A stretch of DNA of 64,000 nt from contig NC_092801.1 in the NCBI RefSeq assembly GCF_918797505.1, positions 21,452,116 to 21,516,115 on the forward strand. The letters run 5' to 3'. Under the pieces are notes generated by a model that saw only the letters and a program-made list of their open reading frames with translations, did no database searches and was not told the origin of the DNA. A program made the translations under genes and the position numbers. Shown here piece by piece: positions 1 to 64,000 of the stretch. Source of the DNA: Bemisia tabaci (lineage: Eukaryota > Arthropoda > Insecta > Hemiptera > Aleyrodidae). Positions within the stretch are counted from its first letter, which is position 1, and every line of letters begins with the position of its first letter.

Positions 1-205
1 CGGACACAATTTGGAAACTCTAAACGCTCATAACTCTATTTGTACGAAGCTTTGAGGTTCTAAAAGTGGTTCCATTGGTTTCCTCGTGCAATTTTCTCCT
101 GAGAGTACCTCTCGAAATTTATAAGTGACGAATAACATCAATCAGCGTTCTAGCCTAAAATCCTATCGACCTCTCTAAGTGAATCGATCACTGGGGTGCG
201 CACAG
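1..205 (-). repeat. MITE family J, truncated by window edge
   Basis: This matches the reverse complement of the element at 59778-60014: the same order of TTGG-AACTCTAAACG, a GAGGTTC block, a CATTGGTTTC block, and a terminal run reading CGACCTCTCTAAGTGAATCGATCACTGG. The outer end carries the family inverted repeat (GATCGAGTCAAT-like). The left part lies outside the window. Seen directly by comparison within the window; non-coding. Confidence 0.7.
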
Positions 206-404
206 AATTGAAGGCTGCACGGAAGAAACAAGACTAGTGGTTGAGCCTACTGGCCGTTTGTGAGGAGATTGAGGGCTGGCGTCTAAGCGCTGTACAGTCA
301 ACACCGAAGCAGACTAGGTGTGCACTGAACATGAGTAGTGCTAATCAGAGCCGCGAGACGTATTGCGCTTAACAGAGCCTGTGTGCACAGGCTCACAGTA
401 AAGC

Positions 405-482
405 GCCGCGAGCGACCATAGCCCTGGTCGTTAACGCGCTGGTCTTCCACCGCGGAATCCGAGTTCGATCCAGGCGGAGGCA
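405..482 (+). repeat. Possible tRNA-derived (SINE-like) Pol III box segment
   Basis: GAGTTCGATCC near 461-471 fits a tRNA B box, and TAGCCCTGGTCGTTAACGCG at 419-438 is a loose A-box and D-arm match about 40 bases upstream. I cannot fold a clean cloverleaf from it, so it is not called a tRNA gene. It may be the head of a degraded SINE. Confidence 0.3.
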
Positions 483-1303
483 GTATTCACATTCACGCTC
501 GCTACCAAAGAGAACTAACGAGCTTGACACCCAATACTTCTCACTTAGACCCATAGGCTGTTTGGTAGAATACGTCCCAGTGACGAAATAAACCTCAGAA
601 TTAGCGGTTTTAGCCTAAAATCTCATATCCGACCTCTCTAATGAATCGATCCACTGTGCGCCACAGAAATTAAGGCATGGATCATTGATATACCTAGAGC
701 ACAAACAACCCAGCTGAATAGCATCCCAGAAATCAAGGGCTAATTTTTAACCTTCATGTCTCGGGAAATACGCGATTTTGATAAGGAATGAGCATAAAAG
801 GCGAAAAGCTAAGATTTTCCTTCAGTTTCGCGACATACTACATACCCGCACACCGTAGTTCGAAAAGTTGCGCGCTCATTTTATCGAAATTATCAAGTCT
901 AAGGTCTAAACTTAGCCTATAACCGTGTTGTATGAAAATTAAGAAACAAAATGCTACCCACGACGGAGTAACTAGGACGACGGTAAAGTCCACGCCAATT
1001 AAATTTACGCACTTCCAGATTGCGACGAAAGATCGTCTGCTGTCACTTTTACACGTAAAGAAAATGAAAGAATCAAGATGGCTGTTCTTGTATCGCAGTC
1101 TAAAGTGCGTAAATGTTTTGCGTTGTATGCATTTGTATTAATGATCACCGCTCCGCAATACGTATGGTAGCCAGTAGCGCGCATCTACATGGTGAGGGCA
1201 TAAGCGAGGCTAAGACGCCTTCAATTTTGGAATATGCAAAATGGGCACCCGCGGAACAAGAATAGTTGCATCCTTCGGTTGAGACCCATTTCGCGCAAAA
1301 ATT

Positions 1304-1391
1304 TCCCGGGAAGGCCCCTCGGACCCCCCTCTCTGCTGGGGGCCCGCGCCTTAAGACTGGTACCAGGGCCCGAGATGGGATGTAGCGGGCA
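1304..1391 (-). mobile_element. End fragment of hAT-like family P
   Basis: On the minus strand this reads CATCCCATCTCGGGCCCTGG, then a short spacer and a GC-rich stretch containing GTCCGAGGGG. It is the same left terminus as the elements at 21116 and 24262. Only the first 90 or so bases are present, followed by unrelated sequence. Confidence 0.65.
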
Positions 1392-1435
1392 TGCATATTG
1401 CATCCGCTTTTGATTTGAAATCAAACAGTGGTGAG

Positions 1436-1593
1436 GCGTGAATGAACGATTATCGATATTTCCACATTTAGAGATATGGTAAAGAATCGATTAATAAGGT
1501 GTTCCTTGCGAACACCTTTTTTATCGATACTTTTCCATGGGTTTGAATGGCAGATCAATCGATATAACGCAAAACGCGCCACCCACGCCGCTG
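1436..1593 (+). mobile_element. hAT-type MITE, family D, copy 1
   Basis: Begins CAGTGGTGAGGC and ends ACGCCGCTG, an imperfect terminal inverted repeat. Inside are the family marks: GATTATCGATATT-like, GGTAAAGAATCGATT, and the GTTCCTTGCGAACACC palindrome. Eight copies or parts occur in this window, and three complete copies have 8-bp TSDs. The TSD here is not clear. Confidence 0.8.
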
Positions 1594-2285
1594 AAATTAA
1601 GGCATGGGAGCAAAAACAACCCAGTTGAATAGAATCCCAGAAATCAAGGGCCAATTTTTCATCTTACAGTCTCAGGAAATACACGATTTTGATAAGGAAT
1701 AAGTATAGTATTCAGTAATTTGAGACAGGCGAAAAGCAAAGATTTTCCTTCAGTTTCGCGAGATACCACATAGGTACCCACCCCGGAGTTCGAATAGTTA
1801 CGCGCTCAGTAAAATGATGCGAGCTCAATACTTGCATTCATCATTTATACATAGGTTTTGTGAAAAACTGAGAAATTATACGATTTAAAAGTCAATATTG
1901 GAAGAAGTAGGTATGCGATTATTCTGTTGATTTGAAAAACCATAGGTAATCACGCGCGCAGGAAATACATGTACGCAATTTTATAAGCGATTATGTAATA
2001 GAGTCAGAAATTACACGACACACATTATCGAAGCATAGGTCCGATTTGTCCGATGATTTTATAAAATCGTGGGAAAATCGCGCATTCTCACCATCAATAT
2101 CGCGGCTTACATGCGATTTTTCCAAAGGATGTGAGAACAAAAAAAAATCACAACATTTTCACCTCAAGAACGCGGAAAATACGCGATTTGAAAAACGACG
2201 CGCGCATATTCTAGGTGGCTCGGCCCAATCCTAAAAAAAACTCCCCCAAAAAGTTGGAGACTACGGGTGGCTGCTGCCTAACTAT

Positions 2286-2330
2286 CCCTACCCTACCCTA
2301 CCCTACCCTACCCTATTTTTTTTTTTTTTT
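2286..2330 (+). repeat. (CCCTA)6 microsatellite plus poly-T
   Basis: Six CCCTA units at 2286-2315 run into about 15 T. The canonical insect telomere repeat is TTAGG; this is a 5-mer but a different one (TAGGG on the other strand) and is internal, so it reads as a microsatellite rather than a telomere. Confidence 0.9.
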
Positions 2331-2463
2331 ATACACACGAAGAAACTCAATCGGGCTCGCCTGCACGGTCTGCGGTCGATTTAGCCCTCCAGCCAGTTAA
2401 GTCGTGCAGTAAACCCCAAAAAACCTATAATATTTGGGAAGATATTCAGTAACGTCAGCAATG

Positions 2464-2716
2464 CTGCCATGCTACGGAAAAACGCCGTATGAACCTCCAG
2501 GCGTTGCAAAATTTCCTTTGATAGAACACGAATTTTCTGATAAACTATTAAATATTTTCTTTCCAATTTTTCAGATAATTTAACTCGTAATTTCACCTAA
2601 AGTCCCTGAAAATTTCGATGAAAAATATTCATAACTTCCCTCAAAAATGAACATTTTATCGAAGGAAATTTGGCAACTCTCGAATGTTCATGCGGCGTTC
2701 TTCCTTATCACGGCAG
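2464..2716 (+). mobile_element. MITE family A, copy 1
   Basis: Terminal inverted repeats CTGCCATGCTACGG and its complement at the right end (TTCCTTATCACGGCAG). Subterminal AACGCCGTATGAACCT and GTTCATGCGGCGTTC are inverted copies. Flanks AATG and AATT are a decayed 4-bp TSD. Non-coding, about 250 bp. Confidence 0.85.
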
Positions 2717-2813
2717 AATTTGAGAAAGGAATAAAACTAAGAATTTCCTTCATTTTCGCGTGATACCACAAACGTACCTACTCAGGAGGTCGAATAGTTA
2801 CGCGCTTGATTTA

Positions 2814-2976
2814 GACTGCATTTTGCGATTTGGAACTATAAATTCTGACTTATCCGTAAAAACACTTATGTGCATAGGGAAACTAATGGCACATACGTTG
2901 CATAGGGAAACTAATGGCACATACGTTATTTTTAAACCGGGCTAGAATTTATAGTTCCAAATTGCAAAATGCAGTC
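2814..2976 (+). mobile_element. MITE family E, copy 1, with internal duplication
   Basis: Ends are GACTGCATTTTGC and GCAAAATGCAGTC, with the inverted repeat continuing through ATTTGGAACTATAAATTCT. The centre carries CATAGGGAAACTAATGGCAC twice in tandem, whereas copy 2 (42098-42235) has it once and inverted. ATTT lies just outside both ends. Confidence 0.8.
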
Positions 2977-3348
2977 CATTTGATTTCCTCTTGAAACGAA
3001 GCGAGCATAATACACGTATCTGCATTCATCATTCATGCGAAGGTTTTTTTAAAAACTAAGAAATTACGTACGTGATTTTTCATTTCAATATTACGAGAAA
3101 CACGCACTTCCTATCACAGTATCGGAAGGATTACGCAATTTTTCAACGATTATGTGAAAACAATTGAGAAATTGTGCGATAATCACGTACGTAAATATCG
3201 CGGCTATCACGCAATTTTTCAAGCGGTTCAGTAAAATCATGAAAAAATTAAGCGTTTTTGTCGCGAGAACCTCAAAATAGTGGAAAATACGCGATTTTGA
3301 TAGCGATGCGAGCATTGTCAGTAGTTTGAGACAGGCGATAAGCTATGA

Positions 3349-3560
3349 CAAGACCAATCCACACAGGTCAGTCATTGCGCATCTTCTTGAGAGCCACTTC
3401 CCCGCCCGGCCCTAACTCGGCTGCACTCAATACTACGTCACACTAGTCACAATGGGTGCTCCCATAAGAAATACATTGCAAGCACTCAATACTACGTCAC
3501 TGGGCAGTAGAGTACCAAAACTCGTCCACGGGAATGACTGACCTGTGTGGATTGGTCTTG
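3349..3560 (+). mobile_element. Small hAT-type MITE (family G)
   Basis: A 27-bp terminal inverted repeat begins CAAGACCAATCCACACAGG and returns as CCTGTGTGGATTGGTCTTG. Flanks AGCTATGA (3341-3348) and AGCTAAGA (3561-3568) form an 8-bp TSD with one mismatch. It interrupts the AGCTAAGATTTTCC block of the surrounding interspersed repeat; an unbroken copy of that block lies near 807-821. Inside, ACTCAATACTACGTCAC occurs twice. Confidence 0.85.
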
Positions 3561-4315
3561 AGCTAAGATTTCCCTTCAGTTTCCCGTCATACTACATACT
3601 CACGCCGGAGTTCGAATAGTTGCCCGCTTCATATCCGCATTCAAACGATGCGATCAAAATACCTATACATTCAGTAACGCAGTAATTTTAAAGAGTCGAA
3701 AAATTAACCTTTTCCTCCATTTCACGTAATCCTACACTTACATATACACACTCTGGAGTGAAAAATTCCCTCATTCTGGAAAAATGAGTTTATATAATGA
3801 GAACTGTGAGAGTCAAAAAACTTAAAAAAACAGTGCCTTTTACTGTTTTTTCTTATTCCTTACTTGTTGGGTACAACAAACCAAAAGACGTTCATACATC
3901 GACAAATTTCTGTGTGCAGTCACAGCTTCCCTCACACAGCTTGCAAATACCCGACGCTATCCCGAGATGCTTTTCTAAAGTTGGTGCAATGAAAGGTGTT
4001 AGGACCCTTGCTTGGTGAGGATTCAGTAAGGAAAATTAGCTCGCAATTGCTGCTGAGCAACTGCCCAATGACTGGAGGAGGAAAGGTTGGAACATTACCT
4101 AAACATTGAATTGATGCTGCACTTTAAATTGACAGCTTGCATAGGCAGCTATAATCGCTTCGATACGTTGACTTCAAACAACACCAATTTGTTTTTGTTT
4201 CTGAAGACCTGTCGATAAGCATAATTTAGGAGATTTATCACCTGCATGACATCACAAAAGGAAGGTCGTTACAGGGACTTCTATTAGAGTTTGCTCATTG
4301 TGTACTAAAGCATAG

Positions 4316-4569
4316 TTGAGGGGCTTGGAGGAAGACAAGGCACATAAGTGGAGTTCCTGCTGTTTCAAGAAATATGCGTTTAGAGTTTAAAAATGACATA
4401 AAATCTCATGGCAGAAAGAAAATTTCAACTTACTTTTTGATGCTTGCAAATTGGTTTTTCACGGTGAATTTTCACGGCATATAAATTACGACTAGTTTAA
4501 GTTTAACTCATAAATAACTTATTTTTCCCAAAAAATTCACTCATCCAACGTGTCTTCCAAGCCCCTCAA
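4316..4569 (+). mobile_element. MITE family K, copy 1
   Basis: Ends TTGAGGGGCTTGGAGGAAG and CTTCCAAGCCCCTCAA are inverted repeats. The interior has CTCATGGCAGAAAGAAA and ACTAGTTT blocks shared with 47730-47982, 56247-56500 and 60518-60773. Length about 255 bp; no coding potential. Confidence 0.8.
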
Positions 4570-4839
4570 CTCTAATTCTGTCAACATCTTTCATTGTTTT
4601 GGCCAACAGAGTGTGCACATTAAATATTTGACTGGTACTTTGATTGGACTAATCAATGGTTGACACTTGTCTTCATCAACGATGAGCAAAACGATAAGCG
4701 AGCTCTGGTTGTGATAGTACAGTAAGAATTCTTCATTACTTACACTGAGCTTCATGCAAACAATAGCAATTACAAAACCTCTTTCAATGCGACCGATAAG
4801 TATAGGTAATGTGTAAGTTGGTAAATTGACAGCATAAGT

Positions 4840-5650
4840 CCGCAATCATATGTCTCATTTGAGGTGTCTGCAAGGTTTACGGACAGTAGGTCTAAAAGAA
4901 AAAAGGCTACAAAAAAAAAGGCTACCTTTTTTGGTCTACAGTCAAAATGTCTGCATGAAAATGCCTATAAAATAGTGTCTATAGGAAAATATGTCTGCGG
5001 TATTAAAATGTCTTTGGTTTGACTGCCTACTCCAAAAATGTCAAAGTACGTATTTATGTCGTCTGGTAAGAATTTCATTTGAAAGTGTATCCCCAAAGAC
5101 AGGACGAGGCTGTGGATGCTGCAGAAGCTGATGCGTAAAAATTGTGAGTCTTATTTTACGAATAATTGACCCTATAAATATCATGTGTATTTTATATATA
5201 TTTTTTTTATTTTTTTATTTTAGAAATATATTTTATATATTTTCAGTGGCCAACATAAATATTTTGACATTTTCTAAGTGGGCAAACAAACCGTAGACAT
5301 TTTAATAGCGTAGACATATTAATCTGTAGACATAATTTCAGTAGGCAATTTAATGTAGACGTTTTGACTGTAGACTAAAAAAGGTAGCCCTTTTTTTTGT
5401 AGCCCTTTTTTCTGTAGACGTACTGTCTGCATACCGTCTGCAAATCTCCGCCAGTATGTTATTTTTTTAAAGGAGAACAAATTGATATCATTCCTTGAAG
5501 TTTTTGCAGAATTTTCTTTGAAAAATCATGGCAGCTTTAAAGAATTGCTGTTGAGTACCTAGTTTCCCGTTTAAAAAATGATGTATGACAGGAAGTCTGC
5601 GACATCGCAAACTGAGTTGTGATTGCCGACTTACACCGTCGAAATGTTGT
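4840..5650 (-). repeat. Repeat family X, split by element H
   Basis: The two halves (4840-4873 and 5436-5650) together match 56818-57095 in reverse: GTCCGCAATCATATG..., GGTGTCTGCAA, then AATCTCCGCC, AAAGGAGAACAAATTG, GACAGGAAGTCTGCGACATC and GATTGCCGACTTACACCGTC. Removing 4874-5443 restores continuity. Confidence 0.75.
4874..5435 (+). mobile_element. Inverted-repeat DNA element (family H) with 8-bp TSD
   Basis: Left end GGTTTACGGACAGTAGGTCT pairs with the complement of the right end AGACGTACTGTCTGCATACC. The inverted repeat continues through (A)nGGCTAC, ACCTTTTTTGGTCTAC and AGTCAAAATGTCT. GTCTGCAA flanks both sides (4866-4873, 5436-5443), an 8-bp TSD. The inner part is an imperfect array of TGTAGAC/GTCTAC words. 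The TSD size suggests a hAT-like non-autonomous element; no transposase is present. Confidence 0.8.
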
Positions 5651-5659
5651 TTCCCTGAG

Positions 5660-6890
5660 AAGTAACACTGATGCCGTTCTACTCTACTATATCCTCTATT
5701 TTCTCAGGGGCAAAGTTACGTGGTGAGTTTGATGTCAACAAGTCAATCGGATAAACTGAGAGATCAGAAAGATTTTGTCATTGTATTGTTACTTGCCAAA
5801 TGAATTCAAATTTTACATTGATTATTTTAAATTACTACAATTACAATAAATTATACTTACAGAAGTATTCTTGAAATAAATGTGCTCAAGGTGGGGAGAT
5901 CATCAAAATCCGCAAACGTGACTGAATTGAACCTGTTGCATCTGATGGGTAGGTAAATAAAACGTGCTAACCTGCAGTCTGATAAGACTTAACCTCAAAA
6001 TATTTCTTTACACAATGTTTTAAAGAAAGACAGAACGAGTCACTCTAGTTGCTAAACGGCTTAAAAAATAAAGGCGTAATCGGGATAAGTAAAGAAATCA
6101 GGAAACTACTGAATTACGAAATCCAAGAATGGAAACTATAGACGGGTGGATGAGAACATCAACACTTCACGCAGTTCTGCATTGGAATTGTGATACAGGG
6201 AAAGAATACGTATTCAAAGAATTGTATCAAATGTTACAACGGTACAGCGGAGAAAAGATGTTCATTTCAAGAGCTGAGCACTGAACTTTCCGGCGGAATT
6301 TTCGGCATCACCACTTCGGAAAAATGAAAAAAAATAATGTTATGATGAATATGAATCATTTCTGTTGATAATGATAAGGATAAACTGATAACGCTAGATC
6401 ACAATGCTGAGGCCGAGAGAGGGGCAAGGAGGGCGGGTCATGTGACTGTCGACGCGGGCACCCCTGGCGGTAAGTCACCCAAGCTCTCTTTACCGCCAAA
6501 AACGTCAAAAAGTGCATTAGCCAGTCACAACGTTTGGCGCGAATCTAGGGATTTGTTCGAATATGCGCAACTACCTTTGCTTGCCCGCTGCCGCTGGAGT
6601 ACCTATCTAGACAGGGCGAGAATAGCCATATGTGTGTGCCAGTCTTTGTTTGGAATTTTGATTCACTTTTAAACGCGTCCTAGAATGTCTATCGAATTAC
6701 CGTTAGGTGAGGATTAATATCATATCATAGGATGGCCGGACTGGAGAGGGGGTAAAAAGAACGCTGCATATGTAGAAACGCAGCTAATATACTAAGTTTC
6801 ATGACTGAAGAATTTCTCGCGGAATAAAACGGCAGATCTAACAATATAAAATTTTAGTCTTGACTCATTTTAGTCTGGAAACATCCAGTC
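5660..6890. other. Unassigned AT-rich DNA
   Basis: No gene or repeat recognised. A short GC-richer stretch at 6415-6600 has an open frame of 76 codons without recognisable motifs or a convincing start; it is not called. Confidence 0.5.
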
Positions 6891-6894
6891 TTGA

Positions 6895-7050
6895 AAATTT
6901 TTGTGATTTTTCCTCTTCGTGCGGAGAAAATTCCGTGAAAATTTCAAAGAATGATATTGATTTGGTCTACTTCAAAAAAATAAAATGTGAGCGTAGATTT
7001 TTAAACACCGCAAACGAGATACGTGGTTTGGTAGTTTCACCGTCGATATA
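6895..7050 (+). repeat. Repeat family X, partial copy 2
   Basis: TTGTGATTTTTCCTCTTCGT, GTGAAAATTTCAAAGAATGA, CACCGCAAACGAGATACGTG and CACCGTCGATATA occur in the same order as at 56935-57090, with moderate divergence. Confidence 0.6.
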
Positions 7051-7180
7051 CATTATATTGAGTCTTCCAGGAGCCTCCTCTAAGAACCTCCAGTTTTTTA
7101 GACTGACTGTGAAGAGATACATAGTCGTTTCATACTTTCGCTACATTCTACATGGCATGATGTAGTATTGCTGAAATTAA

Positions 7181-7227
7181 CCCCCCCCCCCCCCCCCCAC
7201 CATGAATGAATGAATGAATGAATGAAT
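7181..7227 (+). repeat. Poly-C run and (TGAA)n microsatellite
   Basis: Eighteen consecutive C at 7181-7198, then CATGAATGAATGAATGAATG, about six TGAA units. A simple repeat. Confidence 0.95.
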
Positions 7228-7279
7228 AACCTACAGCGGTTTTTGACCTCACAAACTGTTCGTGAAATACCGTATGCAT

Positions 7280-7432
7280 CAGTGGCGTGGCGTGCTTTGC
7301 GATATATCGATTGATCTGCCATTTAAATCTATGAAAGAAGATCGCTAACCGGGGTGTTCGCTAATAATCGATTCTTTACCATAGCTTCAAATGGAAAAAT
7401 ATCGATAATCGATCATCTACGCTTCGCCACTA
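7280..7432 (-). mobile_element. hAT-type MITE, family D, copy 2
   Basis: Starts CAGTGGCGTGGCGTGC and ends CTTCGCCACTA, in the opposite orientation to copy 1. The internal GGTGTTCGCTAATAATCGATT is a shortened form of the family GTTCGCAACGAACACC palindrome. Flanks are only partly duplicated. Confidence 0.75.
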
Positions 7433-7523
7433 GTATACTGGTATGCATGCTCGTTTCTTAAAGCTATTGAAGAGTTATCTCTAAAAATATCTTGCTAAAA
7501 TATTAATCAATTTCCTTTCGGAA

Positions 7524-7686
7524 CATTGGCGGACCAAGCGAATTGGCAACATTGTTTTTTCTCCATTTAAATCTATGGAAATGTATCGATTTTAGGAGGA
7601 GCCAGGTGCTCCCACAAGAATCGATTATTTAGCATAGGTTTAAATGGAGGGAATCCAATGTTGCCAAATTGCTGGATCCGCCTCTG
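7524..7686 (+). mobile_element. hAT-type MITE, family F, copy 1
   Basis: Ends CATTGGCGGACC and GGATCCGCCTCTG, with the inverted repeat continuing through ATTGGCAACATTG. TSD TTTCGGAA (7516-7523) and TTTCGGGA (7687-7694), 8 bp with one mismatch, typical of hAT elements. Copy 2 at 38171-38333 is about the same length. Confidence 0.85.
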
Positions 7687-7712
7687 TTTCGGGAAATACA
7701 CAACGCAACTAT

Positions 7713-7984
7713 CCCAAGTAGCAGTGATCGCGATAAGTTGCGATTTGATCGGAGAATGTATCGCGATTTTATAGACTACGTTTTATCGCAATACCTATGA
7801 TCGAACTAAATTGTAATAAGTTGAGATACAATTTCGATTTTATCGAACGCGATTTTATAGACACAATTGCGACAAGATCGAGGATAATCGCTCAGATCTT
7901 GATGATCTTTGCGATTTTATCAACAAAAAATCGCAACTTAATTTCAGAATATCGTAATTTTTCCGCTGAAAAATGCTACTGGGG
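7713..7984 (+). mobile_element. Inverted-repeat element, family T, copy 1
   Basis: Ends CCCAAGTAGCAGTG and AATGCTACTGGGG. The interior is rich in TCGCGATTTTATCG-like words on both strands, as in the copies at 16719, 45614, 47360, 53122 and 53546. TAT flanks both sides. Confidence 0.75.
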
Positions 7985-8213
7985 TATGCAGATTAGATGG
8001 ATTCATTTATCCAAGAGATAGAAAGTGCACGTGATCAAATCATCCGAATGACCAAGCGTAATTTTTCTCAAAAATTTCTCTCTGTAGATTAAAGCGCTCG
8101 AAGCACCAAAATGTAAAATTTCAAAATAACGGACACGAGCAACGTTCACAATTATTGAGATATGCCGCGTATGCGTACTCCTTGATCCCTTATCTCTGCA
8201 AGCCTGCCGTGAT

Positions 8214-8770
8214 AGCGAAGAGAGCCGTAAGTGCAAAATTTTCGAAATCGAGTTTTCTTCAAAATTCGTCTAAACTCTTTTAGATGAAATCACTGAGACA
8301 GCTAAAACAGCAAAATTTATCCTAATTTAATGAAAACGAGACGTATGTAAAAGCCGTAAGTGTACAAAAAATGACACAGTTTTTTTTCAAGACAGCCGTA
8401 GATGCATGAGAGCCAATGAGAACAGTGCTTTCCAGTAAAGTGCCGCCCTCCTCTGCCAATTTCTAACCTGAAAATGTGTTTGTTGTGCGTCCAAAACGCA
8501 ACCACGAAAGCATGCAGAAGATAGCACTTACGGCTGTCTTGCCTAACAATAACCTAGCATGAGAATGAAAAATACCCTTTTTATGTAATGGAAATAAAAT
8601 CAGTCGATTTTTAATCATCCATACGATTTCTAGGAGTCTTCCGGACGATTAGTGGCAATTTGACAAAGAACGGAGGCTTCTTTCAATAAAATGTTCTTGT
8701 CAGAAGCTTCTGAGCCCGTTTTCTCAAAACTTCATTTTTGCACTTATGGCTCTCTTCGCTATCACGGCAG
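8214..8770 (+). mobile_element. MITE family B, copy 1 (uninterrupted)
   Basis: Ends CTGCCGTGATAGCGAAGAGA and its complement TCTCTTCGCTATCACGGCAG, followed by GCCGTAAGTGCAAAATTTTC and its inverted form. Internal landmarks: AAATGACACAGTTTTTTTTC at 8369, GTGCCGCCCTCCTCTGCC at 8441, AAATGTTCTTGTCAGAAGC at 8688. This copy supplies the empty site for element C1 at 32494. The CTGCCGTG terminus is shared with family A. Confidence 0.85.
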
Positions 8771-9112
8771 AAATGTGAACGCCGGAATACTTAATGGCGT
8801 TGTGATTTACGCACAGTTTCGCAACAATGTTGAGCTTTTTTATAGCAGTTTGCGGGTCCCTTCGACCCTCCGCACTTCGGCTCTCGTGGCGATCACGCCT
8901 TTCTACTTGCAGTTGCATCATGCATTTCGGTCTGTGACTTATCGATACAGTCTGCGTATTTACCTTGTGCGTGTTGCAGTTCTTACAGTCTGTTCAAACG
9001 TGCAGTGCAATGTATTAAAAAAACCAATGATCCTACGGGACAATTGAAATTGCAGAGGTAAGTGTTTAAACTCCTTTAGTTGGATGGTGATTTCAATATT
9101 CTCACTTTCTTA
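8771..9112. other. Unassigned sequence before the Helitron
   Basis: No repeat or gene recognised. A 118-codon frame overlapping 8691-9047 runs through the end of MITE B1 and shows no known motif, so it is not called. Confidence 0.4.
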
Positions 9113-9279
9113 TCTTATCTTACTATAGTAAAAAAAAATAAGGCCTTTTTTGTGTGTACGTCCGTGTCATTTCGCATTCTCATTGGTCTTTCATTAACCA
9201 ATCAGAAAACGTCATTGAAAATCCCCGGGAAATTTAAATGTATTCTTCCGTAAAGGAATTATTGATAGGTAGACAGGTA

Positions 9280-12200
9280 TAAAAATGGGATGTATTTCTT
9301 CTAATAACCAGGATAAAAGGGAGGATTATTACCTATACAGGATAGTCCTAGAAAAACGGGATGTACCTATATTAATAAACCGGGATAACAGGAAGGATAT
9401 CGATCATTGTGTATCGATATTCGATACATCGTTTGTTCTAAAGCAGTATTGACTGGGATAAAACGGGATTTCTTCATAATAACCGGGATAAAAGGGAGGA
9501 ATTTTACATCCTATACGGGAGAGTCATGGATGAACGGGATGTACCTATATTAATAAACCGGGATAACAGGAAGGATATCGATCTTTGTGTATCGATCTTC
9601 GATACATCGTTTGTTCTAAAGCAGTATTGACTGGGATAAAACGGGATTTCTTCATAATAACCGGGATAAAAGGGAGGAATTTTACCTATACAGGATAGTC
9701 ATGGATGAACGGGATGTACCTATATTAATAAACCGGGATAACAGGAAGGATATCGATCTTTGTGTATCGATCTTCGATACATCGTTTGTTCTAAAGCTGT
9801 ATTGACTGGGATAAAACGGGATTTCTTCATAATAACCGGGATAAAAGGGAGGAATTTTACCTATACAGGATAGTCATGGATGAACGGGATGTACCTATAT
9901 TAATAAACCGGGATAACAGGAAGGATATCGATCTTTGTGTATCGATCTTCGATACATCGTTTGTTCTAAAGCAGTATTGACTGGGATAAAACGGGATTTC
10001 TTCATAATAACCGGGATAAAAGGGAGGAATTTTACCTATACAGGATAGTCATGGATGAACGGGATGTACCTATATTAATAAACCGGGATAACAGGAAGGA
10101 TATCGATCTTTGTGTATCGATATTCGATACATCGTTTGTTCTAAAGCAGTATTGACTGGGATAAAACGGGATTTCTTCATAATAACCGGGATAAAAGGGA
10201 GGAATTTTACCTATACAGGATAGTCATGGATGAACGGGATGTACCTATATTAATAAACCGGGATAACAGGAAGGATATCGATCTTTGTGTATCGATCTTC
10301 GATACATCGTTTGTTCTAAAGCAGTATTGACTGGGATAAAACGGGATTTCTTCATAATAACCGGGATAAAAGGGAGGAATTTTACCTATACAGGATAGTC
10401 ATGGATGAACGGGATGTACCTATATTAATAAACCGGGATAACAGGAAGGATATCGATCTTTGTGTATCGATATTCGATACATCGTTTGTTCTAAAGCTGT
10501 ATTGACTGGGATAAAACGGGATTTCTTCATAATAACCGTGATAAAAGGGAGGAATTTTACCTATACAGGATAGTCATGGATGAACGGGATGTACCTATAT
10601 TAATAAACCGGGATAACAGGAAGGATATCGATCTTTGTGTATCGATCTTCGATACATCGTTTGTTCTAAAGCAGTATTGACTGGGATAAAACGGGATTTC
10701 TTCATAATAACCGGGATAAAAGGGAGGAATTTTACCTATACAGGATAGTCATGGATGAACGGGATGTACCTATATTAATAAACCGGGATAACAGGAAGGA
10801 TATCGATCTTTGTGTATCGATCTTCGATACATCGTTTGTTCTAAAGCAGTATTGACTGGGATAAAACGGGATTTCTTCATAATAACCGGGATAAAAGGGA
10901 GGAATTTTACCTATACAGGATAGTCATGGATGAACGGGATGTACCTATATTAATAAACCGGGATAACAGGAAGGATATCGATCTTTGTGTATCGATATTC
11001 GATACATCGTTTGTTCTAAAGCTGTATTGACTGGGATAAAACGGGATTTCTTCATAATAACCGGGATAAAAGGGAGGAATTTTACCTATACAGGATAGTC
11101 ATGGATGAACGGGATGTACCTATATTAATAAACCGGGATAACAGGAAGGATATCGATCTTTGTGTATCGATCTTCGATACATCGTTTGTTCTAAAGCAGT
11201 ATTGACTGGGATAAAACGGGATTTCTTCATAATAACCGGGATAAAAGGGAGGAATTTTACCTATACAGGATAGTCATGGATGAACGGGATGTACCTATAT
11301 TAATAAACCGGGATAACAGGAAGGATATCGATCTTTGTGTATCGATATTCGATACATCGTTTGTTCTAAAGCAGTATTGACTGGGATAAAACGGGATTTC
11401 TTCATAATAACCGGGATAAAAGGGAGGAATTTTACCTATACAGGATAGTCATGGATGAACGGGATGTACCTATATTAATAAACCGGGATAACAGGAAGGA
11501 TATCGATCTTTGTGTATCGATATTCGATACATCGTTTGTTCTAAAGCAGTATTGACTGGGATAAAACGGGATTTCTTCATAATAACCGGGATAAAAGGGA
11601 GGAATTTTACCTATACAGGATAGTCATGGATGAACGGGATGTACCTATATTAATAAACCGGGATAACAGGAAGGATATCGATCTTTGTGTATCGATCTTC
11701 GATACATCGTTTGTTCTAAAGCAGTATTGACTGGGATAAAACGGGATTTCTTCATAATAACCGGGATAAAAGGGAGGAATTTTACCTATACAGGATAGTC
11801 ATGGATGAACGGGATGTACCTATATTAATAAACCGGGATAACAGGAAGGATATCGATCTTTGTGTATCGATCTTCGATACATCGTTTGTTCTAAAGCAGT
11901 ATTGACTGGGATAAAACGGGATTTCTTCATAATAACCGGGATAAAAGGGAGGAATTTTACCTATACAGGATAGTCATGGATGAACGGGATGTACCTATAT
12001 TAATAAACCGGGATAACAGGAAGGATATCGATCTTTGTGTATCGATCTTCGATACATCGTTTGTTCTAAAGCAGTATTGACTGGGATAAAACGGGATTTC
12101 TTCATAATAACCGGGATAAAAGGGAGGAATTTTACCTATACAGGATAGTCATGGATGAACGGGATGTACCTATATTAATAAACCGGGATAACAGGAAGGA

Positions 12201-14115
12201 TATCGATCTTTGTGTATCGATCTTCGATACATCGTTTGTTCTAAAGCAGTATTGACTGGGATAAAACGGGATTTCTTCATAATAACCGGGATAAAAGGGA
12301 GGAATTTTACCTATACAGGATAGTCATGGATGAACGGGATGTACCTATATTAATAAACCGGGATAACAGGAAGGATATCGATCTTTGTGTATCGATCTTC
12401 GATACATCGTTTGTTCTAAAGCTGTATTGACTGGGATAAAACGGGATTTCTTCATAATAACCGGGATAAAAGGGAGGAATTTTACCTATACAGGATAGTC
12501 ATGGATGAACGGGATGTACCTATATTAATAAACCGGGATAACAGGAAGGATATCGATCTTTGTGTATCGATCTTCGATACATCGTTTGTTCTAAAGCTGT
12601 ATTGACTGGGATAAAACGGGATTTCTTCATAATAACCGTGATAAAAGGGAGGAATTTTACCTATACAGGATAGTCATGGATGAACGGGATGTACCTATAT
12701 TAATAAACCGGGATAACAGGAAGGATATCGATCTTTGTGTATCGATCTTCGATACATCGTTTGTTCTAAAGCAGTATTGACTGGGATAAAACGGGATTTC
12801 TTCATAATAACCGGGATAAAAGGGAGGAATTTTACCTATACAGGATAGTCATGGATGAACGGGATGTACCTATATTAATAAACCGGGATAACAGGAAGGA
12901 TATCGATCTTTGTGTATCGATATTCGATACATCGTTTGTTCTAAAGCTGTATTGACTGGGATAAAACGGGATTTCTTCATAATAACCGGGATAAAAGGGA
13001 GGAATTTTACCTATACAGGATAGTCATGGATGAACGGGATGTACCTATATTAATAAACCGGGATAACAGGAAGGATATCGATCTTTGTGTATCGATCTTC
13101 GATACATCGTTTGTTCTAAAGCAGTATTGACTGGGATAAAACGGGATTTCTTCATAATAACCGGGATAAAAGGGAGGAATTTTACCTATACAGGATAGTC
13201 ATGGATGAACGGGATGTACCTATATTAAGAAACCGGGAAAACAGGAAGGATATCGATCTTTGTGTATCGATCTTCGATACATCGTTTGTTCTAAAGCTGT
13301 ATTGACTGGGATAAAACGGGATTTCTTCATAATAACCGGGATAAAAGGGAGGAATTTTACCTATACAGGATAGTCATGGATGAACGGGATGTACCTATAT
13401 TAATAAACCGGGATAACAGGAAGGATATCGATCTTTGTGTATCGATCTTCGATACATCGTTTGTTCTAAAGCAGTATTGACTGGGATAAAACGGGATTTC
13501 TTCATAATAACCGGGATAAAAGGGAGGAATTTTACCTATACAGGATAGTCATGGATGAACGGGATGTACCTATATTAATAAACCGGGATAACAGGAAGGA
13601 TATCGATCTTTGTGTATCGATCTTCGATACATCGTTTGTTTCTAAAGCAGTAATGACTGGGATAAAACGGGATTTCTTCATAATAACCGGGATAAAAGGG
13701 AGGAATTTTACCTATACAGGATAGTCATCGATAGAACGGGATGTACCTATATTAATAAACCGGGATAACAGGAAGGATATCGATCTTTGTGTATCGATCT
13801 TCGATACATCGTTTTTTCTAAAGCAGTAATGACTGGTATAAAACGGGATTTCTTCATAGTGACCGGGATAAAGTGGAGGAATTTTACCTATACAGGATAG
13901 TCATGGATAAAACGGGATGTACCTATATTAAGAAACCGGGAAAACAGGAAGGATATCGATCTTTGTGTATCGATCTTCGATACATCGTTTTTTTCTAAAG
14001 CAGTAATGACTGGGATAAAACCGGATTTCTTCAGAGTGACCGGGATAATATGCAGTAATTTTACCTATACAGTATAGTCATTTATAATAGTGGATGTAAC
14101 TATGTTAAGGAACCG
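9280..14115 (+). repeat. 175-bp minisatellite, about 27 units
   Basis: GACTGGGATAAAACGGGATT recurs at 9451, 9629, 9804, 9979 and then exactly every 175 bases to 13479 (22 units without an indel), then at 13655, 13831 and 14008. The first unit (9280-9450) and the last three are clearly diverged; central units differ at only a few sites. Recurrent variants are CAGTATT/CTGTATT and GTATCGATCTTCG/GTATCGATATTCG. The variant ACCGTGATAAAAGG occurs twice, 2100 bp apart. Diverged edges with a homogenised core is the pattern left by unequal exchange. No coding frame. Confidence 0.97.
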
Positions 14116-14120
14116 GGATA

Positions 14121-14405
14121 AAACACATCAAATGCATCATGAAACATAGCAAACACATCAAACACATCATGAAACACGTAAAACGCAATATAAACATCAT
14201 GATACACCTAAAACACATCAAACACAACAAACACATCATGAAACACAATCAAACACATTAAACACAACAAATACATCATGAAACACAATCAAACACATCA
14301 AACACAACAAACACATCATGAAACACAATCAAACACATCAAACACAACAAACACATCATGAAACACAATCAAACACATCAAACACACCATGAAACACCAT
14401 GAAAC
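14121..14405 (+). repeat. 40-bp CA-rich tandem repeat
   Basis: Units built from AAACACATCA, AACACAACAA, ACACATCATG and AAACACAATC repeat every 40 bp from about 14205 to 14385, with shortened versions before. G occurs almost only in the CATG word, giving strong strand asymmetry. It sits between the 175-bp array and the helicase frame. Confidence 0.9.
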
Positions 14406-14550
14406 ACAACAAATCGCATGTATCGATAATCGCACGTTTCGATAACCGCATTTATCGATTCCAAATTCCCCCAAATTTCCCCATTTATACAAAAAATTAC
14501 GAATCTTCCTATTTCTCTACTGTTCGAAATTATATGAATTTAATTTTTGA

Positions 14551-16470
14551 AATTTTTTATATTATGTATGGAAAGCGGAAGAAAAAAAATGGAAGAAAAG
14601 AATAAGACAGACAAAACTTGTGGTTAGATTGTATTCAATATCTCCGAAAGATTGTGAACGGTTTTACTTGAAAATACTTCTGAGAAAAGTTAAAGGCGCT
14701 TTAAATTTTTCACATTTAAAAACAGTCAATAATATAGAATTGGAAACATTCAGAGAAGCAGCATATGCGAAAGGATATGGTATGAATAAAGAAGATGTTG
14801 ACGAAATAATGAACGAAGCTGTCTCTGTCATGATGCCGTCAGGATTGAGATCATTCTTTGTTTACCTTCTTTTAACTTCAGAAAACATCAATGGAAAAAG
14901 ACTTTGGGAAAAATTCAAGAATTATCTATACGAAGATAGTAATGAAAGTAATGCAATTTCAGAAATAGAACAAAAGTTAAACGGTGAAGAGAAAAGCTTA
15001 AAGGATTTCGGAATAAATATTGACAAAATTTCACAAAATTATTTCGATGACGGAATAGATAACACAGATCATGGCAGAATAGCTCATGGAATGATAGATA
15101 ATTTGAATGAAGAGCAAAGAGAAATTTTTACAGAAATTTCAAAAAGTATAATGAAAACCGACAATACAAACAGGTTCTTCATCGACGGGCCAGGGGGAAC
15201 AGGAAAAACATTCTTGTACAGAGCACTCTATCACCACTTAAAACATAATAATAAAAAAGTATTATGTATAGCATGGACTGGAATAGCTGCAATTTTACTT
15301 CCTGGTGGAAAAACAGCTCACAGGGTTTTTAAATTGCCACTTCAGATGACATCCGAAAACGACATTAAACCGGCAAAACTTACAACAGCATTAAAACAAA
15401 TATTAACAGAAGTTGATTTTATAATATGGGATGAGGCTTCAATGATATTGTCAACAGCTTTTCAAATAGTGAACGTAACCTTGCAAGATTTAATGAGAAA
15501 CAATGATCCATTCGGAGGAAAAGCAGTTTGCCTAGGCGGAGATTTCAGACAATTATTGCCAGTAGTAAAGAAAGGAAGCAGAAATCAAATAGTCAAATCA
15601 GCTTTAATAAGCTCTCCTTTATGGAAACATTTCAAAATCTTCCACTTGAAAAAAAATATGAGAGCAAACAACGAAGAATTCAGTGAATGGCTGCTACAAA
15701 TCGGAAATGGAAAGAAAGAAATAGTTGAATTCCCATCAGAAATGATATGTAATGAAAACATTGTTGATAGCATTTTTAAAGAATATAACGAAGAAACATT
15801 AAAAACATCAATACTTCTTGCATCCAGAAATTGTGAAGTTGACAGATTGAATGAAGAAGTACTCTCAAAAATGGAAGGAGAAACAATTGTGAGTGAAGGA
15901 TTCAGTTGGGCAACTGCAGTGGACGGAGACCTGACAGACCAAGACGAGTTAACTCTGAGATATCAACCAGAATACTTAGCTTCACTGAACCCTTCAGGAA
16001 TGCCAAGTCAAAATTTGAAGTTAAAAGAAGGAGCTGTGGTTATGTTACTACGCAACATTTGTATCGAGGATGGATTGTGCAATGGGACAAGATTAATTGT
16101 CTTAAAAATAAATAAATACATTTTGCATTGCTCAATTTTAACCGGAGAAAAAAAAGGAAAAATAGTTTCACTACCAAAAATTACACTTAACACAAAAGAA
16201 CAAACGAACCTACCTTTTGTTTTGAATAGGAAACAATTCCCCGTTAGATTAGCTTTTGCTATGACTATTAGTAAAAGCCAAGGGCAATCGTTTGACAGAG
16301 TGGGAATTTTTATAGATAAAGAAAGACCAATGTTCGCTCACGGGCAACTGTATGTAGCATTGTCTAGATGTAGGACTAAAGAGGGTTTAAAAATAAAAAT
16401 CATTAATTTTGATGACGACAAAAATAAAAACACAGCAATGAACATTGTTTATCAAGAAGTTCTGCATTAA
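14551..16470 (+). CDS. Helitron helicase domain (5'-truncated RepHel)
   Basis: An open frame of 639 residues encodes the SF1B, Pif1-like helicase half of a Helitron RepHel protein, which unwinds DNA during rolling-circle transposition. Counting from the GTG at 14620: Walker A GPGGTGKT at 190-197, IIWDEAS (Walker B) at 268-274, GGDFRQ at 306-311, KSQGQS at 552-557 and HGQLYVALSRC at 574-584. Before the helicase, VRLYSISPKDCERFYLKILL is the family's linker motif. The frame extends upstream of 14620 through YYVWKAEKKWKKR, which also fits Helitron proteins, to a TGA at 14548. There is no in-frame ATG before residue 54 and no HUH/Rep domain upstream, where the 40-bp repeats begin. The helicase half has no stops or frameshifts, so it is young or still used. 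Without Rep it should not be able to cut DNA itself. Confidence 0.9.
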   Translation, partial: NFLYYVWKAEEKKWKKRIRQTKLVVRLYSISPKDCERFYLKILLRKVKGALNFSHLKTVNNIELETFREAAYAKGYGMNKEDVDEIMNEAVSVMMPSGLRSFFVYLLLTSENINGKRLWEKFKNYLYEDSNESNAISEIEQKLNGEEKSLKDFGINIDKISQNYFDDGIDNTDHGRIAHGMIDNLNEEQREIFTEISKSIMKTDNTNRFFIDGPGGTGKTFLYRALYHHLKHNNKKVLCIAWTGIAAILLPGGKTAHRVFKLPLQMTSENDIKPAKLTTALKQILTEVDFIIWDEASMILSTAFQIVNVTLQDLMRNNDPFGGKAVCLGGDFRQLLPVVKKGSRNQIVKSALISSPLWKHFKIFHLKKNMRANNEEFSEWLLQIGNGKKEIVEFPSEMICNENIVDSIFKEYNEETLKTSILLASRNCEVDRLNEEVLSKMEGETIVSEGFSWATAVDGDLTDQDELTLRYQPEYLASLNPSGMPSQNLKLKEGAVVMLLRNICIEDGLCNGTRLIVLKINKYILHCSILTGEKKGKIVSLPKITLNTKEQTNLPFVLNRKQFPVRLAFAMTISKSQGQSFDRVGIFIDKERPMFAHGQLYVALSRCRTKEGLKIKIINFDDDKNKNTAMNIVYQEVLH

Positions 16471-16600
16471 CTTTGTATATTTTCTACTGTTTAAATTGAG
16501 GAATGCAAAATGTACTTATTATCTTAAAAACAATTAATTTTGTCCCTATGAACAAACCTTTTTTTATTATGTATATAACTTAAAATTATAATTTCACTAA

Positions 16601-16876
16601 ACGTGATGGACGCACGGAGAACGCCCAGAGTTAACGCCAGGGGATGAAACCCCTTGGAGACTTGATGGTACAATTTTTTATCTACCAATATTATTCACGG
16701 TAAAATTAAATCACCCAACCCAAGTAGCATTTTTCAACGGAAAAATTGCGATTTTATCGCCGATAAAATAAAAATAATAAAAATAATATTGGTAGATAAA
16801 AAATTGTACCATCACGTCCCCAAGGGGTTTCATCCCCTGGCGTTAACTCTGGGCGTTCTCCGTGCGTCCATCACGT
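16601..16876. repeat. Inverted repeat with 95-bp arms
   Basis: Arm 16601-16695 starts ACGTGATGGACGCACGGAGA and ends ACCAATATTATT. Arm 16782-16876 is its near-perfect complement. The 86-bp spacer holds the left end of a family T element, and the right arm appears to be inserted in that element, whose sequence resumes after 16880. It lies about 130 bp downstream of the helicase stop, so a transcript could form a long stem here. Confidence 0.9.
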
Positions 16877-17744
16877 TTACCGGTCGATTTTACCGGTGAT
16901 AAAATCGCTAGGATCATCAACATATGAGCGATTATCGCCTCAGTCGCCACGGTGGTAGGCCAACACTTTTCCATTAGGCTATGGCCGCAACATGATTCCC
17001 AAGTGCGAATTGCCTCTATGTAGATGGATCGGCGCTTCGCAACCTTACAACTTTTTACATTGCGTTGACTGACACCGAGTTTTCATTGGATTTTTTTTTT
17101 TTTTTTTTATTTTCCCTCCTCTGTACTTTATGAAATACGTACTGTACTTTATGAAATACGGTTGGTAAAATGAGGTTCTACTGGTAATCTCATCATTCTG
17201 TCTTTGTAAAATTACCAAGAATAGTGAGATGGCAAAGATATCGATGGACCTTGGTAAAAACGCCGATATTTTTTATCGCCTGTGGTAGAATTACAGAGAT
17301 AAAATGGTAAATTAAGTTACCGGGAATTGATTACGAATAAAAGTGGTATTCTTACCTGGAAAAATCAGTAAAAATACCGGTCTGCCTTTCTAACATTACC
17401 AATGATTGATAAAAAAAAGAGATGGTAAAGTTACCAACGGACCTTGGTAAAAACGGCAGCGGCGGCGGCATAGAAACATGTTTCATAAGCGTCATTCATG
17501 CGTTAGTAGGCGTTGATGAAAAATTGCAATTTATTGCAATTTTATCTCTATAAAATCGCGTTCGATAAAATCGCGATTTTATTGCAATTTATCGCGATTT
17601 TTCTCCCGATAATATTGCGATGATTCGCCGTCGATAAAATCGCGATTTTTTTATCCGATAATATTGCAATAAATCGCGACGTCGATAAAATCGCGATATA
17701 TTCTCCGATTAAATCGCAATTTATGGCGATCACTACTACTCGGG
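16719..17744 (+). mobile_element. Family T element, interrupted, inside the Helitron
   Basis: The left end is CCCAAGTAGCATTTTTCAAC; GATCATCAACATATGAGCG near 16911 matches the interior of copy 47360 in reverse; the right end near 17744 is CACTACTACTCGGG. It is split by the inverted arm at 16782 and by a family U-like segment at 17115-17460. TCGCGATTTTAT words fill 17550-17720. Confidence 0.6.
17115..17460 (+). repeat. Family U-like repeat, partial
   Basis: GTGGTAGAATTAC, TTACCGGGAATTGATTACGA, AAAGTGGTATTCTTACCTGG and ACGGACCTTGGTAAAAAC match 19340-19560 in order. The poly-T run at 17090-17109 may be the remnant of its A/T-rich terminus. Confidence 0.65.
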
Positions 17745-18147
17745 AATTGCAGCAGCAAATCCAAAAATTGTTACGCATCACCGCCACTCTTTAATTTAAA
17801 TATCAAACCGACCTGTGGCCTTTTATCAAGGTTAATATAAATACATCCCGTTTTATTAATGACAAACCTATTATATTTCGTTTATATTATATTATATTCT
17901 ATCCTATTTGCTTTCCATCCATTTTATTTTATCCCATATAAACCGTTTCAAACTGATTATTCACCTTTTTTTAAAACTCCAACCTTAATTGAAGTAAGTT
18001 TTTAGCTAAATTGAAGATGATCTTTTGAATGAATAAGCACTTAACAGAACTTCAGCAGTATTAATATTAATACAATTTACGAGAATAATGTAAATTAAAA
18101 AAAAATTAAGTGATATTTTCATAACGAATTGACAGAATATACGAGGG

Positions 18148-18186
18148 GGTTGGGCCGCGGAGCGGCCAGGGGGCAGAGCCCTCTAG
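18148..18186 (+). other. Helitron 3' hairpin and CTAG end
   Basis: GGCCGCGGAGCGGCC can pair into a short stem, followed by AGGGGGCAGAGCCCTCTAG. The last four bases are the CTAG (CTRR class) terminus. The layout is repeated at 33738-33771 and, reversed, at 51126-51165. Confidence 0.75.
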
Positions 18187-18189
18187 TCT

Positions 18190-18420
18190 TTTCATAAAAT
18201 AACTTGTATCCGTTTCACATTCCTCAAATCGAAATAGATGAAGGGAAAAGTGCGGCTACACAAAACATGTTCGCTATTCAACGTTTCATGCATGGAACAC
18301 CGCAAACAGCACCGGTTGCGTTTGATTGTTATGAATACATGGTAAAATTCATGAATCGAGGAGTTGTACATGTTGCGTATCTACGAATCGAAGGAGCCTC
18401 TCTTATTTCAATAATATATA
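18190..18420 (+). pseudogene. Possible coding fragment next to Helitron 3' end
   Basis: The frame reading LYPFHIPQIEIDEGKSAATQ and onward to FDCYEYMVKFMNRG shows balanced codon use, unlike the flanking AT-rich frames. It has no start codon of its own at the beginning. ATGGTAAAA at 18339 could be a splice donor. I do not recognise the family. It may be a host exon or exon remnant just outside the Helitron, or chance. Confidence 0.25.
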
Positions 18421-19171
18421 ATTTCAATAAAATCGAAATAGGGTGCAGATATTCTTTGCACTGCAAATCGCCGATTTTTCATCTGATCGTTTATGATCAT
18501 TCATGAATCAAATGTTGTAAAAATATACCCAGCACTTTATTTGAAAAATATTTCTACGTCGTTCACACATTTTAGTTGCAAATTCTCCTCAGAATTTTCT
18601 TGTTTTTACCTCATATTTGACCGTAACCTATGTCCTCAGTTAGTAATATTTATATTCCGTTTCTCAATCTTAGGATTATTTAGTATACCAGTGGATTTAG
18701 GGTTTGCGTTTAAAAAACTTTGATCTGAGAAAGTGATTTAAAATTTTTCCGCCATTTTTGGAGATTAAAATCATAGTTTAATCGAGCCAACTATTACATC
18801 ATCCTTCAACTTCTCCGTAAAATCCCTCGATCGATCGATATACAATGAGCGGCGGAACAAAGAACAAGGGGGGGGGGGGGCAGATGGACACGTCATCAAA
18901 GGGGTTCCAAGGGGTACTAAAAAATACCCCACCAATGTGAATCATTGGGACTCGCCGAACTCAAAAGGATGGTTCGGGAGATTTATTCAGCTTGAAGTGT
19001 CTCAGAAGCGATTTTGAGATGTTCTCACCGAAAAATTGATCGAACTATGATTTCAAAGATAAAAGATATAAACTGCATTGACCTTTTCAACCCCGTCACA
19101 TTCCTTAAGAGGGGCAGGGGCCGTGTAGATTTCTGGGGGGGGGGGGAGCCTTCGGCCTCTCCCTTGTTCCT
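18420..19171. other. Unassigned AT-rich DNA with two poly-G runs
   Basis: No gene seen. G runs of about 12 at 18870 and at 19136; GATCGATCGAT near 18830. Confidence 0.5.
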
Positions 19172-19586
19172 CACTGAAAAAAAAATCTCGGTGTATTTAC
19201 TGAGAAAAGGGTAAAATTACCAAGAATTTAGGGTTCTATCTGATCCCAGTTTTTTCTTGGTAAAATTACCATTCATGGAGTTGGTAATTTTACCGAGAAA
19301 TCTCGGTAAAATTTTTGAACTTTCTCGGTAATTTTACTGGACCTTGGTAAAAACGCCAATGTTTTTTATCGACTGTGGTAGAATTACCGAGATACAATCA
19401 CAAAGTTACCGGGAATTGATTACCAATAAAAGTGGTATTCTTACCTGGAAAAAAACAGTAAAAATACCGGTTTTTAGGTAAGCTTACCAGTCTGTTTTGG
19501 TAAAATCACCAATAATTTGTAAAAAAAGTGAAATGGTAAAGATACTAACGGACCTTGGTAAAAATTCCGAGAATTTTTTTCAGTGC
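19172..19586 (+). mobile_element. Inverted-repeat element, family U
   Basis: Ends CACTGAAAAAAAAATCTCGG and CCGAGAATTTTTTTCAGTG form a terminal inverted repeat. The interior is built of GGTAAAATTACC-type words on both strands, with GGACCTTGGTAAAAA near both the middle and the right end. A partial relative lies within the Helitron at 17115-17460. No TSD is evident. Confidence 0.8.
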
Positions 19587-19589
19587 GCC

Positions 19590-20145
19590 CATGTATGCGA
19601 AGCCCTTTTAGCTCTCATTTAAAAAAAAGAAAATCAAAATCGGACAATTAACAACAGAGATATAGCACTTCAAAAAAGCGCTTGGCTGCCATCTTGGATC
19701 CTGCACGGATTTGAAAGTGGTTCTACGGACAAAAACTGTTATTTTTACATCTAGTATGACCTCCCCAAGTGGCAATTTCCAATCCAAAAATCTTCGATTT
19801 TGATCGTACCCACCGTACTATCAACACTCCGTACGAATGTTTGACTCCAGTGCGGATACTGATGCTGATTTCAGTAAATTGAGTGCTTGATAAATGGATT
19901 ATCCATCGGTACGGAGCTGCAACTTATGACTTCTTCTTCTCCTTCTTTTTTTCTTCTTCGTCTTCTCTTTAGAAATCTATAAGGTCTTCAAATTTAGTAT
20001 CCATGCTCGACAATGCTATCTAGCGCGTGTACTCCGTGTTCGGGACCACAAATGTGGGGTACGCCCCCCCTCCCCCGGTATCGGTGACGTCAGTCAGAGT
20101 ATAACGCTTCCCACTGACCGAAGTGGGGGGGGGGGGACTAGAGTA
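19590..20145. other. Unassigned sequence with a CTT-rich stretch
   Basis: 19930-19970 is a CTT/CTC-rich simple sequence. Poly-C and poly-G runs occur near 20067 and 20125. No gene seen. Confidence 0.5.
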
Positions 20146-20406
20146 CTGCCGTGCTAAGGAAGAACGCCGTATGAGCATTCGAGAGTTGCCAAATCTCCCA
20201 TAATACAACATGTATTTTTGACGACATTCATGCACATTTTTCTTTGAATTTTTGAAATTTGCAGATATTTAAAATTAAATTGCGTACAAAATTGTCTGAA
20301 AATTTTGGAAAAAAATATTTACAATGCTCCTAGTAAATTCGGTTTTTATCGAAGGGAACTTGGCAACGTCTGAAGGTCCATACGGCGTTTTTCTTTAGCA
20401 GGGCAG
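20146..20406 (+). mobile_element. MITE family A, copy 2
   Basis: CTGCCGTGCTAAGGAAGAAC at the left and its inverted form at the right. TSD AGTA at 20142-20145 and 20407-20410. It is the best available empty-site reference for the insertion in copy 3 (31164): its ACGACATTCATGCACATTT and GCAGATATTTAAAATTAAAT are contiguous. Confidence 0.9.
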
Positions 20407-20851
20407 AGTACCTGTATACGGGAGAGTATTGTCATCTTTGTGCCACTCTCTGATTGGTTCATCAGTTTTACGTTATCATATGGAGCTCCTAAGTTGGCCC
20501 AACGTAAACAAACCGGACCCAGAGGGACACGCATATCGGCTGAGAAATGAATGACAATCACACTCAAAGCTTAATTTTCGGCAAAATTATTCATCAAAGG
20601 TCGATCCAAACTCAATTCAGTAGTTGGATGTAAACGAAATTCTATCACGCCCAAAGTCACGTCTAGGACTATGTAGAACTTTTCCGCCATCTTGTTTGTT
20701 TACATTGGGCCAAACTAGGAGCGGAGGGGCTGGGGTTTGTTTACCTTGGTCCAACATTGGGGCTCCATGATAGCCGACCAATCAGAGAGCGGCATACTTT
20801 TTCTGTGGTAAAAGGATTGAGATGGCAATACTCTCCCGTATACAGGTACTC
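20407..20851 (+). mobile_element. Inverted-repeat element O, abutting MITE A2
   Basis: Left AGTACCTGTATACGGGAGAG and right CTCTCCCGTATACAGGTACT are exact inverted repeats of about 26 bp. The inverted similarity continues with TGATTGGTTCATCA/TGATAGCCGACCAATCA and TTGGCCCAACGTAAACAAA/TTTGTTTACATTGGGCCAA. Length about 445 bp. It begins exactly at the end of A2, so its TSD cannot be separated from A2's. Confidence 0.85.
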
Positions 20852-21115
20852 TTAAGGGAACAGTTTCGTTGGTCGTGCCACGATACTCCGCATGACGTCA
20901 TCGATTCTTCTAGGGGCATGCGGCATGACGAGCGTACCCCCCGTTTGTGATCCCGAACTCGGAGTATACACGCTAGACAGTGTAGGGCGTGAATACCACA
21001 TAAATGTGACTGGAGATTCCTTCACAGTTTTATCTCATTTGCCTTTACAGACCGTTCATCTCCTACGTAAGCCATTTTGGTCAGTGGCGGATCCAGGGGG
21101 GGGGGGGGGCACAGT

Positions 21116-21843
21116 CAGGCCCGCCACATCCCATCTCGGGCCCTGGTACTAGTTTTAAAGTCCGGGCCCCAAGCACGGAGGGGGCGGGGGTCCGAGGGGC
21201 ATCCCCCGAGAAATTTTAGAATTTATACGACAAATCGGACGCATTTTGAAGCTTCCTTAAAGAATTTTTCCATCAATTTCTGCGGAATAATTATGTTTTT
21301 TTTTTCCTACTTTCAGCACAAAATACTAGCGAATTATTGGATTCAAAACATCGGGAACATTTTTATTTTAATTTTTTTTTTTTTATGGGGGGGGGGCATA
21401 TGATACTATTTTCAGTTCTAAGAGGGCCAGGCCCCCCTGGCTTCCCCCTTTGTTTGTCTATGGCAAGGAGGTTGAGCCATGAGCCATTGAAGTCGAGGAT
21501 GCCCTGACTGGAGACTCTTAGTATCTGACGACGGAAGCAAATGAATCGCAGTTACTAAAAATATCCCACTGTACTGGAAATCTTGAAAATAGATAACAAT
21601 TTTCCTGGAAGTATACTTCATTGAAAATTTAAGAAGAATTCTACAGTGCCCCAGCGAGTTTCTGAAAATCTGTTCACCTTTTGCGAAATTTTTAGGGTAA
21701 ATTTTTCACTTTTTCTTACGAAACAAGGGTTGCATGTGAATTCGTAGTGGTTTTTCACGGGTAACACGGGCCTGTACGGCCCTGGTACCGGGGCCCGGGC
21801 CCCGGTACCAAGGACCTATTATCCCACCCTTGTGGCGGGCCTA
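21116..21843 (+). mobile_element. hAT-like element P1
   Basis: Terminal inverted repeat CAGGCCCGCCACA / TTGTGGCGGGCCTA (last base changed from G). Subterminal GGGCCCTGGTACTAG and CCCGGTACCAAGGACC are also inverted. It includes AATTATGTTTTTTTTTTCC, poly-G near 21385 and GCCATGAGCCATTGAAGTCG. 728 bp, no coding frame, about 85-90% alike to P2 by eye. Confidence 0.85.
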
Positions 21844-22280
21844 CCTTCATGCACGCTGGGCTTGTCGATTTCCTGTGACATTTTTGCAGTGGTGAATGCA
21901 TAGCTGAAGTGCGCTCCAGCTAGAATTGTATTTAGCAAAATGGTGGTTTTTCTACGAGGATTAAAAATAAACGAGCGGTACGGAATATAACAAAAGAATA
22001 TGAACTACGCAAAACGATAATCCGGGTATCGGAACTTGGCTGATTTGAAAACGCCTTCAAATGCGGCGTGATACCTCACGCATTCCGGAGAGTTCAAATA
22101 GTTGTATCATTGCGCCGTAAGAATGTGACGGAAGATTTAAATGGAAATAGCCCCCATGCACGCTGGGCGTGTCGATTTCCTTTGACATTTATGCAGTGGT
22201 GAATGCATAGCTGAAGTGCGCTCCAGCTAGAATTGTATTTAGCAAATGGGTGGTTTTTATAGGAGTATTATAATGAAACA

Positions 22281-23170
22281 TATATATACATATATATAAC
22301 ATACATATATTATAATGAAAAATAAGGTTGCGGGAATGGGCGTTCCACTCGTTGATGGGCAGACCCTTTATACTCTATGCTTTGCCGATGACCAGATCGT
22401 TGTAGCTCAAGATGAGGAAGATGCAGATTACATGACGCGGAAGTTGGTCGAAGAATATCGGAAATGGGGCATGGACGTTAGTGTGTCCAAGACAGAGAAG
22501 CTGGTCATGGGAGCAGCGCATCAACGGCAAAGCATAGAGCTTGAGGATGGACGGCGCATCGAAGAGTGTGACGAGTATAAGTATCTCGGTGTTTGGCTCG
22601 ATCAGGATGGAAGGATGGATAGAGCAATTAAGGACAGGATCATCCAGGGCAGGAGAGCCATCGCGATGCTGAACGGGGTGCTCTGGGATCAAAGCATCTC
22701 AAAGGCAAACAAGCACCGGATATATGATGCCATCGTTAAAAGTATCTTGCTCTATGGTAGTGAAGTGTGGCCTTTGACGAAAAGAACGCAAGAAATGTTG
22801 AGGGCAACTGAAATGGATTTTTGGCGGCGATCTGCCGGCATTTCGAGACGGGACCGTGTCCGTAATGAGAGAATTCGCCAGGTGATGAAGGTTGAGAAAG
22901 ATATCGTGCACGACGTCATGTCCAGGCAGTTATGCTGGTATGGACATGTGCAAAGAATGTCGGAGGAGAGGTTGCCCAAACAAGTTTTGGATTGGGTACC
23001 ACCTGGGAAGAGGCGACGGGGACGTCCCGTAAAGGGTTGGCGGCAGGGCGTTGACGAAGAGATGTTGCGGTGTCAGTTGCCCGATAACCTCTGGGAAGAC
23101 AGGCATATGTGGCGTTTGGGTGTCGTAGAACGCCAGAGTGCGTTATAAAGCGACTCTATATATATATATA
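22281..23170 (+). mobile_element. 5'-truncated non-LTR retrotransposon
   Basis: Flanked by a 12-bp TSD TATAATGAAACA (22269-22280, 23171-23182). Satellite monomer 5 shows the unbroken site (ATTAGAATGAAACAAGTGG near 24061). The 3' tail is a (TA)n run. The 5' junction has about 34 bp of TA-rich filler with a second ATTATAATGAAA, as after a template slip. A second copy's 3' end lies at 34554-34727, minus strand. Confidence 0.92.
22315..23148 (+). pseudogene. Reverse transcriptase C-terminal part
   Basis: 277 codons, open to the stop. FADD (residues 23-26) is the reverse transcriptase active-site box, followed by the SKTEKLVM and YKYLGVWLD motifs. Beyond it are SILLYGSEVWPL and the C-terminal segment LCWYGHVQRM...PGKRRRGRP. 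This tail is common in RTE-like and related insect non-LTR elements; the exact clade is not decided. The endonuclease and the N-terminal half of the reverse transcriptase are missing, so it cannot be active. The ATG at 22315 comes from the duplicated target-like sequence, not from the ancestral protein. Confidence 0.9.
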
Positions 23171-24261
23171 TATAATGAAACAAGTGGTTAGAAATGGAAA
23201 CAAAAGAATATGAAATATGCAAAACGATAATCCGGATGTCGGAACTTGGCTGATTTGAAAACGCCTTTAAATGCGGCGTAATACCTCGCGCATTCCGGAG
23301 AGATCAAATAGTTGTATCATTGCGCCTTAGAAATGCGACGGAAGATTACAATTGAAATAGCCTTCATGCACGCTGGCCTTTTCGATTTCCGTTAACATTT
23401 TTGTAGTCTTAAATGCGCCTAAGTGCGCTCCAGCTAGAATATTATTTAGCAAATGGGTGGTTTTTCTACGAGGATTAAAAATAAGCGAGTGGCACGGAAT
23501 ATAACACAAATATATGAACTCTGCAAAACGATAATCCGGGTATCGGAGCTTGCGGCGTGAAGCCTCACGCATTCCGGAGAGTTCAAATAGTTGTATCATT
23601 GCGCCTAAGAATGTGACGGAAGATTTAAATGGAAATAGCCTCCATACACGCTGGGCGTGTCGATTTCCTCTGACACTTTTACAGTGGTGAATGCATAGCT
23701 GAAGTGCGCTCCAGCTAGAATTGTATTTAGCAAGATGGTGGTTTTTCTACGAGGATTAAAAATAAACGAGTGGCACGGAATATAACAAAAGAATATGAAC
23801 TACGCAAAACGATAATCCGGGTATCGGAACTTGGCTGATTTGAAAACGCCTTCAAATGCGGCGTGATACCTCCCGCATTCCGCAGAGTTCAAATAGTTGT
23901 ATCATTGCGTCGTAAGAATGTGACGGAAGATTTAAATGGAAAAAGCATCCATGCACGCTGGGCGTGTCGATTTCCTCTGACATTTTTACAGTGGTGAATG
24001 CATAGCTGAAGTGCGCTCCAGCTAGAATTGTATTTAGCAAATGGGTGGTTTTTATAGGAGTATTAGAATGAAACAAGTGGTTAGAAATGGAAACAAAAGA
24101 ATATGAACTATGCAAAACGATAATCCGGGTGTCGGAACTTGGCTGTTTTGAAAACGCCTTCAAATGCGGCGTGATACCTCACGCATTCCGGAGAGTTAAA
24201 ATAGTTGTATCATTGCGCCGTATGAATGTAACGGAAGATTTAAATGGAAATAGCCTTCATG

Positions 24262-24977
24262 CAGGCTCGCCACATCCCATCTCGGCCCCGGGTACCAGTT
24301 TTAAGGTCCGGGCCCCAGGCACGGAGGGGGGGGGGGTGTCCGAAGGTCATCCCCCGAGAAATTCTAGATATTATACGACTAATCGGATGCATTTTGAAGC
24401 TTCCATAAAGAATTTTTCCATCAATTTCAGCGGAATAATTATGTTTTTTTTCCCTACTTTCAGCACAAAATACTTGCGAATTGTTGAATTGAAAACATCT
24501 GGAACATTTTTATTTTTTTTTTGGGGGGGGGGGTGTCATATGATACCATTTTCAGTTCTAATAGGGCCAGGCCCCCTGGACTCCCCCTTCGTTTGTCTAT
24601 GGCAAGGGAGTTGAGCCATGAGCCATTGAAGTCGAGGATGCCCAGACTGGAGACTCTTAGCATCTGACGACGGAAGAAAATGAAACGCAGTTACTAAAAA
24701 TATCCCTCTGTACTGAAAATCTTGAGAATAGATCGAAATTTTCCAGAAAGTATACTTCTTTGAAAATTTAAGAAGAATTCTACAGTGCCCCAGCGTGTTT
24801 CTGAAAATCTATTCACCTTTTGCGAAGTTTTTAGGGTGAATTTTTCACTTTTTCTCACGAAACAAGGGTTGCATGTGAATTCGTAGTGGTTTTTCACGTG
24901 GTAACACGGGCCCCCGCCGGGGCTCGGGCCCCGGTACCAGGGACTCAGTATCCCCCCCCCCCCTTGTGGCGGGCCTG
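24262..24977 (+). mobile_element. hAT-like element P2
   Basis: Ends CAGGCTCGCCACATCCC and CCCTTGTGGCGGGCCTG. Internal order is the same as P1 (poly-G, GGCCAGGCCCCCTGGA, GTCGAGGATGCCCAGACTGG, GAAACAAGGGTTGCATGTG). 716 bp. The left flank CCTTCATG equals P1's right flank, and the right flank GGCACAGT equals P1's left flank. Confidence 0.85.
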
Positions 24978-24985
24978 GGCACAGT

Positions 24986-26440
24986 GGCATGCCCTCCATG
25001 CTCCCCATCGGATCAAAAAAAGGGGGAAAGGAGGATAAAAGGAGGAAAGAGGGAGAAAGAGGGAAAGAAAAAAAGTGCTCCTAAAAACTTACTGAAATGG
25101 TGTCAAGACAGAACTTCAGAACTATTTAACCAAGCTCACTAAACCAATGGTTACTCAATAATGAAGAAAGAAATAGGCCATATACGAAAATAAAATTTCT
25201 CTAAAAGATGTATTATTCGTCGTTTTTCAACTTTCAAATAATGCACAAATTGTATGCTAAAACTGCTTAAAATTCAATCTGAGAGGGCATCTTTTCGAAA
25301 ATGTACGGGGGAGACCCCCGGAACACAGACTCAACATCAGAAAATTAATGCTCCTCCCCCCCACTTCAAATCACTTTGGATTCGCCACTGATTTTGGTCG
25401 ACTTTTTTACCCCCTTATTGCGTCCCCCTATAAGCCACCCAAAAGACAACCTGTCACCCCCCCTCCCATTTGTGTTTCGTACAAGCCTGCCCAACCCCCT
25501 TCCCCTTTGCGACCGCGTAAGCTCGAACCTCCTTTCCCTATGTGGCTTACGTAATGCTTGAACGACCCTTTAAATAATATCCAAGAATTAAAAACGACTG
25601 AACTTTTAAATGTCCTTTCATTTATTTCATTAAACCGTAGTTGGACCGCAACTTTTACTTTCTCCCACGTGGAAACCAAAATGTAACATAACTGCACCTA
25701 ATTAATTTATTAGAATTATAAAAAAAAGAAAACAACTTTCTTTCTTTCCACTGTCAATCAGATCTTTGCGAAAGTTTTAAGGATGAATTCACCCGATTGC
25801 TCACCGAAATTATATCCACGAAGTCCAAAATTGCGTGACCGTTTTGTTCTCCTGTTTCAGGTTGATGATATGATTTTGGTCGGTCCTTGATAGATGTCTT
25901 CGACTTGAAAAATGAGCCACTCTTACAAAGTCCAGAAAGATCGGAATAATTTCATGTTAACTTAATCTCACTCAGCCCAATTAGAATGTTAGGTCCGTTG
26001 AGCTTTTTCTAAGAGCTTTTTGTCGGTACCTAATCATATTTGTCTTACCTATTTTATAGCTCCTGCATTTTTATATTCGACATTATTTCTTATATTCCAA
26101 ATTAATAATGAGCTAGATGCTTAGAAAATTAGGGTGAGGGAGATTCAGTCACTAATCAAGCTTATTCGATGAAGAGACAGCATAGAGTGATTTGATAAGT
26201 AAGAGATAGATGCTTTATTTATTATGTCAGTCAGATAAAATGTGTAATTTTTACTTTATAAAAATAATAATAACTTACCTCTTGATTTGATTCCATCTTT
26301 AAGAGCGTTGACATTTTTTCAGTGCATGAGGAGAATCTAGCCGTTTTACTTCTTGTTAGTTAATTTAGTAGTATTTCGTGACGTTGAATATATTTTCATA
26401 GTATTATCTGCATTGAAATCATTCATAGTTTATTTGAATT
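24986..26440. other. Unassigned DNA with a polypurine tract
   Basis: 25013-25075 is nearly all purine on the + strand (A and G runs), and 25340-25510 is pyrimidine-rich. From 25560 onward the DNA is AT-rich without recognised repeats; it may include the promoter and 5' region of the gene at 26463, but no TATA or initiator was convincing. Confidence 0.5.
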
Positions 26441-26462
26441 GTACCTCTTGCTGACGCAAAAA

Positions 26463-27875
26463 ATGAATGTATTGCACTTACTTTCGATTCGTAAGAGGAG
26501 ATATTTTGGATACGATAATATCGTAGAGAATTCGAACATGTCCGATTCGCACAAAGGATTAATTAAATTGAAAAATGATTTCGACGGAAATGACACGCGT
26601 AAAAAAATTGACAAAAAAACCAGTGAAACAATGACGTTGACAGATTCTTTATTAAAATCATTAAAACTAGATTTAACAGTGATGAAATACACAACTTCAG
26701 AAATGGAAGAAGAACTTAGAGTCATTTTTGACACATTCTGTGAAGATTGGCCGATCGAAAAATGGCCCATAAAACATAAGCAGTTACGAATCGACTGGAT
26801 TCCATTTGAGGATATATGCTGGGATGTTCGTGAGAGTTCTGGAAAAATAAAAACTGAAATGTCCTTTTACGATTTTATTTACGAATTTGACGATTGTTTT
26901 GGATACAACACTCCTACGATTTATATAGAAAAAAATGGGACTCTGACTGCCTTATGTTTTGACTATCTGGATTATTGGTACTTTGGTGGTTTTGCACACA
27001 GACCAGAAAATGATAATACAGATGATAGCGACGAAGATGATGATTTAGATAATACTGAAAATGCATCAAAACGCAGCAACTCTAATGACAAAGACAAAAA
27101 AATACTAAATGCTCAGGTTGAAAATATAAATGACGAAACAAAGGGAAAACTATTGACACATTCTGACATTGTAGAGCAGGACGGAGGGGTACTTTCCGGG
27201 GAGCTCGTTCACAATTTGAAATCAGCAAACATTGAAAGAAATATACGTCCTGCTGCAGACAGCACTCGTATGTTACATGTTGGGGAGAGAGTTTGTCGTA
27301 AAAGCAGCTCGAAGGAAAATATAAATGATGAAACGAAGGGAAAACTAGGGTCACTCTCTGACGTTATAGAGCAGAATGGAGGGGTACTTTCTTGGGAGCT
27401 CGTTCACAAGTTGAAATCAGCAAACATTAAGAGAAATATACGCCCTGCTGCAGACAGGATTCGGAGGTTACAAGATGGGGAGCGAGTTCATCATAAAAGT
27501 AGCTCAGAGGAAAATATGAATGAAGAAATTAAGAAAAAAATATTGAAAGTTTCTGACATAGTGGAGCAGAATGGAGGTGCACTTTCTTGGGGATTCGTTC
27601 ACGAGATGAAATCGGCAGAAATTGAAATTCATATACGCCCTGCTGCAGCCGGCATTCGTATGTTACAACTTGGGGACAGAGTTCATTACATAAGTAGCTC
27701 AGAGGAGACGATACTCATTTTTAACGATACAGATCAATCGACCTACTATGTTTTTTTAAATAGCAAAATTGAGATCGACAAGAAATCAAAAGTTCATATA
27801 AAAATAGTGTTTATGAATGATGACGGAAGTTTCAAAATTAACGAGAACAAGACAGTTACTTTTGAGACCCAATGA
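26463..27875 (+). CDS. Unrecognised acidic protein with three 65-residue repeats
   Basis: 470 residues from the ATG at 26463, with no intron needed. I do not recognise a family. Residues 1-180 are mixed, with a tryptophan-rich stretch (EDWPIEKWP at about 94-102) and an aromatic patch (FDYLDYWYFGGF at 166-177). Residues 180-200 are Asp-rich (DDSDEDDDLDN). Three repeats follow at about 220-284, 285-349 and 350-414. Each carries SD[IV][IV]EQ(N/D)GG.LS...VH..KSA.I...IRPAA and ends GERVH..SSS. A C-terminal tail of 56 residues follows. No signal peptide or membrane segment is apparent. An ATG at residue 26 is an alternative start. It could be one exon of a longer gene, but the stop is followed by AT-rich non-coding DNA. 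Three ordered, conserved repeats argue strongly that it is a real gene. Confidence 0.75.
   Translation: MNVLHLLSIRKRRYFGYDNIVENSNMSDSHKGLIKLKNDFDGNDTRKKIDKKTSETMTLTDSLLKSLKLDLTVMKYTTSEMEEELRVIFDTFCEDWPIEKWPIKHKQLRIDWIPFEDICWDVRESSGKIKTEMSFYDFIYEFDDCFGYNTPTIYIEKNGTLTALCFDYLDYWYFGGFAHRPENDNTDDSDEDDDLDNTENASKRSNSNDKDKKILNAQVENINDETKGKLLTHSDIVEQDGGVLSGELVHNLKSANIERNIRPAADSTRMLHVGERVCRKSSSKENINDETKGKLGSLSDVIEQNGGVLSWELVHKLKSANIKRNIRPAADRIRRLQDGERVHHKSSSEENMNEEIKKKILKVSDIVEQNGGALSWGFVHEMKSAEIEIHIRPAAAGIRMLQLGDRVHYISSSEETILIFNDTDQSTYYVFLNSKIEIDKKSKVHIKIVFMNDDGSFKINENKTVTFETQ
27120..27704 (+). repeat. Three in-frame 195-bp coding repeats
   Basis: GAAAATATAAATGACGAAAC at 27120, its close match at 27315 and a diverged copy at 27510 start three units of exactly 195 bp. 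The first two are most alike; the third differs more. Keeping exactly 65 codons per unit implies selection on the protein. Confidence 0.92.
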
Positions 27876-27879
27876 GATT

Positions 27880-29355
27880 CGTTCTTTAACTCTTAGATAT
27901 AGTTATTTCTTCTGTTTGTCGTAATCTTGTGATACCTAAGAGTTACACATGCATTAGTCGAATTTCCGCGAGTGGATTTGGTTGAGCTTCTAACTTACTG
28001 CCAACCTCCGTCATAAGGATACGAATCGCGACGCACAGTGGATCGAGTCAATTAGAGAGGTCGGACATGAAATTTTTGACTAAAACTGCAAATTTTTCTA
28101 TTAATCAGGAATAAAAAGATAAAGTCTAGCAGACTCTAATCCCAAAACATCTCTCTTATTCTCTGCTTTAATGCTTACCTTACTTCTCTGCTTGATAGGA
28201 CTTAATGATTGTAAAGTAGTAGTAGTAAAAGTGGTAGTAATAGTAATTGTAGTATATATAGTAAGGGTACCTACTTTTTTTAAGAAAACATCATTTCAAA
28301 AATTTGACTTTTGTAGAAAATGTCATTAACATTTTTATAGCCCATTGCAGTTTGCTATGTCCTCAAATCCATCAGAGTTAAGTTGTTTTTCCTTGATCTT
28401 GCATCTGTGTCAACTTTTGAAAATAGTCATTTTCATTAACAATAATTTTTGTGAATTTGTTGGTTTGTGGGATTTTTCCATAAATTCTTTTTGGGTTCCT
28501 CACAATCTTTTCTCTTATGCATAATGAGTGTTGATCAGTCACCAAATATGTAAGAATACTATAGGTGCGTTTAGCGTTATATTATACCTTCGTTCCATTG
28601 ATAATAAATTGATTGCATCTTTTTATAAGATTTGTATCAAATAAATTTGAATCGAATGTATTTGTGAAATTTTTTGTAAGATTATTTGAAGCACAATAAC
28701 CACCCCTTTCCATTCTTTTTCATCTTCAACCTCATTATCTTTCTAATCATCGTCTAAAGAATGATCAACCACTGTCTTACTTTTCTAACTTAGCGTTAAA
28801 GTCTCCAAGGCACTGCGTCTAATTGATTAGGTACTGGGCATGTTGAGAATAAAATAACTTCACTGCCACATTTTTCCGGATGATAGTTTCACACGAAACA
28901 TGTTGGCTATCTCGAAATTTTAAACATAAACTAAAAGGCTAAGAACTAAAACTTCATAAGTTGAACCATATTCAATGGATTCAAACTTTTCTCTCGCGGA
29001 GTATGTAAAGCGGTGGTATTGAGAATCAATTGACCTGGAGGAAAAAGATACCAGAGATGGATTTTACTTCTCTCGAGAATCTTGAGCAAGGAGCTTGGAA
29101 AAGATGAGCAAAATCAACTCAAAATTAGTGAAGAAATAGGGTTAGTTAAATTCATTCAACTTATTAAAATAATACCTCTTGATTTATCGTTGTATTCATG
29201 TGGAGCAACCAATGAGTTGATTTTACAAAATAAAGTGTTACTTACTGAGATGGTGGAGAGATAGAAGAATATATTTTATGATATATAAGTGCTGTACTAA
29301 TAAATAGCACTTAAATATATTTCAATAAATATATAAATATAAAACATATATTTCC
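27880..29355. other. AT-rich intergenic region
   Basis: 28025-28090 is a fragment of MITE family J (CACAGTGGATCGAGTCAATT, GAGAGGTCGGACATGAA). 28205-28260 is a GTA-rich simple repeat. Nothing else is recognised. Confidence 0.5.
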
Positions 29356-29357
29356 CA

Positions 29358-29584
29358 CACTGAAAAAAAACACATTGGATCCAGAGTCCAGACCCTTGAA
29401 AACATTGACAAGAAAAAATACTCTTGATTCAATCGGATTTTTGCTTGCATCAAAACGAAATCCGCTTAAATTAAAAGGCTTGGTTCTTGATTTAAGCTAG
29501 ATTCTGATTGAATCAAGAGTACTTTTTCTTGTCGATGTTTTTAAGAGTCTGGACTCTAGATTCAATGTGTTTTTTTTTCCAGTG
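29358..29584 (+). mobile_element. MITE family M, copy 1
   Basis: CACTGAAAAAAAACACATTG at the left pairs with the right end ending in TTTTTTTTCCAGTG. Inverted pairs GAGTCCAGACCCTTGAAAAC / TTTTTAAGAGTCTGGACTC and ATACTCTTGATTCAATCGGA / CTGATTGAATCAAGAGTACT make it almost entirely palindromic. Copy 2 is at 35467-35697. Confidence 0.88.
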
Positions 29585-29723
29585 TATACTATTTTTCCTG
29601 TGTATTTTAATCTAGAAAAAGGTCGATCTCCTCCGATGTAGTGGTTGTAGCGCTGGCCCCATGATCAAGAGGTCCCAGGGTTTGTTTTTGGCCGGGCAAC
29701 CCAAGTTTGATAGTCCATAGCAA

Positions 29724-30250
29724 TGGACCACTAGACAAGGTATGAATTTCAGCATTCTGATACATTTTTCTTAACCAAAATTTACCGTAGAACACGATGC
29801 GCACAACGAAAATTACTGATATCAACTCCTTACGAAGATAATTAATCATTCTTGATGCGTAAATTCAAACCACCCGCTCATGAAAACTCGATGCTCTACG
29901 TGATTCACATCGCGCGCTAAACGTTATAAATTATCATGACAGTATCTGCGATTTAAAAATCTGACAACCTCAATTTTGACGCTTTGGCTCAGCTGTAGAA
30001 AATTGCTTATAGTTTGAACAACACATGGTGGAAAATGAGCATTGCTCGATTGAGAAGCTTGCTGAAACCGTTGTAGTGCACGATTTGACTCACGTACAGC
30101 TTAGAGTTTCTTGTGAGCGGGCAGTTCAAATTCCTCGTGACCAATGTGAAATAAAAACGTAAATATCTTCGTTAGGAAATAGTTTCAGTAATATTCGTTC
30201 CGCTAATCGTGTTATACGTGAAATTCTGGTTAAGAAACATGTATCAGATC
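29724..30250 (+). mobile_element. Family N inverted-repeat element, copy 1
   Basis: ATGGACCACTAGACAAGG at the left; its inverted relative near 30180-30250 (GTGTTATACGTGAAATTCTG, TTAAGAAACATGTATCAGA) is worn at the outer end. A further diverged left-end-like segment lies at 30330-30425. Copy 2 (31267-31818) is complete. Confidence 0.7.
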
Positions 30251-30439
30251 GCTGAGAAGGAGCGGTGATTGGAATTTGGGATGGGATCAAAGCGAAGGAT
30301 TACACCAAAGTAGCTACCTATATAAATGGACTATCAGACATGATACGAATTTAAACATACTGATATACGTTTCTTTTTGAAAATTTGACACATAGAAAAC
30401 GATTCTTGGAACGAAAATCACTTAAAAAGGGTATTTTTC

Positions 30440-31137
30440 TTTTTCATGCTAGGCTACTGTTCGACAAGACAGTCGTTACTGACATCTCCTGCATACTTTC
30501 ATGGTTGCATTTTGGGCACACACCAAGCACATTTTCAGGTTAGAAATCGGCAGAAAAGGGTGGCACTTTACTTGAAAGCACTGTTTTCATTGGCTCTATG
30601 GAGGAGTATTGTCTTGCCTAAAACTATGTTTTTTTCTGCGCACTTACGGCTTGCTCATATGTCTCGTTTTCATATAGTAAATTGAATTTCGCCGTTTTAG
30701 CTATTTCAGTGATTTCATCTAAAAGAGATCAGACTAATTTCGGAGGGAACTCGATTTCAAAAGTTTGACACTTACTGCTCCCTTCGCTATCACAACATTA
30801 TAGGTGCTCTGGTGAACACTGAACGAATGAATATTCGTTAAAATATGCGAGCGCTTATTCAGGTTAGGAATCGGCAGAAGAGGGCGGCACTTCATTCAAA
30901 AGCACTGTTTTCATTCGCTCTCCGGAGGAATAATGTCTTTTACTGCTGTCTAACCTGAACCTACGTCATTTTTTGCACACTTACGGCTTTCTCACACGTC
31001 TCATTTTTAAACAATTAAATGAATTTTGCTGTTATAGCTATTTCAGTGATTTAATTCAAAAGAGATTGAACGAATTTTGAAGGAAACTCGATTTCGAAAA
31101 TTTGACCCTTACGGCTCTCTTCGCTATCGCGGCAGAA
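30440..31137 (-). mobile_element. MITE family B, two partial reversed copies in tandem
   Basis: 30530-30795 and 30860-31137 each carry AAATCGGCAGAA-like, the GGCACTT...AAAGCACTGTTTTCATT block, a TTACGGCTTGCTCA or TTACGGCTTTCTCA segment and TTTAGCTATTTCAGTGATTT. The second ends in TCTCTTCGCTATCGCGGCAG. They match B1 (8214-8770) in reverse. Their left ends are missing. Confidence 0.75.
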
Positions 31138-31163
31138 TGTTTAAATTCGCGCCTCTGCTAGTG

Positions 31164-31966
31164 CTGCCGTGCTAAGGAAGAACGCCGTATGAGCATTCGA
31201 GAGTCGCCAAATCTCCCTTGATAAAACATGTGTTTTTGACGACATTCATGCACATTTTTCTTCGGAATGGACCACTAGACAAGGTACGAATTTATGCAAT
31301 CTGATACATATTTCTTAACCAGAATTTCACGTAGAACACGATTCAAACTATGAAAATTACCGAAATCAACTTCTAACGAAGATATTAACGTTTTTATTTC
31401 GCACTGATTACGAGGAATTTGAACTGCCCGCTCACAAGAAACTCAAAGCTCTACGTGAGTCAAATCGCGCACTACAACGGTTTCAGCAAGCTTCTCAATC
31501 GAGCAATGTTCATTTTCCACCGTGTGTTATTCAAACTATTGGTAATTTGCTATAGCTGAGCCAAAGTGTCAAGATTGCAGTTGAAGATTTTTACATCGCA
31601 GAGACTGTCATGATAAACATTTAGCGCGCGATGTGAATCACGTAGAGCATTGAGTTTTCATGAGCGGGTGGTTTGAATTCACGCATCAAGAATCATTAAA
31701 TATCTTCGTCAGGAGTTGATTTTGGTGATTTTCGTTGTGCGTATCGTGTTCTACGTGAAATTTTGGTTGAGAAACATGTATCAGAATGCTGAAATTCGTA
31801 CCTTGTCTAGTGGTTCATTTGCAGATATATTAGATTAAATTGCGTACAAAATTGTCCGAAAATTTTGGGGAAAAATATTTACAATGCTCCTAGTAAATTC
31901 GGTTTTTATCGAAGGGAACTTGGCAACGTCTGAAGGCTCATAAGGCGTTTTTCTTTAGCACGGTAG
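31164..31966 (+). mobile_element. MITE family A, copy 3, carrying a nested element N
   Basis: CTGCCGTGCTAAGGAAGAAC to TTTCTTTAGCACGGTAG, with TSD AGTG at 31160-31163 and 31967-31970. Excluding 31267-31818, the rest aligns with copy 2 at 20146 in order, so the N element entered an existing A copy. Confidence 0.9.
31267..31818 (+). mobile_element. Family N inverted-repeat element, copy 2
   Basis: ATGGACCACTAGACAAGGTA and its inverted right end TACCTTGTCTAGTGGTTCAT. Long subterminal inverted similarity (TTTCTTAACCAGAATTTCAC / GTGAAATTTTGGTTGAGAAA). About 550 bp, no coding frame. It sits inside MITE A3. Confidence 0.85.
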
Positions 31967-32155
31967 AGTGGTCCATTCGTGCGTTGTGTCAAAAGCATAC
32001 TGCTTTTGCGTCGGAAATAAAGGACCACACCACGTGGAGCAGCAGCGCGCGAATGAAAAAGGAAAGTGGATGACGGTGATGTAATTCGTGAGCGGTTACT
32101 ATTCTTCCTCCGGGCGTTTCCGCTCACCGCGTGCATTCGGAGGGTGATGACATAT

Positions 32156-32277
32156 CGTCGCCCCTCTGACGTAAGGGCGTATCTCAATTTCCTCGTGAGC
32201 CCTATCTTACATTTAAATACATGCTTTCCGGGGCTCATACGGAAATCAAGATACGCCCTTACGTCAGAGGAGCGACG
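32156..32277 (+). mobile_element. Small palindromic MITE (family R)
   Basis: CGTCGCCCCTCTGACGTAAG and its inverted form at the right end; arms of about 37 bp, centre about 48 bp. ATAT lies directly outside both ends, a 4-bp TSD. A central GAGCCC/GGGCTC pair resembles family C. Confidence 0.85.
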
Positions 32278-32348
32278 ATATTTGGCGGCGCGGTGTCTTG
32301 CCATCAAGGTGAAGGCCCTCGCCCGTACCGGTTTACTGAACCGCTATG

Positions 32349-33138
32349 CTGCCGTGATGGCGAAGAGAGCCGTAAGTGCAAAATTTTCGAAATCGAGTTT
32401 TCTTCAAAATTCGTCTAAACTCTTTTAGATGAAATTAACGAGACAGCTAAAACAGCAAAATTCATCCTAATTTAATGAAAACGAGACGCATGTGGACGTA
32501 TTTCTATCAAACGGACCTAGCGCCATAGGGTGAGGAAGGCAGAGGGGGGCTTGAATTGGCGGCAGAAGCGGGCGTCCGGCTTATTCCGTCCTATACTCGC
32601 AATGCTTTTCCATGGCGCTTAGGTCCGTTTGACAGAACGCGCTACCCGGGATTCTAAATTCCTTAAAAGGAACTCGAATTGGCGCTTAGTTCCGTTTGAT
32701 AGAAATACGTCCATGTAAAAGCCGTAAGTGCACAAAAAATGACACAGTTTTTTTTCAAGACAGTCGTAGATGCATGAGAGCCAATGAGAACAGTGCTTTC
32801 CAGTAAAGTGCCGCCCTCCTCTGCCAATTTCTGACCTGAAAATGTGTTTTTTGTGCGTCCAAAACACAACCAAGAAAGCATCCAGAAGATAACACTTACG
32901 GCTGTATTGCCTAATAATAACCTAGCATGAAAATGAAAAATACCCTTTTTATGTAACGGAAATAAAATCAGTCGATTTTTAATCATCCATACGATTTCTA
33001 GGAGTCTTCCGGACGATTAGTGGCAATTTGACAAAGAACGGAGGCTTCTTTCAATAAAATGTTCTTGTCAGAAGCTTCTGAGCCCGTTTTCTCAAAACTT
33101 CATTTTTGCACTTACGGCTCTCTTCGTTATCACGGCAG
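32349..33138 (+). mobile_element. MITE family B, copy 2, split by C1
   Basis: Aligns with B1 along its length once 32494-32716 is excluded. TSD TATG at 32345-32348 and 33139-33142. The right TSD is immediately followed by a family A left end (33143). Confidence 0.9.
32494..32712 (+). mobile_element. MITE family C, copy 1, nested in B2
   Basis: GGACGTATTTCTATCAAACG to GTTTGATAGAAATACGTCC. TSD ATGT at 32490-32493 and 32713-32716. The uninterrupted site is in B1 at 8338-8356 (ACGAGACGTATGTAAAAGCC). Confidence 0.93.
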
Positions 33139-33142
33139 TATG

Positions 33143-33215
33143 CTGCCGCGATAAGGAAAAACGCCGTATGAGCCTTCAGACGTTGCCAAAATTTCTCAGA
33201 CAAGTCTCGAATCTA
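33143..33215 (+). mobile_element. MITE family A, left-end fragment
   Basis: CTGCCGCGATAAGGAAAAAC, GCCGTATGAGCC and GTTGCCAAAATTTCTC, then unrelated sequence. It abuts the TSD of B2. Confidence 0.75.
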
Positions 33216-33499
33216 CATTCAATCTAAATCCTCTCTATTCTGATGGAAGCATTTTTAACCCTTTATGGCATAGCGACGTATGACGACGACGGCATGACGA
33301 CGTATTTTCAGGGTTTTTAAAAATTGAATTTTTTCTCTGCGCCGTGATTTTTTCTTCATTAGTTTTTTCCTTTTTTTGAAACTTCGATTGTCTTAACTTT
33401 AAAATTTTGAAAACAAATTTGGTACTCTACTTCTTTATGCAAGATACAAAGTAGATTAAAATCCCCGAGAATCTGAGATCCAAAATTGATTCATGCCAT

Positions 33500-33771
33500 A
33501 GATGGTTAAGACGCTGGACGGGGTGAGGTAGGAAGAGTAAGACGGTCCAAAGGTCGAATCAAAATTCAGGGTAAGGAAAAAGTCGTTAGAGAATATTGTT
33601 TGGCGGGAAATTTTTGTTTGAAACTTCGTTTTGTTATTCTATTAAAATTCTTTGCTCATTAACCGCCAACGGGCGATTTCGACGATTTCGCTGCCCGCGA
33701 AGCGGCTTTAGGGGCCGCGCAGCGCCCCAGGGGTTGAACCGCGCAGCGGTCAGGGGGGCGGAGCCTCCTAG
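33500..33771 (+). mobile_element. Non-autonomous Helitron, 3' part
   Basis: It ends AACCGCGCAGCGGTCAGGG, then GGGCGGAGCCTCCTAG followed by T: the same hairpin-plus-CTAG layout as at 18186. A reversed copy of about 265 bp lies at 48347-48612 (GATTTCGCTGCCCGCGAAGC and the GACGGGGTGAG segment shared). The 5' end is not recognised. Confidence 0.7.
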
Positions 33772-33779
33772 TTCGTGAA

Positions 33780-33925
33780 TATTTTCACGTCGATTTTTCA
33801 GGGAGTTTAGTTCATTATTTGATCCGAAATGTCTGAAAATTTCAAGAGAAAACACTCACGACTTTCTTCAAAATCAACAATTTTCTGAGAGGAAATTTGG
33901 CAACATTCGAATGGTCATGCTCATC
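33780..33925 (+). repeat. MITE family A remnant
   Basis: GAGGAAATTTGGCAACATTC and AATGGTCATGC resemble the right subterminal part of family A; the terminal CGGCAG is missing. Confidence 0.5.
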
Positions 33926-33993
33926 GAATTGATTGACAAATCCGTGAATCTATCGACAAAGCCGCGATCGATCGACAAACCCGTGCATCTATC

Positions 33994-34117
33994 GGACGTA
34001 TTTCTGCCAGACGGAACTATGTGCATTATGACGTGAGCCCTGTTATGCATATATAATCTTATGGGTCCCAGGGCTCATGTCTTTATGCACATAGTTCCGT
34101 TCGGCAGAAATACGTCC
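33994..34117 (+). mobile_element. MITE family C, copy 2 (short form)
   Basis: GGACGTATTTCTGCCAGACG to GTTCGGCAGAAATACGTCC; fully palindromic, 124 bp. Inside, ACATGAGCCC/GGGCTCATGT-type arms. Flanks TATC and TATT. Confidence 0.88.
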
Positions 34118-34524
34118 TATTGACAAATCCGCGAATCGATCGGCACACACGAATAAGTCGACGAATCCGTGCATCGATAGACATATCCGTGAATCGATCA
34201 ACGAATCCAAGCATAGACGGTCAAAGCCGTGAATCATCAATCTTTGAATCGATTAAAATTTTTGACTTTTCAACTCCGTTTGGATGTACTCTGAGGCTTC
34301 TATGACGAACATTTTAGAGCATACCAACTGAATGAACACGGTGTTTTCATTTGAAACCCTACATTAAACGAGGTATATATCTTCGACGAAGATTTTTCCA
34401 CCATCCCGAATTTCTGGGGGGGGGGGGGCGCAGATTATACTATTTACAATTCTGGGGGCCAGCCCCCCCCCTCCCCATGCGAATAAGAAAAAGATTTTCC
34501 AGTGTCCTCTCACGATACAGTTAA
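34118..34524. other. Unassigned sequence with a GAATCGATCG-type word repeat
   Basis: From 33920 to 34250, words such as CCGTGAATCGATCGACAAA recur irregularly on both sides of element C2. Poly-G near 34420 and C-rich near 34465. No gene. Confidence 0.45.
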
Positions 34525-34769
34525 GAGCATTCTACCACAGGTATTCCTAGAGTATATATACCTATACGAGTCGCTTTTACAGCGCTCTTTGGCGCTTTAC
34601 GACGCCTAATCGCCACAAAGCTCGGTCTTCCCACAGGTCATCAGGGAGTTGACACTCCCTCATCTCGTTTAACACCCCCTGTCGCCAACCTCTCACTGGG
34701 CGTCCCCTACGTCTCCTCCCAGGAGGGATTCCTAGAGTTTACTCTAGGAATACCTGCGGTAGAATGCTC
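34525..34769. mobile_element. Palindromic element split by a retrotransposon
   Basis: Left arm GAGCATTCTACCACAGG plus TATTCCTAGAGT (34525-34553) and right arm ACTCTAGGAATACCTGCGG plus TAGAATGCTC (34741-34769) are near-perfect complements. The retrotransposon at 34554-34727 lies in the few-base loop between them. Confidence 0.85.
34554..34727 (-). mobile_element. 3' fragment of the same non-LTR retrotransposon
   Basis: On the minus strand it encodes GRRRRGRPVRGW and LWEDRALWRLGVVKRQRAL followed by a stop, matching the C-terminus of the copy at 22315 (LWEDRHMWRLGVVERQSAL). It ends in a TATA-rich tail. TSD ATTCCTAGAGT, 11 bp, at 34543-34553 and 34728-34738. Heavily 5'-truncated, about 174 bp. 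Confidence 0.92.
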
Positions 34770-35460
34770 CTTCGCACAGACGAGCTTTGCACCTTTGCTT
34801 TGGCCCATCTCCACTTGATGGACGCAGATGGATTTCGTGCCCTGAGAAGATAAAAAACGAAGAACCGAGGAAACAGGAAAGGTAATCGACCTCTATTTTT
34901 GTTTTTTCTCCCTTCGGAACTTCCGCACGAAACGCTTTGTAGAGCGCGCCGTGCCGCGCCGTGGGCAAGTGGTCCTCGATCGGAGTCGAACGGTGAAGCT
35001 GATGCGTTCGTAATCGAGTGAGATAATAAAACTGCCCTAGATCGATCATAAAGTGTACCATTTTTTGTCGAGATTACCTCGCATCGGGAGGAAAAAATCG
35101 GAAACGGCCGAATTTTGAATATCCGAACCGCGATGTCAGTATCAGTAATCATTATACGCGCGACGACACAGGAAAAAAAAACTGGGGGGCTAAAAAAACT
35201 AGCGACCGAGGAAGTTGGCCTTATCTGGTCTCTTTAGCTGCTACCCAGTTACATATATTACCTAATAGCCACGCCGATGATCATTCGTAGGTTAGTGTAG
35301 TGGCATCACATAATGATCAAAACCGATCTATATACGCAATTAGTTATTTCCGGTCTCAAAATTAGAGACTTTAGCTCATCATGACATCATTTTTGGATTG
35401 CATTTTGCCAAAAGGAACCAGAAGCATTCCAATATCGCTAAGATAGTGCAACCTTTTTTT
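34770..35460. other. Unassigned, moderately GC-rich DNA
   Basis: 34770-35110 has two overlapping minus-strand open frames above 100 codons, but neither shows a known motif and they run into the palindrome at 34740. No gene is called. Confidence 0.4.
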
Positions 35461-35466
35461 AACTTG

Positions 35467-35697
35467 CACTGGAAAAAAAAAACACATTGGATCTAGAGTC
35501 CAGACTCTTAAAAACATCGACAAGAAAAAACACTCTTGATTCAATCGGATGTTTGCTTAAATCAACAACCAAGTCTCTTAATCTGAGCGGATTTCCTTTT
35601 GATTTAAGCAAAAATCTGTTTGAATCAAGAGTATTTTTTCTTGTGAATGCTTTCAAGAGTATGGACTCTAGATCCAATCTGTTATTTTTTTCCAGTG
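35467..35697 (+). mobile_element. MITE family M, copy 2
   Basis: CACTGGAAAAAAAAAACACA to TTATTTTTTTCCAGTG. Inverted pairs GGATCTAGAGTCCAGACTC / GAGTATGGACTCTAGATCC. The two halves encode near-identical short frames on opposite strands, a by-product of the palindrome. Confidence 0.9.
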
Positions 35698-36109
35698 CGC
35701 AAATATGAGTTAATCATCGAAACAATTAGGTTCTATATTTACTCCCAAAAACTATAAATTCAATACAAAAATTACTGTTTCAATACGAAAATTACTGTTT
35801 TTGTACAAAAAATACTGTTCACATCTGTCTATTATTTCATTTCTTTCATTGAAAAAAAGAAAGAGAAACAAAAGTCCCATGTCCACATAACTGATTTGCT
35901 TGACATTTGCTTAGAGATCAAGGTTCCTTCATTCTCCGTTTCCTCACTGAATATTTCATGGAACACAATGCGATATGCGCAAGTAATATTAAGATGAGAC
36001 GATACGTTGCCCTAAAAATTACAACGTACTTTTCCGCACCTCAGCGCTGAAGTCTCGGAGGAAACCTTGGAATCGAGGAAATCTTTACTTTCTTGAAAAT
36101 TTAGCTTAA

Positions 36110-36525
36110 CACCGTGCGATATGCTCAACGAATATGCAACAATGCGTTGCTGCAGAAATATGGTTTACTTTTCTACGTCTGCGTTAAAGTCTCCAGGGAA
36201 AGTTATGTGAAGAAACTGACGGAGAAACGGAGTATCTCCTTAGCAATACACCGTGCGATGCGCAACGAATATGCAACAATGCGTTGCTGCAGAAATATGG
36301 TTTACTTTTCTACGTCTGCGTTAAAGTCTCCAGGGAAAGATATGTGAAGAAACTGACGGAGAAACGGAGTATCTCCTCAGCAATACACCGTGCGAAATGC
36401 GCAACGAATATGCAACAATGCGTTGCTGCAGAAATATGGTTAACTTTTCTACGTCTGCGTTAAAGTCTCCAGGGAAAGATATGTGAAGAAACTAAAACAA
36501 ACGGAGTTTCTCCTTGGCAATACAA
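36110..36525 (+). repeat. Three tandem ~138-bp repeats
   Basis: CACCGTGCGA begins units at 36110, 36249 and 36386. Each holds AACGAATATGCAACAATGCG, TTGCTGCAGAAATATGG, TTTCTACGTCTGCGTTAAAG and GAAACTGACGGAGAAACGGA. A worn relative may begin near 35967. The short open frames through it are not maintained and it is not called a gene. Confidence 0.93.
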
Positions 36526-36537
36526 AATAGATATATA

Positions 36538-36713
36538 CAGTGGTGATTCTCGCGAGGCATAAATGACCGATTATCGATATTTCTCTTTTTGAAGCTATGG
36601 TTAAGAATCAATTATTAAGGTGTTCATTGCGAACACCCTGTTTATCGCTCCTTTCTCCACAGGATTAAATGGCAGATCAAACAATATATATCGCAAAGCA
36701 CGCCACGCCACTG
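36538..36713 (+). mobile_element. hAT-type MITE, family D, copy 3
   Basis: CAGTGGTGATTCTCGCGAGG to AGCACGCCACGCCACTG; internal GGTGTTCATTGCGAACACCC. The TSD is not clear. Confidence 0.8.
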
Positions 36714-37078
36714 CTGGCAAGTTGGTATACTGAGTGCTTCCATTGAAATGTATGTGAAACAATCTATATCGAGTCAAGCTGCCTCACACCAAGAATCAAC
36801 TATTTACAGGGTGATTCATAAGTTTAGCGCACGATTAGTTCACCAGCACCAGACATTGCCCCTGTGACTATTGAAAATTAAAAATTTTTTGAGTGCTCCT
36901 AAGTCATGAGAAACATTTCTGGGGACCCAAAAAATTTGAAAGGGACCACCCTGGAAACGGGCAAGAATGTTAGGGGTTACGGGGGTGGTGCGAGACTTTT
37001 GAAATAACCTGCATGAGTTAAGGGGAGTAGGTAGTCCCTATCCTCACCATTTGAACTATACTGATGCTAAAGTCCACT

Positions 37079-37333
37079 CTGCCGTGTTAAAAAAGAACGC
37101 CGCATGAACATTCGAGAGTTGCCAAATTTCCTTCGATAAAATGTTCATCGTTGAGGAAAATTATGAATATATTTCCTTGGATTTTCAGTAGTTTTAGATC
37201 AAATTACAAAAAAAAAAAATTATCTGAGAAAGTGGTAGACAGATATTAAAAAACCTTCCTAAAAATTAGCGATTTGCCAGGGGAAACTTGGCAACGCTGA
37301 AGGTTCATACGGCGTTTTTCCTCAGCTTGGCAG
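37079..37333 (+). mobile_element. MITE family A, copy 4
   Basis: CTGCCGTGTTAAAAAAGAAC to TTTCCTCAGCTTGGCAG. TSD CACT at 37075-37078 and 37334-37337. Confidence 0.88.
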
Positions 37334-37901
37334 CACTGTTCGCAGGTTCTACCCGGTGGATTTTCAAAACAAAAATGTTGTTTGGTTTCATAGACTTTGA
37401 TACAGCTTTGGACGAGACGATTTTGGAAGATTGTATCAATTGAAATTTTCATGAATTTTTAAATCTTCAACTTTTTCTTCCTTTTGAGGAACAATAAGAA
37501 CATATCCTCTCGTCTGTAGTTGGAAAAAAAGTAAAGAAGAACAAAAAAGTTTTGAGAATCCATCCATTAGATCTTTAGAAAAGTGTACCTTAAGGTCGAA
37601 AAACATGGTTTTGAGAAAACCCTGTTTAAAGTTTTGAACTCACGTGAGGGTTGTATTACTCCGTCCGTCACAAAACGGCACGTAACTTGTATTTAATAAT
37701 GACCAGATTTTAAAAATTTCGGATTTAAAAGCGTATATGCAGAAATCGCTTTGAACAAAAAACCGAAAGAAATTTTTTTTGAAAAAAAAAAAAAAAAAAA
37801 AAAAATCACTGCCGACTCCCCTTAATTTTGAAAGTTTCCGATATGCTCAACGTGCTCTACGTACAATTTCTATCGGGAAAAGAAATCTTGTGTTGCCTAA
37901 A

Positions 37902-38409
37902 TGGAAAATTTGCAGGTGTTTAATTTTTAAACATTTCGTGTTAAAGTGGAAACTACTGAGTAAACTGAACACGAGAATACCTTTAGTTCATAAATTGAAC
38001 AATTATTGGAGGAGATATGACAAAATGATTTGCTCCGCTAAAATACATGCGTTTCAATTGGAAATTCCGCCAGATGACGTCACTAGGCGGTGCATTTTCT
38101 CAGTTCCAAATCTATTTACATACTGTTTCCCATTTTATAATAAAGTTATTAAAAATACTGTGGATCCGCTCATTGGCGGATCCAGCAAATTGGCAACATT
38201 GTCTCTTCTCCATTAAAACCTATGGAAAAGAATCGATTCTTGGAGGGGCCAGGTGCTCTTAGAAGAATCGATTATTTAGCATAGGTTTAAATGGAAGAAA
38301 TCCGCTGTTGCCAAATTGCTGGATCCGCCTCTGGATCCGATCTTCAAGCGTTCTCAAATGAAGCGTCAAAAAATTTGCGTGCAAATTCTCCATTTTTATT
38401 CCATCAATC
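37902..38409 (+). repeat. Repeat family L, split by MITE F2
   Basis: TGGAAAATTTGCAGGTG, GAGTAAACTGAACACGAGAA, CCGCCAGATGACGTCACTAG and TTGCGTGCAAATTC occur in the same order at 55950-56245. 38163-38341 interrupts it. A 145-codon frame here starts in a poly-A run and is not a gene. Confidence 0.75.
38171..38333 (+). mobile_element. hAT-type MITE, family F, copy 2
   Basis: CATTGGCGGATCCAGCAAAT to AATTGCTGGATCCGCCTCTG. TSD GATCCGCT (38163-38170) and GATCCGAT (38334-38341), one mismatch. Inserted in repeat L. Confidence 0.88.
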
Positions 38410-38782
38410 GGACGTATTTCTGCCTAACGGAACCAGAGACCGGTGGGAAAGAAGGGTCGTGCTCGTTAGGTGAGGACCTTAGGAATAAAAGGGAATTATA
38501 AAGGGCCAGCGACGTCAGCGGTGACAGATTCGGTATCGGGATCTACGTCCGGCGTCTATAATTCATGAGCCCTGTTCACAACGCGTTTATTACATGCCCA
38601 CGGCTCATGAGTGCCGCATACAGTTGGCACTTAGTTCCGTTTGGTAGAATGTAAAATCCCGCTTTTCCATTTCCACGAGGGGAATCACGCCCACATTTTC
38701 ATTGTTTCTTATGCAGCTTATTAGAGCACACCCCATCTTTCCCACTCGTCTATAGGTAGTTTCGTTCAGCAGAAATACGTCC
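38410..38782 (+). mobile_element. MITE family C, copy 3 (long form)
   Basis: GGACGTATTTCTGCCTAACG to CAGCAGAAATACGTCC. Longer than C2, with an inner ATTCTACCAAACGGAACTA-type subrepeat (reversed near 38632) and CATGAGCCCTG / CGGCTCATGAG arms. Flanks AATC and AATT. Confidence 0.82.
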
Positions 38783-39118
38783 AATTGGTGCATTTCTTCC
38801 TGCAAACAGAGACTTATCTTAAAATTTTGATAAAATATAAATAGAACCAAATAAGACACCAAAAACAAATATCTCGATACTCCTTCGATAAAATTATCAG
38901 TATGTCTTTTCATTCACCTACCAAAAATTTTAATGACAAAAATAAATATTTGTAAATAAAAATAAATTGATAGTAAAGAAATTAAGATTATTAATTAATC
39001 TAATCATAAATTCAAAACTGAAGTACCAAAGATAATTAACTACTACTCATTTAATTGTAGATCCAAGAAAATGAGGAAATCCAGCAATTCGTAGACTATA
39101 GACCAATACTGCCGTGCT

Positions 39119-39360
39119 AAGGAAAAACGCCGTGAGAACCTTCACGCGTTGCCGAATTTCCTTTGACAAAACACAAATTTCCTGGTAAACTTATGGTATT
39201 TTTCTTATAATTTTTCGGATTATTTTGTTCGCAATTTCACTCAAAGTTTCTGAAAATATCAAGGAAAAGTATTCATTAACTACCTTAAAAATGAACGTTT
39301 CACGGAAGGAAATTTGGCAACTCTCTAATGTTCATACGGCGTTCTTCCTTAGCACGACAG
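39119..39360 (+). mobile_element. MITE family A, copy 5
   Basis: CTGCCGTGCTAAGGAAAAAC to TCTTCCTTAGCACGACAG. TSD AATA at 39115-39118 and 39361-39364. Confidence 0.92.
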
Positions 39361-39404
39361 AATACTATTAGCTTTTTAAGCAAAATAAAAGAACAACTTA
39401 ATTT

Positions 39405-39458
39405 GGGGAAAAGGCTGCGAAAAAACAACAAAGTTGTTTTTTGCAGCCTCTTCCCTAA
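39405..39458. repeat. Perfect-stem hairpin
   Basis: GGCTGCGAAAAAACAAC and GTTGTTTTTTGCAGCC pair across a 3-base AAA loop; GGGGAAAA and CTTCCC extend the stem imperfectly. It is just downstream of MITE A5. It could be a small MITE remnant or an RNA hairpin; no polymerase signals are clear. Confidence 0.6.
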
Positions 39459-39902
39459 ATCAAGTTTTTCCTTTATGATGTGTATGTTGGCTGATTAAGT
39501 TGTTTTTCATTTTTAAGAAAAAGAAGGGGGGAGGACGGGGAACAAGGCTGAAATACACAATTAAAAAAACGGAGACGTTTCGAGTCATTTTCAGTCGAAA
39601 TATAATAAAAAAAAGATTTAAAAAAAAACTAATGAAAACCTGAGCCCCACATGGTGGTGGCCGGGATCTGAGAAAATGTATGCTTTTTAATCAAATCTAT
39701 CATGCTAAGTTTAAACTGATCAATGTAAAAAAAGGCCCACATGACTGGTTCACTGGACATTTGCTCTAGCAAGGGGGACCGCGGCATTTGGAGCCGCGGT
39801 GGAGGGGGGCTTCCGCGCCGCTCGATAGATAAACCCCCGATCGGTTGCGTCCCCACTAGTTCCGCTCGCTCCGTCCACCACACCGCACCGCACCGTCCGA
39901 AA

Positions 39903-40544
39903 ATGAGGGTCCTCAGTGTTTTAGTGTCCAGTTTCGCGTGTCTCCTCGTCGTTCACGCCGAGCACGAGGGCGGCAACAAGACGAAGCGCAGCCACTACGG
40001 GGACCTCGGCGGCGAGGGCCTCGATTTCGGGCACGGGCACGAGACCATCAAGGAGACCGTCCACGTGGAAACGGTCCCGATCCCCGTCGACCGCCCGTAC
40101 CCCGTCCACGTACCGGTCCCCTACCCGGTCGAAAAACACGTGCCGGTCCCGTACACCGTGGAGAAACACCTCCCGGTCCCGATCAAAGTGCCGATCCCGC
40201 ATCTCACGGTGGTGAGGTACGTCAAGAAACACGTGCACGTCCCGTACCCGGTCTACATCAAGAAACACGTGCACGTGCCGTACCCGGTCGAGAAGCTCGT
40301 CCACGTGCCGGTCAAGGTGCCCGTCCACGTGCCGTACCCCGTCGAGAAACCGGTGCCGTACCCGGTCGAGGTGCCGGTCAAGGAGCCCTACGCTGTTTCC
40401 GTCCCGGTTGAGAAGCCGGTCTACGTCCCGGTCAAGACCCACGAGCACGAACAGGAGCATGGATATGGGGATTTGGCGCACTACGAGAGCAGCCACAACT
40501 ACGACTCCAACGGCTGGAGTGCTGTTGGAGGACACGGCTGGTGA
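39903..40544 (+). CDS. Secreted proline/valine-repeat cuticle-type protein
   Basis: 213 residues. Residues 1-19 (MRVLSVLVSSFACLLVVHA) form a typical signal peptide, cleaved before EHEGG. Residues 55-185 are a low-complexity array of [VP]-P-[YV]-[PV] units, PYPVEKHVPVPY-like, with KKHVHVPYPV blocks. The C-terminus is rich in H, Y, S and G. This composition fits insect low-complexity cuticular proteins, which are exported to the exoskeleton; no chitin-binding RR domain is visible. The ATG at 39903 (GAAAATGA context) was chosen over an in-frame ATG 54 codons upstream because it starts the signal peptide. Codon third positions are strongly C/G, unlike the AT-rich surroundings. CTG-GTGAGC at the stop (40539-40546) is a strong splice-donor match, so the last residues may differ if it is spliced. 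No AATAAA was seen within 350 bp downstream. Confidence 0.88.
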   Translation: MRVLSVLVSSFACLLVVHAEHEGGNKTKRSHYGDLGGEGLDFGHGHETIKETVHVETVPIPVDRPYPVHVPVPYPVEKHVPVPYTVEKHLPVPIKVPIPHLTVVRYVKKHVHVPYPVYIKKHVHVPYPVEKLVHVPVKVPVHVPYPVEKPVPYPVEVPVKEPYAVSVPVEKPVYVPVKTHEHEQEHGYGDLAHYESSHNYDSNGWSAVGGHGW

Positions 40545-40895
40545 GCAGGCTGGTTGTCGCTTCGGGACCTGGAGTTGCAGACCCGAGGGACGAGGGTCGC
40601 CGGAGACAATCACGCAGGGATCCTACGACAAGAATGGTCGATCTCACGGTTGTTACTGGGTTCATTTCCGGCAAGTACGACGCGTTCCTTTGAAAATCTG
40701 TATAGGAGAATGTTTCGTACCCGTTTAATAGATCGTATTCGATAGCAGGTGAGCAGGTGATAGCATATTCAAGCAGGTGAGATTGTATCGATATCGATTG
40801 GTTCAACATGTGACCGTAGCCTCAAAAGTCAATTGAGTGATCTGAGGGAATGGGTTTATAGAGATAGTTTTTTTTTTATTCTTATGAGTATTTAA

Positions 40896-41335
40896 GGTGA
40901 TTCGACGGAAGCTATTTTTTGTGTCATAGTGACGTGCGATATATCACATCAATTCGTTCCATAATTACAGCTACTTGTCATTTTGTTCAAATTTTAAGAT
41001 CACACTCCTGTTGTCAGGGGACTGCAGAATTCATACACCAATTTTGACGGACGAAGTCAACGTAGTAAAGGCGTGGTTTCTTTAGAGGAAAAATATCGCA
41101 TTCGAGTGCAGTTTCGATATCACTATCGAATCCGATATTTTTCCTCTAAAAAAACCACGCCTTTATTACGCTGAATTTGTTTGTCAAAATTGATAATGTG
41201 AATTTTTCAGTCTCCTGACAACAGAATTTCGATCTCAAAATTTGAGAAATATGACGAGTAGCTGAAAAATGGAACCAATCGATGCGATACATCGCATGTC
41301 GTGTTGACACAAAATATAGCGTCCATCGAATCGCC
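40896..41335. mobile_element. Palindromic MITE with TTAA target duplication
   Basis: TTAA at 40892-40895 and 41336-41339. Inverted repeat GGTGATTCGACGG / CCATCGAATCGCC. Inverted similarity extends across the whole 440 bp (CTTGTCATTTTG..., CCTGTTGTCAGGGGACTG, TAGTAAAGGCGTGGTTTCTT and its complement), with GAGGAAAAATATCG arms around the centre. A TTAA duplication is the hallmark of piggyBac and Kolobok groups. Confidence 0.9.
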
Positions 41336-41339
41336 TTAA

Positions 41340-42050
41340 TATAATGGAAAGTAAAATTGCCAGGAATTTTCTCATTTTTAGGTTTTCCTATTTAAATCAT
41401 AAAATGTTTGTTTGAGGATATGTTCTATTGTTTTGAACCAAACGATACATCGAGCCCCTATCGAATACGATATATTCAAATTTGAAAACTTTATCCCGGC
41501 AATGCGAGTATTTTTTTTTTCTTTTTTTCTTTTTTTGGAATGTGAGTGTCTAGTTCGGTAGAGATTTTGCTTTTTCGTAGGTCCTCGCTAATATGCCCTG
41601 GAATAAGCAATGACTGTATGAAAAATTTAAAAAAAAATTTATTTTCTTTATGCTAAAAAATAAGGAGAAATGTCAGAAAAAGCTAAATAAGGAAATATTT
41701 TTGAGTGAAATTCAATTGGCACAAAATTAGGGGGGGGGGGGGGGCTTAAAAAATTCTAAGAAAATCTACTTCACTCTGTTAGCACTTAAAATGTGCAATG
41801 AGGAGTCATATTTTGGAAGATAGTAATTTCTGTTTTAATCGTTTTTGAAGATTTTCGCCCCTATTTTCCAGAGGGTGAATTTTACTTGACAGCCACTTGC
41901 CACTAGGATGTATAATAATGGAAAAATAATCGTAGTTTTTAGAATTATTTTCTGTTGGATTTCAGGTCCAACCTTTTCTAGTCTCAGAACAAATTCTAAT
42001 TTTTTAGTAACGATTGTTTTGGTCCTGGTGCGACAATACTCAGGTCCTTG
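41340..42050. other. Unassigned AT-rich DNA
   Basis: A T-rich tract at 41510-41540 and a G run of about 16 at 41728. No gene or repeat recognised. Confidence 0.5.
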
Positions 42051-42052
42051 TC

Positions 42053-42357
42053 CAATGGCGTGGCGTGTTTCACGATATATCGATTGATCCGCCATTTGGA
42101 CTACATTTTGCAATTTGGAACTATAAATTCTCGCCCGGTTTAAAAACAACGTATGTGCCATTAGTTTCCCTATGCACATAAGTGTTTTTTTCAGATGAGC
42201 CAGCATTCATAGCTCCAAATTGCAAAATGCAGTTCATTTAAACCTACGGAAAAGGATCGATAAACAGGGTGTTCGCAACGAACACCTCAACAATCGATTC
42301 TTTACCACAACTTCAAATGGGAAAATATCGAGAATCGATTAATCATGCCTCGCCACT
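42053..42357 (-). mobile_element. hAT-type MITE, family D, copy 4, carrying nested E2
   Basis: CAATGGCGTGGCGTG to GCATGCCTCGCCACTG. The family block GCCATTTAAACCTATGG is split after GCCATTT by 42098-42235. CCTTGTC is found on both flanks. Confidence 0.85.
42098..42235 (+). mobile_element. MITE family E, copy 2, nested in D4
   Basis: GGACTACATTTTGCAATTTG to CAAATTGCAAAATGCAGTTC. ATTT at 42094-42097 and 42236-42239; other D copies show the uninterrupted CCATTTAAACC. So a 4-bp (possibly 5-bp, CATTT) TSD. Confidence 0.9.
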
Positions 42358-43172
42358 GCCTTGTCTCCAGAACATCGCCGAAAAAATGATTAAAACTTGA
42401 AAAAGCAAAAAAAAGAGTAAATAAATGTAAAAATGGTCTTTGATCGGAAGAAAATTATTTTGATTCGAAGAATTATTTTTTTTCGCCATGAGGAAAAATT
42501 TTCGGGTGAAAGCTTTCTCACCAGAATTCATACGAAGTTTCATATTTTTAATTAATGAAAAATTATTATAATATTTATTTAATTTTCATCGATGATGGGG
42601 TTACATTCTTTGAAATTTAAAAATAAAAACTTCATTCGAATTGAAAACACGAAATCATCAAAAATTACTTTAAGTAGGCAAAATAAATTTTACGCTAAAA
42701 CAAAGGAACCAATTTGAAGCTGAAAAGAATATTTTAAGGTGAAGACGCCTTTCCTAAAATCATAAAATGGTTCTTCATCCTTTTGTTAGACTGTAAAATG
42801 TAAAATCACTTTCTCTCTTTGTTCCTCTATACACGCACGGGTTCCAACCTTTTTAATGCAAAGCCAACAGTGATAATTGGTTAATGTGTTTTTTCAAATT
42901 AAATTACCTCGGCCTGTAAAACATCAAAAGTTCCTGATGAGCTCAAATATAATGTCCCAAAATGAGCTAAATCAAAGGTATAAGTTTTTCCATATAAACT
43001 AAAAGGCAATGCGCTTGACTATCAAAACATGATTTTAAAGAAAACCCTCTGATCTCAAGTTATGTAAAATTATATGAAAATAGGCCGTTAATTTTTAAAA
43101 TCAGCACTCATCAATTTTTAGAGCATGAGGGTTCCGTGTCCGTCATAATGTATTGGTTCAAATCTTCAATAT

Positions 43173-43343
43173 CAGTGGCGAGGCATGAATTCGAATGGTC
43201 GATTATCGATATTTTTCCATTTGAAGCTATGGTGAAGAATCGATTATTAGGTTGTTCGCTGCGAAAATTCATGGTAATCGATACTTTTTCCTATGTTTAA
43301 ATGGTAGATCAATCTATATATCGCGAAGCACGCCACGCCACTG
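43173..43343 (+). mobile_element. hAT-type MITE, family D, copy 5
   Basis: CAGTGGCGAGGCATGAA to GCACGCCACGCCACTG, perfect 8-bp TSD TTCAATAT at 43165-43172 and 43344-43351. Confidence 0.95.
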
Positions 43344-43359
43344 TTCAATATCAGTTGGC

Positions 43360-45610
43360 ACTTACGAGCATTTTAAAAAATAGTCTTAATCTATTGCTGC
43401 TCACATGTTAATTGATATTTACATGCTTTCCCAGGCCTTTGAATTTTGTCGTTTAGTAACAGAAACATGTTATCAAATCTCAAGACTACCAGGGGTGATG
43501 TTGAATTGAAACAATCTTAGTGCAAATTTATTTTAAGCTAGTCATAATAGGTAATTTTTTATGCGATGAAAAAGGCTGTAAAAGACTGTCCAATATTTTC
43601 ATCTTTCAAATACTCATATCGGAGGTTACCAAAAAATGTTTCGAACCTTCGTTCAAATAATTTGTTAAAAAAACACTGAATATACCAATTGTGTTCAACA
43701 AAAGAGTTCACATAAGATAATTGTAAATATGTATGATGCTTACCGTTAAATGTTGAATTGAAATAAAAATTGTACCTAATAAATTTTTACCTGTAATTTT
43801 TTTTCTTCTCTTTTGAGGTCATAAAATCCACCTGAGTGTTCACGCAATAGATAACTTATTCAGTACCTAAGGGACTCGACTTTCATGACGCAAAATCAAG
43901 GAGCGTATTCTTTGGAATATTCAGGAGGATTTTTTTTCTTGCGTAATTTTTTTTCCAGGAGTGCTCACTCCATCCTTTTAAAGCTCATTGAAAATTAATA
44001 ATTTCAGCTCCTATCTTGCCTCGTTGATTGTTGCCATATTTTGATCTACCTGAACAATTTTAAGTTGATCCTGTGTATTTTCTATCATTATGTGTATTTA
44101 ACTCTTAAAGGGGGGTGAGATTTTTTTATTTTCTTTTTTTCTTTTTTAAGAATATTGATGAAAACTTATGGTACACGTCATTAAATCTAAAAACTAACGT
44201 CAACAAAGATATTACAATGAGATTTTCAAGAAATAAAATCTTAATATATTTATCATTTTTAATGTAACTAAACATAATATGCAACATGATATACACACAA
44301 TATGTAACCGACTACGTCTTCGAACATGCAGTAATGCTGTTATATTAGAATAATTGCTTTAGGGACTTACATTTTTCAACTCTGAAGACAATTATCATCT
44401 CTCAACTTCTTGTCGCAAGAAAAAAAGGCACGAATAACGGCTGTACTTTTTTAACGATCTTTTGATCTTAGGTTTTAGATTTAACAGAATCTACCGTTAA
44501 TTTTACTCAAATACTTTCTAAAAATTTGATATACATCGACGGGTTAAAAAACCTAACTAGCCCCCCTTCCCCCTCACTCCCCGCGGAGTTGCTGAAAGTA
44601 TGCCTTTAAAACATGACATGATCGGCATGAAGAAAAAAATATCAACCTCAAATACTCATCCAACAAGAAGCAAATTTGTGATAGGGACATGAGTTCAAGT
44701 AACTAAGTGGTCTATCATACATTATTGTGGATTTGTCGGTCTGAAGGAGAGGGGGAGGAGAAATTTAAATAAATATAAAACAAGATTTTAATCTGTAGAA
44801 TATAGTCCTTCATCAGGTAAAACTGAAATGCCTTGAAAAACATTGCCTACTAGACCGTTATGCCAAAACATTATTTATTAATGTTCCATTTCATAATGTA
44901 CAGTGATTCTACGCAGAGGGATAAAGTTCCACTCGCTATTACAGGAATTAAATAGGTATCATTTTTCAGTTCTGAACGAATGGAATATTGTACAGTTATT
45001 GTCAACTTTCTCAAAATCAACATAAACAACAGAAACAGAAAAGAAAAAAAAAATTAACATCTTACGTGTTTCTTTAAAAAATGGTTTTGAAAATACAGGT
45101 CTGCTCCAAAAAAACGATAGGCATTCGATAAATTGGTGCTTATGTAAAATAATTTTGCACACCACGAGTGTTTGCTATTTAAATACTTTGGCTTGCGTTA
45201 ATTCTACGAAAGACACAATAAAGGCACTGCTTTTCTCTGAAAATAACTTCTGAGTGCAAAAAGAGATCTCAAAATTTGAGAGCCGTAATGCAGGGAATCG
45301 CCCACGTTACGATGAGAGTCCACGTCTGTATCCCAGTCAAACTCTCTGTTTATCGACAGGGAGCGAATGAATTTGCAGTGCTTCCCTTCGATCTCGGGAA
45401 TTCAAGGCTGGGACCACGGCAACCCTTCTACTGTATTTATTCCCTTTCTTACCAAAACGTAGGCGATCTCCTGTATTACGGCTTCAACTTTGAGATTTTT
45501 TGAGAGCTTCAGAGTTTGTTTCAGAGAAAATGTTGAGAAAATGTGAGAAACGTTGTGTTTCTCGCAAAATTTACCATGAAGATACTTTTGGTATGCAAGA
45601 TTTCAAACTG
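43360..45610. other. AT-rich region without recognised genes
   Basis: No frame above 80 codons with motifs, and no repeat shared with the rest of the window was seen. The stretch 45270-45500 is less AT-rich and has a 75-codon frame with no known motif. It may be unique intergenic or intronic DNA. Confidence 0.5.
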
Positions 45611-45613
45611 TTA

Positions 45614-45940
45614 CCCAAGTAGCACTACAAGCAAGCAGCAATTACAATGTAACAATATTTCAATTCCACCGAGTGTTGTGTATGTTGCCTAGCTCCTACT
45701 TGAAGGGGTCCCGTTTCTTGAAACTTATTGCAATAAAATTGAAATAAGTTGCAATCTTTCAATGCATTGAATATTGCATTTATTTCTGACGCATGGAGCT
45801 CATTTTTTTTATTGTTTAAAATCTGCATAAATCGACTTCATGATGTAAAAATATTGCAAGTTAATGGTCAAAATATCACAATTTCATTGAAATCAAGTTG
45901 CAATTTAATTTCAATATTTTCGTTGTACTGTGCTACTTGG
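45614..45940 (+). mobile_element. Family T element, copy 2
   Basis: CCCAAGTAGCACTACAAGC to TACTGTGCTACTTGG. TTA precedes and ATA follows. The interior is TTGCAAT/ATTGCAA-rich rather than TCGCGAT-rich, so it is a distinct subfamily. Confidence 0.75.
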
Positions 45941-46350
45941 ATAGTGCTGAGTCCGAAAATGGCCATAAGTTAGCACCCACACCCACCAATTTCCCGAAAA
46001 ATACAGATTTTCCAAGAGAAAATGGGTTTCCGAGGAAAATTTTTGAAAAATAAAAGACAAGGTCATTTCCGGATTCAGCATCCATGGGCGCTACGGAAAA
46101 CATGCATTGGAAGCCTCACAAACTTTCATCACTATTTCTCATGACGAGATTCTCTGGTTACCGACGTGTAAAACTGATGTGCGCTTCGTTTCGGGTCTTA
46201 CAGGATTAACAGATTATTTTACTCGGAAGTCAGGGGAGGCTAACTCCCACTTATTTATTTTAAGGTGGATCCTTAGTTTTTGCGCAACTCATTCTAAGTG
46301 CGATCGATATATCTCAAATTTTAAAGCATTAGGTGGATTTTTCAGAAAAA

Positions 46351-46440
46351 CAGGGTGTTCGCAACGAACAAGTTCATAATCAATTCTCTAGCATGCTTCA
46401 AATGCGGAAATATCGATCGATGATTCACGCCTCGCCACTG
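46351..46440 (-). mobile_element. hAT-type MITE, family D, copy 6 (half)
   Basis: CAGGGTGTTCGCAACGAACA to CACGCCTCGCCACTG; the first half of the element is absent. Confidence 0.8.
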
Positions 46441-46784
46441 GAAGTGTGAAGTGCACGAACACCGCGCTACAAATTCATTTTTTTGTGACTTCCAAAACTC
46501 ATTAAGTGTATTGATGCAAAACAGCCTTTCAAATGATACCTTCTCGTGTCTAAGCTCCAACTGCGTTTTCATCTTTGAGGCAGAAAAACGGAACTGCATC
46601 GTCAGCCTGAATGACGCATGCACCTTATGCGTTTGCGCCTTTATAAAAGCATGCAACTCGCTGGAGCTGCGTTCAGAATTAGTGAGAATTCTTAGATTTG
46701 ACCACGTTATGGATTTAATCGGTTGCCTGATTGTAGTGGGCCTAGTTATCGTTAGCTCAGTGTCGTGTTCTGGTAAGTTATTCC

Positions 46785-46945
46785 CAGTGGTGTGGCGTGT
46801 TTTGCGATCTATCGATTGATCCGCCATTTAAACCTATGGAAAAGTACCGATAAACAGGGTGTTCGCAACGAACACCTTAATAATCAATTCTTTACCATAG
46901 CTTCAAGTGGGGACATCATTTTCGATCATTTACGCCACGCCTTTA
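46785..46945 (-). mobile_element. hAT-type MITE, family D, copy 7
   Basis: CAGTGGTGTGGCGTG to CGCCACGCCTTTA, TSD GTTATTCC (46777-46784) and GTTATTTC (46946-46953). Internal GTTCGCAACGAACACC. Confidence 0.9.
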
Positions 46946-47359
46946 GTTATTTCGTCATGTATATTCGTATTTAACCTCCTTGTTTTAAATTGCCACAAAA
47001 TGTATCATCAATTCAGTTTATTGTACCATAAGAGTGGGGTACCCACTCAAACTCATCCAGAGTATGAATCTTGAAGTTTAAGAGTGAAACGGGCGGATTT
47101 AAGCAAAACCAGCATACATTTTTTGCCTAATTTTTCTTCCAGTTCGATTTTTTTTATTTATTAATATTTTTTTAACCAGAAAACGATTTGTAAACAGAGC
47201 TGAGCACTCTCACTTGCATTTTTGTAAATACATGGATGATAATTTACGAAACATCAGAGAAAGATTCAGGGCGTTACATTGATTTGTTCATTGTGAAAAA
47301 TAAAAGAAACAACAAAAACAAAACCTGAGAGAAAGACAGACAGCGTGAAAAGCAGTTCA

Positions 47360-47719
47360 CCCAAGTGGCAGTGATCGCGATAAGTTGCGATTTGATCGGA
47401 TAGAATGCATCACGATTTTATTGACGTCGATTTATTGCGATATGATCGGATAAAACATTGCGATTTCATCACATAATTTGCAACCAAATCGCGATTTTAT
47501 CGACGGCTATTCATCGAACAAAAATTCGTGATAAATTGAGATCAAATTTCGAATTCATCGAACACGATTTTACAGAGGTAAAATTGCGCCAAGATCGAGG
47601 ATAATCGCTCAGACGTTGATAATCCTAGCTAATGGCGATTTATCGCCAAAATATCGGGGGAAAAACTCAACTTAATTTCAAAATATTGCGATTTTTTCCG
47701 TTGAAAACTGCTACTTGGG
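47360..47719 (+). mobile_element. Family T element, copy 3
   Basis: CCCAAGTGGCAGTGATCGCG to GAAAACTGCTACTTGGG. Filled with GCGATTTTATC-type words; it shares AAGATCGAGGATAATCGCTC with copy 1. Confidence 0.8.
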
Positions 47720-47729
47720 ATACACTAAA

Positions 47730-47982
47730 TGAGGGGCATAGAGGAAAGGACGCATAAATACAATTTTTGCTATTTCGAGGAATACGCGTTTGAAGTTTCG
47801 AAATTACACGGATCCTTATGGCGGAAAGAAAGTCCAAACTGACTTTTCGATTCTTAAAAATAGGAATATAGGAGCGAATTTTTCATAGAATATGCGTTAA
47901 GACTAGTTTTCCTTGAATCATTAAAATCTCATTTTTTTTTTTCAAAAACTGTATCTATGCGCCTTGTCCTCCAAGCCCCTAA
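47730..47982 (+). mobile_element. MITE family K, copy 2
   Basis: TGAGGGGCATAGAGGAAAGG to CTTGTCCTCCAAGCCCCTAA. Interior ACTGACTTTTCGATTCTTA and GACTAGTTTTCCTTGA match the other K copies. Confidence 0.8.
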
Positions 47983-48346
47983 ATTGTAAGCTTTTTGGAA
48001 ATTCGTCCACAGAATATTCCGAAAATTGGAGCGCAACTTGACTCAGCGCTATGGCAAATCATCTCTCTCCCCTCCAGGGCAAGGCCCGGCAAAGCATCAT
48101 ATGAAACTCGAGTCGATATGTAGTGATTTTAAAAGGAGAAAATAATCCAAACGAAAAGAAAAATCTTCTTTTGGTTTCACAGAAAACGAAGTAAGAACCA
48201 GGAATCATAGTCGTCTTTGAACAGTTTCTTCTTTTTAGGATGACTTGTTCGGTTTCGAGATAAAGGAAGCCTTTACAATATCATCCCAAAGAGGAAATTT
48301 GTACTGGTCTCGAAATAAATTTAACAGAATAACTTTAAAAAATTGA

Positions 48347-48612
48347 CTCGGGGGCTCCGCATCCTGGCCACTACGCGGCCCAACCTTCCCTCCCCGAAAG
48401 GCCGCTTCGCGGGCAGCGAAATCGTCGCAATCGCCCGTTGGTGATTAATGAACCAATCATTTTAATCGAATAACAAAACGATGTTTCAAAGAAAAATTCC
48501 CCGCCAAACAATATTCTTAATGATTTTCTCCTTTCTTTGAATTTTGATTCCTTCTTTGGGCTTTGACCCTTGGTCCGTCTTTCTCCTCTTTCTCACCCCG
48601 TCCATCGAGCGT
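48347..48612 (-). mobile_element. Non-autonomous Helitron 3' part, reversed
   Basis: Complement of 33500-33771 with moderate divergence. The terminal CTAG is changed to CGAG on the element strand (CTCG at 48347 on +). Contains GCCGCTTCGCGGGCAGCGAA and GTCCATCGAGCGTCTTAA. Confidence 0.75.
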
Positions 48613-48840
48613 CTTAAAAATGATTTTATTTAAAAAGAGAGGATAATCGCAAGGAGTTAGAGTAATTTGACACAGAAAAAGAGCTTTACGATATACAATA
48701 AAAAAATCCATGATTTTAGGAAACTTTAAGATAGGTACGGACCTGAAAATTGTCAAATCCGTAATGATAATCCCTCTGAACCTTCGGTTTTTTGTAGGGG
48801 TAATCATTGTGGTCCCCCGCAAGGATATATTTCCTTATTT

Positions 48841-48963
48841 GGACGTATTTCTGCCAAACTGAACTATGTGCATTAAAACATGAGCCCTGAGACCCATAAG
48901 AACATATGCATAACAGGGCTGACGTCATAATGCACATAGTTCCGTTTAACAAAAAATACGTCC
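48841..48963 (+). mobile_element. MITE family C, copy 4 (short form)
   Basis: GGACGTATTTCTGCCAAACT to ACAAAAAATACGTCC, 123 bp; inner CATGAGCCCTGAGACC and AACAGGGCTGACGT. No clear TSD. Confidence 0.85.
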
Positions 48964-49022
48964 AGTTATACTGTTGAATTCAATTGAAGGTTCCTCAAAT
49001 TTGTCCTGTTCATTATACAATT

Positions 49023-49303
49023 CCAGCGGACTGATTTTTGAAATTGATGGACAAAGCTATAGACAAAGCAGACATAGCGAGTATGGAGCGATCCTATTGG
49101 TTGAAATGTGTGGTTCTTATAGACTAAGGGAGAAAATGATAGACTAACTGTCGGTTCTCTCGTGGGTTGCCGTTAGTTAGTCTATTACGTACCTCCTTTG
49201 TCTATTGCATAACCACTCGCTTCCACCAATAGGATCTCTCCATATCTCTTTTGTCTCCTTTGTCTATAGCTTTGTCTATCAATTTCAATAATCGGTCCGC
49301 TGG
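49023..49303. mobile_element. Palindromic element Q
   Basis: CCAGCGGACTGATTTTTGAA and its inverted end ATCGGTCCGCTGG; AAAGCTATAGACAAAG pairs with CTTTGTCTATAGCTTT, and GATCCTATTGGTTG with CACCAATAGGATC. About 280 bp, no TSD seen. Confidence 0.85.
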
Positions 49304-49331
49304 GGTCCACTTAATCACAATGTAAACCATA

Positions 49332-49591
49332 CTGCCGTGCTAAGGAAGAACGCCGTATGAACATTCGAGAGTTGCCAAATTTCCCGGGACAAAATACGTA
49401 TTTAGGGGGCAAGTTATGCACATTGCATATATTTCCTTGAAATTTTCAGATATTTTATATTAAATTACAAACAAATATGTCTGAAAAATTTAAGGAAAAA
49501 GATTATTAACTTTTCCCAGTAAATTCGTTTTTTATCGAAGGACATTTTGCAACGCCTGAAGGTTCATACGGCGTTTTCATTAGCACGGCAG
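49332..49591 (+). mobile_element. MITE family A, copy 6
   Basis: CTGCCGTGCTAAGGAAGAAC to TTTTCATTAGCACGGCAG. Perfect TSD CATA at 49328-49331 and 49592-49595. A further right-end fragment (GGCAACAGTCGAATGCTCAT) lies at 49709-49755. Confidence 0.93.
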
Positions 49592-49759
49592 CATAGGGAA
49601 CTCCTTAAGGGCAGGAGCTGTTAAAGAAAATACTTTGACTATACAACTTTTAAAGTTGTCTGGAAAGAGTGAGCACAACGGGGTTAATTTACTCCGAAGT
49701 AGGGATTTGGCAACAGTCGAATGCTCATGCGGCGTTTTTCCTCAGGACAACAGTACAGC

Positions 49760-51120
49760 GTGGGCGTGTGCTCTTAAAAAAGGAACACGAGGAAATTTGC
49801 TCACTCCTGATAAGTTGAGAAAAGTTAGGAATTTCTCTGCGGAAAATTTTTCCTCGAGCCGAAAGATTCCATTTTAGCGGCTCTGGTGCTTGCACTAGAG
49901 CTGCTATTCCGGACGGTCCCAGCTGGGGAGTATCAATGCAGCATGTTACATTGTAGAGACCGCGCGTTGGTTGATGGGAATCGGCGCCATTTTCGGCTAT
50001 GTTCCTTGTCATGACTTTATTTTATTGCATACTGTTTTATTGTTAGTCAATGCTATGTTGTGTATTGTATTTTTGGAATCATGGTGATACAGTCAACAAT
50101 TCAAAACTTGTTTGTGCTTTTATCTCGTGATGGAAAAAATGTACTTTACGTTCAAAATTTGAAAATTTGAATTTTAAAGTTTTCGCGGTTAAGGAAGCTT
50201 TAACCACTGGGTTGGAGCTTCCTAGTCATATTACTTGATATCAGCTGATAGCAAACAAAGGTTACCAGGGAAACCGTAAACGTCTAACAACTATCGTGGC
50301 CATTGGGGCGATTCGACAGTTTGAATCGTTTTCGTTGATTGAATCGACAGTTGTCGGATTGTACATCAATGACAAAATGTGTCTAGGCCCTCATTCTTGA
50401 CTACAACTACTGCCCCCAGAGCCGCTCTCCGACGCCAATGCGTTGGAGCTTCCTGCTTGTTTTCATTTATAAGATATTTCAGGAATTATTGTTTGTCACA
50501 CTTTGGCACAGAGTGGCACACATTGTTGGCACATGCGGAAAAATTCGTCACCTACCTGACATAAGGGCTTAACTACATTCGGCAATGAACCCTGTCCTCC
50601 ATACAGTTCAATGCTTTTTCGGGCTCATCTCAATGTATAGTTACGCCTTCATGTCAGCCAAGCGACGAATTGAAGGCGCTCCGGCATTTAATTACGTCTC
50701 GATGCAACTATTCGTGTTCTCGGGATGCCCGTGTTGCATGCACGGAAAATTGCAGGCGTTCTGGCTTCCTTAAGGCACTACGTTTGGCTGCGGTAGTTAG
50801 ATCTCAAGGGTTCTCTACGTTGCATTCACTATTGTGTTTACCATAACGTTGTCGAGACTCAGATTAGTTGTGCAGCAAAATGGTGGCATAGCAAAACAGT
50901 GCAAAATGCGAGAATGTTATCGCGTGTGATTTGTGAGATTGACATCCGTGATGTCCTCTTGGAAATGTTTTCGGTAGGACACTTGCGCCATTTGGCAATG
51001 CTGGCGTAATGCAGCACGACCCATTCGAACTGCGAGAATTTCATAGTCAACATCAACTGATCATGAAACCTTGCGGGAAATTCGAATAAAGATGGCCCCT
51101 TCAATTTGTATCCATTATAT
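49760..51120. other. Less AT-rich region without recognised gene
   Basis: Several frames of 60-95 codons, none with motifs. It may contain unannotated short exons; I cannot support any. Confidence 0.45.
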
Positions 51121-51125
51121 TCATT

Positions 51126-51165
51126 ACTAGGGGGCTACGCCCCTGGCCGCTAAACCATTTTGAAA
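51126..51165 (-). other. Helitron 3' terminus
   Basis: On the minus strand: GCGGCCAGGGGCGTAGCCCC then CTAG and T, the same terminus as at 18186 and 33771. The body, if present, would lie to the right; AT-rich sequence with no clear 5' end was seen. Confidence 0.65.
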
Positions 51166-51920
51166 AATGATGAAAAACAGGAAAATTGAAAAAAAAAAAA
51201 ATTAACAATGAGCGCAAAGTTTAATATCAACGAAAATTGGCCAATGTGACCCTCTTACACCTCTAATGAACATACTTGAAGGACTTTTTGCTCCTCCGAT
51301 CGGATCGTTGTGAAACAGCGAGTCAAATGCCGCAACATTTAAGTTGAGCGACGGTCGAGCAGCGGTTTGACTACAAAATGCTAAAATCGCTGATTTCCGC
51401 ATTTTGAGAGCTAAGAACGAGGGATTTCTGATCCTCTTGGATCCAAACTGTAATTTTTCTCTTAAAATGTAGTATCAAAAGTCTCATTATCCGCATTTGC
51501 GACTATCTAGCTCGATTGTATTTACTGAAAAAAGTCTGCAAAATCGCCAAAATCGGCAGGATGAGAAATCGGTAAAACCACTTAGTGCCTTGCGGGACCA
51601 CATAACCTTTAGCTACGACCCTGAGATTTTTTTTCTAACCATGAGACAAGTTTTTGGCTAGTATCTCTGTTGGATTTTGCACATTTTTTTTTAAGGTCCT
51701 AAATGGGACACCCTAATCTGCCTAGGCATTTGATATAATGCCTGATTTGACTAATTGCCTGCGACACATTATACGCTGTGCCTGAGAAAACTAGAGCGCA
51801 TGCAATTTGTAGTTTATACAACACAGACACCGCGTCAACATGGATGGCTACACACAGAGGCGTAAATACATAACTATAACACGAATAATTAAGGAAGTCA
51901 AACGAGCCGTTAATGATGTC

Positions 51921-52092
51921 CAGTGGCGAGCCATGAATGCTCGGTTATCGATATTCCTCCATTTGGAGCCGTGGTAGAGAATCTATTATTAAAGTGTTCG
52001 TTGCGAACACCCTATTAATCAATCGTTTCCCATAGGTTCAAATGGGAGATCAATGTAGTAACGCAGTGCACGCCACGGACGCCACGCCACTG
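51921..52092 (+). mobile_element. hAT-type MITE, family D, copy 8
   Basis: CAGTGGCGAGCCATGAATGC to GACGCCACGCCACTG, perfect 8-bp TSD ATGATGTC at 51913-51920 and 52093-52100. GCCACGGAC is duplicated near the right end. Confidence 0.95.
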
Positions 52093-52162
52093 ATGATGTC
52101 GATCGCTCCGACCAAGCTACCAAAAATGACTGAGTTACAAACTTCGCATGCTTTTTTTAGTT

Positions 52163-52542
52163 GGACGTATTTCTATCAAACAGACCTATGTGCAGGTGAG
52201 AAATATGGGGTGTGCTCTAGAAAGCTGCATAAGAAGCAATGTAAAAGTGGGCGTGATTCCTTTTGAAGAATTGGAAAAGTGGGATTTTACATTCTATCAA
52301 ACAGACCTATGTGCCAACTGAATGCGAGATTCATGAGCCGCGGGCATGGCAAGGAAGCGTTGTGGACAGGGCTCACGAGTTAAAGCGCCCCGATGACGAT
52401 CGCCTCCGCGCGCGTGCGCACTATCATTGCCGCTGACGTCACGGGATCTTTATTATTCCCATTCACTCTTACGCAAAGAGAACTAACAAGCACACCCCAT
52501 ATTTCTCACCCCCGCATAGGTCTGTTCGGCAGAAATACGTCC
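52163..52542 (+). mobile_element. MITE family C, copy 5 (long form)
   Basis: GGACGTATTTCTATCAAACA to TTCGGCAGAAATACGTCC. Perfect TSD AGTT at 52159-52162 and 52543-52546. A GGGGTGTGCTC / GCACACCCCA pair and a central GC-rich part resemble copy 3. Confidence 0.92.
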
Positions 52543-52626
52543 AGTTGAAATATTTATCGAGACCAAATCGTTTCCCTTTCGTAAATGTTGCCCAAATACA
52601 TTTTATCCTTCTTCCGGGTTTTAGAG

Positions 52627-53010
52627 CACAAGCCGAAGCATGAGTGGACCGAGGATGAGTGTGAAGTTGAGTGTCTGAAGGAAAAGGGGTATTTCGACAC
52701 CTCTGGCATTGAAGAAATTAACACAGAGATACTACCGGTAGCCGATGCGCACGTGAAACGGCTAAAAGGTGGAGCGTCGGAGGCTAAAAGGTGGTTGGAT
52801 TGCAAGTGTACGGTGCCCACCAAAAATCCTGCTTTCGAGCAATACCTCAAAGCAAATAATGTCACCCACCTGATGTTAAAGGCAATGCATATGGGAGGCT
52901 GGAATTTTGCCCAGAAGCGGCTGAAGAAAAAGGGGATCATAGTCCAGCTCCCCCACTCTGAGCAGCCCGCAGCCTCGCAGCCCGAGATACACTCAAAATC
53001 TCCGAAGCAG
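52627..53010 (+). CDS. Internal exon 1 of a cysteine-motif gene family
   Basis: 128 codons, phase 0 at both ends. The acceptor is TTTTAGAG before CACAAGCCG and the donor CCGAAGCAG/GTTTAT. The protein has W-T-E-D-E-C-E-V-E-C (Cys 12 and 16), KGY, a VADA motif at 38-41 and CKC at 59-61. Later parts are Lys-rich. The WTE-C-x3-C, KGY, ADA and CKC pattern is shared with the exons at 55260, 58625 and 61125 (minus), so these are paralogues. No signal peptide lies in this exon; a short upstream first exon would be expected but was not found. I do not know this family. The whole open frame runs 52585-53052. Function unknown; see findings. Confidence 0.7.
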
Positions 53011-53121
53011 GTTTATTATTTTATTAATAATTTCGCTGACATAATGTCCTGAAGGTCTCGTCATCAACCCTCGTATAAGTATAAGCGAGCACATAAAGCT
53101 AGCGAAACGCCCGCCCGAACT

Positions 53122-53472
53122 CCCAAGTAGCAGTGATTGCGATTTGATTGGAGAATGTATCGCGATTTTGTCGACGTAGATTCATTGCGATGATATCGGA
53201 TTTATAGATTGCTATTTCGTCAGATAAAGTGGTGATAAAATAGAGATTATATCGACGGCGATTAATCGCAATGTTATCGAACAAAAAATCGTTATAAATT
53301 TATATAAAATTTCGATTTTTTGGACGCGATTTAACAGAGACAAAATTGCTACAAGATCGAGCATAATAGTTCAGCTGTTGATGATCCAAGCAATTGTATC
53401 GCCAAAATACAGTAAGAAATCGCAACTCAATTTCAGAATATCGCGATTTCTCAGTTGAAAAATTACTTGGGG
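53122..53472 (+). mobile_element. Family T element, copy 4
   Basis: CCCAAGTAGCAGTGATTGCG to GTTGAAAAATTACTTGGGG. Contains TATCGCGATTTTGTCGACG; ends closely match copies 1 and 3. Confidence 0.78.
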
Positions 53473-53545
53473 TATGGGGTAAGCTTCATAATAGCTTCAA
53501 AATCATTACGGCCGGGGCCGGCAAGGTTCGTCTAGTGGTCTGACT

Positions 53546-53745
53546 CTCTCAAGTAGCATTTCTTTCTCAACGAACAAATCGCTGTATATTGTGATTTCAT
53601 CGGCGATACAATCGCCATTATCATCAACATCTGAGCGATCATCCTCGATCTTATCGCGCTTAAAAAAATTGCGATAAATGGCGATTAAATCTAGATTTTA
53701 TCGACGAAAATTGATCACGATTTTAACGAACTATAAATTGCGAAT
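53546..53745 (-). mobile_element. Family T element, partial
   Basis: CTCAAGTAGCATTTCTTTC, then AATCGCCATTATCATCAACA and GAGCGATCATCCTCGATC, matching the reversed interior of copy 3. The other end was not found. Confidence 0.65.
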
Positions 53746-53749
53746 GTCG

Positions 53750-54820
53750 GATTTGTCTGAACTATTCGAATAGATTTGATACGCATTTGGATCAAAATAA
53801 CTCGAATTAGTGAAATTTCAGCTATTGAGCGCTGACTGTTGACTACCACATTCAGCTGCCAAATTCAGCGTGTGATTGCGGCATGAGTGGAAACATGCAA
53901 GACTTTAAGCTACCTATGCATGAAAAATGACGGAAAATATATTGAAAAATTGAAGAGAGAAAGAGAAGTCATCAACGCTGAAAAAGGGTAACTTTGATTA
54001 TAATTGGTGGGAACTATTTTAAAAAAATTTAAAAGAAGACTTATGTATGTTTAATTGTTTAGTCTTTTCTGTCCGCCCCTCCCCCACCCCAAAAAAGGTC
54101 TAAACATTTTTCAGGGGTTACGCGAAGACGTCGCCTAAAAATCGCTGTAACTCGGCGAATTTTTAATCGAATATGCTCAGCTAAATCATGTTACAAAGGT
54201 AATAAAATGTTCTTTAATCTCATGCAACCCGCATTTTGCTACCATTAATTATTTGCTCATAGTACCTATAAAGGTTTGGGACGAAACTTTTGGGACACCC
54301 TATATATTTTTAAAAACTTGGTTTCCTTTCATTAATTTTATTCACTTTTATAGATTTAATTCATTTCTATCAATTTGATATTTCTTCATTAATTCCATTT
54401 TTCTTTATCAATTTCATTAATATTTAACAGCGCCATATAATTTTATACGCAATATATTAATTTTAATCTCTATTTTACTAATTTTTACTTGATATCATTC
54501 ACTTGTTGATTTTACTTATTACTATTGTCATGTTCTTCTAAATTTCGAAACTAGAGACAGTATACTTCCGGTAGGTATACGCAGTATTACTGATGCGCCA
54601 CTGCTCAAAGGCCACTAATACAATATTACTTAACTTGTAGAAACATTTATCGTAAAATTTGAACACGGAAAGAATTAATGTCGGAAATAAATGATAAAAA
54701 ACTAGAAATTGGGTAATCGATATTCATAAACGACCCGACAATGCTTGACGTATTTATGACGACGGACATCTGCATTGATTGGAGCAGGTTACTCCGAATT
54801 TCAAGGGTACTTTCATTAAT
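53750..54820. other. AT-rich region, no recognised feature
   Basis: Contains T-rich stretches with ATTTCATTAAT-type words at 54310-54440. If the paralogous exons here belong to multi-exon genes, introns may fill this stretch; no first exon could be identified. Confidence 0.4.
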
Positions 54821-54821
54821 A

Positions 54822-55045
54822 TCTTATCTTATACCTTATTAAAAAAAGGTAAGGCCTTTATTGTGTGTATGTACGTCCGTGTCGATTTGCATTCTAATTG
54901 GTCCTTTCATTAACCAATCAGAAAACGTCATTGAAAATCCCGGGAATTTTAAATATAATCTTCCATAAATCATTCGATATTAAACAGTATAGAAACGGAT
55001 GAAAAGGGGATGTATTGATATTAACCGGGGATAAAAGGGAGGAAT
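54822..55045 (+). mobile_element. Helitron 5' end without satellite expansion
   Basis: TCTTATCTTATACCTTATTA after an A, then GGTAAGGCCTTTATTGTGTG, TCATTAACCAATCAGAAAAC and ACGTCATTGAAAATCCCGGG, then one repeat-unit-like piece (ACCGGGGATAAAAGGGAGGA). It matches 9113-9345. The rest of the element is missing, replaced by GGGAATAATAAA-type simple sequence. Confidence 0.85.
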
Positions 55046-55259
55046 TTTAAGGAAATGGGAATAATAAAGGGGAATTGGGAATATAATAATTAAATGGGGG
55101 AAATAAATGGGAATAATAAAAATGTGAAAATAATTATCGTTATTTTTTTTATTTTCTTTAAAATTCTATTTAATTTCATTTCATTTGTGTTTGTCAATTT
55201 TGTTACATTTTTACGGACGTTAACTATTTTTATTCATTTCATTTAAAACCAATTTTAAG

Positions 55260-55574
55260 CACAAGTGGACTGAGGAGGAGTGTGAGGACGAGTGTTGGAA
55301 GAAGGAGGGGTATCTGGACGTTAATGAGACGGACAAAAAAAAAAACGCAAATGGGCTGACGGAGGTAGCGATCGCCGATGCGCAACTCGTGCATGAGGAA
55401 GACGGGAAGACTGAATGCAAGTGTGTGGTTAACAACAACAACATTTATCTCAAGTTGGCCCTCAATATAAAGAAAGTGCACCTCGAGGCATTTGTTAGGC
55501 AGCACCAAAGCAACCCGCACATTGCCCGGCTCTGGTTAGCCTCAAAGGGGTTCAAAACCGTCCTTGGGCAGAAG
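55260..55574 (+). CDS. Internal exon 2 of the cysteine-motif family
   Basis: 105 codons, phase 0 at both ends. The acceptor is CAATTTTAAG before CACAAGTGG and the donor CAGAAG/GTACAC. HKWTEEECEDEC gives Cys 8 and 12; KEGYLDV follows; IADAQLV at 38-44; ECKC with Cys 53 and 55; C-terminus ARLWLASKGFK. It is the same length as the minus-strand paralogue at 61125-60811 and about 60% identical to it by hand count. The flanking intron sequence is shared too. If read through, the frame continues to a stop at 55610, but the conserved donor makes splicing likely. Probably part of a secreted or small soluble protein; not recognised. Confidence 0.75.
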
Positions 55575-55611
55575 GTACACCCAAAACTCCGGTTATTTAT
55601 TTCTTTATGAA

Positions 55612-56246
55612 TAGAAAATTTGCAGGTGTCTGAAAAGAATTAGCGCACACTTTTATTGCTTCGTCTGATGAGCTGGGTTTGCAGTGTTTTTCAACAATTT
55701 TTCCCGACACGGGGACTTGGAGAAAAATAGACTTAAACGTGAGAATATGTGCCACCTTGTGACGTCATCCGGCGTCATCTTGCAAACACATGTATTTAAA
55801 CACATGTATTTTAGCAGATTAGGTTATTTTGTCATATTTTCTCCAATAATTGTCCAACTTAGAAACCAAGGATATCCTCGTATACTCAGTTTTCCTAGTA
55901 GTAGGTTCCATTTTAAAGATGAAATTTACAAAATTTAAGACACCTGCAAATTCTCTATTTCGTGTTTAAGTGAGAACTATTGAGTAAACTGAACACGAAG
56001 ATACCCTTGGTTCATGAATTGAACACTTATTGGACGAGATATGACAAAATTATCTAATCTGCTAAAGTACATGCGTTTAAATGGGAAATGCCGCCAGATG
56101 ACATCACGAGGTGGCGCATTTTCTCAATTTTAAATCTATTTTTCTACTATTTCCCATAGCCGAGAGAAATTGTAAAAAATACTGCAAAATTAGCTCTCTA
56201 GGCACTTTCAGATGAAGCGATAAACAATTTGCGTGCAAATTCCATA
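55612..56246. repeat. Family L fold-back insert
   Basis: Two family L segments face each other: 55612-55950 reads in reverse what 55950-56245 reads forward (CACATGTATTTTAGCAGATT / AATCTGCTAAAGTACATGCG). AAATTTGCAGGTGTCT marks the left end, with AGACACCTGCAAATT at the centre. Absent from the right arm of the inverted duplication. Confidence 0.75.
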
Positions 56247-56500
56247 TTGAGGGCTTGGAGGGTAAGGCGCATAAGTGCAGTTCTTGAAACAATTGAGATA
56301 TTAATGACTTTAAGTAAAACTAGTCCTAATGCATACCTATTCTGTGACAAATTCGCTCCCAAATTCCAATAACTAAGCATCTAAAAGTCAGTTTGAACTT
56401 CCTTTCCACCACGAGGATCCATTTAATTTCGAGACTCCAATCTCGTATTTCTCCGATTAGCAAAAACTGCATTATGCGCCTTGTCCTCCAAGTCTCTCAA
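56247..56500 (+). mobile_element. MITE family K, copy 3
   Basis: TTGAGGGCTTGGAGGGTAAG to CTTGTCCTCCAAGTCTCTCAA. The matching place in the other arm holds copy 4, so insertion predates the duplication. The K right end is repeated at 56600-56640. Confidence 0.82.
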
Positions 56501-56817
56501 TTTTACTTCTTTACATTCCTTTTACATACTTTTACTATCTTGATTTACTTTCATTGCACTTAATGTTACGCCATTGTGTTTTTGCACATTTCTCGACGTA
56601 GCAAAAATTTCATTATGCGCCCTGTCCTCCAAGTCTCTCAATTTTATTTCTTTTATACATTCATTTTACTTAATTGCATAAAGTTGATTTACTTTTATTA
56701 AATTTATTGTTACGGCATTATGTTTTTGAATGTTAAAGGATAGGGACCGACGCGACGACGGCACGGTAGCGTTACGAAATTGGGGGGGGGGGGGTGTCGA
56801 GAAATCCAAAATTTAGC

Positions 56818-57095
56818 GATACATATCGACGGTGAAAGTCGGCAATCACATAACTCGGTTTGCGACGTCGCAGACTTCCTGTCATACTTTATTTTTTAAA
56901 CGGAAAACTACTCAACGGTAATTCTTTAAAACTTCCGTGATTTTTTTTCTACGTGCGAGGAAAATTCTGCAAAAACTTCAAGGAATAATGTCCATTTGTT
57001 CTCCTTTAAAAAAATAACGTAGTTGCGGAGATTTTCAGACACCGCAAACGAGTTATGTGATTGCCGACTTGCACCGTCGATATTTTATTAACGGC
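56818..57095 (+). mobile_element. Repeat family X, copy 3
   Basis: TATCGACGGTGAAAGTCGGC to GCCGACTTGCACCGTCGATA are inverted ends; an inner AAACGGAAAACTACTCAACG block matches copy 1. Present only in the left arm of the duplication, so inserted afterwards or lost from the other arm. A G run at 56784 precedes it. Confidence 0.8.
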
Positions 57096-57289
57096 GCCTA
57101 CTGGAGTTGAGACATTCTTCAAAGAGACTACGTGACAATGGATATCGCAGTACTGCGCTCATATTAGTCGCCGGTTCACATGGTTAGTAGCAAATCAATT
57201 TGTCAAACTAAAACATGCTACTCATTTTAGTGAAAATGTGAATAAAAATACGGACGATTTATGGGGGAAATCCCAGCGTGCCTCTCAAA

Positions 57290-57700
57290 TCGTGCAGTTG
57301 CAATATAGTTCAGTTGCGCTGATTACAGAATCATGTTTTGATGTTTGATTATTGTGGATCGGCCAAAAATAATAAGATCTCTCCACACAGCAACTCTCTA
57401 AGTTCAATATTAACCGAGATGTCGCGCTTTGAAAAATTCGGTTTATGTCATCCACCGCGGTAGTGACACCCTTGGATTCTTCTACCTTGCGGTTTTATCA
57501 GTCAGGAAGACGCACATTTTCACTGGTTTCTCAAGGTGAAACTTGGATGGAAGCATGGTGGTGTCACTTCCGCGGTGGGTGACGTCAAAAACTCGACTTT
57601 TCAAAGGGCGATATCTCGCCTTACATTGAACGTAGGAAGTTTCCGTCTGGACAGATTTTATTATTTTTCGCTAATCTACAAAAATCAAGCATTAGAGCCA
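57290..57700. repeat. Inverted pair of a 57-60 kb local repeat
   Basis: 57290-57470 (reverse) and 57570-57700 (forward) are related, as are 58385-58565 and 60015-60150. The shared order is TTCAAAGCG-GATATCT, TTAATATTGAAC, TTATTATTTTT, GAATCAAGCATTA-like and GATTCTGTGA. CCACCGCGGTAGTGACACC and GGTGTCACTTCCGCGGTGG flank the centre. This repeat seems tied to the gene cluster's introns. Confidence 0.7.
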
Positions 57701-57834
57701 AAATCAGGTAAAAAACGAGAACTCTTTTGGGCGAGGAAAAAGTTTGGGAAGTAGAAAGGGGAATAGAATCACGAGGGGTATTTTGGGCGAGGTCAATCAT
57801 CAGGAGGCTTGACAACTTTTCATTTCCTCGCAAG

Positions 57835-58062
57835 ACGGTTCTTCGCGAAATCCAGACGGAAAGTTTTACCAAGCTTCTGTCCATCCGACGCAGCAACATC
57901 AATGAACCGAGGAAAGAAGTTGCTGAACGCTTTGCTGACACAGAGAAGTTGTGGTTAGAGTTCGAGGCAGGTCCAAAATCATACGAAACGCGCCTTCATT
58001 ATATTAAAAAGTTAGGTTACTTGTACCAAGACAAAAAAATTTTAGTGTCTGGCAATTTTTAA
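57835..58062 (+). CDS. Possible terminal exon in the cysteine-motif cluster
   Basis: 75 codons from the acceptor TTTCATTTCCTCGCAAG to a stop, phase 0, so it could join the phase-0 donor at 55574. The protein is TVLREIQTESFTKLLSIRR... with KLWLEFEAGPKSYETRL, then HYIKKLGYLYQDKK. It is Lys/Glu-rich and has no cysteine. Codon use looks coding. The frame is open further upstream (to 57727), but TTTGGGCGAGG there is a repeat also found reversed near 58255, arguing for intron. No known motif. Confidence 0.45.
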   Translation, partial: TVLREIQTESFTKLLSIRRSNINEPRKEVAERFADTEKLWLEFEAGPKSYETRLHYIKKLGYLYQDKKILVSGNF

Positions 58063-58624
58063 TTGATTAATGATTTTTGCTGTGATATTAATTTTAAGTG
58101 CCTGACAATTTTTAGATTACGATCAGCTGTGTTTTTTTATGTGATATTAAGTGTAACTGCCTCACTATTTTCACAAAGACCTGCCTCTTAATCGAACACT
58201 TGCCATCAATGGTGCGTCAATATATTTTACAGTACATGCGTTACAGTATTTTCTACTCGCCCAAAAGCCCCCTCCTTTTCGCGATTTCCCCTCCTACAGT
58301 GGCATATTTTGCCCGCACAAAACCTTTCTCACCCAAAAGCATCGGTTTTGGAGTAACCTCGCCCAATATTCTTGCTCCCCACTACCGCAGTGGATGACGT
58401 CATTAACAGATTTTCAAAGCGGGATATCTTGGTTAATATTGAACACACGAAGGTGCTGTTTGGACTTATCCTATCATGTTCAGCTAATCTACAAGAATCA
58501 AGCATTAAAATACGATTCTGTGAACAGCGGAACTGCTCTATTGACGTAACAAATTCCACGATTTAAACAGCAATATGCAAAGTTTCCACGAAGAATGACT
58601 CAAGTATGATATTCTGTTGAGCAG

Positions 58625-59149
58625 AAGAAGAAGCAAAAGACTGACGAGGAGCTGGCACAGGAGTCTTGCGTCGAGGAATGCATTAAATTAAAGGGTTGGG
58701 TCCTCCTCCCGCAGGAACACAAAGGACCTTCGACCCGCGTACCTTTCGCAGATGGGAAGATGGAAGAGAAGGAAGTGTTCAACCCAGTAGTTCGTAATGA
58801 TAAGACAATATCAGTATGGAGTTCTAAAGTGTTATGCAATTGCAATAAGCCAGGTGCAAAACTGCTCGCATATCTCCAAGAGAAGGGTCTCACAACCGAG
58901 GAAAGCAAGGAGTTCAACATAAGCTTCAAACGGGGTACGCACAATGGCGCACAATGGTTAAAGAATCACTATAAGCTCGATGTTCAGCCCGAAGTGAATC
59001 TGTTCAAAGAAGAGACCTATTTGAAGGAATTAAAAGAACTAAAACCTGCAAGATTTCACAAAACGCTGGATACAGTGAAGGATGAACACCACAAAATGCA
59101 CATCAGAGGAAAGAGGCTGCTAGCTGCGTGCCTGCCGATAAAGATCTAA
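58625..59149 (+). CDS. Terminal exon of a diverged cysteine-motif paralogue
   Basis: 174 codons plus stop, starting in phase 0 after TTGAGCAG. ESCVEEC gives Cys 15 and 19, then KLKGW; FADGK at 41-45 matches the ADA motif; LCNC gives Cys 71 and 73; then LLAYLQ and GAQWLKNHYKL. These align in order with the exons at 52627 and 55260. Unlike them it continues in the same exon into a Lys/Glu-rich tail (KELKELKPARFHKTL) ending LLAACLPIKI. AATAAA lies at 59277. The first exon, expected to hold a signal peptide, was not found. Confidence 0.72.
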   Translation, partial: KKKQKTDEELAQESCVEECIKLKGWVLLPQEHKGPSTRVPFADGKMEEKEVFNPVVRNDKTISVWSSKVLCNCNKPGAKLLAYLQEKGLTTEESKEFNISFKRGTHNGAQWLKNHYKLDVQPEVNLFKEETYLKELKELKPARFHKTLDTVKDEHHKMHIRGKRLLAACLPIKI

Positions 59150-59276
59150 TTTAATGTCCTCAGTTGTTTTTATCGCTATAATATGACAGCAATGGTCAAA
59201 TCGCATTTTTTTCTCATTTTTAATTGTTGTCTACAGATACAAACTGTTTTCCACGTTATTTAGAATTTTAGACCAA

Positions 59277-59282
59277 AATAAA
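59277..59282 (+). terminator. Polyadenylation signal AATAAA
   Basis: AATAAA 128 bases after the stop at 59149, at a suitable spacing for the gene ending there. Chance occurrence in AT-rich DNA is possible. Confidence 0.45.
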
Positions 59283-59479
59283 AATTTAGCAGAATTTTCA
59301 ATGTGCAAATTGTCTTAATCTATCCCAGATATGCGCGTCCCCCCGCAACTGGTTCTGGACTTGAAACAGACATTGCAGCACTACCAGAGTGATTACTTAG
59401 GAAAACTTTATTGCAAATGAAAGGTAACACCTTTGAATTTGAGAAAAAAAAATAGGTCTAATTTTTTTTTACCCTGTAA

Positions 59480-59745
59480 ATCGTCAACTTCCGGCCAAAG
59501 TATCACGAGCGCAATGCGACGTTTAAAAATTTCCGCCGCCATTTTATTTGTTTCACAGAAGAATCGTTCTACTGAGCTGTCCGAAAATTTCACTGAATTT
59601 TCTTTGTGCTGTCGATAAAATTCAGTGAAATTTTCAAACAGATTCCACCAACAATTCCTCTGTGAAAAAATAAAATGGCGTCGGAAAATTTGAAACGTCG
59701 CATGGCGATTGTGATACTTTGGCCGAAAGGTAACGAAATAACTTT
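59480..59745. repeat. Palindromic repeat
   Basis: CCGGCCAAAGTATCAC (59491) pairs with GTGATACTTTGGCCG (59731), and the inverted similarity runs inward through GCCGCCATTTTATTTG / AAATAAAATGGCG to a centre AATTTTCTTTGTGCTGTCGA near 59600. Likely a MITE; ends not exact. Confidence 0.8.
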
Positions 59746-59777
59746 TTCACGCGTTAGAATCACTGTCCCCGGCACGG

Positions 59778-60014
59778 CGCACAGTAGATCGAGTCAATGA
59801 TAGGGGTCGGACACGAATTTTTTAACTTAAATTGCAAATTTATATGTTTATTTCGTCTCATTTTAAATTTCAAGTGGTGTTTTAAAAAGAAAATTTCACG
59901 AAGAAACCAATGAAACCACTCTCGGAACCTCAAAATTTTGTATAAAAGGAGTTATAAACGTTTAAAGTTGCCAAATTCTGTCCGACCTCTCCCATTGACT
60001 CGGTCCACTGTGCG
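59778..60014 (+). mobile_element. MITE family J, copy 2 (complete)
   Basis: CGCACAGTAGATCGAGTCAA to GACTCGGTCCACTGTGCG; inner GGGGTCGGACA / TGTCCGACCTCTC. Inserted right at the inner edge of the right arm of the inverted duplication (GCGACGCGACATCTCGG follows). Confidence 0.88.
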
Positions 60015-60517
60015 GCGACGCGACATCTCGGTTAATATTGAACTTAGAAAGTTGCTGTTTGGAGGGATCTTATTATTTTTGGCCGATCCACAAGAATCAA
60101 ACATCAAAACAGGATTCTGTGATCAGCGCAACTAAACCATTGCAGCTGCACGAATTGAGAGGCACAGAAAATCATCCGCATTTTCACTCACTTTTTCATT
60201 ATTATGAGTAGCATTTTTTAGTTTGACAAGTTGGCTCGCTACAAATCATGTGAAACAACGACTAATATGAATATGAGCGTAGTATGCAATGTCCATTGTC
60301 ACGTAGTCTCTTTGAAAAATGTCTCAACTCCAATGGGCGCCGTTTATAAAATATGTCACGCTAAATTTTGAATTTCTCGACCCCCCATTCCCCATCTCGT
60401 AACGCCTCTGTGGCGTAGGTCCCTATCCTTCAACATGCAAAAACACAATGGCGTAACATTAAACGCAATGAAAATCAAGATAGTAAAAGTATGTAAAAGG
60501 AATGTAAAGAAGTAAAA

Positions 60518-60773
60518 TTGAGAGACTTGGAGGACAAGGCGCATAATGCAGTTTTTGCTAATCGGAGAAATACGAGATTGGAGTCTCGAAATTAAATGGA
60601 TCCTCATGGCGGAGAGGAAGTTCAAACTGACTTTTTGATGCTTAATTATTGGAATTTGAGATCGAAGTTTACACGGAATGTGCATTTGCATTAGGACTAG
60701 TTTTACTTGAAATCATTAATATCTCAATTTTTCGAGAACTGCACTAATGCGCCTTGCCCTCCAAGCCCCTCAA
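60518..60773 (-). mobile_element. MITE family K, copy 4
   Basis: TTGAGAGACTTGGAGGACAA to TTGCCCTCCAAGCCCCTCAA. Same position in the duplication as copy 3. Confidence 0.85.
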
Positions 60774-60810
60774 TTCATGAATTAATAAATAACCGGAGTT
60801 TTGGGTGTAC

Positions 60811-61125
60811 CTTGGGCTCGAACCTGACTTTGAACCCTTTTGAGGCTAACCAGAGCCGGGCCATATACGGGTCTCTTTGGTGCTGCTTAAAAAATATATC
60901 AGGGTCCACATTCTTCCATTTAAGGGCCCAGGTAAGATACATGTTGGAGGAGTTAACTGTACACTTGCATTCAGTCTTCCCGCCTTTCTTATCCACGAGT
61001 TGCGCATTGGTGATCTCTACTTCCGTCAGGCCATATTTGTTGTATTTTATATCAATGTCCCTAACGTCCAAATACCCCTCCTTCCTCCAGCACTCAGCTT
61101 CACAATTCTCCTCAGTCCACTTGTG
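60811..61125 (-). CDS. Internal exon of the cysteine-motif family, minus strand
   Basis: 105 codons, phase 0 at both ends, acceptor CCGATTCTAAG before CACAAGTGG, donor CCCAAG/GTACAC. HKWTEENCEAEC (Cys 8 and 12), KEGYLDV, ITNAQLV, ECKC (Cys 53 and 55) and ARLWLASKGFK. About 63 of 105 residues match the exon at 55260. Identical residues mostly use identical codons, so replacements outnumber silent changes. Other exons of this gene would lie beyond 61125 (5' side) or below 60811; none was identified. Confidence 0.75.
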
Positions 61126-61590
61126 CTTAGAATCGGTTTTAAATTAAATGAATAAAAATAGTTATCATTAATAAAAATGAAATAAAATTGACAAACAAGA
61201 ATGAAATTAAATTAAATAGAATACCTATTCAAGTAAATCAAATAATAACCATGGGCGGAAGTAAAGGGCGGGGCGGCCCGCCTTCCACAATTCTGCTCGG
61301 CTCCTTCCAAAAAATATCAAGGACCCAAGCTACTTATTAGCTCTAAGGTAAAAGGCATATGAAGTGTAATAAATATGAGCTAAATCCTATTATAATCGAT
61401 CAAAGATGTCAGAAGATGAGAATTTCTCGCAAAGAGAGCGGCTTTCTCCGAGTGAGGAACGTGGAATGTAGTTTGACTGTATCCGGTTGTGGTTTTACGC
61501 CCATTTTAGCGCAATACTTGTTTTCATGAGCGTTAAATTAAGAGAAATTCACTTAAAGCCCACAGTAAGATTTGACATTTTGAAAAACAA

Positions 61591-63818
61591 GTCAGCAAAA
61601 GAGCCTCCCAAAAAAGAGGCTGATTTTGGCCCCTTTTTAGGTATTCGATTCGACCATCGGACCAAAGGTTTAAATGGAAGCTTTTATTAACATGAAAACT
61701 CAGCCCCCCCGAAAAAATTTCAAGATGCGTATAGGAACGGTTTTCGAGGTACGGGCGGGGCAAAGGGGTCGCGATCCGGCCTAATTGTTTGCTGTTTTCT
61801 TGTAGAAGTGATTTATCGGCGGGGTTCTTTTCGTTGTTTAGCTTGTGTTGCACATGGATTCCTACGTGTTTTTTCACGTAGAAGTCGATTTTTAAACATT
61901 GCCGAATCGGATATTCTGATCAGTTAAACCGATTTTGAACGAGTTTTTAAGGTAAAATCGATGATTTTTTCAGGATCGAAATTGTTTATTTTCGATTCAT
62001 GAATGAATAAATGCACTCTGAAATGACTGAAGCACACGCAACCTATGTATTTTGACACGGAGAATTGATTTTTACCGTTGACGAAGTCAATTAATCTATG
62101 TTTTGTATCGAATTTTAGCGATATTTTACGGAAAAAATTGATGACTTTTTTCGGAATTAAATCGGGTTTGCTCATCCGAGATCGGAGATATGTCCCAACA
62201 TGATTGGATCACATCGGACTCCGTTACGTATTTTATAGTGTGAATCGAATCTATAGCCTCGATAAGTCGATATATCGATCAATTGTATTGAATTTTGCGA
62301 TTTTTTGCGATTTTTAGCGTGAAAATCGATGGTTTATCGGGATTGAGATCGGTTGTCTCCTCCATCCAAGATCGGAGAAAGAAATGTACCCTTCATGTTT
62401 GTAACCATCCATTCTTACGTATTTCTACACGTAGGAATCAATTATAAAACGTCGACGTGTCGATAGTATCGATCTGAGCGTAACACTCTTGCGATTTTTT
62501 ACGGATATCGATCCAGAAATCTACCAGACATGACTGGAGCACTATCGTTTCGTTTGTGATTATTCTCGCAAAATTTTCAATTTTGAAGTCGACGAGTCGA
62601 TATATTTGACTGGGTCATATAGACTTCTTGTGATTTTTTTATGGAACCTTAAAAATGCATTCTAACGTGTAAAAAGTATGTGGAAACGGGGCTGCGGTGC
62701 TCGACCATGTCAGGTGCATGTATCTCACCCGCGACCTTTAAGTCACCTATGTCATTCCTGATAAGAAAAATCAATTTTCATTAAAAATCACAAGAAGTCA
62801 ATATGACCAGTAATATAGCGACTCGTCGACTTCAAAAATTGATTTTGCGAGTATAATCACAAAACGATATCGATGTACCTACAGTCAAGTCTGGTAGATT
62901 TCTGATCGAATATTCCGTTTTAAATAAAAATCGCAAGAGTTGTGTACGTCAGATCGATATATCGACTCGTCGACGTTTAAAATTGATTCTACGTGTAGAA
63001 ATACGTAAGAATGGATGTGTTACATTCATGAAGGGTACATTTCTCCGATCTTGGATGGAGAGACACCGATCTCAATCCCGATATTATAAAATTAATTAAC
63101 CATCGATTTTCCGCAAAAAAGCGCAAAAAATCGCAAAAATTCAATACAAGTTGTTCGATATATCGAAATTTATCGGCTATAGATCGATTCCACGTATTAA
63201 AAATACGTAAGAGCGATGTGATCCAATCATGTTGGGTACATATCTCGATCTCGGAGGAGGCAAACCCGATATTTTAAATTCGAAAGTCATCTTTTCGTAA
63301 AATATCGCTAAAATTCGATTACAAACGATAGATTAATTGACTCGTCAACTTTTAAAAAATCAATTCTCCGTGTCAAAATTACATAGGGTTGCGTCGTGCT
63401 TCAGTCATTTCAGGTGCATTTATTCATTCATGAATCGAAAATAAACAATTTCGATCCTGAAAAATCATCGGCTTTTCCTTAAAAACTCGTTCAAAATCGG
63501 TTTAACTGATCAGAATATCGATTCGGGCAATGTTAAATCGATTCTACGTGTTTAAATACACGTAGCGAATCCATGTGCTACACATGCGTAAACAACGATA
63601 AGAACCCCGCCGATAAAATCAATTCTACAAGAAAACAGCAAAACAATTAGGCCGGATCGCGACCCTTTGCCCCCCCGTAACTCGAAAACGGTCTATACTC
63701 ATCTTGAAATTTTTTCCTGAGTTTTCTATGTTAATATAAGCTTCATTTAAACTTTGGTCGATGGTCGAATCGAATACCTAAAAAGGGGCCAAATTTTGGG
63801 AGGCTCTTTCTGTCATCT
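61591..63818. mobile_element. 2.2-kb fold-back (long palindromic) element
   Basis: The outer ends TCAGCAAAAGAGCCTCCC and GGGAGGCTCTTTCTGTC pair, and pairing continues inward: AGGTATTCGATTCGACCATC, GTCGCGATCCGGCCTAATTG, CGGCGGGGTTCTT, GTTTATTTTCGATTCATGAA, ATTCTTACGTATTTCTACAC. The centre is near 62720 (a GC-richer unique core of about 60 bp). Each arm, about 1.05 kb, is itself four or five diverged subunits of about 180 bp built on ACGTATTTTNACACGTAGAAT and GTCGATATATCGAT-like words. No coding frame. No TSD recognised. Confidence 0.88.
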
Positions 63819-64000
63819 TTAATATATAATTCCATTTAATTTGTCATTGAGAATGTTTTTAAATTGCTCTCAAGACTTTCTAATTTTCAAAAATTTCTCC
63901 CCGGATCCCTCTCCTTTCTCTGTAGCTGGGGGAGTCCCCCCAGACCCCCCTCGGCCCAAATTCTATATCCTTCTGTGCCCCCCACAGAAAATTCCTAGTT
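63819..64000. other. Unassigned right edge with C-rich tract
   Basis: CCCCCCAGACCCCCCTCGG and CCCCCCACAG near the end resemble the G/C-run ends of insect DNA elements, but the sequence stops before a boundary can be seen. Confidence 0.4.

Follow-up and report, generated by a model that had tools for sequence, protein, structure and literature searches.

The window analysed here is a stretch of 64,000 nucleotides of the Bemisia tabaci genome. Two copies of a putative hAT-like element, P1 and P2, lie in it in the same orientation around an array for which we use the word satellite, meaning the tandem repeat as read beside and between P copies. The order at the locus is GGCACAGT–P1–CCTTCATG–five satellite monomers–CCTTCATG–P2–GGCACAGT, exact in the window sequence, and the features are as follows.

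1298..1393, minus strand: piece of a P relative, from its left end, with about 81-83% identity
21074..21081, unstranded: target duplication ATTTTGGT of the outer element Q, left copy
21082..25390, plus strand: outer hAT-like element Q, interrupted by the composite, ends CAGTGGCGGATCC / GGATTCGCCACTG
21108..21115, unstranded: outer duplication GGCACAGT of the composite, left copy
21116..21843, plus strand: left arm P1 (728 bp), with CAGGCCCGCCAC at the outer and ...GTGGCGGGCCTA at the inner end
21844..21851, unstranded: CCTTCATG at the P1 inner end, also the start of monomer 1
21844..22150, plus strand: satellite monomer 1, type A, 307 bp
22151..23360, plus strand: satellite monomer 2, type B, 308 bp once the retrotransposon piece is subtracted
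22269-22280 and 23171-23182: 12-bp duplication TATAATGAAACA around the retrotransposon piece
22281..23170, plus strand: non-LTR retrotransposon piece, 890 bp, reverse transcriptase domain PF00078
23361..23638, plus strand: satellite monomer 3, type A, 278 bp, internal deletions
23639..23946, plus strand: satellite monomer 4, type A, 308 bp
23947..24253, plus strand: satellite monomer 5, type B, 307 bp
24254..24261, unstranded: CCTTCATG at the P2 inner end
24262..24977, plus strand: right arm P2 (716 bp), with CAGGCTCGCCAC, which has T at position 6, at the inner and GTGGCGGGCCTG at the outer end
24978..24985, unstranded: outer duplication GGCACAGT of the composite, right copy
25391..25398, unstranded: target duplication ATTTTGGT of Q, right copy

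An earlier, sequence-only reading of this DNA had stated that each 8-bp word around the P copies occurs once outside and once inside, and that a whole number of satellite monomers separates the two copies. We confirm both points: the words are GGCACAGT (21108-21115/24978-24985) and CCTTCATG (21844-21851/24254-24261), and the monomers number five (307, 308, 278, 308 and 307 bp), a count that leaves out the 890-bp retrotransposon piece. For two 8-mers drawn at random from the window, exact agreement occurs in about 7-9 per 100,000 cases; the GG of the left GGCACAGT is the end of a G run, so the match rests mainly on CACAGT. When the flanks are joined, the monomer boundary is normal and the outer element Q runs on without a break. 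The whole composite is enclosed by Q (about 439 bp without the insert) and its own 8-bp duplication ATTTTGGT, the insertion of Q being the earlier one.

Judged from its sequence, P is probably a non-coding hAT-like element. P1 and P2 share 644 matches and 64 mismatches over 708 aligned bases, plus 28 gap columns. The outer ends CAGGCCCGCCAC / GTGGCGGGCCTG, found in the window copy and at most loci, form CAG...CTG inverted repeats, and a CAG start is regarded as typical of hAT elements. An 8-bp target duplication of varying sequence, a criterion for hAT elements, surrounds all 10 solo P copies scored elsewhere in the genome (9 exact, 7 of 8 bases at L008). No transposase was found; the sole frame of at least 120 aa touching P in the window (24087-24614) crosses from the satellite into P2, and a protein search with it returned no relatives at E 1. 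LTR retrotransposons have 4-6 bp duplications, TG...CA ends and gag-pol; the 8-bp duplications and CAG...CTG ends of the composite do not fit that class, and no gag-pol frame lies between the arms in the window. Nothing informative came from an NCBIfam scan of the reverse transcriptase piece, from pattern searches for the satellite and for P in viral_contigs and genome_contigs, from a distant DNA search of plasmids and phages, or from tRNA and Rfam scans.

The composite in the window is one among many such structures in the genome. A search of the own genome gave 1623 first-look candidates, of which 39 non-self P loci were scored; these are the loci nearest P2, a sample biased towards P2-like copies, and the same satellite adjoins P on one side in 29 of them. 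The other 10 are the solo copies with their 8-bp duplications. Among the 29 satellite-bearing loci, 7 are two-armed, 6 are one-armed, 14 have an unresolved far end and 2 are irregular (L020 and L028). CCTTCATG lies exact at the arm in 24 of the 29: it is the inner 8-mer at 12/12 left-arm-type loci and, exactly, at 12 of the 17 right-arm-type loci, where 4 more show one mismatch and 1 has lost it. Close duplicates are absent among 40 one-sided 300-bp flanks, with matches of only 73-79% over 55-222 bp.

At seven loci outside the window both outer arm ends lie between matching 8-mers, and all these 8-mers differ. The duplication is exact at L027 (GTTGTAAG), L046 (TAAGTGTT) and L048 (CTTCTACT), which are compact copies of about 2 kb, as well as at L003 (GATATCCC), L005 (TGGATAAA) and L010 (GTGATCGT), and agrees in 7/8 bases at L012. 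With the window included, one target duplication thus surrounds both arms exactly at 7/8 loci, and with 7/8 bases at the eighth. The outer 8-mer scans tolerated one mismatch and give chance hits elsewhere too, and when left and right 8-mers were swapped between loci as a control, 0/56 pairings came within one mismatch. P-satellite-P units at other loci with other outer duplications had been named beforehand as a result that would favour movement en bloc, and these seven loci supply it.

Six loci are without one arm, and there the outer 8-mer adjoins the free satellite end with an excision-like scar. The first base is complemented (A to T) at L004; at L002 both junction bases are complemented and one is lost; L017 and L009 have each lost one base and carry one substitution; three bases are lost at L026 and seven at L047, the last two scars being read by eye.

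Arms and cargo share further marks between loci. Left and right arms are told apart by the terminal base and the length of the C run. At position 6 of the P left end, T is present in 17/17 right arms, and C in 11/12 left arms (the twelfth is without that end) and in 9/10 solo copies; the left arm of L028, which carries T, is the exception. L029 and L054 have a common deletion in the P2-adjoining monomer, while their flanks are unrelated and the alignment stops 4 bp past P2. The tree of 33 arm copies is nearly a star, and left and right arms do not appear in it as two clades (7 and 8 changes, with shuffles as low in 15 and 20/500). The two arms of L012 are mutual nearest kin (support 99/97). 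Between loci, monomers diverge more (8.0-10.7%) than arms (4.2-5.0%), and the order of monomers in the array is weakly kept (61/2000 shuffles as extreme).

We consider it highly probable that these structures arose by en-bloc (macro)transposition: the moving unit would be a hAT composite whose direct arms resemble LTRs and whose cargo is satellite, and the window would hold one mobile copy of it. Two full-length direct P copies would serve as long terminal arms around the satellite array. A hAT transposase, which we infer to be supplied in trans, would pair the outermost ends of the two arms (left in P1, right in P2), cut the whole block out and insert it elsewhere, producing a new outer 8-bp target duplication; at the window locus the target would have been GGCACAGT within Q. 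The inner CCTTCATG 8-mers would be handed down from the event that first placed P in the satellite, and either arm may later leave alone; the satellite array would then be stranded where the unit had inserted, marked by a small scar. We speculate that the first unit may have come from a circle crossover or from two insertions. The sequence-only reading had proposed en-bloc movement, following two same-site insertions, as its second choice. Movement of the unit with other outer 8-bp duplications agrees with what we find, whereas the two same-site insertions are not needed at the window locus, because the arms seem to have been inherited together with their cargo.

The idea that P1 and P2 were already different when they were brought together was also considered, on the basis of their 64/708 mismatches against 13/307 between monomers 1 and 4 (Fisher p 0.007). 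It was rejected: the comparison with monomers 2 and 5 gives p 0.39 and that with both monomer pairs 0.02. The window arms are 5.6% and 4.7% from the common sequence of the P family, each on its own branch, so that no prior difference is needed.

Repeated circle integration, in which circles of one P plus satellite recombine with, or target, resident solo P at many loci, is the foremost rival, and we regard it as unlikely. We know of no animal in which repeated circle integration of this kind has been described. It predicts the swapped 8-mers, and also left ends at position 6 that are solo-like (C) in left arms and of one state (T) in right arms, as found; the recurrence of P-satellite-P is by itself compatible with it too. 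Moreover, hobo and Hermes make circles and Hermes circles are able to reintegrate, according to passages of one report (PMC2803484). However, a solo insertion plus a recombination would be required at each of the 29/39 loci, and no P-satellite-P-satellite-P array was seen in the stretches read, the far ends being unresolved at 14/29. In addition, a single circle lineage should leave the left parts of right arms unusually alike. Instead no other part is as diverged (6.8% pairwise versus 4.1% in solo copies). The strength of this test is moderate: for the left/right ratio, right arms and solo copies have overlapping bootstrap ranges, and divergence would also be expected of a relaxed inner end. 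We therefore favour en-bloc movement over circles on the scale of 29/39, in a biased sample, together with this moderate divergence test.

It is very improbable that, at each locus, a broken resident P was repaired by copying a P-satellite-P array from elsewhere, through gene conversion or break-induced copying. The same swapped 8-mers would result, and the kinship of the L012 arms (99/97) suggests that arms may exchange sequence, but a separate repair event would be required per locus, and the arm-end states and the cargo deletion look inherited with movement. Slimmer still are the chances that a P carried by a satellite circle crossed over once with a P already in place, at the window locus only. 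This was the account preferred in the sequence-only reading; it fits the window's own 8-mers exactly and is possible for the founding event, but as a locus-specific account it fails, since many loci that have different outer duplications carry this unit with arm-end states in common. A crossover point marked by unusually long identity between P1 and P2 was also considered and rejected: the longest identical stretch, 42 bases, is no longer than expected by chance (P 0.52). Least credible of all is an assembly error joining repeats: although all sequence here is repetitive, the unit is found at places independent of one another, flanked there by matching outer 8-mers, and the compact copies of about 2 kb are among these.

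How satellites arrive outside their home arrays is an open question, often ascribed to circles or unknown recombination. The composite would provide a concrete vehicle with a readable record, consisting of arms, outer target duplications and arrays left after arm loss, and satellite dispersal could be traced locus by locus and searched for in other insects. Were the circle reading true, solo P copies would be landing pads for satellite DNA genome-wide.

In bacterial composite transposons of the Tn9 type, direct IS copies mobilise the DNA between them; the P arms differ in having no encoded transposase, and their cargo is a satellite and no resistance gene. The circle reading would resemble the translocatable units of bacterial IS26. 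Searches of the open PubMed Central library listed no satellite-carrying hAT composite, and the relevant passages of two Bemisia transposon papers (PMC10357772, PMC9017028) do not mention one. The TCAST satellite of Tribolium, as portrayed in parts of one report, is likewise spread in gene-rich DNA and partly transposon-linked with target duplications, but it lies within mariner-type inverted repeats with a 3-bp duplication, whereas the satellite of the P composite is cargo (PMC3411249).

The closest plan is that of KolobokP, in which, as sections of its description state, long terminal direct repeats, each with its own terminal inverted repeats, surround an internal region (PMC9587614). The arm-cargo-arm plan, the solo repeats and the loss of single repeats with small scars are alike in this other superfamily, and the plan would extend to the hAT superfamily. 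In the same sections the KolobokP duplication is TTAA (4 bp), against 8 bp of varying sequence here, and arm-inside multimers are common, against none seen for the P composite in the stretches read (PMC9587614). KolobokP also encodes a transposase and a His-Me endonuclease inside, where the P composite has tandem repeats; the window copy contains satellite and the reverse transcriptase piece, and other loci were compared with P, satellite and that piece (PMC9587614, in part).

DNA between two hAT elements is known to move in the Ac/Ds system, and a 28-kb macrotransposon that was excised left behind an altered 8-bp footprint, according to portions of two reports (PMC3260210, PMC9910405). Macrotransposons of maize resemble the P composite in that the outer ends of nearby hAT elements mobilise the intervening DNA with 8-bp duplications; those portions concern described maize alleles with larger cargo, whereas the P composite is a dispersed family of recurring design with satellite cargo. 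Composites formed by alternative transposition and re-replication of Ac also consist of duplicated flanking DNA bordered by hAT ends and have a target duplication of 8 bp, but there, as far as the pertinent part of the report goes, copied flanks are joined at one donor locus by end joining or repeat recombination (PMC4270019). The inner junctions of the P composite, in contrast, carry the same 8-mer at 24/29 loci.

The window locus is built around two direct copies of P, a non-coding hAT-like element roughly 720 bp long that has 12-bp inverted repeats at its ends. The two copies share 644 of 708 aligned bases and enclose a satellite. The features of the region are:

9294-14121: another tandem array, 27.5 copies of a 175-bp unit matching at 98%
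14620-16470: frame for a Helitron-type PIF1 helicase
20405-20852: 33-bp inverted ends flanking GAGTACCTGTATACGGGAGAGTAT, next to Q on its left side; likely a further mobile element of palindromic form
21082-25390: Q, a hAT-like element enclosing the whole block, with its own duplication ATTTTGGT
21116-21843: P1, left arm
22281-23170: 890-bp non-LTR retrotransposon piece interrupting monomer 2, with a 12-bp duplication around it
24262-24977: P2, right arm

The sequence-only reading had reported four 8-mers in a swapped arrangement at the arm ends, GGCACAGT outside and CCTTCATG inside, and all four are present in the window sequence at the positions it gave. Its whole number of monomers between P1 and P2 also holds: there are five (m1-m5), and joining m5, CCTTCATG and m1 in silico yields a normal monomer boundary. 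The repeat of about 307 bp comes in types A and B, and the alignment shows the array as A B A A B; typing by script covered the four undivided monomers only. When the two sides of Q are joined, an uninterrupted element with a single GGCACAGT results. P1 and P2 agree at their outer ends for 12 bases, and each of the inner ends has one change.

Elsewhere in the window, a tail related to the retrotransposon piece lies at 34553-34726 (73.6%), and the 175-bp array stops about 500 bp before the helicase frame. By protein identity the window is Bemisia tabaci DNA: two B. tabaci proteins match this frame at 100% identity, covering 87% and 77% of the frame, respectively. Residues 1-340 of P0002, a B. 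tabaci protein joining a Helitron-like domain to the helicase of this frame, have no tblastn match within the window.

We placed the window at C9:21452116-21516115 of the searched assembly (609,955,014 bases, 151 contigs) and used P2 as the query. The best 40 of 1623 first-look candidates, window copy included, were scored, together with four short side matches, and the 39 scored P loci other than the window copy were examined. Because this sample is the best-scoring part for the P2 query, the shares of locus classes describe that part rather than the genome. Ten of the 39 loci are solo P copies with an 8-bp duplication, exact in nine and matching at 7/8 bases in L008; the other class, 29/39, carries the window's satellite on one side of P. 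The 8-mer adjoining the arm in these 29 loci is CCTTCATG in 24 and a one-mismatch form in four, and is lost in one.

Classes of P loci in the sample
Solo P with 8-bp duplications: L007, L008, L011, L013, L015, L021, L030, L049, L052, L053
Complete arm-satellite-arm units with outer duplications (4/29): L012 (duplication 7/8; 4 monomers, one shortened), L027, L046, L048 (2 monomers each)
Left arm shortened or internally deleted, exact outer duplication (3/29): L003, L005, L010
Irregular (2/29): L020, L028
One arm lost (6/29): right arm, L002, L004, L017, L026, L047; left arm, L009
Far end not assigned to any class (14/29): L006, L014, L016, L018, L019, L022, L023, L024, L025, L029, L050, L051, L054, L055; in ten of these, no outer 8-mer was found beside the arm end after extension or further inspection

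Eight loci, including the window, retain both outer arm ends. Their outer duplication is exact in 7/8, and the remaining locus matches at 7 of 8 bases. Random pairs of window 8-mers agree exactly in 8.75 per 100,000 cases and with at most one mismatch in 7.6 per 10,000, and none of the 56 swapped left/right pairings among the same eight loci agreed within one mismatch. Since no close duplicates were found among the one-sided 300-bp flanks of the 40 loci compared, the P loci look like separate insertions.

We consider it very probable that the P-satellite-P composite moves as a whole, and improbable that circles of P and satellite integrated repeatedly at resident P copies. This weighting rests on a divergence test, the number of loci and the known macrotransposition of hAT elements; recurrence by itself does not discriminate between the two, since insertion of a circle at numerous resident copies would also be conceivable. 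The test asks whether the segments that a circle would have supplied, the left part of right arms and the right part of left arms, show unusual similarity; it used 467 of 803 columns from 15 left arms, 20 right arms and 10 solo copies. Among right arms, pairwise divergence is highest in the left third (6.8%), lowest in the middle (3.1%) and 4.1% in the right third. The similarity of left parts predicted by circles thus fails, the solo copies differing by 4.1% in the left third, whereas for left arms the outcome in the right third is neutral (3.7%, versus 3.6% in solo copies). The test is moderate, because the left/right ratio has overlapping bootstrap ranges in right arms (1.36-2.09) and solo copies (0.75-1.69), and because relaxation of the inner end could on its own speed up divergence. 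The absence of multimers has little weight, as 14 far ends lack an assigned structure.

Arms and cargo look as if they were passed on together. At position 6 of the left end, all 17 right arms have T, and C is present in 11/12 left arms (the twelfth is without that end) and 9/10 solo copies; repeated circles would likewise yield left arms with solo-like left ends. L046 and L048 likewise have T in their right arms, and C was found in the left arms of L003, L005, L010, L012 and L027; the left arm of L028, with T, is the single exception. L015, the sole solo copy of the ten with T, may be a right arm that moved independently, or may have arisen by recombination. Most left arms have only a short run of C near the right end; in most right arms this run is longer. 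L029 and L054 share a deletion junction in the monomer adjoining P2 (oriented 1300-1512 in both); their alignment ends 4 bp outside P2, and the flanks are unrelated.

The tree of 33 arm copies is nearly a star. Monomers differ more between loci (8.0-10.7%) than arms do (4.2-5.0%), which suggests that diversity within the satellite array predates the spread of the unit; later exchange is an alternative. The founding unit may have arisen by two insertions in one array, by amplification, or by one circle crossover, the event that the sequence-only reading favoured for the window locus.

The six one-armed loci carry small changes at the free satellite end. The base adjoining the lost arm is replaced by its complement in L004; both junction bases are complemented and one further base is missing in L002; L017 and L009 each show one lost base and one substitution, the scans that gave these four scars also producing one-mismatch chance matches away from array ends. 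Read by eye, three bases are missing in L026 and seven in L047. hAT excision leaves hairpins on the flanking DNA, and the complemented junction bases therefore fit such excision; Kat1, a hAT transposase, reportedly makes hairpin-capped breaks. In L020 (oriented 930-1060) the outer duplication is present twice with the triplet CAG between the copies, and in L028 (extended 3540-3600 and 6200-6240) CAG lies between arm end and duplication, shifting the right copy, which matches at 7/8 bases. These triplets may reflect abortive re-insertion. L018 (extended 896-2023) has inverted P and satellite pieces about 1.1 kb from a direct unit, unlike the other loci read.

Our searches of the open PubMed Central library turned up no hAT composite with satellite cargo. 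Ac/Ds macrotransposons show that hAT outer ends can mobilise intervening DNA of up to about 100 kb (PMC3260210), and excision of a 28-kb macrotransposon left a modified 8-bp footprint (PMC9910405). KolobokP has the plan of the window composite and likewise shows solo arms and excision of arms, but it is a member of a different superfamily and differs in target duplication and content (PMC9587614).
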